In this document: in pieces, positions 1 to 45,352 of the stretch
How the letters are laid out: each line of letters starts with the position of its first letter
Numbering within the stretch: position 1 is the first letter of the stretch
Program-made: the position numbers and the translations under genes
The notes under the pieces: model-generated
Database searches by the model: none
What the model was told of the DNA's origin: nothing
The model's input: the letters and a program-made list of their open reading frames with translations, nothing else
DNA from: Saprospiraceae bacterium
Lineage (GTDB): Bacteria; Bacteroidota; Bacteroidia; Chitinophagales; Saprospiraceae
Reading direction: 5' to 3'
Assembly (NCBI GenBank): GCA_020630525.1
Contig: JAHDBF010000005.1
Coordinates: forward strand, 1 to 45,352
DNA length: 45,352 nt

Positions 1-33
1 ATAAATAAAAAAGCCACCTAAAAAGGTGGCTTT
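1..33 (-). terminator. Rho-independent terminator of the T9SS adhesin operon
   Basis: A 10-bp inverted repeat (AAAGCCACCT / AGGTGGCTTT, at 10-19 and 24-33) encloses a 4-nt loop. On the minus strand it is followed by a T-rich tail (TTTTATTTAT). It lies 26 nt past the stop codon of the large minus-strand gene, so it probably ends the porP/ompA/adhesin transcript. Confidence 0.85.
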
Positions 34-59
34 AAAAATTTTATCGGAAGAACAATTTT

Positions 60-3000
60 TTATTTTATAAGACTGACATTGCCAGAATGATTTATTTCTG
101 TTCCATCAATACATGTTGCTTTTAAACAGTATGCATAGACATCTGGAGAAAGTCTTTCTCCATTTAATGTACCATCCCAACCATTTCCTATTCCTGTGGA
201 CCTGAAGATTTCTTCTCCCCATCTATCATACACAAAAAATTCGTAATTTTCTGGTTGTATAATATGACTTCTCACTAAAAAGACATCATTGTTGCCATCT
301 TGGTTTGGTGAAAATGCATTTGGAATAAATATTCCTTCTGGTACTGTGCATGGCGGAGTTACAAATGGTTTTAGGATTGACGCTTCACCTTGACATCCAT
401 TTTCATCTGTCACTACGACGCTGTATTCGTTTAAATCATTGTTAGGATAGACGATTATACTTGGAGTAGTTTCTCCTGTATTCCATAATATATCATCACC
501 TTCCACTATTCCGTTTACTGTAATCGTACATGAATCACCTAAGATTAATGGATCATTTCCTTCTTTTGTTATATCTATTTCTATTGTAATTGGATCAACT
601 TCATAAGTCAAATTGATGGTATCAATACATATCTCTGCGTTATCTACCAATTGTACTGTAAATACTTTTGGCTCGGCATCTACAGAAACGGTAATTACAC
701 TTTCGCCTTGACCTGATACTATGCATTCTTCTGGTCCCCATACGTAAGTAAAGTCACTTCCTGCAATAATTGAGGTGTTAACCTCTAAATTAAATTCTTG
801 TCCCGCACAAGGACCAAAAGGTTCAGCAGGCCCTGAAATAATTAGAGAATCGCATAATGGCGGCTCAACTATTATTGTATCGATAATAACAACTACTGAA
901 GTGGTATCACTACAGCCGTATTGGTCTACAACTTTAGCGAATACTGTTTCTAATGAATCTACTTCATAGGAAATATTCGCTCCGGTTCCAATAACTTCTC
1001 CCATTGCATTACACCAAGAAATAGAGTCTAAAACAGAACCAGAAGTTGCAGAAAGTTCTACAGGATTATTCTCAGAAATCAATGTATCCTCTCCTATTCC
1101 AATAATTACTTCTGGCAAACTTGGAACTGTGATATCCATAGATGCTGAAATTCCAGGACATATTGAAGATAAATCTTCTAAGGTTACTGTATATGTTCCT
1201 ATTGAGTCATAAACATTAGTTGGCATAAACTCAGTTGATGTCTGACCGTCACCAAAATCCCAATTAAGTATGGAGTCTTGCCCCATTCCTGAAGCTGTAA
1301 ATATTAATGCAGTTTCACCACATTCAACAAGATCAAAAGTGAATGATAATTGTTGATTCTCTCCTATTTGAACGTTTAGGACTTCATCCGAAGTACATCC
1401 ATATTGGTTGCTTGCTGTAAAGTTTATACTAAAATCATCTGTTCCTGCGCCTACGGTAGGTACACCGTTTTCATCAACTGATATTAAGTTAGGGTGATCT
1501 TCCCAAACTAAGGTAATTTCTTGATCTGGATAATTGTTTGGAATCTCATATGCTATGGTATCACCTGGACACAAAACTAATGGATCGTCTTGTCCTAAAT
1601 TAATTGTACCGTTAATAATCTCCGTTGAAGAAGAAACATCGCAATTGGCATTTTGTGCTCCATCAATAATGGCATATACGGTTATTGGACCACTTTGATC
1701 AACATCCCATTGTAAAGTAGAACCTTCTCCAATTATATTTTCAAAATTTGGATCGGTAGACCAGATATAGTTTACTCCATTAATAGCATTATCTATTGTT
1801 AATTCAACTAGTCCATCACAGAATAATCCTGTACCATCTCCACCAATAATTATATTAGGAATTGCCAATGCTTCTGGAACTACAATTACTGATCCAGTAG
1901 ACACACAGCTTCCATCCGTTACCGTTACATTGTAAGTAGTTATTTCTGTTACAGAAACGATTGGGTCGGAAAAATTGATATTATCATTAAAGCTTAAACC
2001 ATCAGTAGGTTCCCAAGTATAATTCCAATTAGGATTACCATCCAAAATCAAAGATGTTTCATCACCATCACAATCTATAACTGGATCACCATTAAAAGTC
2101 GGTAATAAAGAATCATCTCCATCTGATGCAGTAAATTCTTGCGTTGTACTAGAAATACAATTATCAAAGAAAGTTGCCGTAGCAGATATATCTATTGTTT
2201 CTCCTGGTGTTAATTCTATTTGTATAGGATTACCATTTGCATTTATTATTTCTCCACCCTGCATATACGTCCAGCTAACTTCTGTTGCAGATGGAGATAC
2301 TGTAAATACATATAATAAAGGATCATCACCACATTCGACACCATCTGCTAATTGTCCAGAAATTGAAATCTCAGGAACTAGATCTGACTCATTCAATGTT
2401 TGTGTATTTGTCGTAACGGTACATCCATTGCTAAAATAAATAGTAGTTTGAATTATTGCTGATCCATCAACTGGGATGTTTATCTGAGGATTAATCTCAT
2501 TAGAAACAGATTCTACTCCGTTTATATTTATGTTCCAAGATATACTATCAATTTCAAATTCTTCAGGAAGGTTTGAAGGTGGAGCGAGTGTAACATTTAC
2601 TGATCCATCGTCCTCACAGCCTGTCACTTCGTATTCGAAGTCAACGCCATTACCGCCAGGTAATTCTAAGTCCTGCGTGTATTCAAAAACACAACCGTTA
2701 GAATAAGTAATAACCGTGGTTATTGTTGCTTCGCCAATAAGTCCACCGATGTCAACTGGGTTACCTTCAAACGGGAAAGATTCTCCATTCAAAGTTATTA
2801 TCCATTCAACGCTCTCGATTGAACCATCTATAACACTGTTTGTCTCATTTATTTGGATTACTTGCCCTTGTGGAATTAACACACAATCAGGGTCTCCATT
2901 GTCAGATCCATCACCTGGATTTCCTCCTGAAATAATTACGATTTCAAAATCAGGTGTAAGGTTATTGTTGTCATTTCCACCTGGTTCTCCGCCTTCGCCT

Positions 3001-5723
3001 AATACAGTATTAGGTAAATCGTAAGTACATCCATTCGTAAATGTAACTACTCCATTTACAGTAACTGTACCATTTGTAGCCACTTGTATTTGAGGCATTA
3101 AGTCAGTAGAATTTGTAATACTTCCATTGTCATCAAAAGTCCATGATACGCTTTCGATTTCATATCCATCAGGGAATGTCGGCAGTGATAGATCAACGAT
3201 AAATCCTTCTTCGATGCATTCTGCAACACTGAATCCTATTGATCCATTGATAAAACCACCATCTAATGCTATTTCTTCATTATAGCTAAAGACACATCCA
3301 TTGCTATAGGTAACCGTAGCAGTGATATTTGCATCACCTACTAATCCATTAATGTCTACAGGATTTCCTTGATAATTAAAAGTCTCCCCATCAACTACTA
3401 CAATCCAGTCTACATTTTCTATAGTACCATTAATAACGCTATACAGTTCTAAAATCTCTAAGGTTTGACCTGTTGTCAGTTCACAATCTTCTCCATTACC
3501 ACCAGAGCCATTTCCTCCAGTATTGTCACCTGGTACAGATACAACGATATCAAAATCAGGCGTCAAGTTGTTATTATCATTTCCTTCTGGAATTCCTCCA
3601 TCTCCTAAGATCGAAGGTCCAAAACTATACGTACATCCAGAATCACCATATACAGTTCCAGAGACTGTGGCAAATCCATTGTTAGGTATTTGTAAAGTTG
3701 GATTTAATTCATTTGATAAAATCGTATCTCCATTTATTACAATAATCCAATCAGCACTAGTAACAGTAAAATTTACTGTTGGAGGAGACAAAGTTACTGT
3801 GTAATTTTCTGCTCCACATTCATCGACTACATAACCAAATTCTGGTTCTCCGTTATTACTTCCTGTACCACCACCTAAGTCGAAAGTTTCCGAATTTTCA
3901 AAAACACAACCATTGTCAAATGTAACGATTACAGTTACGATTGCCTGTTCAGTAATGTCAGATCCAATATCTACAGGGCTGCCTTCATATGTCGTGATTA
4001 CGCCATTTTGGTCTACAGACCATGAAACGGAAATTATGTTTCCATCAATTGATCCGCCTGTTGCCATTAGTTCTAAAGTCTGATTATCAGATGAGATACA
4101 TCCACCTTCAGTACCTATCGATGTTCCTGAAATGGTAATATCTAAGTTTGGCACTAACTCATCATATACACTTACCGTTGTATTGGTAGTTTGAGAAGCA
4201 CAACCATTTGTATAATTTACAAAAAATTCTACTTCAAAAAGATCTGCTTCACTCACGATATTTATTGATTCAGTATCATAAGTAGTTGTTGTGCCGTCAG
4301 CAGTAATTGTCCAGTTATAAGAAGATACAACATTATTCCCATGATCAGAATTATCCGAAATAGAAATATTAAAACCATCATCAGTACAAGCAGTCAATGT
4401 CGCATCAAAATCTACGTTAGGGTGTGCTAAATCAAATATAGAAATATTCTCTTGGATATCATTTAGCGTACAACCAGTCGAACCTGTTCCAAATAAATCT
4501 ATGTCTAAAAAGTCATTTTCATTTAATTCTAACAAAACCGTTTGCTCGGTAAATGTTAGTTCTTGGCCATCATTTACTGCAACTGTCCATACAATATCTT
4601 GGACGGTAGTGCCATCAATATCTAGAATGTTATTAGATAATTCTAACTGTACATTTTCGCCATCACATTGAAGAACAGTCAATTCCATTCCCCCAGTGAG
4701 TCCATTTTCATATGCTGCAATCTGTACTTCAAAAGGAGCTGCTGAGCACTCCCCATTATCAGCTTCTAAGTGTACGGTATAATTACCTTCCTCTAAGTAA
4801 GTAACACTTGGGTTTTGCTCAGTTGAACTTGGTGTTAAATTTGGCCAATCAAAATACCAAATTAAATTATCAACATTTTCACTATTGTTTGTAAATGAAT
4901 AAGTTAATCCTGTGCAATTTTCCTCATTCACCTCAAAAGCAATATTTCCGTTTGATCCAGTGCCTCCATTCCCATCAAAACCATTTTGACAGTGACTAGT
5001 AAGAATAGATATTTCGTCTAAGTCCCAAACTGCTATATCTGCAATTTCACCAGCAGCACAGTATGCCGTCAATTCAAAATTAAAAGTCGTTTCTTCTGTG
5101 ATTGTAAATGCTGGATTATCAGTAAAATCAAAAGATTCTAAAGACCATTCTTGAGTTGTAAATTGATCAATTTCATGAAAAACTTCTGTTCCATTTACCA
5201 ATACCCGAACTGCGTATCTTGTTGGATAATTATTAGGTCCAGAAATTCCACCAATGTAACTAAAATTAAAAGGTGCCAATTCATAAAAAGACAATGCCTC
5301 TAACATACTAGGACCAGTGATCGGATCGATCGTTATATCAAATCTTACTGCCGCATCACTACCAGGAGTGTACAGACAATTTGTATCATAACCAACACAC
5401 ATTCCTGCAGAATCACCAATTCCTGGAGTACAAGAGTGAGGATTTGCAGTAGGTTCATTTCTATATAAATGCCCTCCTTCTACGCCTACTTGGATACAAG
5501 GATCATCGACGGACGAGGACGCAGTAAATTCTGTATAGTCAACATTTGTTCCTGTGATGGTATTTGAGATACAATCGTTAAAATCAAATGTTAGTGTAGC
5601 AGCTATGGCGTCACCGGAATTGGTTCCATCTGCACTGGGACACTGAGCAATTAAGTTGATTGAGAAACAACTAATTATTGCTATAATTAAAGTATGTATT
5701 GTCGACATTAGCTTCATAGCCAT
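60..5723 (-). CDS. Giant secreted adhesin-like protein with T9SS type B sorting domain (gliding motility-associated C-terminal domain)
   Basis: This 1887-residue protein is predicted to be exported by the type IX secretion system and held at the cell surface. Visible parts in order: a signal peptide ending near INLIAQ; an N-terminal region of about 220 residues that resembles a beta-sandwich; a PKD-like domain near residues 270-335; a long array of Cys-containing Ig-like modules, three of which form a roughly 200-residue repeat; a second PKD domain with WDFGDG; and a C-terminal type B CTD (IPNAFSPNQDGNND, YDRWGEEIF, GWDGT). It is the last gene of a three-gene operon, 14 nt after the OmpA-like gene. 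In Flavobacterium the type B cargo SprB needs the PorP/SprF-family protein SprF, so the neighbour is a plausible dedicated partner. The adhesive role is inferred, as no ligand-binding motif is evident. Start choice is uncertain: Met1, Met3 or Met6 all leave a usable signal peptide. Confidence 0.9.
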   Translation of the reverse strand: MAMKLMSTIHTLIIAIISCFSINLIAQCPSADGTNSGDAIAATLTFDFNDCISNTITGTNVDYTEFTASSSVDDPCIQVGVEGGHLYRNEPTANPHSCTPGIGDSAGMCVGYDTNCLYTPGSDAAVRFDITIDPITGPSMLEALSFYELAPFNFSYIGGISGPNNYPTRYAVRVLVNGTEVFHEIDQFTTQEWSLESFDFTDNPAFTITEETTFNFELTAYCAAGEIADIAVWDLDEISILTSHCQNGFDGNGGTGSNGNIAFEVNEENCTGLTYSFTNNSENVDNLIWYFDWPNLTPSSTEQNPSVTYLEEGNYTVHLEADNGECSAAPFEVQIAAYENGLTGGMELTVLQCDGENVQLELSNNILDIDGTTVQDIVWTVAVNDGQELTFTEQTVLLELNENDFLDIDLFGTGSTGCTLNDIQENISIFDLAHPNVDFDATLTACTDDGFNISISDNSDHGNNVVSSYNWTITADGTTTTYDTESINIVSEADLFEVEFFVNYTNGCASQTTNTTVSVYDELVPNLDITISGTSIGTEGGCISSDNQTLELMATGGSIDGNIISVSWSVDQNGVITTYEGSPVDIGSDITEQAIVTVIVTFDNGCVFENSETFDLGGGTGSNNGEPEFGYVVDECGAENYTVTLSPPTVNFTVTSADWIIVINGDTILSNELNPTLQIPNNGFATVSGTVYGDSGCTYSFGPSILGDGGIPEGNDNNNLTPDFDIVVSVPGDNTGGNGSGGNGEDCELTTGQTLEILELYSVINGTIENVDWIVVVDGETFNYQGNPVDINGLVGDANITATVTYSNGCVFSYNEEIALDGGFINGSIGFSVAECIEEGFIVDLSLPTFPDGYEIESVSWTFDDNGSITNSTDLMPQIQVATNGTVTVNGVVTFTNGCTYDLPNTVLGEGGEPGGNDNNNLTPDFEIVIISGGNPGDGSDNGDPDCVLIPQGQVIQINETNSVIDGSIESVEWIITLNGESFPFEGNPVDIGGLIGEATITTVITYSNGCVFEYTQDLELPGGNGVDFEYEVTGCEDDGSVNVTLAPPSNLPEEFEIDSISWNININGVESVSNEINPQINIPVDGSAIIQTTIYFSNGCTVTTNTQTLNESDLVPEISISGQLADGVECGDDPLLYVFTVSPSATEVSWTYMQGGEIINANGNPIQIELTPGETIDISATATFFDNCISSTTQEFTASDGDDSLLPTFNGDPVIDCDGDETSLILDGNPNWNYTWEPTDGLSFNDNINFSDPIVSVTEITTYNVTVTDGSCVSTGSVIVVPEALAIPNIIIGGDGTGLFCDGLVELTIDNAINGVNYIWSTDPNFENIIGEGSTLQWDVDQSGPITVYAIIDGAQNANCDVSSSTEIINGTINLGQDDPLVLCPGDTIAYEIPNNYPDQEITLVWEDHPNLISVDENGVPTVGAGTDDFSINFTASNQYGCTSDEVLNVQIGENQQLSFTFDLVECGETALIFTASGMGQDSILNWDFGDGQTSTEFMPTNVYDSIGTYTVTLEDLSSICPGISASMDITVPSLPEVIIGIGEDTLISENNPVELSATSGSVLDSISWCNAMGEVIGTGANISYEVDSLETVFAKVVDQYGCSDTTSVVVIIDTIIVEPPLCDSLIISGPAEPFGPCAGQEFNLEVNTSIIAGSDFTYVWGPEECIVSGQGESVITVSVDAEPKVFTVQLVDNAEICIDTINLTYEVDPITIEIDITKEGNDPLILGDSCTITVNGIVEGDDILWNTGETTPSIIVYPNNDLNEYSVVVTDENGCQGEASILKPFVTPPCTVPEGIFIPNAFSPNQDGNNDVFLVRSHIIQPENYEFFVYDRWGEEIFRSTGIGNGWDGTLNGERLSPDVYAYCLKATCIDGTEINHSGNVSLIK
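2380..3845 (-). repeat. In-frame ~600-bp (about 200-residue) tandem repeats inside the adhesin gene
   Basis: Similar modules recur about every 600 bp on the minus strand. Phrases such as LTPDFDIVV / LTPDFEIVI, GNPVDINGL / GNPVDIGGL and YSNGCVF return at this spacing, preceded by a Gly/Asn-rich linker (GNDNNN). DNA similarity is also visible, for example around 2935-2990 and 3540-3600. Boundaries are approximate. Confidence 0.7.
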
Positions 5724-5737
5724 TTAGCTTATTTCTG

Positions 5738-8179
5738 TTAATTTAATTTTCTTACACTGACAATCTGAGCTTTACGTTCTTCAGATGCCTCTACACTGTA
5801 AATTGATTTTCTAACATTCGAATTTGAATCACTTACTTGGCTTGGAGCTAACTCTTCACCAAATGATAAATCTGTAACAATCAAGCTACCAGAGTCAAGG
5901 AATGTTCCGAAAGAACCACTGGCATAATCAGTCAATTCGTTTCTTAAACTATATACCCTTCTTTGGCCTAATGCAAGGTTGTATTTGTTAGGGGCTTTCG
6001 GGCTTGTAAAACCTCTAATTGATACTTCGAATCTTTCTCCTCCACGTAGTCTGTCAAGCAATTTATCTAAAAATACTTGTAGTTTGTTGTATTCTCCTTG
6101 AACACGTTCTGTAAAGAATATTTCTAATTCTTGTGATGCAGTATATTTCATATCTCCAGTAAGCGGAGCTGCATATTTTTCTTTAAATTCTTCTTTTTTA
6201 TCGAAATAAGGGAAGTAAGTTTCTGAATATGATTTCAGTGTATACAATTTATTACTTCTTTGGTCTGGTTTGTCATTATCAAAATATAAAGTAACTGGCA
6301 AGTAAATATTTAAATTTGGAACACCTAAGTAGATCTTTTTCAGAATATTCGTGCCTATGTTTGGATCACAAGTGTCGATGATTAGCGTTTGTGGTTCAAA
6401 CCCATCTTTTGCAATCGTAACTCTATATTTTCTGCAAGGTTCTAATTCAAATTGGAAATCGTTTCCTAATTCATTTAATCTAATTATATCAGAAATTTCA
6501 GGATTGTCTACATCTTCTAAAATTACCGTTACTCCTGATAAATCTTCTTTAGTATTAGCGTCAAATGTTAAAATATCTAGTGTTATAACTTGAGGCTCTA
6601 AGTATAGTTTTTTGATTATATCTTCACCCTTCTTAGCGTTACGTGTATTTACAGAAATTGTATCAGAACTATAGCCATCTCTTTCAGCGATGACTTGGTA
6701 TTCTCTTCCAGATTTTAGGTCAAATTCGTGATCTATTCCATCAATGTTAGTAAACGAAGCATATTCTTCCCCAGTAGCAACATCTATAATTCGAACAGTA
6801 ACTTTTGAGAGCGAATCAGAAGTGGCTTTATTAAATGTAAGTGCATTAAATTTAATATCAAACTCTTCTATATCTACTGAATAAATGTCATAACAACATG
6901 CTTCAACCATATCTTCTAGATACTGTGAACCTATTCTATTTGAGGAGATGTGCCCTTTGTCCCCATTACCATTCAATGTAAAATATAAATCATTAAAACT
7001 AGAGTTGACTGGTAATCCCATATTCTCAATATTGACGATATCACCATTTTCTGTATAATCACTTCGGAACACATCGTAACCGCCGATCCCTAAGTAACCA
7101 TCTGAACTAAAGTAAAAAGTATTACTTTCTTTATGGAAAAATGGAGTAGCTTCATTTTCCCCTGTATTGACTGAGGAAAGATTGATAGGCTCACCGAATT
7201 CTGAACCAGACTCTATTGTAGAGTACCAAATATCTAACTTGCCTTGTCCTCCTTCTCTATCTGAAACAAAGTATAATATTTCTCTCCCCGAGTTTGCATC
7301 ATATCCAATGTTTGGCTGCGTAGAAGTACTTCCTGCCATATTGATTGATGATGGAAGTTTCGAGCCTGTACCAAAATTACCTTCTTCATCAATAGACTTA
7401 TAATAAAGATCACATCTGATATCAGTACTATTTAAATAAGCGCACACAGTGTAGTAAATACGTGTGTGGTTCATATTAAATGCTGAGTGAGCAACTAAAG
7501 AAGTTGTTGTATTAATATCACCATCAAGTACCTCACCAGAATCTTCTAAATTGGTTTTTAACAATTTACTTAATTGAGGAGAAGGCGTTAATGAAGGTTT
7601 AGCTTCTGGGTTGTCAAATCTTAGTGAAGAATAATAAAGGTCATCTTCATATTGATAAGCACCGAATTCTGAATATGGTGTATTTACAAGCTGACCAAGG
7701 TTTTCTACTTTAATGTGCTCAGCTTCTTTATCTTTCATGTCAATAGCATATTCGCATGCTTCTGACTCTTTAGATGCTCGATTAGTTAGGTATTCCCCTT
7801 CTGCTCCAAACTCTGATTTATATAACTCGTAGTTGGTTTTTGCTTCATCGTATTGACCCAATCTTTGGTACATTTCAGCCAAATAATATTGAGCTTGTGG
7901 ATACTTATTTTCTGTATCTAGTGCTATTGTCTTTTTGTATTGTTCTGCTGAATATTTGTATGCATTAAAATTTCTTCCTGCCTCTGCCGCTGCATACGCG
8001 ATATCTAAGTTTGTAGTATCAAATTCTAAAGCGGTTCTGTAATAATGTAATGCAGAATAATAATCTTTAGTCTCTAATGCTCTTTGTGCTGCTTCGGTGA
8101 ATGCTTTTTGAGTTTGAGAAAAAGCAATAGTACTTAATCCAAGCAGATAGACTGATAATATGACGTTTTTCAAGTTCAT
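5738..8179 (-). CDS. TPR / PD40 beta-propeller / OmpA-like envelope protein, T9SS-associated (PorE-like architecture)
   Basis: This is an 813-residue exported protein with a signal peptide ending near TIAFSQ. TPR-like helical repeats occupy roughly residues 25-135. A WD40-like/PD40 propeller follows at roughly 165-430 (ILYFVSDREGGQGKLDIWYS and NTFYFSSDGYLGIGGYDVF are typical blades). Two carboxypeptidase-regulatory-like beta domains come next, with matching phrases ATGEEYASF and REYQVIAERDGY / RKYRVTIAKDGF. The C-terminal region is OmpA-like (FDNDKPDQ; FEVSIRGFTSPKAPNKYNLA). The peptidoglycan-binding Arg of the OmpA helix seems present (GQRR), but the usual Asp before it is not obvious. The same domain order is known for PorE of Porphyromonas, which links the T9SS to peptidoglycan. 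It lies 21 nt after porP and 14 nt before the adhesin. The peptidoglycan anchoring role is inferred. Confidence 0.88.
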   Translation of the reverse strand: MNLKNVILSVYLLGLSTIAFSQTQKAFTEAAQRALETKDYYSALHYYRTALEFDTTNLDIAYAAAEAGRNFNAYKYSAEQYKKTIALDTENKYPQAQYYLAEMYQRLGQYDEAKTNYELYKSEFGAEGEYLTNRASKESEACEYAIDMKDKEAEHIKVENLGQLVNTPYSEFGAYQYEDDLYYSSLRFDNPEAKPSLTPSPQLSKLLKTNLEDSGEVLDGDINTTTSLVAHSAFNMNHTRIYYTVCAYLNSTDIRCDLYYKSIDEEGNFGTGSKLPSSINMAGSTSTQPNIGYDANSGREILYFVSDREGGQGKLDIWYSTIESGSEFGEPINLSSVNTGENEATPFFHKESNTFYFSSDGYLGIGGYDVFRSDYTENGDIVNIENMGLPVNSSFNDLYFTLNGNGDKGHISSNRIGSQYLEDMVEACCYDIYSVDIEEFDIKFNALTFNKATSDSLSKVTVRIIDVATGEEYASFTNIDGIDHEFDLKSGREYQVIAERDGYSSDTISVNTRNAKKGEDIIKKLYLEPQVITLDILTFDANTKEDLSGVTVILEDVDNPEISDIIRLNELGNDFQFELEPCRKYRVTIAKDGFEPQTLIIDTCDPNIGTNILKKIYLGVPNLNIYLPVTLYFDNDKPDQRSNKLYTLKSYSETYFPYFDKKEEFKEKYAAPLTGDMKYTASQELEIFFTERVQGEYNKLQVFLDKLLDRLRGGERFEVSIRGFTSPKAPNKYNLALGQRRVYSLRNELTDYASGSFGTFLDSGSLIVTDLSFGEELAPSQVSDSNSNVRKSIYSVEASEERKAQIVSVRKLN

Positions 8180-8200
8180 GTCCTCGGGATATACATTTGC

Positions 8201-9223
8201 TTAGTAAATTGGGCAAACCTTGAATTGCTCCAATGGCTTTACTTTGGTTATTAAATAATTGAAGTGAACTTCAGGCCCTCCATTGAAATTGGTATGAGTA
8301 TTGAAATCAGATAAATCAATATCCCAACTTGCTGCGATAAAATATCTTTTCTTGTATTCTAATGCTACTTTAGGGAATAATGAGCCAGATGTTCTGTATC
8401 CTGCGCCAATGTGTAAATTAGTTTCTTTTCCACGATTTTGGTTTAGGTAAAGATTAAAATATCCGCCAAAGATAAGTTCTCTATATTCGTCTTGAAGTTG
8501 ATATAATCCATCTAATTGCAAATCAATCTTATCTGCAAGCTTGATTGTCCCTATACCATAAAAAGAGAATCTTCGTGGTAATTTTATATTACTTCTCACC
8601 AACGAATTAAATTCAGAATCAGGTTGTAATAAGTGCCATGCTCCAACTCCTAAATCAATTTTTGTTCTTGAAGATTTTTGAAATCTGTAGTTAAACCCAA
8701 GTGCATTTTCTAGAAATCCATAACGTTGATAATCAATACTTTCTTCTCCCGTTGTTAAAGAAGGATCAAATTCAAAACCGTTCCATTGGTTGTCCCATGT
8801 AAGGTTAGAATCGTCAAATCCACGAGTTGCGTATCCGGCAGTTAATCCTAAAGTTAATAAGTGATTCTTAGTGAGTATATAGGTTGCAGAACCGGATAGA
8901 TTGATGTTGGTAAGGTTAAGATTAGAATCTCCTTGTCTATCGTAATTAATAAATGCTCCAGCACTAAAGAATAGATCTTTTGAATTTTTAAGATAAATTT
9001 TTTGATCGTAACCCAATGAAATAGTAAACCATGGTACTGGAACATTACGCCATTGATCTCTTATTGATGCAGATACCCTTTGGTCTCCATTAAAAACACC
9101 AGTTAAAGAAGGACTTATATTTAGTGGTGAATTATAGAACTGAGAATAGTGCAGGTCTTGCCCTAGTAGACTACTTGACAGTACTATAAAAAAACAAAAG
9201 ACTATGTTCTTTTGAAGTTTCAT
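8201..9223 (-). CDS. PorP/SprF family type IX secretion system membrane protein
   Basis: This is a 340-residue outer-membrane beta-barrel of the PorP/SprF family. It has a signal peptide ending near SSLLGQ. The mature N-terminus carries the family hallmark DLHYSQFYNSPLNISPSLTG, followed by a run of amphipathic strands (ASIRDQWRNVP, FSAGAFINYDRQGD and others). PorP is needed for T9SS function, and SprF is needed to bring the type B adhesin SprB to the surface. As the first gene of an operon ending in a type B adhesin, this copy looks like a cargo-specific SprF-type subunit and not the core PorP. That sub-assignment is inferred from context. No promoter with both consensus boxes was found just upstream. 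Confidence 0.92.
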   Translation of the reverse strand: MKLQKNIVFCFFIVLSSSLLGQDLHYSQFYNSPLNISPSLTGVFNGDQRVSASIRDQWRNVPVPWFTISLGYDQKIYLKNSKDLFFSAGAFINYDRQGDSNLNLTNINLSGSATYILTKNHLLTLGLTAGYATRGFDDSNLTWDNQWNGFEFDPSLTTGEESIDYQRYGFLENALGFNYRFQKSSRTKIDLGVGAWHLLQPDSEFNSLVRSNIKLPRRFSFYGIGTIKLADKIDLQLDGLYQLQDEYRELIFGGYFNLYLNQNRGKETNLHIGAGYRTSGSLFPKVALEYKKRYFIAASWDIDLSDFNTHTNFNGGPEVHFNYLITKVKPLEQFKVCPIY

Positions 9224-9767
9224 TCTCAGATAATTAATCGGTTATATTAATTCTTTTTTAAACAAGATTATGCCCTATTCTTATTAGAACTGGCTGTAAT
9301 CAACTATAAATGTACAAAAACTGTGCAAATAATTTATATCCTTTAAAATAAATCAAATTGCAAAATTTCTGAATTAACGAATATTTGGGATAGTAAATGT
9401 ATTTAATTTTTACCTTTTGAGTGATAAAACGTTAAAGCATTTTATCATTAATTTCATATTACAAAAACTTGTTAACTATCACATTATGAAGGTATTATAA
9501 AAAATTATTAGTTGTTAATTTTTAAAATAAAAATCCAATTTTTAGATATAGCTAGGGTAATCTGTAGTTTATATATTAATAAAACAGTTAATGTATTTTT
9601 TAAAAACAAGTATTTTGGCATACCATTAAGTGAATATTTTCACAAAATTGCAATATGTTAAATTTTTAAATTTCTTAAAATTCTTTCTTTGCAATCATAA
9701 ATATTGGTCAATAATTCATTTAATTCTGTGGAGTATAAAACGTCATTGAATTATTCAAGCAAATTAT
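9224..9767. other. 544-bp AT-rich divergent intergenic region without a recognisable gene
   Basis: This gap separates the minus-strand porP operon from the plus-strand sirtuin gene. No tRNA, no long ORF and no obvious structured RNA was seen. It must hold the start signals for both directions, yet no full TTG/TAnnTTTG pair was found. The only notable structure is the 8-bp dyad listed separately. Confidence 0.6.
9422..9447. promoter_or_regulatory. 8-bp inverted repeat (possible operator or hairpin)
   Basis: TGATAAAA (9422-9429) and TTTTATCA (9440-9447) form a perfect dyad around a 10-nt spacer, 199-224 bp upstream of the porP start. It has no poly-T tail, so a terminator is unlikely. AT-rich dyads arise easily by chance in such sequence. 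Confidence 0.25.
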
Positions 9768-10463
9768 ATGAAAAAAATTGTGGTTTTAACTGGCGCTGGA
9801 ATTAGTGCAGAAAGTGGGATTAAAACTTTTCGAGATGCAGACGGTCTGTGGGAAGGTCATGATGTTATGAGCGTTGCCTCTCCAGAAGGTTGGCAAAAAA
9901 ACCAGGCATTGGTCCAAGATTTTTATAACCAACGTAGAAGACAATTACTGTCAGTAGAACCAAATGCAGCACATTACTCTATTAATAAATTAGGAGAAGA
10001 ATACAATGTTGAAGTTATCACTCAAAATGTAGATGACTTACACGAAAGAGCAGGCAACAAAAACGTTTTACATTTGCATGGCGAATTAAGAAAGGTTAGG
10101 TGTTTAGCCTGTTATTCCGTATTAGATTGGGATGGAGATTTGTCTAATAAAAATCTTTGTTCTTGCGGTGGAAACTTGAGGCCACACATAGTATGGTTTG
10201 GTGAAGAAGTCCCCGAATTACAAAATGCGGCTAGAATTGTAAGTGAATCTGAAATTGCTATTATCGTTGGGACCTCTATGCAGGTCTACCCTGCTGCAAG
10301 TCTTATAGGATACTTACCAAGGTTTGGAAAAATTTACTACATAGATCCTAAACCAGCGCTTAATTATGAATTAACATTAAGTCAAGATCGATTGACCATT
10401 ATAGAAGAGGCTGCGACAACAGGTCTTCCTAAAGTTGTCAATAATTTATTAGCAGAAATCTAA
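9768..10463 (+). CDS. cobB: NAD-dependent protein deacylase, SIR2 family (class III, CobB/SIRT5-like)
   Basis: This sirtuin removes acyl groups from lysines using NAD. The 231 residues carry the full NAD-binding set (GAGISAESGIKTFRD; TQNVDDLH) and the catalytic His104 in LHLHGE. Four zinc-binding cysteines are visible (C112, C115, C131, C133). FYNQRRRQL places Tyr53 and Arg56 where E. coli CobB and human SIRT5 have the Tyr/Arg pair that binds negatively charged succinyl or malonyl groups, so desuccinylase activity is expected as well as deacetylation. Its stop codon abuts the lipB stop on the other strand with no base between. Linkage to lipoylation is only positional. Confidence 0.93.
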   Translation: MKKIVVLTGAGISAESGIKTFRDADGLWEGHDVMSVASPEGWQKNQALVQDFYNQRRRQLLSVEPNAAHYSINKLGEEYNVEVITQNVDDLHERAGNKNVLHLHGELRKVRCLACYSVLDWDGDLSNKNLCSCGGNLRPHIVWFGEEVPELQNAARIVSESEIAIIVGTSMQVYPAASLIGYLPRFGKIYYIDPKPALNYELTLSQDRLTIIEEAATTGLPKVVNNLLAEI

Positions 10464-11186
10464 TCAGTCCAAATAATCAAAATTAAATACAGATTGTAAT
10501 TCATATTTTAGTGCTTCTATAACTTCATTAATTTTTATTTCTGTTTTTAGTTCATTGCTTAAAGAAGTTACTTTTTTGTTTTTTTGAACAATACCACAAG
10601 GGATTATTTTATTAAAGTAAGATAAGTCAGTATTTATATTAAAACCAAAACCGTGTAAGCTTACCCACCTGCTCATGTGTACACCTATCGCACATATTTT
10701 TCTTTCTTCGTTACTTTTTTTATCTCTAATCCAAACCCCCGTATAATCAGAAACTCTCGTTCCAGTAACATTGTATTTTTGTAAAAACCTTATGATTGCC
10801 TCTTCTATGTCTCTGACAAATCTATGAACATCATGATAAAAGTAATCTAGATCAAAAATCAAATAGCCTGTAATTTGCCCTGGTCCGTGATAAGTTATGT
10901 CACCTCCGCGATTTATTTTAAAGAATTCTATTTCTTCTTTTTGCAATTTTTCGTTGGAAATCAACAAGTTATCTATTGATCCACTCTTTCCTAATGTATA
11001 CACGGGTGCATGCTCGCAGAAAATCAGTTGATTTGGCAATCTGGCGACTGGACTTGTATCTGTAGTTTTCGTAACTTTAATTTTGTTTCGGATTAGTTTT
11101 TGTTGTAGAGATTTCTGGAAATCCCAACATTCTTTGTAGGACATTCCTGATAAATAACGAAACTGAACTTTAGGCTTCTCAATCAT
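10464..11186 (-). CDS. lipB: Lipoyl(octanoyl) transferase LipB
   Basis: LipB moves octanoyl from acyl carrier protein to the lipoyl domains of 2-oxoacid dehydrogenases and the glycine cleavage H protein, the first step of lipoate assembly in the cytoplasm. The 240 residues contain the family motifs HAPVYTLGKSG, RGGDITYHGPGQ, the catalytic Lys163 (KICAIGVH) and the catalytic Cys197 (IIPCGI). Length is normal for the family. It is transcribed alone and converges on the sirtuin gene with a 0-nt gap. No lipA is in the window. Confidence 0.96.
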   Translation of the reverse strand: MIEKPKVQFRYLSGMSYKECWDFQKSLQQKLIRNKIKVTKTTDTSPVARLPNQLIFCEHAPVYTLGKSGSIDNLLISNEKLQKEEIEFFKINRGGDITYHGPGQITGYLIFDLDYFYHDVHRFVRDIEEAIIRFLQKYNVTGTRVSDYTGVWIRDKKSNEERKICAIGVHMSRWVSLHGFGFNINTDLSYFNKIIPCGIVQKNKKVTSLSNELKTEIKINEVIEALKYELQSVFNFDYLD

Positions 11187-11263
11187 ATACTCAAAATAAA
11201 CAATATAAATTATATCTCGTTTCCTTTTATGAGCGAAATATATTAATTAAAGTAAACTTTATT

Positions 11264-12289
11264 ATGTGGAGAATTCTCGCTACTATCACGTTCATTTCCT
11301 GTTGCAGCAAAAGCATTGCTCAATTTGCTCCAGATTTCACCATTGAAGATACCAACGGAGAGGTGCATAATTTATATTCAGATTATCTTGACCAAGGAAA
11401 AACGGTCGTATTAAAATTGTTTTTTGTTGGCTGTCCTCCATGTACCAATATTGCCCCAGAGTTTCAAGAATTGTACGAGACATGGGGCGCAGGACAAAAT
11501 GATGTAGAATTTTTCGAGCTTACGACTCAATCAAGTAATGTAAACGATCAAATTGCCGTCTATCTCGGAGAACTGGGAGTTACCGTTCCAGCTTCTGGAA
11601 TTGATGGTGGCGGATATGATGCAAGCGAACCATACAGACAAGGAGAATTTGGCTCTTACTGGGGAACACCATCATTTGCGGTTATAAACCCAGCAAGAGA
11701 AGTAGTTTACTTTAAAAGTAATTCTAATCTAGAAGCTGTCCATGATGCCATCCTTTCAACAGGTGCTGTTGGTCCTGGCATCATAACGGAACCAGATCCT
11801 ATTCCTACAAGTTTTACTTTTGACTTTACTGATCAATGGAACGACCCTGTTGATGATGTTTCTGTATTCATAGAAGATTTAAATAATGGAACTAGCTACC
11901 CTATTAATGTTAGTGATACGCTTAAAATAATATCTCTTGAAGATAATTACCCAGGAATTGAAAACCCAAAATTTAGATTTGAAAAAATCGGTGATCCATC
12001 TATCGGAGTAAGTGGATTAGACTTAATCACCATAAGAAAACATATTTTAGGAATAGACCTTATTACGAATGAAGACATCCTTAGTGCTGGAGACGCTAAT
12101 GGAGATGCTAATGTTTCTGGAGTTGACATGATTACCTTCCAAAAGATTATTTTAAATATTACAAATCAGTTTCCTAACAATTTACCAGTTTGGACTTTTA
12201 AACAAAACAATATTAATACTGGATTCCAAATGGGAATGCACAACCACATAAGCGTGGAAATGATTAAGCGTGGAAATGTAAGAAACTAA
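11264..12289 (+). CDS. Secreted thioredoxin-fold protein with C-terminal dockerin-like domain
   Basis: This 341-residue protein has a signal peptide ending near KSIAQ. Its TlpA/AhpC-TSA-type thioredoxin domain (about residues 20-165) has a CPPC motif (Cys57, Cys60), so an extracytoplasmic thiol-disulfide role is likely. Residues around 233-305 look like a type I dockerin: two Ca-binding segments (GLDLITIRKHIL and AGDANGDANVSGVDMITFQK). No T9SS sorting domain follows. The last 14 residues are encoded across a 16-bp-period duplication, so the C-terminus may be recently altered. The TAA stop overlaps the TAG stop of the convergent gene (shared CTAA). Substrate and partner are unknown. Confidence 0.8.
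   Translation: MWRILATITFISCCSKSIAQFAPDFTIEDTNGEVHNLYSDYLDQGKTVVLKLFFVGCPPCTNIAPEFQELYETWGAGQNDVEFFELTTQSSNVNDQIAVYLGELGVTVPASGIDGGGYDASEPYRQGEFGSYWGTPSFAVINPAREVVYFKSNSNLEAVHDAILSTGAVGPGIITEPDPIPTSFTFDFTDQWNDPVDDVSVFIEDLNNGTSYPINVSDTLKIISLEDNYPGIENPKFRFEKIGDPSIGVSGLDLITIRKHILGIDLITNEDILSAGDANGDANVSGVDMITFQKIILNITNQFPNNLPVWTFKQNNINTGFQMGMHNHISVEMIKRGNVRN
12249..12278. repeat. 14-bp direct repeat with 16-bp period at the 3' end of the thioredoxin-like gene
   Basis: TAAGCGTGGAAATG occurs at 12249-12262 and again at 12265-12278. The 16-bp period is not a multiple of three, so the duplication changes the reading frame. Without one copy the gene would end at an earlier TAA right after GAAATG. Confidence 0.9.
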
Positions 12290-13899
12290 TCTGCTATTTT
12301 ACTTATGTTTTCAACATCTAGTAAATGGGTAATATTATTACTAATTCCTGAAATTGATTTTGAATAAAAATTAGAAGATTGATCGTAGAACAAAAATATG
12401 ATTGGTGCTTCTTCTAAAAGTATATTTTCCATTTGAAGGAATAATTCTGTTCTAAGGCTATCATTGGTTTCTAAATTTGACAATTCATATAAGTTGTCGA
12501 ATAATTTATTTTCAAACCTTGTATAATTAGGTGGTGCTCCATTCTTACTGTAAAATAGTGACATAAAATTCTCAGGATCAGGATAATCTCCTATCCAAGA
12601 GGCCCTAAATACACTTATGTTTCCATTTCTCATTCCTTCTCTCAACACAGAACTTTCCATCAATTCTACTTTTACTTTTAAACCAAGTTTTTCCCACTGC
12701 TTTGCAACAAAAAGCATAATATCTTCATAATCCTTATTGGTATTTAGTACAATTGGCGGCATTAGTTCTAAGTCTATACCAGATTTATTTATCAATGACT
12801 TTGCCTTATCAAAATCATATTTAAACCCTTTTATTGCACTAAATTGTGGGTTCAAACCAACAGGACAAAATCCATTCACTGCTGGAAAACCAATACTATT
12901 CCGTAGAGATAGTAAAAGTTGATTTTTGTCTATGGAGTAATTTAATGCTTGTCTTATTAATTTGTTTTTTAAAGGATGAGCATTTTGGAGATTAGCAGTA
13001 TTTATGCCTATATATTCAGAGTTTAAGTATAAAGATTTTTTAAAAATGATACTGTTACTATGTTTCTCTTGAAGGTCTCCATCTGAGGTTAACATCTCAT
13101 TGATGAATGAAGATTCTAAACCACTTATGTAATCCAAATTTTTATTCAACAATTCTAGGAAAGCAATTTTTCTATCTTTTATAAAATGAATTTTAATGCC
13201 ATCTAAATTTCCAATATTGCTTGCAAAACTTTTATTGGGTGTCAGAAAAATATTTTGATTTTTAATCCATTTTTTAAATTGATATGGACCTGAACCAATT
13301 GGATTGTCTTTCCATACTCTATTTTTGCTTTCAACGGCTTCTTTGGGCACTGCACTACAATATTGCATCGTCAATAAACTCAAAAATGGGCGAAATGGTT
13401 GAGTTAGCTCAATAATAAAAGTTGAATCATCTAATACAATAAAAGAATTTTCGTCCTTGATCTTATTTTCAAAAATCCATCTTCCTGGTGAATTGACTGT
13501 TGAATCTATAATCCTTGACAAACTGTATTTATAGTCTTCTGCTTTTACAGACCTTGGTTTATACTCATCCGCCAATGCTGTATTCCCAAATCTGAAATTA
13601 GTATTTAAGTTAAAAGTATATTTTAATCCATCCTCAGAAATATTCCAATGCTTAGCACCAGAAGGAACGATTTCACCATCTTTATTTAGCTTAACAAGCG
13701 TAGTAAAAATGTGACTTGTTACCCAAATTTCACTTTTACTCTTTGCAAACGCAGGATCTAATGAATTAGGATGAGAAATCAAATTATACTTAAACACATT
13801 ATATTTTCCACCCTCATCACTACAAGATATTACGTATAATAATATACATAATAAGCTCAATCGCTGGATTATAGACTTGAATTTATTCAATTTTAACAT
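12286..13899 (-). CDS. ABC transporter substrate-binding lipoprotein, family 5 (oligopeptide/dipeptide type)
   Basis: This 537-residue protein matches the DppA/OppA-type solute-binding family. It has a lipoprotein signal peptide with lipobox VISC (Cys26). The region ISHPNSLDPAFAKSKSEIW and the phrases YKYSLSRIID, PIGSGPYQFKKW and RQALNYSIDKNQLL are typical of the family, as is WIGDYPDPENFMSLFYSKNG near the C-terminus. It would capture peptides or similar small solutes in the periplasm. No permease or ATPase genes are adjacent, so the transporter partner must lie elsewhere or the protein acts alone. Its 3' end overlaps that of the thioredoxin-like gene by 4 nt. Confidence 0.9.
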   Translation of the reverse strand: MLKLNKFKSIIQRLSLLCILLYVISCSDEGGKYNVFKYNLISHPNSLDPAFAKSKSEIWVTSHIFTTLVKLNKDGEIVPSGAKHWNISEDGLKYTFNLNTNFRFGNTALADEYKPRSVKAEDYKYSLSRIIDSTVNSPGRWIFENKIKDENSFIVLDDSTFIIELTQPFRPFLSLLTMQYCSAVPKEAVESKNRVWKDNPIGSGPYQFKKWIKNQNIFLTPNKSFASNIGNLDGIKIHFIKDRKIAFLELLNKNLDYISGLESSFINEMLTSDGDLQEKHSNSIIFKKSLYLNSEYIGINTANLQNAHPLKNKLIRQALNYSIDKNQLLLSLRNSIGFPAVNGFCPVGLNPQFSAIKGFKYDFDKAKSLINKSGIDLELMPPIVLNTNKDYEDIMLFVAKQWEKLGLKVKVELMESSVLREGMRNGNISVFRASWIGDYPDPENFMSLFYSKNGAPPNYTRFENKLFDNLYELSNLETNDSLRTELFLQMENILLEEAPIIFLFYDQSSNFYSKSISGISNNITHLLDVENISKIAD

Positions 13900-13921
13900 T
13901 TTAATAATTAGACTTAAGGCT

Positions 13922-13950
13922 TTGATTATCTGTCACTTATCTTACATTTT
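13922..13950 (+). promoter_or_regulatory. Candidate Bacteroidota promoter for the HYR/lectin gene
   Basis: TTG (13922-13924), an 18-nt spacer and TACATTTT (13943-13950) fit TTG-N(17-23)-TAnnTTTG with one mismatch (final G to T). The leader to the start codon would be about 80-110 nt. Confidence 0.4.
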
Positions 13951-14064
13951 TTAAAATTATCAATCAGAATACAATAATCCGAGGACTCATCTTTCACCGC
14001 TATGTCGTATTAACAGTGAAATTAACAACTAATTGTGAAAAATTCTCTAATCAAATTAATCACT

Positions 14065-17000
14065 ATGATTATTACTAAACAAAGGTTTTGGCAAATTGGT
14101 CATGCATTATTATTACTTATAATAATATCAACCAACTTAAGATCTGAGATCCAACCTAATTTATGTTTGGACGCCAACCTTAAATTAAATGAAAATAGCA
14201 TAATGGATTGTAATACTGCTCCAGTAATTACTTGTCCATCTCTTTATTTTGGCTGTGTTGGAGACAGCACAGATCCTGCAGATATTGGATATGCAACAGC
14301 AATTCCAGGAGACTCAGGATGTGAACAACCTATTGTAACTTATCAAGATTTTATAGAAGTAAACGAAGATTGCTACTACGAATTACACAGATTATGGACT
14401 GCAAAATATCCAGGTGATGCAAATCCATGGTTATACGCTGATTGTACGCAAATAATCGTTTTAAAAGATGATAAAGCCCCGACTATAGGTGCTTGTCCTG
14501 CAGACTTCAGTATAAATTCTACTGCAAATTGTCATGGTACTGCAAAATGGAACGATCCAATCCCAAATGACAATTGCGGTCTTGCAAGTTTTGAAGTCAA
14601 TTACCCAAGTGGTTCTAGTTTTCCAATTGGCACAACTACGGTAATTTACGTAGCAACCGACAACTGTGGATTATCTACAACATGTTCTTTTGACGTTACA
14701 GTAATTGGTGAATGTTGTGATGCTGCACCAATTATTACTTGTCCAAATGACGTATTGGTATGTCCTAACTCAAGTACGACGCCTAGTTTAACAGGTCAAG
14801 CAACTGCTGTGTCAGGAAGTTCTGAATGTAATGGTCCAATTGAAATAACATATACTGACAATATTCAAGCACTTGGTGATTGTGATAATTCATATAAAAT
14901 TACAAGAACTTGGATGGCATTTATGATGTCTGATCCAACTTTATTTAGCACTTGTCAACAAACGATAAACGTTAGAGATTTAGAATCACCAGTAACACTT
15001 TCATGCTCTGGGAATATTAATGTAGAAGCAGATGGATCAAGTGCTATAGTTAACTATGATGAGCCAACTTTTTCTGACAATTGTGGAATAGATAATATCC
15101 ATAGCACGCATAGTTCTGGCGATTACTTCCCTTTAGGATGCACCACAGTAACGTATACCGCATATGATGTATGTGGCAATGTTACAGCTTGTAGTTTTGT
15201 AATCTGCGTAGAAGATACTTCTTGCCAAACAGCACCAGTAATTACATGTCCACCAAATCGAATGAGATGTCCAGGAACAGGTGCAGCAGGATATCATCCA
15301 AATTCCACAGGATACGCTACTGCTACTGCTGGAGGTACAAACTGTGGCGACCCTATAGTTTCTTATTCTGATGATTATCATGATATGCCAGGATGTCCGG
15401 GAGGAATGAAAATTTATAGAACATGGACTGCAACTGATCCTGAGGATCCTACACTGTTTTCTACATGTCTACAGATGATAAACTTAAACGATCCAGTAAG
15501 CCCAACAGTGGTCACTTGCCAACCTGATATCACAGTTGAAACTACAGAATCTGGCATGAATGTTAATTGGACAACTCCTCCTACATTCACAGATAATTGT
15601 GGGATCGAAAACGTTAGTTCAACACATGTAAATGGACAATTCTTTACTATTGGGACAACAACAGTTGTTTATACAGCTACAGATATGTGTGGAAATTCTA
15701 CTTCATGCTCATTTAACGTTACTGTAAATCAATTGGCATGTAATGCTCCACCTATTATTACTTGTCCGCCAAACAGAATGAGATGTCCAAATGCGCCAAA
15801 CGCAGCCTACCATCCTAATTCTACAGGATACGCAACTGCTGTTGCTGGAGGAGATCATTGCGGTGAACCAATAATTACATTTACTGACGTAGAAGAAGAT
15901 ATGCCAGGGTGTATTCAAGGAAGAAAAATATACCGTACTTGGAAAGCAACTGATCCAGAAAATCCTGGTTTAGTATCCACTTGTACACAGATTATAAATT
16001 TAAACGATCCAATATCACCTACAGTAGTATGTGCAGATGATGTTGTAGTTAATTCTACAGATAACAATAGTGTTATTGTAAGTTTTGAAAACCCTACTTT
16101 TTCTGACAATTGTGGTATTCATGAAATAACATGCTCTCATCAAAGTGGTGATACATTCCCTGTAGGCATAACTACTGTAACATGCTCAGCAGAAGATTAC
16201 TGTGGTAATACTGTAAGTTGTTCTTTTGAAGTAGATGTAAGGCTAATTGAGTGTGCGACTGCGCCGATAATTTCTTGCCCTGAAGATGCTACATTATGTG
16301 TGAATGGTGACTACACTCCATCTGCACTTGGGTTTGCAACTGCAACAAGTGGAGGATTAAATTGTGGAAATCCTATAGTTAGTTATATTGATATTATCAT
16401 TGAAAATGGTCCTTGTAATTCACCAAAAGTGATTCACAGAAAATGGACTGCTACTGATCCTAACAACAGTGCATTATCTTCTTTATGCTATCAAACAATT
16501 AATCTAATCGACACAGAAGCTCCAGTTGTTATAGGATGTTCTGGTGATATTAGCGCAACTGGTGGACCAAACTGTGATGTTGCAGTAACTTGGGAAGCAC
16601 CTGTAGTTACAGACAATTGTAGTAATGTAACAGTTACAAGTAATTACCAATCTGGAGATATATTCTATGGAGGAAATACAGAAGTCATATACACTTTTAC
16701 TGATGCATGTGGAAATCAGAGTTCATGTTCATTCCATGTGATTGTTGCTTGTGGTTCTTTTGGTTGTGCAGAAGTGCCAACGATTAATTGCCCAGCGGAC
16801 AAATACTTATGTGTTGGTTCAGAAACAAATCCATCTGTTACTGGTCATGCTACTGCAACGCCAGGATTATCTTCTTGTGAAGAACCAATTGTCAGCTATA
16901 CTGACGTTATAATGAGTACTGGACCTTGTGCAGGAGCAAAAGTGATAAAGAGAATTTGGAAAGCAGAAGACCCGATTGACGGAACTATATTTTCTACTTG

Positions 17001-19797
17001 TGAGCAATTTATCACAACAACAGATAACTCTCCGCCAACATTTATCTACTGCCCAGATGACTTAGTATTGGATGGAGGAGCATGGTGTGATGCTGTTGCA
17101 GCATGGGGACCAGTAACCGCAACTGACAATTGTCAATTGCCGAATATTACATCTAATTATACTTCTGGAGTAGTATTAGGTGCAGGAGTTACAGAAATTA
17201 TTTATACTGCAACTGATGCTTGTGGAAACCAAAGTACATGTTCTTTTAATGTTATAGTTACATGTAATGATCCTTGTAATCAACCACCAGTAATCAATTG
17301 TCCAGGATCAGTTACATTATGTCCAGGATCAGCTTACGATCCATCGATAACTGGAAATGCGACAGCTACCCCAAGTAATAATTGTAGCACTGATATAGAT
17401 ATTATTTATCATGACCAAATTATCACAAATGGTCCTTGTACTGGAGCAATGGTTATTGAGAGAACTTGGACTGCCAAAGATCCAATGGATCCTAGTCTGC
17501 AGAGTCATTGTACACAAATCATAACATTAGGAGACAATATTCCACCAGCTATCTGGGAATGTCCTACTGATATAACAGTAAATTATGGAAGTGCTGCAAC
17601 TTGGTATTTGCCAAGTGCTGATGATAACTGCGGAGTCCAAAGTTTAGTATCTACACACGATAGTGGTACTGTTTTCCCTGTGGGTGTAACAACTGTCACA
17701 TATACTGCTGAAGATTTCTGTGGTAATGTAGTAGATTGCCATTTTAACGTAACAGTATTGGGACAGTCAGGTCACTTAGAATGTCCAGATGATATTTCTG
17801 TGCAGTGTGCTGCATCAGGTGGTACGTACGTAAACTGGAATACACCAAGTTATACAGGAGGAAGTTGTGGTGATTGTAACGATCAACAGATTAGCGGATT
17901 TATGTATATGGGATCGTACAATGGTCACCAATATTACTGCTCATTAAATCCTGCAAATTGGAACACTGCAAGTAGCATCTGTCAAGCGAATGGTGGATAT
18001 TTAGCAGCCATAGATGATGCAGGAGAAAATGCTTTCTTAGCGAATATATTGACTATTCAATCAGCATGGATAGGAGGAAACGATTTGAATAATGAAGGCA
18101 CTTTTGAATGGACTAACGGATCACCATTTAATTATACCAACTGGTATCCAGGACAACCTAACAATTACAACTATGACCAACATTGTGTAGAGATGTTACA
18201 CGATGGGACTTGGAACGATCAGTATGCAATTACGCAATTAGAATTTATTATGGAATTACCATGTTCTTCTGTACACCAAATTTCTGGTCCTCAGCCTGGA
18301 TCACATTTAGAGCCAGGAGTGTATGAAGTTGTTTATCAATTGGATGAATCGTGTGGAACAGAAACTTGTTCATTTAATGTTCGAGTTGAATCTTCGATTA
18401 CAATGAAATGCCCAGATGATGTAACGATTGCTTGTCCATCTGGAGCATCAGGAGTACATATTAACTGGGATACGCCAGTAGCAAGCTCTTGTTGTTCTGA
18501 TTGTGGATTGGGTGGCAATATCCCTGGATTTATGTATATGGGTACGCATAATGGACATTATTATTACTGTTCATTAGACCCTGCGACTTGGCCGCAAGCC
18601 AATTCTATAGCGCAAGCAAATGGTGGATATTTGGCAGCAATTGGAGATGAAACAGAAAACGAATTTTTAGCTGGTATACTTACAATACAGTCAGCGTATA
18701 TTGGTTTAAATGATGCAAATAATGAAGGTCAATTTACTTGGTCTAATGGTGAGCCATTTGGATATTCAAATTGGTACCCACAACAACCAAACGACTATAA
18801 CGGATTCCAAGACTACGTTGAGTTATTAAGTAATGGTCAATGGAATGATCAATACAATAATCAACCATTAGAGTTTATTATGGAAATTCCAGGTTGTATT
18901 AATATTCAACAGATTGGTGGACCAGCAGCAGGTACTTATATTGCAGGAGGAACGACTACAACGATCACCTATCAAGCGACTGATGATTGTGGAAATGTTG
19001 AAACATGTTCATTTAATGTCACTGTTGATAAAAATGAGTGTAATTCTGGAGGTTTGAATTCAGATGTTTGCTGGATAGAACACATTGGTTTTGGTGACAT
19101 TAACAATACTACTGGAAGCGATGGAGGTTACGAAGATTATACAAACCAATGTACAACTGTACAACCTGGCATTGCTTATCCAATAAGTTTAACTCCTTGG
19201 TGTACATCAAATCAACACAAGGTATTTTGGAAAGTATGGATCGACTTCAATATGGATGGAGATTTCAATGATAATGGAGAATTCGTTGCATATGGTAATG
19301 GAGCAGGCACTATTAATGGGAATATTACCATGCCTTTATCAGGAATATGGTCTGGTTCTACGACGATGAGAATAGCCATGAAGTTGGGGACATATCCTAC
19401 TGGACCTTGCGAGGTATTCAGTCATGGAGAAACAGAAGATTATTGCTTAGAAATAATCAATGCTGATGTTAAAGGTGATGACACGATCGAATTAAGATCA
19501 AGCGATAAAGAAAATGAAGCAATATTATTGGTGGGATCAAAAGAAGAAATTGATACTAAGTTTCAAATTTCTCCAAATCCTGCCACTGATTTTATACATG
19601 TTCAATTTTCTAATATTGATAAAATTATTGAATCAGGAATTTATAATGTTGCCGGGAAAAAGATTATGAGTATTGAAAACCTGAATGATGAATATATCAG
19701 AATAGCGTTATCAAAAATTGAAAACGGGATTTATTTCCTAAATGCAATTTATGAAAATGGGAAAGTTGAAACGCAACGATTTATCGTTCAAAAATAA
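14065..19797 (+). CDS. Giant secreted HYR-repeat protein with two C-type lectin domains, GEVED domain and T9SS type A sorting domain
   Basis: This protein of about 1,910 residues is predicted to be surface-exposed. After a signal peptide come seven units of about 170 residues. Each unit is a Cys-rich module (ITCPxxxxxC ... RTWTATDP) followed by a HYR domain (DNCGI ... TTVTYTAxDxCGN). Two further HYR domains each carry an inserted C-type lectin domain with WIGGND/YIGLND, QPN and WND motifs. Then come a GEVED domain (WIDFNMDGDFNDNGE; GETEDYC) and a type A sorting domain (ISPNPATDFIHVQF ... FIVQK). QPN plus WND suggests Ca-dependent carbohydrate binding, so a glycan adhesin is likely (inferred). 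The ORF track starts at GTG 14035. I prefer ATG 14065, which gives a normal signal-peptide n-region, though GTG cannot be excluded. A strong terminator follows. Confidence 0.9.
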   Translation: MIITKQRFWQIGHALLLLIIISTNLRSEIQPNLCLDANLKLNENSIMDCNTAPVITCPSLYFGCVGDSTDPADIGYATAIPGDSGCEQPIVTYQDFIEVNEDCYYELHRLWTAKYPGDANPWLYADCTQIIVLKDDKAPTIGACPADFSINSTANCHGTAKWNDPIPNDNCGLASFEVNYPSGSSFPIGTTTVIYVATDNCGLSTTCSFDVTVIGECCDAAPIITCPNDVLVCPNSSTTPSLTGQATAVSGSSECNGPIEITYTDNIQALGDCDNSYKITRTWMAFMMSDPTLFSTCQQTINVRDLESPVTLSCSGNINVEADGSSAIVNYDEPTFSDNCGIDNIHSTHSSGDYFPLGCTTVTYTAYDVCGNVTACSFVICVEDTSCQTAPVITCPPNRMRCPGTGAAGYHPNSTGYATATAGGTNCGDPIVSYSDDYHDMPGCPGGMKIYRTWTATDPEDPTLFSTCLQMINLNDPVSPTVVTCQPDITVETTESGMNVNWTTPPTFTDNCGIENVSSTHVNGQFFTIGTTTVVYTATDMCGNSTSCSFNVTVNQLACNAPPIITCPPNRMRCPNAPNAAYHPNSTGYATAVAGGDHCGEPIITFTDVEEDMPGCIQGRKIYRTWKATDPENPGLVSTCTQIINLNDPISPTVVCADDVVVNSTDNNSVIVSFENPTFSDNCGIHEITCSHQSGDTFPVGITTVTCSAEDYCGNTVSCSFEVDVRLIECATAPIISCPEDATLCVNGDYTPSALGFATATSGGLNCGNPIVSYIDIIIENGPCNSPKVIHRKWTATDPNNSALSSLCYQTINLIDTEAPVVIGCSGDISATGGPNCDVAVTWEAPVVTDNCSNVTVTSNYQSGDIFYGGNTEVIYTFTDACGNQSSCSFHVIVACGSFGCAEVPTINCPADKYLCVGSETNPSVTGHATATPGLSSCEEPIVSYTDVIMSTGPCAGAKVIKRIWKAEDPIDGTIFSTCEQFITTTDNSPPTFIYCPDDLVLDGGAWCDAVAAWGPVTATDNCQLPNITSNYTSGVVLGAGVTEIIYTATDACGNQSTCSFNVIVTCNDPCNQPPVINCPGSVTLCPGSAYDPSITGNATATPSNNCSTDIDIIYHDQIITNGPCTGAMVIERTWTAKDPMDPSLQSHCTQIITLGDNIPPAIWECPTDITVNYGSAATWYLPSADDNCGVQSLVSTHDSGTVFPVGVTTVTYTAEDFCGNVVDCHFNVTVLGQSGHLECPDDISVQCAASGGTYVNWNTPSYTGGSCGDCNDQQISGFMYMGSYNGHQYYCSLNPANWNTASSICQANGGYLAAIDDAGENAFLANILTIQSAWIGGNDLNNEGTFEWTNGSPFNYTNWYPGQPNNYNYDQHCVEMLHDGTWNDQYAITQLEFIMELPCSSVHQISGPQPGSHLEPGVYEVVYQLDESCGTETCSFNVRVESSITMKCPDDVTIACPSGASGVHINWDTPVASSCCSDCGLGGNIPGFMYMGTHNGHYYYCSLDPATWPQANSIAQANGGYLAAIGDETENEFLAGILTIQSAYIGLNDANNEGQFTWSNGEPFGYSNWYPQQPNDYNGFQDYVELLSNGQWNDQYNNQPLEFIMEIPGCINIQQIGGPAAGTYIAGGTTTTITYQATDDCGNVETCSFNVTVDKNECNSGGLNSDVCWIEHIGFGDINNTTGSDGGYEDYTNQCTTVQPGIAYPISLTPWCTSNQHKVFWKVWIDFNMDGDFNDNGEFVAYGNGAGTINGNITMPLSGIWSGSTTMRIAMKLGTYPTGPCEVFSHGETEDYCLEIINADVKGDDTIELRSSDKENEAILLVGSKEEIDTKFQISPNPATDFIHVQFSNIDKIIESGIYNVAGKKIMSIENLNDEYIRIALSKIENGIYFLNAIYENGKVETQRFIVQK
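14215..17765 (+). repeat. Seven in-frame ~510-bp repeats (170-residue Cys-rich + HYR units)
   Basis: Units begin near 14218, 14722, 15229, 15739, 16256, 16770 and 17281, each with a version of AP(I/V)ITCP. Units 3 and 4 are the closest pair: both share CPPNRMRCP, YHPNSTGYATA and STCxQxINLNDP. Regular spacing and graded similarity point to expansion by unequal exchange. Confidence 0.9.
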
Positions 19798-19818
19798 ACC
19801 TATCCCTTATTTAATTTT

Positions 19819-19859
19819 AAGCCGCCTCGCATTACTGCGAGGTGGCTTTTGTTTTTTTA
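19819..19859 (+). terminator. Rho-independent terminator after the HYR/lectin gene
   Basis: A 12-bp stem (AAGCCGCCTCGC / GCGAGGTGGCTT, one G-T pair) with a 6-nt loop is followed by TTGTTTTTTT. It starts 22 nt after the stop codon. The opposite strand lacks a T-tail, so it serves the plus strand. Confidence 0.92.
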
Positions 19860-19875
19860 TATTAAAAAGATTGTT

Positions 19876-20082
19876 TTAAATTACTTCTTGCTCCACTAAT
19901 ATTCTTCTTGCTTCAATTGCTTGAGATTCATCAACATACAGATTGATATCGCCAAATATACCTGCATGTGCTGAATCAGTCTGATCCAAAACAAAAGTTT
20001 CAATACCAGCCTCATTTAATACATGTTTTGCTGTCATAATTTTAATCTGAGAAACCGTAAACATTACTCTTTTTTCTTTCAT
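19876..20082 (-). CDS. DUF2007 domain protein (putative signal-transducing protein)
   Basis: This 68-residue protein matches the small DUF2007 family in length and pattern. An opening strand is followed by a helix with LNEAGIETFVLD, a turn with AGIFGDINLYV, and a closing helix EARRILVE. DUF2007 has a GlnB-like alpha/beta fold, but its function is not established. It is monocistronic or co-transcribed with the upstream FMN reductase gene, 62 nt away on the same strand. No catalytic residues can be named. Confidence 0.8.
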   Translation of the reverse strand: MKEKRVMFTVSQIKIMTAKHVLNEAGIETFVLDQTDSAHAGIFGDINLYVDESQAIEARRILVEQEVI

Positions 20083-20144
20083 GATACTTAGGTTTTAAAT
20101 GTGAAAAATACTGATTGTTTATTCATCAAGCACTTATTAAATTT

Positions 20145-20681
20145 CTAGAACTGAATAAATGCAGAAATTTGATTTTTAACAGCAATAAAAGATTCTTCAT
20201 TCAATATACCATCATCAGATAGTATTTCACTAATGGAAGATAAAGGTATTTTAGTTGGGAAAACAGTCATTCCAAGGTAATTAACAAAGTCACAAATTGC
20301 ACTCATTCCCATCAAGTTGCCCGCTTTACCCGCAGAAACACCGACTAAAGCGACTTTCTTTTGTTTAAAATTTCGAGGATATTCGTTCATAGAAATTGCA
20401 TCAATAAACAATTTAAAAACACCAGGAAAACTGCCATTATATTCTGGAGTAATGAGGATCCACTTTTCTGCTGGAAAGATATATTCTTCTTGAATTTCCT
20501 TTAATTTGGGGCTAACATTTTCACTATCATACATATTAATACCAAATACTTCCAAAGGAATATCTTCTAAAGAAAGTAACTTATAATCAACTTTTGCTGC
20601 TTCCAAAATAACGGCATAAACATTTGCAATTTGCCTTGTCTTACTATTTGGTCTATTTGTTCCAGAAATAATCGTTATCAT
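20145..20681 (-). CDS. NADPH-dependent FMN reductase family protein (flavodoxin-like)
   Basis: This 178-residue flavodoxin-fold oxidoreductase has the FMN phosphate-binding segment SGTNRPNSKT near the N-terminus, the family motif TPEYNGSFPGVFKLFIDA, and VALVGVSAGKAGNLMG around the isoalloxazine site. Relatives reduce FMN, azo dyes, quinones or chromate using NAD(P)H. The true substrate cannot be told from sequence. It stands upstream of the DUF2007 gene and diverges from the UPF0173-parA-parB operon. Confidence 0.9.
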   Translation of the reverse strand: MITIISGTNRPNSKTRQIANVYAVILEAAKVDYKLLSLEDIPLEVFGINMYDSENVSPKLKEIQEEYIFPAEKWILITPEYNGSFPGVFKLFIDAISMNEYPRNFKQKKVALVGVSAGKAGNLMGMSAICDFVNYLGMTVFPTKIPLSSISEILSDDGILNEESFIAVKNQISAFIQF

Positions 20682-20804
20682 CTAATATTTTTAATCGCAA
20701 AACTTGTTAATGAATTCATGTTATTACAATAAACACAGATTATCTAAAATCGTTTTATTGAATGGCTTTAATATTTATTATTAATTTGAAACAAGGCATA
20801 CAAA

Positions 20805-20834
20805 TTGCTACTTATTATTTAATGCTTATTTTTG
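20805..20834 (+). promoter_or_regulatory. Bacteroidota-type promoter for the UPF0173-parA-parB operon
   Basis: TTG (20805-20807), a 19-nt spacer and TATTTTTG (20827-20834) match TTG-N(17-23)-TAnnTTTG exactly. Transcription would start near 20841, leaving a leader of about 34 nt before the ATG at 20875. Confidence 0.72.
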
Positions 20835-20874
20835 CGTTTTTAAATACTATTCTTCAAAAAATCATACATTTCAT

Positions 20875-21558
20875 ATGAATATTAGGTTCTTAGGTCATGC
20901 GGCTTTTCAAATTACTATCAATGGCAAAAAGTTGATTATAGATCCATTTATTAGCGCAAATCCTAATGCATCAAACATAAAAGTTGATACTTTAGAGGCT
21001 GACTATATCCTTATAACTCATGGACATGGAGATCATATTGCAGATGTAGAGACAATTGCTAAGCGTACTGGAGCAAAAATTATTTCAAATTATGAAATTG
21101 TCGAATGGTTTGGGAAAAAAGACCTCGAAGGATATCCACTCAATCATGGAGGAAAAATCAAATTGGATTTTGGAACAATAAAGTATGTAAATGCTGTTCA
21201 CACAAGTAGCTTTCCTGATGGAAGTTATGCTGGACAACCAGGAGGATTTGTGATCTGGGATGAATCTGAGTGCTTATATTTTGCAGGTGATACTGCTCTA
21301 ACTATGGATATGAAGTTAATACCAATGACATGTCCAAAATTAACTACTGCCATATTGCCGATCGGTGATAATTTCACAATGGGTTATGAAGATGCAATTA
21401 TAGCTAGTGATTTTATCGAATGCGAAAAAATTATACCTTGTCACTTTGACACTATGGATATAATTTCAGTAGACAAAGAGGTGGTAAAGACTGCTTTTAA
21501 TGAAAAAGGTAAAGACATTTATTTCTTAGAAATTGGGGAAAGTATCGAAACGAATTAA
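20875..21558 (+). CDS. UPF0173 family metal-dependent hydrolase (metallo-beta-lactamase fold)
   Basis: This 227-residue protein is a UlaG-like/UPF0173 hydrolase. The metal site motif is [10 protein letters not shown] near residue 50, with downstream ligands in NAVHTSS, the Asp in FAGDTALT and the His in CHFDTM. The opening [10 protein letters not shown] is typical. The family substrate is unknown. The stop TAA shares its last A with the parA start (TAATG), so the two are probably translationally coupled, and the gene heads the parAB operon from a good promoter. A role in chromosome partitioning is not implied. Confidence 0.93.
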
Positions 21559-22343
21559 TGGGAAAAATAGTAGCTATAGCAAACCAAAAAGGCGGAGTTG
21601 GCAAAACAACAACTGCTATTAATTTAGCATCGAGTATTGCAATCCTAAACAATAGGGTTTTATTGATAGATTTAGATCCTCAAGCAAATTCAACTTCAGG
21701 ATTAGGAATGGTACTGGAAGAAAATGACCCTACCATCTATGATTGTCTCATCAATGATACTAAAGTAAAAGATACGATAAAAACTACAGAAGTTAAAAAC
21801 TTAGATATCTTGCCTGCCAGTATAGATTTAGTAGGTGCAGAAATCGAGTTAATCAGCAAGATACGGAGAGAGTATGTGTTGTCATCTGCACTAAAAGAGG
21901 TCAAAGAAGAATATGATTTTATATTCATAGATTGCCAACCATCTCTAGGTATAATTACCATTAATGCATTAACAGCTACTGATACCGTCCTCATACCGTT
22001 ACAATGCGAAATATTTTCATTAGAAGGTTATGGAAAGTTAAAAAACACCATTGATATGGTACGTGAAGGACTGAATCCGAATTTAAAAATAGAAGGTGTT
22101 TTACTAAGTATGTATGACGCCAGATTAAGGATGGCGAACTTATTGATCGATGAAGTAAAAAACATGCTCGAGGAGAGAATCTATGATACTATAATCCATA
22201 GAAACTCTAAAATTGGCGAAGCTCCAAGTGTTGGAAAACCCGTCATTCTGTATGATGTAAATTGTAAAGGATCTAAAAACTTTTTGAATTTGGCTTACGA
22301 ATTTTTAAGTCATAATCAAGATAAAAATAATGAAGAAGAATGA
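21558..22343 (+). CDS. parA: ParA/Soj chromosome-partitioning ATPase
   Basis: This 261-residue chromosomal ParA (Soj-type) has a deviant Walker A motif [16 protein letters not shown] at the N-terminus, Walker A' [16 protein letters not shown] and Walker [12 protein letters not shown]. It lacks the N-terminal DNA-binding extension of plasmid ParA proteins. It forms ATP-dependent dimers on nucleoid DNA that move or position ParB-parS complexes. It overlaps the upstream gene by 1 nt and parB by 4 nt (ATGA), so all three are coupled. Confidence 0.97.
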
Positions 22344-23242
22344 GCAAGAAGAAAGAAGAATTAGGTAGAGGTGTACGTGCACTACTCTCAAACATAAAAT
22401 CGAATCCAACTCCAGAAACAAAAAAAGAAGTTGTAAAAGACCTGACTGCTACTATATCAGAAATAGAAATTACTAATATAGAGCCAAATCCATTCCAGCC
22501 AAGGATAGAATTTAAACCTCAAGACTTGGAAGAATTGGCTCACTCTATAAAAACTCATGGTGTTATCCAACCGATAACGGTACGTAGTGTGGGTGGCCAT
22601 AAATTCCAAATTATCTCTGGAGAAAGAAGATGGCGTGCATCTCAAATGGCAGGAAAAAAATCTATTCCAGCTTATGTCAGAATCGCAGATGACCAGGGAT
22701 TACTAGAAATGGCAATCGTAGAAAATGTTCAGCGTGCAGATCTTAACGCAATAGAAGTGGCTGTATCATTCCAACGACTTATAGACGAATGTAGTCTTAG
22801 CCATGAAGAAATGGCAGATCGTGTTGGAAAAAACAGAAGTACCGTAACCAATTATCTAAGATTATTAAAGTTACCTCCTTCTTTACAATTGGCTCTAAAA
22901 GAGAATACAATCTCGATGGGTCACGCAAGGGCTTTAATTCCTGTAGAACCTACTGATGCACAATTAGATATATTCAACAGAGTTATTAGAGATAACTTAT
23001 CAGTAAGAGCGACGGAATCATTGATACAAAATCTAAAAGACTCTTTCAATAAAAAAACCAGTGCATCTACCAACAAAAAGTCTGAAGAAAACCCTGAAGT
23101 TCAAAAAATCAAACGACAATTAAGTGCACATTTTGGTTCGAAAGTAGACATCAAAAGAAATGCGCAAGGTAAAGGTAGTTTCATCATACACTTTGGTTCT
23201 GATGATGAGTTTAATGAGATATTGGATATTTTTGAGGTGTAA
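22340..23242 (+). CDS. parB: ParB/Spo0J chromosome-partitioning protein
   Basis: This 300-residue protein has the ParB N-terminal opening [10 protein letters not shown], the CTPase/sulfiredoxin-like core with the [14 protein letters not shown] box, [12 protein letters not shown], and a helix-turn-helix ([22 protein letters not shown]). The C-terminal 60 residues would be the dimer domain. It should bind parS sites and load as a CTP-dependent clamp. No palindromic parS-like CACGTG-centred site was noticed in the window. It ends 3 nt from the convergent monooxygenase gene. Confidence 0.97.
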
Positions 23243-23245
23243 ATT

Positions 23246-24385
23246 TTAGCTAAATTTTTCTATTTCTAAGATGCTTTGCATTTGTTTTTTCATTAGCTTT
23301 TGAGGCATGTTTTTAAGCATTAAATTTCTGATACTTTGTCCATATTTTATGTGTGCCATTTTGCCTGTACTCCAAGAATTTTTAACAATTTGATTGACTT
23401 TATGCTTTCTCTTATCGTAAAATAATTGAAAAAATCCTTTATCGCTATTACGCAAAATAATATTAGAAAGATAATAAGCATCCTCAATAGCCTGACCACC
23501 ACCCTGCCCCATATTTGGTGTAGTCGCGTGAGCTGCATCTCCGATTAAACAAATATTTTTATTATACCATGAAGCTAACGGAATCAAATCATCAATATCG
23601 TTTCGAGAAATTTTTTCTGTTTTTGTAGATGATATTATTTGGCTTACTAATGGATCAAAACTGGCATATCTATCCAACAATTGATTTTTGATTATCCGCT
23701 TATCATCTACTCCATTTCTTTTTGATAAAGCAACAGCAAACCAATATACTTTCTGCGGAGAAATGCTAGAAAATCCAAATCTTATTTGATTTCCCCATAG
23801 CTCAAATGCTCGGTTTTTAAGATCACCTACAAGAGAAAAATCTGAAACACCTCGCCAGCAGGTTTGACCAGAATATCGAGTTTTGCTTTCAGGGAACAAT
23901 TGCTTTCTAACTTTAGAATTAATGCCATCTGCTCCGATTACAAAGTCGGTTTCGATAGAGGAATCATCCATAAAACTTACAACAACAGAACTACTTTTAG
24001 CATCATAAGATTTGAATTCTTTTCCAAAAAATATTTTTTCTTTTGGAATGCTATTTATCAAAATTGATTGTAAGTCTGACCTATGGATTGCAATAGTTGA
24101 AAAGCCATATTTCTCTTTTACCTCGGATTGTATGTTGTCTGCAATCGGCGTTAAATTTGGCTTCCCTATAGTAAATCTATCTACGGCGTTTCCTTTCTCT
24201 TTTATATGTTCCAATATTCCAAGAAAATCAAAAACTTGTAATGCATTTGCTGCCAACCAAATGCCTGCACCTACTTCCTTGAATACCGGAACTTTCTCAT
24301 AAACTTCATAATCTATTCCAGCTTTTTCAAAAGCCAATGCTGTCGCTAATCCTCCGATTCCAGCACCTATAATTGTGAATTTCAT
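23246..24385 (-). CDS. FAD-dependent aromatic-ring-type monooxygenase
   Basis: This 379-residue protein belongs to the class A flavoprotein hydroxylases (salicylate hydroxylase/HpxO/TetX-like group). It has the Rossmann FAD motif GAGIGGLATALAFEKAG, the DG motif FVIGADGINSKVRKQLF and the GD motif NICLIGDAAHATTPNMGQGG. All three are intact, so it is likely an active NAD(P)H-dependent enzyme. Substrate is not predictable: urate, salicylate-like aromatics and antibiotics are all known in the family. It is monocistronic and convergent with parB. Confidence 0.9.
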   Translation of the reverse strand: MKFTIIGAGIGGLATALAFEKAGIDYEVYEKVPVFKEVGAGIWLAANALQVFDFLGILEHIKEKGNAVDRFTIGKPNLTPIADNIQSEVKEKYGFSTIAIHRSDLQSILINSIPKEKIFFGKEFKSYDAKSSSVVVSFMDDSSIETDFVIGADGINSKVRKQLFPESKTRYSGQTCWRGVSDFSLVGDLKNRAFELWGNQIRFGFSSISPQKVYWFAVALSKRNGVDDKRIIKNQLLDRYASFDPLVSQIISSTKTEKISRNDIDDLIPLASWYNKNICLIGDAAHATTPNMGQGGGQAIEDAYYLSNIILRNSDKGFFQLFYDKRKHKVNQIVKNSWSTGKMAHIKYGQSIRNLMLKNMPQKLMKKQMQSILEIEKFS

Positions 24386-24544
24386 ACAATGTTCTATAGA
24401 TTAATATTTATTTGATACGGTTCAAAAAACTAAATAAATTTTTGTAATTCCTACAAAGAAATACATTTATCTTTTTAGTAAGGAAATTATATTATATAAC
24501 TTTAATTGTCTTGCAATTGTTTGAAAAAATAATTCTCATTTTAA

Positions 24545-25492
24545 TTAAAGATTTATGGACATACCAATGGTAAAATAAGAAATTCCATATCCCAATTCTG
24601 CAAATGGTTCAAAACGATCAGTAAGCTGATATCGCAACCCAGCCAATCCTGACCAAAAGATATAATTACTAGTTCCATCACCACAAAATGGCTCACAATC
24701 TCCTCCGAATGAGACTAATGTATATCCTAACATTAAACCAGCATATGGATCAAATTTATCACCCAACAAATCAAAGTGATATGTTCCTCTAGCACCAAAG
24801 ATCAAGTATCTATAATTCCAATCGTAACCATCTACATTTCCAAAGTTTGAAGTTGCAAACCCTGCATACCCGCCTAGCTTAATATTTTTCTTAAATGTTC
24901 TATTATAAGACAAAGAGACTGGAGGAATCCCTCCTGACCCACCAAAATTAGACAAGAATCCAACTCCGAAATTTAAAAAACTTCTACTTTCACTTGAAGC
25001 TATCTTAAGCTTGGCTGGATTATCTTTTTTATTAGATTCTTTTCTAGACTTTGTATCAGAGTCATTTGAAATCTTGCTATTCTTATTATTTTTCGATTTT
25101 CCATTATCATCCTTATTCACTTTATTATTTTCAAATTCACTATGACTAGCATCAACCAAAGAGTTCTCCATTTTTATGTTTGTCACATCCAACCTTTTCC
25201 AAGTATTCTTTTTATTGGTAGATGTATTGTAAGTAATCAAAGTGCTTCCAGAAATGACTTCCAAAAATAAATTTTCAATCTCAGAACATTTATATTTAGT
25301 ATCAGAAACTTGATCATAATATCTGTAAGAATCTTGATTGTCTATCTTAGTCTTGATACCATTCTTTGTGGCTTCTATTAGTTTAACAGTTTTTGTTGGT
25401 TCATATTCCCAATTGCCAATGGCTGATTGTGCCTGGACAGTCGAACACATTATTTGCAAAATTAGTATTGTAAAAATTAATTGATATTTCAT
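24545..25492 (-). CDS. Outer-membrane beta-barrel protein with N-terminal domain and Lys/Asn-rich linker
   Basis: This 315-residue exported protein has a signal peptide ending STVQAQ. A short N-terminal beta-rich region (about 23-100) is followed by a strongly charged, low-complexity linker (about 105-165; KSKNNKNSK, SRKESNKKDN). A C-terminal barrel domain (about 170-315) has alternating aromatic/Gly strands (YAGLMLGYTLVSFG, GLRYQLTDRFEPFAELGYG) and ends in SINL. It is the last gene of the pseudokinase operon, 29 nt after the acidic repeat protein. The barrel family resembles OmpW/porin-type 8- to 10-stranded barrels. Its ligand is unknown. Confidence 0.78.
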   Translation of the reverse strand: MKYQLIFTILILQIMCSTVQAQSAIGNWEYEPTKTVKLIEATKNGIKTKIDNQDSYRYYDQVSDTKYKCSEIENLFLEVISGSTLITYNTSTNKKNTWKRLDVTNIKMENSLVDASHSEFENNKVNKDDNGKSKNNKNSKISNDSDTKSRKESNKKDNPAKLKIASSESRSFLNFGVGFLSNFGGSGGIPPVSLSYNRTFKKNIKLGGYAGFATSNFGNVDGYDWNYRYLIFGARGTYHFDLLGDKFDPYAGLMLGYTLVSFGGDCEPFCGDGTSNYIFWSGLAGLRYQLTDRFEPFAELGYGISYFTIGMSINL

Positions 25493-25521
25493 AGTTATAA
25501 TTATTTAGTTTAGGGTGAATG

Positions 25522-26922
25522 TTATGAGAAAAAACATATATCTACTGAATCGAATAATAAGTCGCTTTGATCAAAATTATATATCAAATCATCTATAATA
25601 TATGTTTCACTATTTTGATCAATAATACCATCTGTATCTGAATCTAATTCATCATCTAAATCATTGTATTTTTGTGCGCTATTATAATCTTGCTGATTGA
25701 CTTCTATAATACCATCATTATTGGTGTCCAAATTTAAAGTAGATGAATCCATCACTTCAAAACCGTGATCAATAATTCCATCTGCGTCTTTATCTAAATC
25801 TTTACCTGAATATGAATAAAACTCTTGACTATCATCTATTATGCCATCATTGTGTGAATCTAAAGTTATTGATGAAGAATTTGGGTCTATGTGATTCAAG
25901 CTTTCTGATTCTACGTCAATAATTCCATCATCATTTGAATCTAATAATTTGTCATCAATTTCCTCCAAACTAATCAATGCTTCGGTTGCTTCATCGTTGT
26001 CTTCTTTATACCTTTCTTTAGCATCGTTTTCTACTAGACCAATATTTGATTCAATATTATTTTCATTATCAAATTCAATAGAATGAAACTCATCATTAGT
26101 TATCGTTTTATCTTCCTCTGAAGCAAAATGACCAGAATTGCTTTCGTCAATTTCGTATGAATCTTGATTTATAGAATTGAGATTTTCATCTACCCTATCA
26201 TCATAGGTATTTTCTTCCGTAATAAACCACTCTTCATTTTTAAGTTTATTATTTGGTCTAAGTTCAGATTGTGTTTCTGAATCATTTTCAATTACAATAG
26301 ATTCAGGACTAGACTCTATAAATTCTGGCTCTTCTTTCGTTTCATAATCTATTGATTCACTTTGACTCTCATTACTGACGCCTATATATTCAGAATTGCC
26401 GTCAATTTGTGATTTGTAATCATCAACTGGAATACCATCGTGATTATCATAAGAGTCAGAAATATAAGTACTAAGTTCCTCCTTTAATAAAGTATTGTAT
26501 TTGCTTCCTCGCCATTCGAATTCGCCATAAGGTCCCATTTCATTTCTTGCATTTATAAAAGCATCTTTAAAAGAAAATTCAAATTCGTTGTTTATTTCTT
26601 CTGAGTTGGCAATGTCTTCATTTTCATTTAAATCCACATTTATATCATCTTTTGCAGTTTGATAATCTTCGAGCCAAACATTATCATCTTGTGCCGCGGA
26701 TTTTTCCTGCTGTACTTCGCTAATCATCTCTTCATTAACTTCTATCTCAGCAACATTTATGACTTTCTCTGACGTTGTATTATCAGTACTTTTAAAAGGG
26801 CTATCACATGATTGTGTTAACAAAGGAATAGTAGCACCACCAAAAAGGATTTTTGATGCTTGTTTTTTATCATTCAATAATGATTTGAAAAATTGTTGTT
26901 TTGTGTTTTTTCTATCTTTCAT
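25522..26922 (-). CDS. Acidic protein with five DxxxDGII[D/E] (TSP3/EF-hand-like) repeats
   Basis: This 466-residue protein is dominated by Asp, Glu, Asn and Ser. The N-terminus (SKILFGGATIPLLTQSC) resembles a weak lipoprotein signal with Cys39, but the lipobox is poor and the n-region unusually long. The middle (about 45-310) is unstructured and acidic. The C-terminal 150 residues hold five copies of L-D-x-x-x-D-G-I-I-[DE] spaced 22-35 residues, the calcium-loop pattern of thrombospondin type 3 and dockerin repeats. Calcium binding is therefore likely. It lies 4 nt after the zinc-ribbon membrane protein and 29 nt before the barrel gene. No enzyme domain is visible and I do not recognise the family. 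Confidence 0.75.
   Translation of the reverse strand: MKDRKNTKQQFFKSLLNDKKQASKILFGGATIPLLTQSCDSPFKSTDNTTSEKVINVAEIEVNEEMISEVQQEKSAAQDDNVWLEDYQTAKDDINVDLNENEDIANSEEINNEFEFSFKDAFINARNEMGPYGEFEWRGSKYNTLLKEELSTYISDSYDNHDGIPVDDYKSQIDGNSEYIGVSNESQSESIDYETKEEPEFIESSPESIVIENDSETQSELRPNNKLKNEEWFITEENTYDDRVDENLNSINQDSYEIDESNSGHFASEEDKTITNDEFHSIEFDNENNIESNIGLVENDAKERYKEDNDEATEALISLEEIDDKLLDSNDDGIIDVESESLNHIDPNSSSITLDSHNDGIIDDSQEFYSYSGKDLDKDADGIIDHGFEVMDSSTLNLDTNNDGIIEVNQQDYNSAQKYNDLDDELDSDTDGIIDQNSETYIIDDLIYNFDQSDLLFDSVDICFFS
25615..25950 (-). repeat. Five in-frame Ca-loop-like repeats in the acidic protein gene
   Basis: Repeats read LDSNDDGIID, LDSHNDGIID, LDKDADGIID, LDTNNDGIIE and LDSDTDGIID. The core DGII[D/E] is invariant while the linkers differ in sequence and length, so selection on the loop is more likely than recent DNA duplication. 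Confidence 0.88.
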
Positions 26923-26926
26923 TCAA

Positions 26927-27511
26927 TTAGAATTTAATATCGCATTTAGAATTATTGCAGGATTTTTTACCTTTCCAATAGGTATAACTTTGATTTATTA
27001 ATGTACTATAACATTTAGGGCATACTAGCTTATTCTCGTATTGTAATTTTAGATTATCTAGCTTTTCCATTTTTTTAATCGCATGATTATCTAAAGAACC
27101 AATAAGCATTGAGAAAAGTCCGATCGAAAGAAAAAGTACATACTTAATGTTATCTGGAATACTTTGTCCAAATTGAAAAAGAATTAATATGGCTAAAATT
27201 ATCATTGCAATTTTTACAAAAATCAATTTTGATTTACTACTGATAATTTCATTTCTATGGTCTTGATAATCTTTGTAGTCCTCTAAAACAGATTGAAAGA
27301 GATTCGTATAATTTGGTTCTATATTTTGATCTAAATTAGTATTTGCCTTTACAACTAAATCTTTGATTTCTATAGGTACTAATTTTAATATTTTTCTTTT
27401 ACCATAGTGTCTATTTGATGATTTCGCATTATAGACATTCCGTCCATCGCAAATTGAGACTCGAGAAAAACTATTTGTATTTTTTGAATATTCGAGAGTT
27501 CCAATTACCAT
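26927..27511 (-). CDS. Two-TM membrane protein with C-terminal zinc ribbon (pseudokinase operon)
   Basis: This 194-residue protein has no signal peptide. A soluble N-terminal region (about 1-92) precedes two predicted transmembrane helices (about 96-115 and 122-140). A C-terminal four-Cys module follows: CPKC (164, 167) and CNNSKC (185, 190), a zinc-ribbon-like knuckle. A hairpin topology would put both the N-terminal region and the zinc ribbon in the cytoplasm, where the pseudokinase is. Its start overlaps the end of the pseudokinase gene by 7 nt, so translation is probably coupled. I do not recognise a named family, and a membrane docking role for the pseudokinase is inference. Confidence 0.78.
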   Translation of the reverse strand: MVIGTLEYSKNTNSFSRVSICDGRNVYNAKSSNRHYGKRKILKLVPIEIKDLVVKANTNLDQNIEPNYTNLFQSVLEDYKDYQDHRNEIISSKSKLIFVKIAMIILAILILFQFGQSIPDNIKYVLFLSIGLFSMLIGSLDNHAIKKMEKLDNLKLQYENKLVCPKCYSTLINQSYTYWKGKKSCNNSKCDIKF

Positions 27512-28365
27512 TTCTTATTCCTAGATTTTAATGATGAATTAGAATTACTAAAATACTTTTTCAGAGTTTCATGTATTACTTTAATGTTTAAGTCTTTACG
27601 TAAACGATCTTTATTAAGCATTAAGCAAATAGCATTTTTTATTTCTAAAGGCATTTTTGATTCTGAAAATGTTAAGGTACTATTTATCAATTTTTGAATA
27701 TTCTTTTCTTTCAATTGATTCCCACCCAAAATCATTATAGGGCATTTATTTCCGTATAACTCGAACATAATTAATGCCAAAGACCACAGGTCACTTTGAT
27801 AAGATGCAATCCCGTATTTAAGAAATTCTGGAGAACGATAATTTAAGTATTTATTTAAAAGAACTTGGCGTCTATTTGATTGATTAGGCCCATTCAAATT
27901 TGATATTATTGGAATTAAATCTCTTCCATTTTTTGACATTAGTACATTGTACTTATTAATGTCACCAATAATTACCGACGCATTATGCAAGTGAGTAATT
28001 CCAGCTATTAGCCCATTTAACACTCTATTCTTTTGATATAATGTTAATTCAGATGACCCAAAATAATCAGACAACGTATTACTGCAATCAATAGATAATT
28101 CTGTGAAATGTTGGCTTTTCTTTTTAAAACTAATTTTAAAACACTTAGTTACGTCAACAATATTTTTATGCTTAGAAATACTTTTTAGTAATGAATACTC
28201 TTTGATAAGAAATTTTCGATGATCTTTGGTAATAGGTGTTTTGAGTGTAACCTTTTCTTTAGTATCCGACTTTACAACTTCGTAATAAATATAGTTGTCA
28301 ACTATTTTTTTACCATTCGTACTTAGCGGAAATTGATATGACTTTAGAAAATTTATAAACTTCAT
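27505..28365 (-). CDS. Ser/Thr protein kinase-like protein, predicted pseudokinase
   Basis: This 286-residue cytoplasmic protein has a protein-kinase fold. Retained: the VAIK-type Lys42 (VTLK), a likely alphaC Glu56, the catalytic-loop Asp135 and Asn140 (GDINKYN), SPE178-180 (the APE motif) and SDLWSLALIMFELYG (DxWxxG-type F helix). Lost: the Gly-rich loop (no GxGxxG before Lys42), His-Arg of HRD (replaced by Ile-Gly), Lys of the DxK motif (Asn137) and the DFG motif (IISNLNG, with no Mg-binding Asp in either register). I therefore predict a pseudokinase acting as a scaffold or allosteric sensor. It heads a four-gene operon just downstream of the LytTR regulator, with its own -7 box. Weak residual activity cannot be excluded. 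Confidence 0.85.
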   Translation of the reverse strand: MKFINFLKSYQFPLSTNGKKIVDNYIYYEVVKSDTKEKVTLKTPITKDHRKFLIKEYSLLKSISKHKNIVDVTKCFKISFKKKSQHFTELSIDCSNTLSDYFGSSELTLYQKNRVLNGLIAGITHLHNASVIIGDINKYNVLMSKNGRDLIPIISNLNGPNQSNRRQVLLNKYLNYRSPEFLKYGIASYQSDLWSLALIMFELYGNKCPIMILGGNQLKEKNIQKLINSTLTFSESKMPLEIKNAICLMLNKDRLRKDLNIKVIHETLKKYFSNSNSSLKSRNKKW

Positions 28366-28383
28366 TATGATGTATTTATATCA

Positions 28384-28410
28384 CAAATCTATAGACAAGT
28401 GACATAACAA
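28384..28410 (-). promoter_or_regulatory. Candidate promoter of the pseudokinase operon
   Basis: On the minus strand TAGATTTG (plus 28384-28391) matches TAnnTTTG exactly. A TTG (plus 28408-28410) lies 16 nt upstream, one short of the usual 17-23. The box is 18 nt from the pseudokinase ATG, which leaves a very short leader. Confidence 0.5.
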
Positions 28411-28473
28411 AATGAAGTAATTTATAAGTGTAAGACTTTAGTTTAAATCTGTATAAATACCGATGATAATTGT

Positions 28474-29205
28474 TTACCGAACATCTATTAATTTGGTAAT
28501 AACGGCATCTTTTTTCCTTACAGAAACTGGAATATTTGTACCTGTCGTTAATACTATTACGCCTTCTTTATCATAACTATCTGCAAAATCAATATTAACC
28601 AAATAGGATTGGTGACAACGGACAAAATTAGCAGGAAGCCCTATATCATACTCTTTAATATTTTTAGAAGTAATAAACTCTCGACCATCAGTTAAAAAGA
28701 ATTTTGTATAGCTGCCTTCTGACTTGCAGTATGTCAATTCATTTAACCTCACCACTTGATATTTATCGTGAAAATGTAAGACTATTTTATCAATTGTGCC
28801 TACTAATTTTTTCTTACTTATCTCAAGCCTTTCTTTTAATAAAAGTTCTTTTTTTAAGTCTATCTTTTGAATTGCAGATTTTAATTCAAAAGAAGAAATA
28901 GGTTTTAGTAAATAATCAATCGCACCAACTTTCAGGGCCTGAAGTGCATATTCGTGGTAAGCAGTAATAAAAATTACATTAACTCCTTCTAATTCAATTC
29001 TATCCAAAAAATCAAATCCAGTACCATCTGGCATATTAATATCTAAAAAAATTAGATTTGGCTTGGTAGATCTAGTGACTACAATAGCGTCTGAGATGTT
29101 TTCACACTCGCCAACAATCTCTAGAGTATCTGCATGTGCTTCTAACAAACTTCTAAGTCCTGATCTAACAAAAGGTTCATCATCAACAATAAGTGATCTT
29201 ATCAT
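28474..29205 (-). CDS. LytTR family response regulator
   Basis: This 243-residue regulator has an intact receiver domain: acidic pair in IVDDEP, phospho-acceptor Asp55 in LIFLDINMPDG, Thr in FITAYHEYA and Lys in DYLLKP. A LytTR DNA-binding domain follows (about 138-243; KIVLHFHDKYQVVRLNEL, YCKSEGSYTKFFL, RCHQSYLVNID). LytTR proteins bind paired direct repeats about two helical turns apart. Its start overlaps the histidine kinase stop by 4 nt. It ends 108 nt before the pseudokinase operon. A LytTR-like direct repeat stands upstream of the whole operon at 32528-32558. Confidence 0.95.
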   Translation of the reverse strand: MIRSLIVDDEPFVRSGLRSLLEAHADTLEIVGECENISDAIVVTRSTKPNLIFLDINMPDGTGFDFLDRIELEGVNVIFITAYHEYALQALKVGAIDYLLKPISSFELKSAIQKIDLKKELLLKERLEISKKKLVGTIDKIVLHFHDKYQVVRLNELTYCKSEGSYTKFFLTDGREFITSKNIKEYDIGLPANFVRCHQSYLVNIDFADSYDKEGVIVLTTGTNIPVSVRKKDAVITKLIDVR

Positions 29206-30680
29206 ACTATTCTTTTTATTGGTATTGCTAAGGTTACAATTGTGCCAGTACTTTCTTCTATGTTATTAATCTCAAATTTACCCTTAGTATTTAATTGCTG
29301 ATTTAAAATATTAATTCTTTCGGAAGTTATCTTTTGCGAAAGTGAATTTTTAGTAGCATTAATAGATTTGAATTCTGGATAATAGCCCTTACCATTATCT
29401 ACAATTTTACATTGTAGCAAATCATTACTAATTTCCATCTTAACTGTAATGAGTCCTTTTTTATCTAATCCACTTATTCCGTGTTCAATTGCATTTTCAA
29501 CAAAAGGTTGTATCATCATTGGAGGAATACACATTATACTGGAATTGATTGCAGGATCAACTTCAATTGAGTAATTGAATTTATTAAAAAAACGTAATTG
29601 CTGTAATTTAAAATACGAATGTAAGGTATCCAACTCTGAATCTATAGATACGAATTTTTTATACGCATTACTAAAAACTTGAAACAATAACTTAGAAAGC
29701 ATCTCTAAATATTCAACTGCTTGGACACTCTTCCCTCTAAGTACATGTGAATGAATTGCAGTCAGAGCGTTAAAAATAAAATGTGGATTCATTTGTTCTT
29801 GTAGAATGCTTTGTTCTAGTTCAATAGTTTGATTTTCCAATTGTTTTTTAACAATAGAAATTTTATAATTGTAAATTATGTAGTAAAACATCATTGACAA
29901 GAATAATATGATTCCTACAATTCCTATATTTTGAATTTTATACCTTCTTAATTCATTTAATCGATTTTTTTCTTGAATCAGTTTATATGATGTATGGCTT
30001 GTGCGAATTTTATTTATTTTATTATTAATTAAGCTATTAAGGATACTCTGCTTCTTGTTTTTATATAGTTCCTGATAAAGCTGTGCATTCAATATTTCAT
30101 TATTAAAAGTATAGTATTCATAATAAGTACTATATAGATTTTCATACTCCGTACCTCCTAAATATTTCGCATTTGTATGATGGATTGAATCCATTAAAAA
30201 AGATAAATACTCCTTTTCTGATTCAAACTCATGCTCATTTAGTATATATTTTTTGACTAAATTTAAATTCTTATTTTCAGTAATTCTAAAATTGTTTTTA
30301 AGAATATTAAAGACGAAATCGAATAAACTATTTGCCTTCTGATCAAGATCAATAACTTCATACAGTTTTGCTATTTGAGTAAGGTCATTGACATTCATCA
30401 CTAGTTCATCATACTGCTTACTAGGCTTTTCAACGATATTAGATTTAATAATTCTTTCTAGATTATTCAATTCTCTTACAAACTTTACATCATTTTGTAA
30501 TTCCAATTTCTTGTCTGATGATTTTATCACTTCAATCACCGATTCAAATTGTCCGGTTGATAAGGAATTATATATGGAGTCCATCGAAAATTCACTCATG
30601 CAAAACAATCTACTAGCTAATAGAATATATAATAGGCTAAGCGAGATTTTTTTTATTGTATGATTGGAAAATATTTTCAC
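29202..30680 (-). CDS. Sensor histidine kinase, LytS/YehU-type (His_kinase family), intact
   Basis: This 492-residue membrane kinase has an N-terminal signal/TM segment, a helical sensor region outside the membrane (about 30-245), a TM helix (IGIVGIILFLSMMFYYIIY) and the His_kinase domain. The phospho-accepting His300 sits in QMNPHFIFNAL. The N box (PPMMIQPFVENAIEHG) and G box (KIVDNGKGYYPE) are complete. It should phosphorylate the LytTR regulator encoded immediately downstream. It overlaps its neighbours by 4 nt on both sides. The stimulus is unknown. Confidence 0.93.
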   Translation of the reverse strand: MKIFSNHTIKKISLSLLYILLASRLFCMSEFSMDSIYNSLSTGQFESVIEVIKSSDKKLELQNDVKFVRELNNLERIIKSNIVEKPSKQYDELVMNVNDLTQIAKLYEVIDLDQKANSLFDFVFNILKNNFRITENKNLNLVKKYILNEHEFESEKEYLSFLMDSIHHTNAKYLGGTEYENLYSTYYEYYTFNNEILNAQLYQELYKNKKQSILNSLINNKINKIRTSHTSYKLIQEKNRLNELRRYKIQNIGIVGIILFLSMMFYYIIYNYKISIVKKQLENQTIELEQSILQEQMNPHFIFNALTAIHSHVLRGKSVQAVEYLEMLSKLLFQVFSNAYKKFVSIDSELDTLHSYFKLQQLRFFNKFNYSIEVDPAINSSIMCIPPMMIQPFVENAIEHGISGLDKKGLITVKMEISNDLLQCKIVDNGKGYYPEFKSINATKNSLSQKITSERINILNQQLNTKGKFEINNIEESTGTIVTLAIPIKRIV

Positions 30681-32419
30681 TTTAGTCCTTGATTATTTAG
30701 TATTGGGATTTTTAATAAATATTTAAAATCATCGTTAGACATAGATTCACCAATTGATATATTTTTTTTGCGGTCGAATACTTCGGTTATATTTTCCAAT
30801 CTTTGGATTGCCGCTTCCATCTCATCGGAAATAGAAAGTTCGGATTTTTCTAATACATATTTATCTCCATGTTTTTGATCAATAATTAGACATACAATAT
30901 TATTTTCCTCTTCCACAAAATTAATTTCATATTTAAAGTTTGTATTTGAATTTTGCTTTCCAATTTCTTGAAGATTTTCAACAAAAGGTTCTAGTATCAT
31001 AGAAGGCACAAAAATATTGGCAGAATCAATTTCATTTGAAATATTCGTTTTTAATTCAAAATTAAAATTAGGGTTTAACATTTTTAGTTTAAAATATTGA
31101 TTTATTGCTTCTATCTCTTCATCTAAAGGCCGAATAATTTCTCTTGAATTTTCTAAATTAAGCCTAATGGTTTTTGAAAATGTAGATAAATAATCCGCAG
31201 CTATTTTATTTTTACCTTCTTCAATAAATTGAACAATATTGTCTATTTCTCTAAAGATAAAATTTGAACTTAATTTTAACTTGAGTAACTTTTGCTCTTT
31301 TTTCAAAACATTGTTTAATGATACTTCTTTTACTTTATCTTGCCGAACTTGTTTTATTTTCAATAAGAATATCCCAAACAAGAGACCACCTAATGTTAAA
31401 ATTACATTCCGCGTCAATCTAGCAAATTTTAATGCATTTTTCTTTTCTTTAATGATTTCTTCCTTTTCTAACCCAATAGTATAATTGACTTCTTCAGTGC
31501 CCTTTGAAATTTCATCTTCAAAATTTTCGTCTATTAATTGTTGTTTTAGCACCATAAACTTTTTCACGGAATCCATCTCCCCAATAGATGTATACGATTG
31601 CATCAAGCCATCGTAGATTAGCGTTTTCAAGTCTTGCGGAATTTGATTATGAAAATAATTTCGACAAGAGTCTAACATTTCAATTTTCTTTTTAATCAAA
31701 GAAGGGGACTTATGATATCCTGCAACATTGAAATAACTTATCGCGATAATTTTCGCATCAGGAGTTTCTTTGCTTTTTGCAACCTCGATCGATTTGAGTC
31801 CGTAAATTATACTGCTATCAAGTTTACCCAAATTACGATAATACCTTGCCATATTATTATAGAAATACCCACTCAAAGGTTGCTTAGATTCAATTGAAAA
31901 TCTTTTGGCTTTTTCCAAAAGCTTAAATGCCTTTTTCTCACCACCTCTTTTATTCTCCATGGTACTCAAATTAATAAAAGACCGAATTAACATCGTAGTG
32001 TCTTTTAAAGATGAGTACACATTTATAGCTTTATTTAAAAACAATATAGACGTATCTATATTTCCAATTCTTAACTCAAAATGTGATTTATTCAAAAAAG
32101 CGCTTGCACTTAATGGACTGACTGTGTCAGACAAATTTAATTTTATTCGTTCGTATGTAATTTTTGCATTTGAAAAATCCGACAAAGAATTGTAGGCTTT
32201 AACCAATTCGATCAAATATTTCGTTTCTGATTGAGGATAATTTTGATCGACATACAATTCTTTTATTAGAATATCTTTTACTTCATTATAATTATTTTCT
32301 GCTATCAATGAGTCAATCTTTAAATCAAATTGACTTTCTTGACAATGTAGAAGATTGCCAATACTAAGTATCAAGAATAAACTTAAAGAATAAATAACAT
32401 CATTTTGAATTTGTCTCAT
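30677..32419 (-). CDS. TPR-containing degenerate (pseudo) sensor histidine kinase
   Basis: This 580-residue protein has a signal peptide (near NLLHCQ), extracytoplasmic TPR-like repeats (about 30-300), a TM helix (VILTLGGLLFGIFLL) and a C-terminal domain that aligns with the next gene's kinase. The H box reads LSSNFIFREID where QMNPHFIFNAL is expected, so the phospho-His is Asn386. The N box is partly kept (VPSMILEPFVENLQEIG), but the His-Gly is Ile-Gly. The G box is IIDQKHGDK instead of DNGKG. Phosphotransfer is therefore not expected. As first gene of a tightly coupled operon with an intact paralogous kinase, it is probably a heterodimer partner or sensory adaptor (inferred). Confidence 0.87.
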   Translation of the reverse strand: MRQIQNDVIYSLSLFLILSIGNLLHCQESQFDLKIDSLIAENNYNEVKDILIKELYVDQNYPQSETKYLIELVKAYNSLSDFSNAKITYERIKLNLSDTVSPLSASAFLNKSHFELRIGNIDTSILFLNKAINVYSSLKDTTMLIRSFINLSTMENKRGGEKKAFKLLEKAKRFSIESKQPLSGYFYNNMARYYRNLGKLDSSIIYGLKSIEVAKSKETPDAKIIAISYFNVAGYHKSPSLIKKKIEMLDSCRNYFHNQIPQDLKTLIYDGLMQSYTSIGEMDSVKKFMVLKQQLIDENFEDEISKGTEEVNYTIGLEKEEIIKEKKNALKFARLTRNVILTLGGLLFGIFLLKIKQVRQDKVKEVSLNNVLKKEQKLLKLKLSSNFIFREIDNIVQFIEEGKNKIAADYLSTFSKTIRLNLENSREIIRPLDEEIEAINQYFKLKMLNPNFNFELKTNISNEIDSANIFVPSMILEPFVENLQEIGKQNSNTNFKYEINFVEEENNIVCLIIDQKHGDKYVLEKSELSISDEMEAAIQRLENITEVFDRKKNISIGESMSNDDFKYLLKIPILNNQGLK

Positions 32420-32502
32420 TACTGATTCAGAGCTAATAGCTCAATAATATATTTAATGAATTACTTTTACAATAATAAGCGTAATGCACTTAGTTATATT
32501 TC

Positions 32503-32510
32503 CAAAATTA
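32503..32510 (-). promoter_or_regulatory. -7 promoter element of the pseudo-HK/HK/LytTR operon
   Basis: On the minus strand this reads TAATTTTG, an exact TAnnTTTG match. No TTG occurs at the expected -33 position. Instead, a direct repeat (32528-32537) covers that place, the layout of an activator-dependent promoter. The leader would be about 77 nt. Confidence 0.5.
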
Positions 32511-32527
32511 AAACTGCAAACACTTAA

Positions 32528-32562
32528 TTGATAATCGAAAGAGAATGGTTGATAATCGTAAG
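32528..32562 (-). promoter_or_regulatory. Paired direct repeat, predicted LytTR regulator binding site
   Basis: TTGATAATCG occurs at 32528-32537 and 32549-32558, a 21-bp period, and similarity extends to TTGATAATCG(A/T)AAG. On the minus strand the halves read TTCGATTAT and TACGATTAT. Against the AgrA-type LytTR consensus (T/A)(A/C)(C/A)GTTN(A/G)(T/G) these match at 7 and 8 of 9 positions. LytTR proteins bind two such half sites about two turns apart. Position just upstream of the -7 box suggests autoregulation. Confidence 0.55.
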
Positions 32563-32875
32563 ACTAAACAAATTCATTGGCATACTGTCAATTTTGGAAA
32601 ATAAATATCGTATAGTTTAGCTTAGTAAATAGAAAAACATACAACAATAGAAGTAATTTGACATTTTGGCTCTTCCGGTTCTAGGCAGTTACATTTCAGA
32701 TTTAATCATGATGTCTGCCATTTACTTTAACATGTTCCATATTTTTTGAACATTAATGGCATCAAGTAATTCAGGTTTTTTTCAGTATTTCTATTATTGC
32801 TAACACATAGATTTTAAAAATATAAGATCGAGTACCACTTAATAAATCAATTTCAAAACCTACTATTTAAACTCC

Positions 32876-33763
32876 TTAACTAAAGCTAGGAGAAACAACT
32901 ACTTCCTTTGTCTCACGACTATAAACATAAAATCCTTCACCAGATTTTCTTCCTAACTTTCCTGCTTGTACCATATTAACCAATAATGGACATGCAGCAT
33001 ACTTGGGTTGCTTAAAACCATCGTAGAGAACTTCTAAAATAGAGAGACAAACATCCAAACCTATAAAGTCTGCAAGTTGCAACGGACCCATCGGATGAGC
33101 CATTCCTAATTTCATAACTGTATCGATTTCTTCTACGCCAGCCACGCCTTCAAACAAAGCAGAAATTGCTTCATTTATCATTGGAAGTAAGATCCTATTG
33201 GCGACAAATCCTGGATAATCATTTACTTCGACAGGTACTTTTGATAAGTCTTTTGACAAGTCCATAATTGAATTCGTGATCTCATCAGAAGTGGCATATC
33301 CTTTTATCACTTCCACCAATTTCATCACTGGAACAGGATTCATAAAATGCATTCCTATGACTTTATCTGGTCTTTCTGTTGCACTTGCAATTTTTGTTAT
33401 TGATATAGAAGAAGTATTGCTTGCCAATATACAATCTGGTTTACAAAACTTATCTAAGTCACTGAATATACTCAGTTTTAAAGATTCGTTTTCTGTTGCT
33501 GCTTCAATCACTAAATCCGCATCTTTTACACATTCTTCTAGGTTTGTACCTGTCTGAATATTTTTGATCGTAGACTCCTTAATTTCTTCTGTAATTTTCT
33601 CTTTGGCAACCATTCTCCAGAGGTTTTTGTCAATGGTTTCAATTGCTTTAGACAATGCATTTTCAGAAATATCACATAGCGTCACATTATAATTATTCAT
33701 TGCAAAAACATGCGCTATCCCATTTCCCATCGTACCTGCTCCAATTACCGTTATATTTTTCAT
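32876..33763 (-). CDS. hbd: 3-hydroxybutyryl-CoA dehydrogenase (3-hydroxyacyl-CoA dehydrogenase family)
   Basis: This 295-residue cytoplasmic NAD(P)-dependent enzyme interconverts 3-hydroxyacyl-CoA and acetoacetyl-type 3-ketoacyl-CoA. It has the Rossmann motif VIGAGTMGNGIAHVFA, the family segment ASNTSSISITKIA, the catalytic His-containing HFMNPVPVMKLVE, and the C-terminal dimer domain (GFVANRILLPMINEAI; LGMAHPMGPLQLADFIGLD). The length fits stand-alone short-chain enzymes, without a fused hydratase. It is monocistronic. It probably acts in butyrate-type or fatty/amino acid acyl-CoA metabolism. Confidence 0.94.
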   Translation of the reverse strand: MKNITVIGAGTMGNGIAHVFAMNNYNVTLCDISENALSKAIETIDKNLWRMVAKEKITEEIKESTIKNIQTGTNLEECVKDADLVIEAATENESLKLSIFSDLDKFCKPDCILASNTSSISITKIASATERPDKVIGMHFMNPVPVMKLVEVIKGYATSDEITNSIMDLSKDLSKVPVEVNDYPGFVANRILLPMINEAISALFEGVAGVEEIDTVMKLGMAHPMGPLQLADFIGLDVCLSILEVLYDGFKQPKYAACPLLVNMVQAGKLGRKSGEGFYVYSRETKEVVVSPSFS

Positions 33764-33903
33764 ATTATGATTTTATTATATATGTAATTTTTATATTTAT
33801 AAGAAACATGCTTTCAATAAATTAATATGAGGTAAAATGCATGTTAATATTGTATAATCAAACACAAAATACTTTATTATAATTGTGAAAAAATAATACA
33901 ATT

Positions 33904-34872
33904 TTGAATTGTAAAAATAACTTTTTCTATTTAGCTCTTGGGTTTGTAGTAAACTATATTTTAATGGTTAATCCAATCAGTGCTCAAGAAGAAATAGCTG
34001 ATTCTTTAATTTATAAAGATATTGCAGCCTTAGTCTATTTAGATTCGATAACGATACGTCCAGATAACAATGATTTAAATGTAGAAGATTTTGTTCAGAT
34101 GGTACTTGCTGACACCTCGTTCTATGAGGCTTTTGAACAATTGCGTATTCATGCTCATAAAATGGATCATACTATTAATTATTTCACTAAAAATGGCAAT
34201 ATAAAGGCAAGCTATACAGGGATTCACCAACAAGAAATAACAGATTTATGCAGGACAATGCGGGTAATTTCTAAAAAAGAAACTGGGAAATATTATAAGA
34301 AAAATGGCAAATATAACTTCTATACTTCACAGCTTATTGATCGGGTTTTTTATACACATGGAAGACAATGTTTTGATACTTTATCCAATGTAAATACAAT
34401 TCCTAAATCAAAATTAGAAGGTCATATTAATAATTTAAAACAAATTATTTTCAATCCGGGGAAAGAAATCGAATTCCCTTTTGTGGGTAAAAAGATGGCT
34501 ATTTTCTCCAAAAATATGCGACAATACTACGACTACGCTATAAAACACCACAAAGATGAAAATTCAACTAATGGTATGTATATCTTTTCGGTAAAACAAA
34601 AAGAAGAATTTAAGAACACAAAAAACAAAACCATCATTAAGGAAATGATTACCTATTTTGATGATGAATCGAATCAGGTTTTACAAAGAAATTATACCCT
34701 ACAACACGATCAAAAAATTTATGCTTTTGATATTAATATAAATGTTATACTTTCAAAAATTGATGATATATATATTCCTGCAGAAGTTAATTATGATGGA
34801 TATTGGAATGTGATAACAAGAAAACCTGAAATTTGTAAATTTAAATTCATCATGACTGAAATTACAAAATGA
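33904..34872 (+). CDS. Uncharacterised secreted or periplasmic protein
   Basis: This 322-residue protein has a signal peptide ending NPISAQ. The mature part has an all-alpha start (FVQMVLADTSFYEAFEQLRIHAH) and a beta-rich second half with YIPAEVNYDGYWNV near the end. I do not recognise a named family; the pattern of repeated long strands weakly recalls lipoprotein-carrier-like folds. The ORF begins at a rare TTG, which is the only start giving a complete signal peptide (Met20 is inside the hydrophobic core). Its stop overlaps the sugar-kinase start by 4 nt (ATGA), so expression is coupled to that gene and perhaps to pfkA. Confidence 0.7.
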   Translation: MNCKNNFFYLALGFVVNYILMVNPISAQEEIADSLIYKDIAALVYLDSITIRPDNNDLNVEDFVQMVLADTSFYEAFEQLRIHAHKMDHTINYFTKNGNIKASYTGIHQQEITDLCRTMRVISKKETGKYYKKNGKYNFYTSQLIDRVFYTHGRQCFDTLSNVNTIPKSKLEGHINNLKQIIFNPGKEIEFPFVGKKMAIFSKNMRQYYDYAIKHHKDENSTNGMYIFSVKQKEEFKNTKNKTIIKEMITYFDDESNQVLQRNYTLQHDQKIYAFDININVILSKIDDIYIPAEVNYDGYWNVITRKPEICKFKFIMTEITK

Positions 34873-35702
34873 TAGCAATTATAGACAGTGGTTCAACAAG
34901 AAGTAAATGGTGTTTTTACAACCCAGAAAACGATCAGTTCTCAAAAGTTGAACTTAGGGGAATAAATCCTACTTCCGACATTCAGAGTCTTTCTATCCTC
35001 GACGAGATAGATCCATACATTTTTGCAAAATTAGAGAAAGTGTATTGGTATGGAGCAGGCATAAACACTATTGTCACTAAAGAAGTTATAAAAAAAGGCT
35101 TTGTTGAAAGATGTTTAAAACTAGAGTCGATAACAGTGGAGAATGATCTATTGGCTGCATGTAGAGCTACTGCTTTTAAGGACGAAGCCTATGTCTCTAT
35201 TTTAGGAACAGGAAGTAATGCTTGTTATTACAATGGAAATAATGTGGAAGACAAGGTGGCTAGTTTAGGATATTTATTTGATGATGAAGGATCAGCTTAT
35301 GAGATTGGAAAACAGATCATATTAAGTTATGTCAATGACAAAATGGGCACAAGAGATTTTACAGCATTTGAATCCTACTTAACCGTTCCTAAAGAAGAAT
35401 TGTTAATTTCAATTTACGGAGCGAATAAAATAAAGGAAAATCTAGCTAGTTACGCCAAGTTTCTTCCCTTAGCTAGTGATCAATATAAAGAAAATTTATT
35501 AACAAAAATATTTTCAAAATTTATTGAAAAGAAAATTAATCCTATCAGGAAAAACAAAATTGAAATAATACATTTTATCGGCTCTATTGCTTATTATTAC
35601 AGCGATATTTTAAAGTCCGTTTGTAATGCAAATAATTTAAAAATAGGAAAGGTCTTACAAGATCCAATGTCTGGCTTAATAAAATATCATTTAAACAAAT
35701 AA
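34869..35702 (+). CDS. BadF/BadG-type ATPase, probable N-acetylglucosamine kinase
   Basis: This 277-residue ASKHA-fold sugar kinase has the phosphate-1 loop IIDSGSTRSKWCFY, the central NDLLAACRA segment (the catalytic Asp region) and the phosphate-2 loop ILGTGSNACYYNG, followed by LGYLFDDEGSAYEIG, typical of GlcNAc kinases in Bacteroidota. It should phosphorylate an amino sugar such as GlcNAc for recycling. It overlaps the upstream secreted-protein gene by 4 nt and is 2 nt ahead of pfkA, so it is co-transcribed with glycolysis. Substrate is inferred from family. Confidence 0.88.
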   Translation: MIAIIDSGSTRSKWCFYNPENDQFSKVELRGINPTSDIQSLSILDEIDPYIFAKLEKVYWYGAGINTIVTKEVIKKGFVERCLKLESITVENDLLAACRATAFKDEAYVSILGTGSNACYYNGNNVEDKVASLGYLFDDEGSAYEIGKQIILSYVNDKMGTRDFTAFESYLTVPKEELLISIYGANKIKENLASYAKFLPLASDQYKENLLTKIFSKFIEKKINPIRKNKIEIIHFIGSIAYYYSDILKSVCNANNLKIGKVLQDPMSGLIKYHLNK

Positions 35703-35704
35703 CT

Positions 35705-36679
35705 ATGAAGCGAATCGCAGTTTTCACCTCAGGAGGTGATGCTCCAGGAATGAATGCAGCTATTAGATCAGTGGTACGTGCCGCTACATATCACGACCTC
35801 CATGTCTATGGAATCCATCAAGGATATAAAGGCATGATCGAAGGCAATATTGAACGACTGGAAAAAAAAGATGTAGGTAACATATTACAGCGTGGAGGAA
35901 CGATATTAAAAACTGCTCGGTCTCAAGAATTTATGACCAAGGAAGGAAGAGAAAAAGCTTTTCATTCTTTACAAGCTTATGATATAGACGGTGTAATTGC
36001 CATTGGTGGGAATGGGACTTATACAGGCGCGAATATATTCCAAGAAGAATTTGGCGTACATATGGTTGGGGTTCCTGGAACCATAGATAATGATATTTAT
36101 GGGACAGATTTCTCTATAGGTTTTGATACCGCGATTAATACAGCGGTGGAAGCTATTGATAAAATTAGGGACACTGCAGATTCTCATAATAGATTGTTTT
36201 TTATCGAAGTTATGGGACGACATTCTGGGTATATTGGATTATACGCAGGAATAGGAAGTGGCGCAGGCACCATCTTTTTACCTGAAACAAAAACTTCTAT
36301 TGAGGATTTAATCCAATTGTTGAGAAAAGAAGGTAGACGAAAAAAACTATTTAACTTAGTAGTAGTATCAGAAGGAAATAAAAACGGTGGAGCCATGGAT
36401 ATTGCCAGAAAAGTAGAAGAATCTGTTGGTGGAGAATTCGAAGTAAAAGTTACCATCATTGGACACTTACAGCGAGGTGGAACTCCAACTTGTGGCGACA
36501 GAGTACTGGCCAGTAGACTTGGATATAATGCAGTGGAAGCATTACTTGCGCACAAATCAAACATTGCCATTGGACTTCAAAATAACGCCATCGTACATAC
36601 GCCACTACTCGAAGCGATAAGCAAAGAAAATCCACTTAATGAAGATATGATAAAAATGACTGAAATATTGGCATTATAA
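35705..36679 (+). CDS. pfkA: ATP-dependent 6-phosphofructokinase
   Basis: This 324-residue PfkA phosphorylates fructose 6-phosphate, the committed step of glycolysis. Motifs: TSGGDAPGMNAAIRSVVR at the N-terminus, PGTIDNDI with catalytic Asp128 (E. coli Asp127), VEVMGRHSGYIG, and GHLQRGGTPTCGDRVLASR. Gly104 and the Gly of PGTID mark the ATP-using, not pyrophosphate-using, type. Oddly, GGDGS reads GGNGT: Asn103 replaces the Asp that helps bind Mg-ATP in E. coli. The rest is intact, so I still call it a PFK, but kinetics may differ. It follows the sugar kinase by 2 nt. Confidence 0.93.
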   Translation: MKRIAVFTSGGDAPGMNAAIRSVVRAATYHDLHVYGIHQGYKGMIEGNIERLEKKDVGNILQRGGTILKTARSQEFMTKEGREKAFHSLQAYDIDGVIAIGGNGTYTGANIFQEEFGVHMVGVPGTIDNDIYGTDFSIGFDTAINTAVEAIDKIRDTADSHNRLFFIEVMGRHSGYIGLYAGIGSGAGTIFLPETKTSIEDLIQLLRKEGRRKKLFNLVVVSEGNKNGGAMDIARKVEESVGGEFEVKVTIIGHLQRGGTPTCGDRVLASRLGYNAVEALLAHKSNIAIGLQNNAIVHTPLLEAISKENPLNEDMIKMTEILAL

Positions 36680-36683
36680 ATTA

Positions 36684-36691
36684 TAACTTTG
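36684..36691 (+). promoter_or_regulatory. -7 promoter-like box between pfkA and the secreted-protein gene
   Basis: TAACTTTG matches TAnnTTTG exactly and lies in the 28-nt gap before the ATG at 36708. The nearest TTG (36668-36670) is only 13 nt upstream, shorter than usual, so the -33 element is doubtful. Confidence 0.3.
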
Positions 36692-36707
36692 AATAAATAA
36701 TTAAAAA

Positions 36708-37781
36708 ATGAAAACCTTAGCTTCAATACTATTTTCTCTACTGAGTCTATCTTTGTTTGGTCAAAATTCTGTTTGTTTCCAAATAGAAAACAACCCAAAT
36801 CAAGATGAACCAGCACTTAATATTTTTACAAAATATATAGATGTTTACGGATGTAGCATTTATGCTGAAGCTAACGTCCCTGATGAAAAAGTACTGCATG
36901 CAGCTGCAATATGGGCAGAACTAATTGACAACAATGAAGATGGAATAATTGATGACCCAGAATTATTAACTCGGCTTCAAAATAGCAAAGCAATGATGCC
37001 CATCTTCCAATCCGAGGATAGTCCGAATATGGAATTTTTCTTTGAGAACTATGAAGGAGAAGGTGTCGCTGCAATTTTATGGCAACAAGAAATCGATCCA
37101 AATAACCCAGGTCGCTGGGGCTATGATGCAACAGTCGAAGAGATTCTTCATACGATAAATTATGTTGGACATGTGCAAATATATCCAGAAGCTTTTAGTA
37201 TCCAACCCAATAGTTCTTTAATGTCGGAAGCTATGGACATCGCCAGAGGCGGACAATTCTTAAACATCCCTAATAATTACCCAGAAGAAGCTTGGTATCA
37301 TTACGATGACTTCACTTGCGATTATGAATGTATGATGATAGAATATATGTATTGGGCAATAGTCTCATGGATGGGGATTTTGGATGATCCGCAAACCTGT
37401 GATGGAATTTTTAATGAATGGGAAACATGTACACCAGAACTTTTTATGAATACCGACGTAGCAATGTTTAACTTAATAACTGATCCGCAGTATAAGTTAC
37501 CGCAATTGGCTCCTGACGGAAATTATTGTTCAATAGTACTAAGTACGAAAAAGGAACTTTCAGAAAACGATATCCGAGTATATCCAAACCCTGCCAATAC
37601 ATCAATCTTCTTCAGTGGTTTAAATAATGCTTACTATCAAATATTTAATTCTAATGGAGAACTGATTTTTGAAGGTACTTCAAAAAAAGACAACAACTTC
37701 ATTGATACTTCTAATTTCTCTGAAGGAGTGTACATTATACGATCTGGCAACCAATCAAAATCATTTGTAATTCAAAAATAA
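36708..37781 (+). CDS. Secreted protein with T9SS type A sorting domain, possible metallopeptidase-like core
   Basis: This 357-residue protein has a signal peptide ending LSLFGQ. A central domain of about 255 residues follows (about 20-275), then a type A sorting domain (VYPNPANTSIFFSGL ... GVYIIRSGNQSKSFVIQK). The domain holds an EF-hand-like loop (DNNEDGIIDD) and a helix with EEILHTINYVGH, in which Glu and His are placed rather like metal ligands of zincin-type proteins but without a true HExxH. I do not recognise the family. It is surface-released or anchored through the T9SS. It converges on the dihydroorotase gene, 7 nt away. Confidence 0.8.
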   Translation: MKTLASILFSLLSLSLFGQNSVCFQIENNPNQDEPALNIFTKYIDVYGCSIYAEANVPDEKVLHAAAIWAELIDNNEDGIIDDPELLTRLQNSKAMMPIFQSEDSPNMEFFFENYEGEGVAAILWQQEIDPNNPGRWGYDATVEEILHTINYVGHVQIYPEAFSIQPNSSLMSEAMDIARGGQFLNIPNNYPEEAWYHYDDFTCDYECMMIEYMYWAIVSWMGILDDPQTCDGIFNEWETCTPELFMNTDVAMFNLITDPQYKLPQLAPDGNYCSIVLSTKKELSENDIRVYPNPANTSIFFSGLNNAYYQIFNSNGELIFEGTSKKDNNFIDTSNFSEGVYIIRSGNQSKSFVIQK

Positions 37782-37788
37782 TCAATAA

Positions 37789-39123
37789 CTACCGCTCAAA
37801 CTCCATCCGCATACCAGCAGAAAAAGGCAATACATTATCATCAGCGTATACTAACTGACCGTTAACATATGTTTGCTCTACTTTTCCTTTAAATGTCATG
37901 CCTTCTAATGGTGACCAACCACATTTATAAAGAATGTTTTCTTTGTTAATCTCAATAGCTTTATTGATATCCACTAGCGCAAGATCTGCATAATACCCTT
38001 CTCTAATATATCCCCTCTTTGACACTTGAAAACATTGTGCAGGAGCATGACACATTTTCTCCACTACCCTCTCCAAAGAGATTTTTCCTTTGTGATAAAA
38101 GTCTAACATTAGATTTATACTGTGTTGTACCAGCGGCAATCCAGAAGGAGCATTTAAATAGTTACCAGATTTTTCCTCCATAGTATGCGGTGCATGATCT
38201 GTAGCTATGATATCTAATCTATTGTCTAACAGACCTTGCAACAATGCATCTTGATCTGCTTTAGATTTTATCGCAGGATTGCACTTTACTTTTGCACCAT
38301 GTGTTGGATAATAACTGTCATTAAAAAACATATGATGAACACAAAGCTCTGAGGTAATGCGCTTTTGCTCCAGAGGGATATCGTTTCTAAATAGATCCAA
38401 TTCTTTGGCAGTACTTATGTGCAAAATATGCAATCTAGTATTATGCTTTTTAGCCAATGCAACAGCACTCGAACTTGATAAATAGCAAGCCTCAACATCT
38501 CTAATTATTGGATGTTGTTCAAACGGGATATTTTCGCCAAACGCTTCTTGTGCCTTTGCGATATTTGCCCTTATTGTTCCTTCATCTTCACAATGTGTAG
38601 CAATCAACATTGGCACTTGAGCAAAAATACGGTCTAGGGTTTCAGAGTTATCGACGAGCATATTACCAGTACTCGAACCCATGAAAATCTTGATACCGCA
38701 TACATCCTTTGGGTTAGTCAATAATACTTCTTCTAGATTGTCATTTGTTGCTCCCATGAAAAAAGAGTAATTCGCTGGACTGACGGAATTTGCAATATCA
38801 TATTTTGCTTGCAAGTTAGCCTGTGTGACTGATTGTGGATTGGTATTTGGCATTTCCATAAAACTAGTAACGCCTCCTGCAACTGCTGCTTTTGACTCTG
38901 TAGAAATATCTGCTTTATGCGTCAATCCAGGCTCTCTAAAATGCACTTGGTCGTCTATTATACCTGGAATAATATGCAATCCTGATGCATCAACTTCCTT
39001 GGCTTCAGGCCTACTTATGATACCACCAATTTTTACAATTTTGTCATTATCAATGAGTAAATCTCCTTCTATGATTTTACCTTCATTGACTATTTGCGCG
39101 TTCTTAAAAATGGTTTTAGGCAT
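37789..39123 (-). CDS. pyrC: Dihydroorotase
   Basis: This 444-residue amidohydrolase closes carbamoyl-aspartate to dihydroorotate in pyrimidine synthesis. It shows DDQVHFREPGLTHK (substrate Arg63), the carboxylated Lys145 in GIKIFMGSSTG, the metal ligands His in ATHCEDEG and in LHILHIST, and the catalytic Asp in ATDHAPHT. The first His of the usual HxH pair is Gln59, as I recall for other Bacteroidota homologues, so it is likely a lineage trait and not decay. No other pyr gene is in the window. Confidence 0.94.
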   Translation of the reverse strand: MPKTIFKNAQIVNEGKIIEGDLLIDNDKIVKIGGIISRPEAKEVDASGLHIIPGIIDDQVHFREPGLTHKADISTESKAAVAGGVTSFMEMPNTNPQSVTQANLQAKYDIANSVSPANYSFFMGATNDNLEEVLLTNPKDVCGIKIFMGSSTGNMLVDNSETLDRIFAQVPMLIATHCEDEGTIRANIAKAQEAFGENIPFEQHPIIRDVEACYLSSSSAVALAKKHNTRLHILHISTAKELDLFRNDIPLEQKRITSELCVHHMFFNDSYYPTHGAKVKCNPAIKSKADQDALLQGLLDNRLDIIATDHAPHTMEEKSGNYLNAPSGLPLVQHSINLMLDFYHKGKISLERVVEKMCHAPAQCFQVSKRGYIREGYYADLALVDINKAIEINKENILYKCGWSPLEGMTFKGKVEQTYVNGQLVYADDNVLPFSAGMRMEFER

Positions 39124-39182
39124 GATGCTGTTTTGACATTTTGATTTGATAATACGAACTTAAGATTTAATCCAAAGCACAC

Positions 39183-39215
39183 AAAAAAAGGGAACTACAA
39201 ATTGCAATTCCCTTT
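39183..39215 (-). terminator. Rho-independent terminator of the glutamine synthetase gene
   Basis: AAAGGGAA (39187-39194) pairs with TTCCCTTT (39208-39215) around a 13-nt loop. On the minus strand it is followed by a T7 run. It lies 45 nt past the glutamine synthetase stop codon. Confidence 0.8.
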
Positions 39216-39259
39216 GATATTTTCGGTTTTATTTGATCAATTACTATCCCTTATAATAA

Positions 39260-40273
39260 TCAATTTTTCACCGTGCGGATGATAGAAGCAGCTACTTTGT
39301 ATGGATCAGCATTACTCGCAGGTCTTCTATCTTCTAACCATCCTTTCCATCCGCTTTCAACTGTAGCGATTGGTATTCTTATCGATGCGCCTCTGTCTGA
39401 AACTCCGTAAGAAAACTGATCAATAGCTTGTGTCTCATGTAAGCCAGTTAATCTTTCTTCGTTGTATGCTCCATAAACAGAGATTGCTTCTTTAATTCTT
39501 TCTTCAGGTCTAAATTTCTCACAAATATCTTCGTAAACCGATTTTTTTCCTGCTTTTCTCAATTTAGAATTTGAAAAATTGGCGTGCATACCAGATCCAT
39601 TCCAATCTCCCTTTACTGGCTTTGGATGCCAATCTATGACCAAACCATACTTTTCTGCTGTTCGTTCTAATATATATCTAGCGATCCAGATTTGATCACC
39701 AGCAGATTTTGCGCCTTTGGCAAATATTTGGAACTCCCATTGACCACACATTACTTCGGCGTTTATTCCTTCGATATTTAATCCAGCATCTATACAAAGA
39801 TCTAAGTGCTCTTCTACCAACTCCCTACCCACAGCATTGCCAGTACCTACGGAACAATAGTAAGGTCCTTGCGGAGCCGGATATCCATTTTCAGGAAAAC
39901 CAACTGGCTTATTTATTTCTGGATCGACGATTACATATTCTTGTTCAAAACCAAACCAGAAATCGTCATCATCATCGTCGATCGTAGCTCTACCATTGGT
40001 ATCGTGCGCAGTCCCATCAGAGTTTAACACCTCACACATTACAAAATAAGCGTTGTGTCTGCCAGGATCCTCATACACCGCAACAGGCTTCAAAAGCAAA
40101 TCAGAAGAACCACCTTTGGCTTGATTAGTCGAAGATCCATCATAAGACCACAATGGACAATCTTCGGGATTTCCTTTAAAACTTTTGGCATCAACCACCT
40201 TAGTTTTACTGCGCATTCCCTGTGTAGGTTGCGTACCATCTAACCAAATATATTCTAATTTAACTTTGCCCAT
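39260..40273 (-). CDS. glnII: Glutamine synthetase, type II (GSII, eukaryote-like)
   Basis: This enzyme makes glutamine from glutamate, ammonia and ATP. It is about 337 residues, far shorter than GSI (about 450-470) or GSIII (about 730), and carries GSII hallmarks: KLEYIWLDGT, LPLWSYDGSST-like PLWSYDGSSTNQA, FWFGFEQEYVIVD, NAEVMCGQWEFQI, GSGMHANFS and the C-terminal RGASIRIP. The ORF track starts at 40324, but Met18 (40273) begins the conserved GSII N-terminus (MGKVKLEYIWLDG), and the 17 extra residues look non-coding, so I choose that start. A run of six Asp lies just before WFGFEQE. It is transcribed alone and has its own terminator. Confidence 0.94.
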   Translation of the reverse strand: MGKVKLEYIWLDGTQPTQGMRSKTKVVDAKSFKGNPEDCPLWSYDGSSTNQAKGGSSDLLLKPVAVYEDPGRHNAYFVMCEVLNSDGTAHDTNGRATIDDDDDDFWFGFEQEYVIVDPEINKPVGFPENGYPAPQGPYYCSVGTGNAVGRELVEEHLDLCIDAGLNIEGINAEVMCGQWEFQIFAKGAKSAGDQIWIARYILERTAEKYGLVIDWHPKPVKGDWNGSGMHANFSNSKLRKAGKKSVYEDICEKFRPEERIKEAISVYGAYNEERLTGLHETQAIDQFSYGVSDRGASIRIPIATVESGWKGWLEDRRPASNADPYKVAASIIRTVKN

Positions 40274-40447
40274 AGTTGAGAATTTATTGTATTTTATAAT
40301 CTGAGGCGAAAGTAATTCAGCCACAAGAAAATCGTCTAAAAAAAATCTATTAATTAGGTTTGAATATTTTTGTATTTTGTGATACCCATTAACAATATTT
40401 TGTAAATTAATCCTTGTATATCAACAACTTATAGACAGTAAAATATT

Positions 40448-41971
40448 ATGCCCACAGTACATTCTGACTCACTTTACTTATTGATAAAAAGCCTAACTAA
40501 AGCAGAAAAAAGGAACTTTAAACTCTTTGCAAATCGAATTAAAAGCAACAAAGATGGTCTGTATATACAAATGTTTGATTTTCTAGAAAAAGCCAAAATC
40601 TATAACGAAGAGAAAGTCAATAAGCGTTTTTCCAATTTAAAACCCAATGACATATCGAATCTTAAGAGACATTTATATACGCAAATATTAAAGAGCTTAA
40701 GACTTATACACACAAAAAAAGATGTGGATTTACAAGTAAGAGAACAGCTCGATAACGCTAAAATTCTCTATGGAAAAGGATTGTACTTACAAAGCCTAAA
40801 AATATTGCAGCGGATTAGGGAATTGACCAAATCTTCGGAACAAGAGATTATGAATCTTGAAGTTTTGGAATTTCAAAAATTAATAGAATCTAGACATATT
40901 ACTAGGTCAAGAAAAATTGAAAACAAGGTAGAATCACTCATTCGAGAATCAAAAAAATCTAGAAAACTTATTAGCAGAACGTCTCACCTCTCTAGTCTCT
41001 CATTAAAAATCCAAGGATTATATATAAAACTAGGATTCGTCAAAAATGATATGGAAAAATTTTTGGTGGAAGAATATTATGAAAGTAATAAACCTGATCC
41101 ATTGCAAAAAAACGCTGGATTTTATGAAGAAGTATTGTGGAATCAAAGTCTAGTGTGGCACCATTATATGTTGATGAATTTTGACAAGAGTCTTGACCAT
41201 TCTATAGCTTGGGTAGATGTATTCGACCGTAATGAAAGTATGCAAATCAAAGACCCCAGTTTATATATCAGAGGAATGCATTATGTATTGACAAATAATT
41301 TCTACTTACAAAATCAAAAAGACTATAAAGCATGGTTAAAAAGATACGAACAATTTAATGAAAAGCATGGAAAAGACTTTGATGCCACTACTCAGATTTT
41401 AAATTTCAACTATCTATATAATGCAAAAATAAATAGCCTTTTATTGTCAAATGAATACAAACAAGCGTTGACACTCATTCCTGAAATAATTGACGCTATT
41501 GAGCATTTTAAAATGAAATTGGATTCTCATAGGTCATTGATATTCTTTTACAAGATTGCTTGGTTGTATATTGCGGTTGGTGATTACCAAACTGCCATTG
41601 ACTATTTAAATAAGGTAATTTACAAAAGAAAAGACCACCTACGCTCAGACATTGTAAGTTATGCCAAGCTGCTTCACTTAATGTGTCACTATCATCAAGG
41701 CAATTATAAATTGATAGCAAATCTAACTACTGGAGTGAAGCGATCCTTAGAACTGAGCAATGAATATTGTCAAACTACTCAGGCGATTTTGGCATTTTTG
41801 AACAAAAACCCAAATTCTACCGACCAAAAGGCTGCAATATTAAAGTTAAACCGTAAATTGATGAAGACTTACTCGGAAAGTTATGAAAAAAGATGTCACA
41901 TTTATTTTAACTTTATCGGGTGGACTGAAAGCCTAACTGAGAATCAAAGCATGTATGAATACTATTCTTAA
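40448..41971 (+). CDS. Uncharacterised helical-repeat (TPR-like) protein, coupled to the HHH-barrel gene
   Basis: This 507-residue protein lacks a signal peptide or TM segment and appears almost entirely helical. A basic N-terminal region (SLTKAEKRNFKLFANRI) precedes TPR-like hairpins, best seen near 365-400 (IAWLYIAVGDYQTAIDYLNKVI). It is a conserved-looking cytoplasmic protein with no named function known to me. It overlaps the start of the next gene by 17 nt, so the two are probably co-translated. A TATTTTTG box at 40365-40372 could drive it, though no -33 TTG is at the right distance. Confidence 0.78.
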   Translation: MPTVHSDSLYLLIKSLTKAEKRNFKLFANRIKSNKDGLYIQMFDFLEKAKIYNEEKVNKRFSNLKPNDISNLKRHLYTQILKSLRLIHTKKDVDLQVREQLDNAKILYGKGLYLQSLKILQRIRELTKSSEQEIMNLEVLEFQKLIESRHITRSRKIENKVESLIRESKKSRKLISRTSHLSSLSLKIQGLYIKLGFVKNDMEKFLVEEYYESNKPDPLQKNAGFYEEVLWNQSLVWHHYMLMNFDKSLDHSIAWVDVFDRNESMQIKDPSLYIRGMHYVLTNNFYLQNQKDYKAWLKRYEQFNEKHGKDFDATTQILNFNYLYNAKINSLLLSNEYKQALTLIPEIIDAIEHFKMKLDSHRSLIFFYKIAWLYIAVGDYQTAIDYLNKVIYKRKDHLRSDIVSYAKLLHLMCHYHQGNYKLIANLTTGVKRSLELSNEYCQTTQAILAFLNKNPNSTDQKAAILKLNRKLMKTYSESYEKRCHIYFNFIGWTESLTENQSMYEYYS

Positions 41972-44081
41972 ACACCTTATCCAAGCATTTTTACTGATTG
42001 CTTGTTCATGTATAGCTAACAACAACTTATCCGCTCAAGATATTCCTGTAGAATTGCAACAATTGCTCGAACAATATTTAGAAGAGCTTGATGCTGACGA
42101 ATTTGACATTACAGACATTATTATCCGATTAGAAGATTTTAAGAAAAGACCCTTAGAACTCAATACGGCAACTTATGAAGAACTCACGGAATTACTGTTC
42201 TTGACTGGACCCCAAATCCAAGCTTTAATTGATCATAGAATAAAATTTGGAGATTTACTTTCTATAGAAGAATTACAAAGTATTCCTGATTTTGATATTG
42301 AGACCATAAAGGCACTAGCTCCTTATGTGACCGTAAAAAAGAGCAATAGATTTAATTATTCGATTTTAAAAATGATGGCAGAAGGCCGTAACGAAGTCTT
42401 TTTAAAATGGAGGAGAATCATTGAAGAACAAAAAGGATTTATAAAAGATGAAGAAGGTACTTCCCCCTATCTTGGTGATCCCAATCGGTTATTTGTCAGA
42501 TACAGACATAACTACGAGAATAGGTTAAAATACGGATTTACACTAGAAAAAGATCCTGGCGAAGAGTTTTTCAAAGGTTCTAACAAGCAGGGTTTTGACT
42601 ATATGACTGCGCATTTATATTTAAAAGACTACACTAAGTTTTTAAAAGATTTGGCGCTTGGAGATTATACCGTGAGTATGGGACAAGGTCTAATTATGCA
42701 CAATAATTTTGGGTCAGGAAAATCAAGCTGGGTTAACTCTGTAAAAAAAGGTGGACGAGCTTTCAGAGCATATAACTCTGTAAATGAAAATGATTATTTC
42801 CGAGGTGCAGGAGCAACAATGCGTCCTTTAAAAAATATTGAATTAAGCCTATTTGGTAGTTATAAAAAGCTGGATGCTACGGTGGTAGAGCAAGACGATG
42901 AAGAAGATCCAGAGGCACCAGACGATGGAGGTCAAGCAGATTTTAGTTCGATAAGAACAGGAGGATTACATAGAACGCTATCTGAAATAGCTAATGAAAA
43001 AACCATCACTGCATTGCAATATGGTGGAATTGTAAAATACCAAAGAGACAGATTTCACTTTGCCGTAAATTATTTACAAAATGATTTTGGCGGAAATTTT
43101 GTTCCAAATACTGCGTTGTATAGAACATTCCAACAAATACCATCTGAACTTAATAATTTAAGTGTGGATTACTCTGTAAGAATTAAAAATTGGCACTTCT
43201 TTGGAGAATCTGCGTTATCAAACTATGATACTTGGGCCAATATTCACGGATTATTATTAGGTTTAGATAAAACTATTAGTGCATCGATAGTTTACCGTAA
43301 TTACAGTCGAGGTTACGTAGCCATCAACCCAAATGCATTTGGAGAATCATCAAGAATAAATAATGAAGAAGGCATCTATATGGGTGTAGAAATACGTCCT
43401 GTATACGCTTGGAAACTTTCTCTTTATGCAGATTTTTGGAAAAATCCTTGGGCAAGTTTCACTTCAAACAGACCAAGTTATGGCAAAGAATATCTAGCAA
43501 AATTAGACTATATTATTAAGAGAAAACTAAACATCTATGCTCAGATTATGTATGTAGATTTTGAGCAAAATGACTTTAGTGATACTACAATTAAGACAAT
43601 AGGAAACGCCAGAAGACTTAGGTTAAGAACACACGTTTCTTATAAGGTCAATAAGACTTTGGAATTAAGAAGTAGGGTTGAATTCCATTGGGCAAAGTTA
43701 GATGATAGCTATACGAGTAATGGAAATATTGCTTATGCTGACCTCATATATAAGCCAGCACAATCACCATTTTCTATGTCTGCAAGGTATATGATTTTTG
43801 ACACTGACGATTACAATTCTAGAATTTATACTTACGAAAATGATATACTTTATGAATTCTACATTCCTGCTTTCGCCAATAAAGGTTCTAGGTATTATGT
43901 AAATTTTAGATACAAAGCAACACGTTGGTTAACTGCGGAATTTAGGGTTGCAAGAACCCAATACGAAGATAGATTTGAATTTATCAATAACGAACGGGTA
44001 CAAGCAATCAGTTCTGGAAACAATCTAATTATTGGAGATAGTCAGACAGAAATCAAAGCGCAATTGGTTTTTAAATTTTAA
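41955..44081 (+). CDS. Helix-hairpin-helix protein with outer-membrane beta-barrel-like C-terminal region
   Basis: This 708-residue exported protein has a signal peptide ending NNNLSAQ (a lipobox-like LIAC is also present but less likely). Residues about 55-125 form a ComEA-type double helix-hairpin-helix (LNTATYEELTELLFLTGPQI; FGDLLSIEELQSIPDFD). The remaining roughly 580 residues are rich in alternating strands with aromatic ends, including RFHFAVNYLQNDFGGNF and RYYVNFRYKATRWLTAEFRV, and the chain ends in the barrel-like AQLVFKF. HHH motifs in ComEA bind DNA during uptake. Here the HHH would lie in the periplasm next to a barrel, so a DNA uptake or anchoring role is possible but unproven. 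Confidence 0.8.
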   Translation: MNTILKHLIQAFLLIACSCIANNNLSAQDIPVELQQLLEQYLEELDADEFDITDIIIRLEDFKKRPLELNTATYEELTELLFLTGPQIQALIDHRIKFGDLLSIEELQSIPDFDIETIKALAPYVTVKKSNRFNYSILKMMAEGRNEVFLKWRRIIEEQKGFIKDEEGTSPYLGDPNRLFVRYRHNYENRLKYGFTLEKDPGEEFFKGSNKQGFDYMTAHLYLKDYTKFLKDLALGDYTVSMGQGLIMHNNFGSGKSSWVNSVKKGGRAFRAYNSVNENDYFRGAGATMRPLKNIELSLFGSYKKLDATVVEQDDEEDPEAPDDGGQADFSSIRTGGLHRTLSEIANEKTITALQYGGIVKYQRDRFHFAVNYLQNDFGGNFVPNTALYRTFQQIPSELNNLSVDYSVRIKNWHFFGESALSNYDTWANIHGLLLGLDKTISASIVYRNYSRGYVAINPNAFGESSRINNEEGIYMGVEIRPVYAWKLSLYADFWKNPWASFTSNRPSYGKEYLAKLDYIIKRKLNIYAQIMYVDFEQNDFSDTTIKTIGNARRLRLRTHVSYKVNKTLELRSRVEFHWAKLDDSYTSNGNIAYADLIYKPAQSPFSMSARYMIFDTDDYNSRIYTYENDILYEFYIPAFANKGSRYYVNFRYKATRWLTAEFRVARTQYEDRFEFINNERVQAISSGNNLIIGDSQTEIKAQLVFKF

Positions 44082-44094
44082 TTCAACTAGTCGT

Positions 44095-45294
44095 CTAATA
44101 CAATAAATATTTCTCCCTGATCTTTTGAAAAGAATTGAGACCTGACTGCCAGTGGTCTCTTATTTCTTTTTCGGTCTTTTTCGCTAAGATTTGATTTCTT
44201 AATGATTTTGTTCCAGCTAGTTTTTCGAAGAAATTATTGTCAAGGAAAAAGTCAGTCTGATTATTTGGCAATCGATCAAATGCATCAATCACGTAATTTA
44301 AATTAAGTCTTGCTTGATTAAAAATGGAATCTACATTTAACTCAGACAATGACTTACCGAACACTACTTCATCTTTAAATTTTGGGTATTTAGCTCCAAA
44401 ATTTTCCTTTGGCATATAGGCAAATGACTTGTTGTTGTAATCAGTGTGTCCATATCTTTGGAATGGAGCATCAGTGCCTCTGCCTTCGTTAAAAGTTGTT
44501 CCTTCAAAAAAGCACAACGATGGATACAACTGTATAGACAGTGCATTAGGTAAATTGGGTGAAGGAGAAATCGGCAATTCATACCTAACTTCCCTATCAT
44601 AATTTTCGCAAGGAATGATGGTTAAGTCTAATTTTTTATCAGAATCCAACCATGATTCTCCTACCACCATCTTAGCGTACTCACCTATCGTCATTCCATA
44701 TGCAACAGGAACATTGTGTAAACCTACGAAAGATGTATACTCGTCCTCCATCAAAGGACCATCGATATAATGCGCATGTGGATTTGGTCTATCTAATACT
44801 ACAAACGGTATGCTCATATCTGCTGCAGTTTCCATAACGTAAGTCATCGTAGAAATGTACGTATAAAATCTTAATCCGACATCTTGAATATCAAATAAGA
44901 TTAGGTCGATGTCATTTAATATTTCGTGAGAGGGTTTTCGATTTTTACCGTATAATGACAAAATGGGAAGTCCTGTTTTTATGTCTTTGCCATCAGCGAT
45001 TTTTTCACCAGCATCAGCCTTCCCTCTAAATCCATGTTCGGGGGCAAATATCTTTTTTACATTTATTCCTAGAGCAAGTAAAGTATCTACCAAATGTGTA
45101 TTATCTATCTGACTAGTCTGATTAGCTACTATAGCTATAGATCGGTCTTTTATTAAAGGCAAGTATTTTTCTAATTGCTGTGCGCCTACCTTTAACTCAT
45201 TAGTCTTGGCCACACTATTTACTTGTGACTCTACAACCGATGCATTGCAAGAGAATAAAAAGAAAACAATACATAAAAGGACATTATAACTCAC
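44095..45294 (-). CDS. namZ: DUF1343 lipoprotein, NamZ-type exo-beta-N-acetylmuramidase family
   Basis: This 399-residue protein has a lipobox at FLFSC (Cys16), so it is anchored in the envelope. Family motifs: AIVANQTSQID, IFAPEHGFRGKADAGE, PILSLYGKNRKPS, LILFDIQDVGLRFYTYISTM, VVLDRPNP and FFEGTTFNEGRGTDAPFQR. Bacillus subtilis YbbC (NamZ) of this family cleaves terminal MurNAc from peptidoglycan fragments. A role in cell-wall recycling is therefore likely, and it fits the presence of a BadF-type amino-sugar kinase elsewhere in the window. Activity of this member is inferred. Confidence 0.9.
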   Translation of the reverse strand: MSYNVLLCIVFFLFSCNASVVESQVNSVAKTNELKVGAQQLEKYLPLIKDRSIAIVANQTSQIDNTHLVDTLLALGINVKKIFAPEHGFRGKADAGEKIADGKDIKTGLPILSLYGKNRKPSHEILNDIDLILFDIQDVGLRFYTYISTMTYVMETAADMSIPFVVLDRPNPHAHYIDGPLMEDEYTSFVGLHNVPVAYGMTIGEYAKMVVGESWLDSDKKLDLTIIPCENYDREVRYELPISPSPNLPNALSIQLYPSLCFFEGTTFNEGRGTDAPFQRYGHTDYNNKSFAYMPKENFGAKYPKFKDEVVFGKSLSELNVDSIFNQARLNLNYVIDAFDRLPNNQTDFFLDNNFFEKLAGTKSLRNQILAKKTEKEIRDHWQSGLNSFQKIREKYLLY

Positions 45295-45352
45295 GAAACG
45301 ATGTTTTACTAAATAAATCGCTCTAATATATTATAATTTTATTTAATATGTT

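Follow-up and report, generated by a model that had tools for sequence, protein, structure and literature searches.

Within the window (the whole stretch of 45,352 nucleotides analysed here, from a Saprospiraceae bacterium), four genes on the minus strand encode, in order, a kinase, a zinc-ribbon protein, an acidic protein and a barrel. The locus raises the question of whether these genes are a system of their own or a part of something larger. A sequence-only reading had taken the four tightly packed ORFs for one unit, and we could confirm the coordinates: the kinase and zinc-ribbon genes overlap by 7 nt, and gaps of 4 nt and 29 nt separate the zinc-ribbon gene from the acidic gene and the acidic gene from the barrel gene. 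All four frames, amounting to 1261 codons, were open, although stops make up about 9% of random codons at the same composition; the chance openness of each frame, from base composition, was 1e-8 to 5e-20. Promoter and terminator scans of the operon stayed at chance level. A FAD-binding monooxygenase-type gene follows downstream. In the list below, WRG is a label coined in this analysis for a domain of about 55 residues, common to the acidic protein and to the gene adjoining the zinc-ribbon relatives.

27505..28365, minus strand: Ser/Thr pseudokinase, 286 aa, kinase domain only, no TM segment or sensor domain (Pkinase E 2e-16)
26927..27511, minus strand: 2TM zinc-ribbon protein, 194 aa, member of the FHA-2TM-ZnR family with the FHA domain lost
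25522..26922, minus strand: acidic protein, 466 aa, containing a WRG domain and, C-terminally, EF-loop-like DGII repeats (WRG profile match, repeat counts)
26452..26592, minus strand: WRG domain core inside the acidic protein (E 1.9e-24 in the whole-genome search, with a profile that includes the window sequence; helix-hairpin-helix model)
24545..25492, minus strand: secreted protein, 315 aa, with a predicted C-terminal outer-membrane barrel (weak OMP_b-brl match)
28474..29205, minus strand: LytTR response regulator upstream of the operon, doubtful as a module member

We observed that the zinc-ribbon protein carries, as had been proposed, two transmembrane helices and a zinc ribbon, the latter with the pattern CPKC...C...C. 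In the same order, related proteins are longer and have an FHA domain in front, and the profile of this FHA-2TM-ZnR family matched solved FHA domains at 4e-13. Against the family, the C-terminal half of the window protein scored 92 bits, while the FHA part scored -0.7 bits. An AlphaFold prediction made with the family alignment left residues 1-62 unstructured but gave confident helices and a confident zinc ribbon, and the zinc ligands are retained. Among 69 proteins, the window protein is the sole one in which the His is missing from the FHA region. An upstream extension of the frame could not supply the domain, as the open frame is only 195 codons long and its N-terminus has no FHA signal. 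The protein is, as judged from its sequence, a truncated member of the FHA-2TM-ZnR family.

We further estimated how often the zinc-ribbon and WRG parts occur together. In separate searches of 399 genomes of the order, WRG was found in 8 and the 2TM-ZnR part in 9, and each of the 8 WRG genomes had 2TM-ZnR too, on the contig that carries WRG. Roughly half of them had contributed rows to the profiles, so the unbiased co-occurrence is that of G303, G050, G129 and G174, which have rows in neither profile. A scan of named genomes with five WRG sequences yielded 79 loci, in Bacteroides, Prevotella, Muribaculaceae, Spirosoma, Larkinella, Runella, Limnovirga and Saprospiraceae, and 77 of the 79 hold a WRG frame. 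The recurrent order was LytTR, FHA-2TM-ZnR, WRG, ZnR-FHA, PP2C and kinase. When neighbours within eight genes were typed with home-made profiles, PP2C lay near WRG in 67/77 loci, ZnR-FHA in 66/77 (and in 65/77 no more than two genes after it), kinase in 56/77, FHA-2TM-ZnR in 54/77 and LytTR in 30/77; these counts are lower bounds, since contig ends cut many loci. In the members sampled, Pfam agreed with the typing as FHA, PP2C, kinase or LytTR. In the Larkinella and Spirosoma loci the kinase is directly upstream of FHA-2TM-ZnR, as it is in the window. The congener G004 has LytTR, WRG, FHA-2TM-ZnR, a second FHA gene and a MORN-barrel gene in one cluster, together with a divergent PP2C; in other congeners the module is absent altogether. 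Adjacency of homologues, which the sequence-only reading had put forward as a check, thus held for the zinc-ribbon and acidic proteins, and for the barrel in one congener (G004).

Other genes accompany the module variably, namely C14 caspase-like, WG-repeat, CHAP, papain-like protease, BspA-type LRR and MORN genes. The C14 caspase-like gene was near WRG in 38/77 loci by a home-made profile, and Pfam confirmed it in some members. Secreted C14 peptidase genes were seen in or beside the module at L103:10608-11342, L083:10715-11440, L089:13439-14191 and L070:6947-7720. The papain-like (C1) protease was rejected as a constant of the module, being near WRG in 1/77 named loci. A C1 peptidase with a small lipoprotein-like gene was observed at L067:2354-4092 and L041:11035-12664, and the lipoprotein-like gene of L067 had a weak match to the chagasin-type inhibitors (I42, E 0.022). 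The WRG loci L081 and L118 have no PP2C or ZnR-FHA despite sequence continuing downstream, and are possibly further reduced copies.

When we compared the window with this module, we observed that the 2TM-ZnR protein adjoins the WRG protein and that a protein-kinase-fold gene is adjacent on the same strand. The FHA domain on the 2TM-ZnR protein was missing, and the PP2C and ZnR-FHA genes were absent from the window. A search of the whole genome gave no match for FHA, PP2C or a second Pkinase; the assembly is 100% complete by the tool's estimate, but as it is a draft of 220 contigs a PP2C or FHA gene may have been missed. All departures of the window copy from the module point in one direction. 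From sequence comparison, the four-gene operon is a reduced copy of an unnamed Bacteroidota-wide kinase/PP2C/FHA module, with the remaining membrane proteins intact. The proposal of an independent new system was therefore borne out in so far as the operon is a unit and the set is unnamed, but not as to its being isolated, and the composition that had seemed unique came about through the loss of the phospho-signalling parts.

The kinase itself had been called a pseudokinase, and this was upheld by a Pkinase match (E 2e-16) with catalytic motifs lost. In the alignment, the G-loop, the HRD His, the HRDxK Lys and the DFG Asp are lost, whereas the VAIK Lys, the catalytic-loop Asp and Asn, the APE Glu and the subdomain-IX Asp are retained. 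By the features expected of an active eukaryote-like Ser/Thr kinase, it has the VAIK Lys and the HRD Asp but lacks the G-loop and the DFG Asp. The latter is a metal-binding residue and has become Asn; among 113 kinase rows aligned at this position, some of them duplicates of one locus, the window kinase is the sole one to lack it. It has no TM segment and no C-terminal domain; many module kinases have a TM segment, and several of those sampled have FGE or Sel1 domains. The sequence has diverged as far as 25% identity or less, and its branch in the tree is 5.9 changes per site against a median of 0.16, too long for the tree to place its parent kinase. The G+C of the gene by codon position (0.30/0.28/0.24) is the flattest profile in the window and would suit relaxed constraint. 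The pseudokinase was little informative as a search seed, the matches in relatives being scattered kinases of 21-31% identity. Its best match was a congener kinase of 1002 aa with Pkinase and a C-terminal FGE domain (L046:1672-4680), which adjoins a gene resembling, by eye, PorP/SprF-type membrane proteins.

The acidic protein also agreed with its earlier description as an acidic DGII-repeat protein, since D+E make up 26% of it and K+R 7%. Strict D-x-[DN]-x-[DNS]-G loops numbered 4, against a mean of 0.19 and a maximum of 3 in 5000 shuffles, and DSHNDGIID is a fifth DGII repeat outside the strict pattern. The repeats are EF-loop-like and putatively calcium-binding. The WRG core is retained in the window protein, and an AlphaFold model of the domain shows a helix, a beta hairpin and a helix. 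WRG had no significant relative in Pfam, NCBIfam or the PDB; a fold search of the PDB gave nothing below E 0.9, and the PDB held no sequence relatives. Assignment to DUF7167 or KRAB was discarded, as the weak Pfam matches occurred in just 6/50 and 3/50 members. Membrane attachment of the window protein is uncertain, because its N-terminal hydrophobic segment is weak (best 19-residue mean 0.86).

For the barrel, the Pfam OMP_b-brl match was weak and below the cut-off (E 0.035). Its sole congener match was the MORN-barrel gene of the G004 module (28% identity over 139 aa, the G004 protein itself having been called a barrel by eye), and the barrel is therefore taken as part of the module in this genus. 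By prediction, the products of the operon plausibly span the cytoplasm to the outer membrane, as had been suggested.

The LytTR regulator lies 108 nt upstream of the kinase gene. It shares its strand and the interval 28474-32419 with two LytS-type histidine kinases, which overlap and of which one has TPRs; these genes have no close orthologue in the congeners. We evaluated them as operon members and did not retain them; the position fits that of the module LytTR but nothing else supports it, and membership is doubtful because the receiver of the regulator is canonical and histidine kinases of its own accompany it.

Together, these results have led us to regard it as probable that the operon derives, in reduced form, from an undescribed trans-envelope kinase module of Bacteroidota and works as a scaffold, free of phosphorylation. 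In the parent module, the kinase would sit in the membrane with its C-terminal domain outside the cytoplasm and phosphorylate its module partners; PP2C would remove the phosphate and two FHA proteins would read the mark. On the outer side, the WRG protein would act together with secreted caspase-like, MORN, FGE and barrel companions. In the window copy, catalytic motifs, membrane anchor and sensor have been lost from the kinase and the FHA domain from the membrane protein, and PP2C and ZnR-FHA are missing. As the canonical phosphate writer, eraser and reader are all gone, the best reading of the pseudokinase is that of a docking protein, most likely a cytoplasmic scaffold for the 2TM-ZnR protein. 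The 2TM-ZnR protein may hold the WRG protein in an envelope complex, with the barrel tethered by the WRG protein. Such a complex would be constitutive, or controlled without phosphate. What we observed is the family membership, the conserved gene neighbourhood, the joint losses, the lack of further Pkinase, FHA or PP2C matches in the genome and the open frames; the physical complex, the topology and the scaffold role are what we infer for these proteins.

The main rival is that the operon is a decaying remnant, in which the phospho-signalling genes have been lost and four functionless survivors are now being lost in turn. The joint loss of the catalytic residues, FHA, PP2C and ZnR-FHA fits decay, as do the very long kinase branch and the congeners without the module, and decay stays a serious rival in view of the flat codon-position G+C. 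However, the four frames have stayed open though the kinase has diverged so far, and the retention of structural kinase residues, zinc ligands, the WRG core and open frames through such divergence favours function over decay, which we consider unlikely. It is considerably less likely still that the divergent kinase is catalytic, with other residues replacing the DFG Asp and the glycine loop. Some noncanonical kinases are active, and the VAIK Lys with the catalytic-loop Asp and Asn is in place; against this stand the change of the DFG Asp to Asn, the loss of the G-loop, HRD His and HRDxK Lys, and a genome without a PP2C or FHA partner. The proposal of an independent four-part system that informs the cytoplasm of envelope calcium or surface state is the most improbable, since, despite DxNxDG loops above chance (also a family trait) and parts predicted in successive compartments, those parts are homologous to a larger module in the same order and a cytoplasmic catalytic output is absent.

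A scaffold-type derivative of the module also needs to be set beside known systems. Among its closest likenesses is the Bacteroidota FHA-2TM-ZnR/WRG/ZnR-FHA/PP2C/STK module itself, to which the window 2TM-ZnR and WRG proteins are homologous, adjacent and in the same order, with the kinase upstream as in Larkinella and Spirosoma and a barrel in common with the congener module; it differs in a kinase without catalytic motifs, TM segment or sensor, and in the missing FHA domain, ZnR-FHA and PP2C. The window operon follows the bacterial kinase-PP2C-FHA plan, but fails two defining features of an active module. In the T6SS threonine phosphorylation pathway PpkA/PppA/Fha1, a kinase, a PP2C and an FHA protein are likewise coupled to an envelope machine. 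However, no secretion genes were noticed in the loci as annotated, with profiles other than those of the T6SS, and the window has neither phosphatase nor FHA. TerY-P or Ter-associated kinase-PP2C-vWA triads bring kinase, PP2C and zinc-ribbon proteins together, as the module does, but no vWA or Ter genes were seen in the loci as annotated, with profiles of other families.

Inactive kinases, caspases and DGR-diversified sensors have also been described in conflict systems (PMC7159879, PMC10907252), and in one class of these systems most kinase domains have disrupted catalytic residues (PMC7159879). The parent modules resemble these systems in their C14 caspase-like genes and in FGE-type kinase C-termini, one of them DGR-diversified. 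In contrast, no vWA, MoxR or NTPase core was seen in the module, and caspase, FGE and DGR are all lacking in the window copy. In PADLOC, the 2TM-ZnR, WRG and ZnR-FHA proteins match no defence model; a known defence system was rejected, since the matches for the kinase and PP2C are to kinase- or phosphatase-containing models only.

In agreement with the earlier statement that no named system of this composition was known, the module has no name in Pfam, NCBIfam or PADLOC. We found no description of it in the open-access literature searched, though one may exist in subscription journals. As a tentative view of the whole, the parent may be an undescribed trans-envelope phospho-signalling system, ranging from gut Bacteroides/Prevotella to Saprospiraceae, with exchangeable kinase sensors (one retroelement-diversified) and secreted caspase-like proteases, the window core (pseudokinase, 2TM-ZnR, WRG and barrel) working without phosphorylation. 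On the main reading, the operon would be a natural knock-out of phosphorylation within a conserved module, in which the scaffold proteins outlast kinase activity, phosphatase and phosphate reader, so that structural and signalling roles would be separable. The locus moreover brings to light an unnamed module that is common among gut and environmental Bacteroidota. The new small WRG domain is its signature, and the module has links to caspase-like proteases and, at one locus, to a diversity-generating retroelement.

That retroelement lies beside a parent module in a Saprospiraceae MAG (L078) and comprises a reverse transcriptase, a template repeat and three variable copies (coordinates 5196-5317, 5972-6093, 6635-7573, 7584-7705 and 17103-17227). 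Substitutions in the variable copies fall at template adenines in 11/12, 13/18 and 10/14 cases, and one of the copies forms the FGE domain at the C-terminus of the Ser/Thr kinase belonging to this module.
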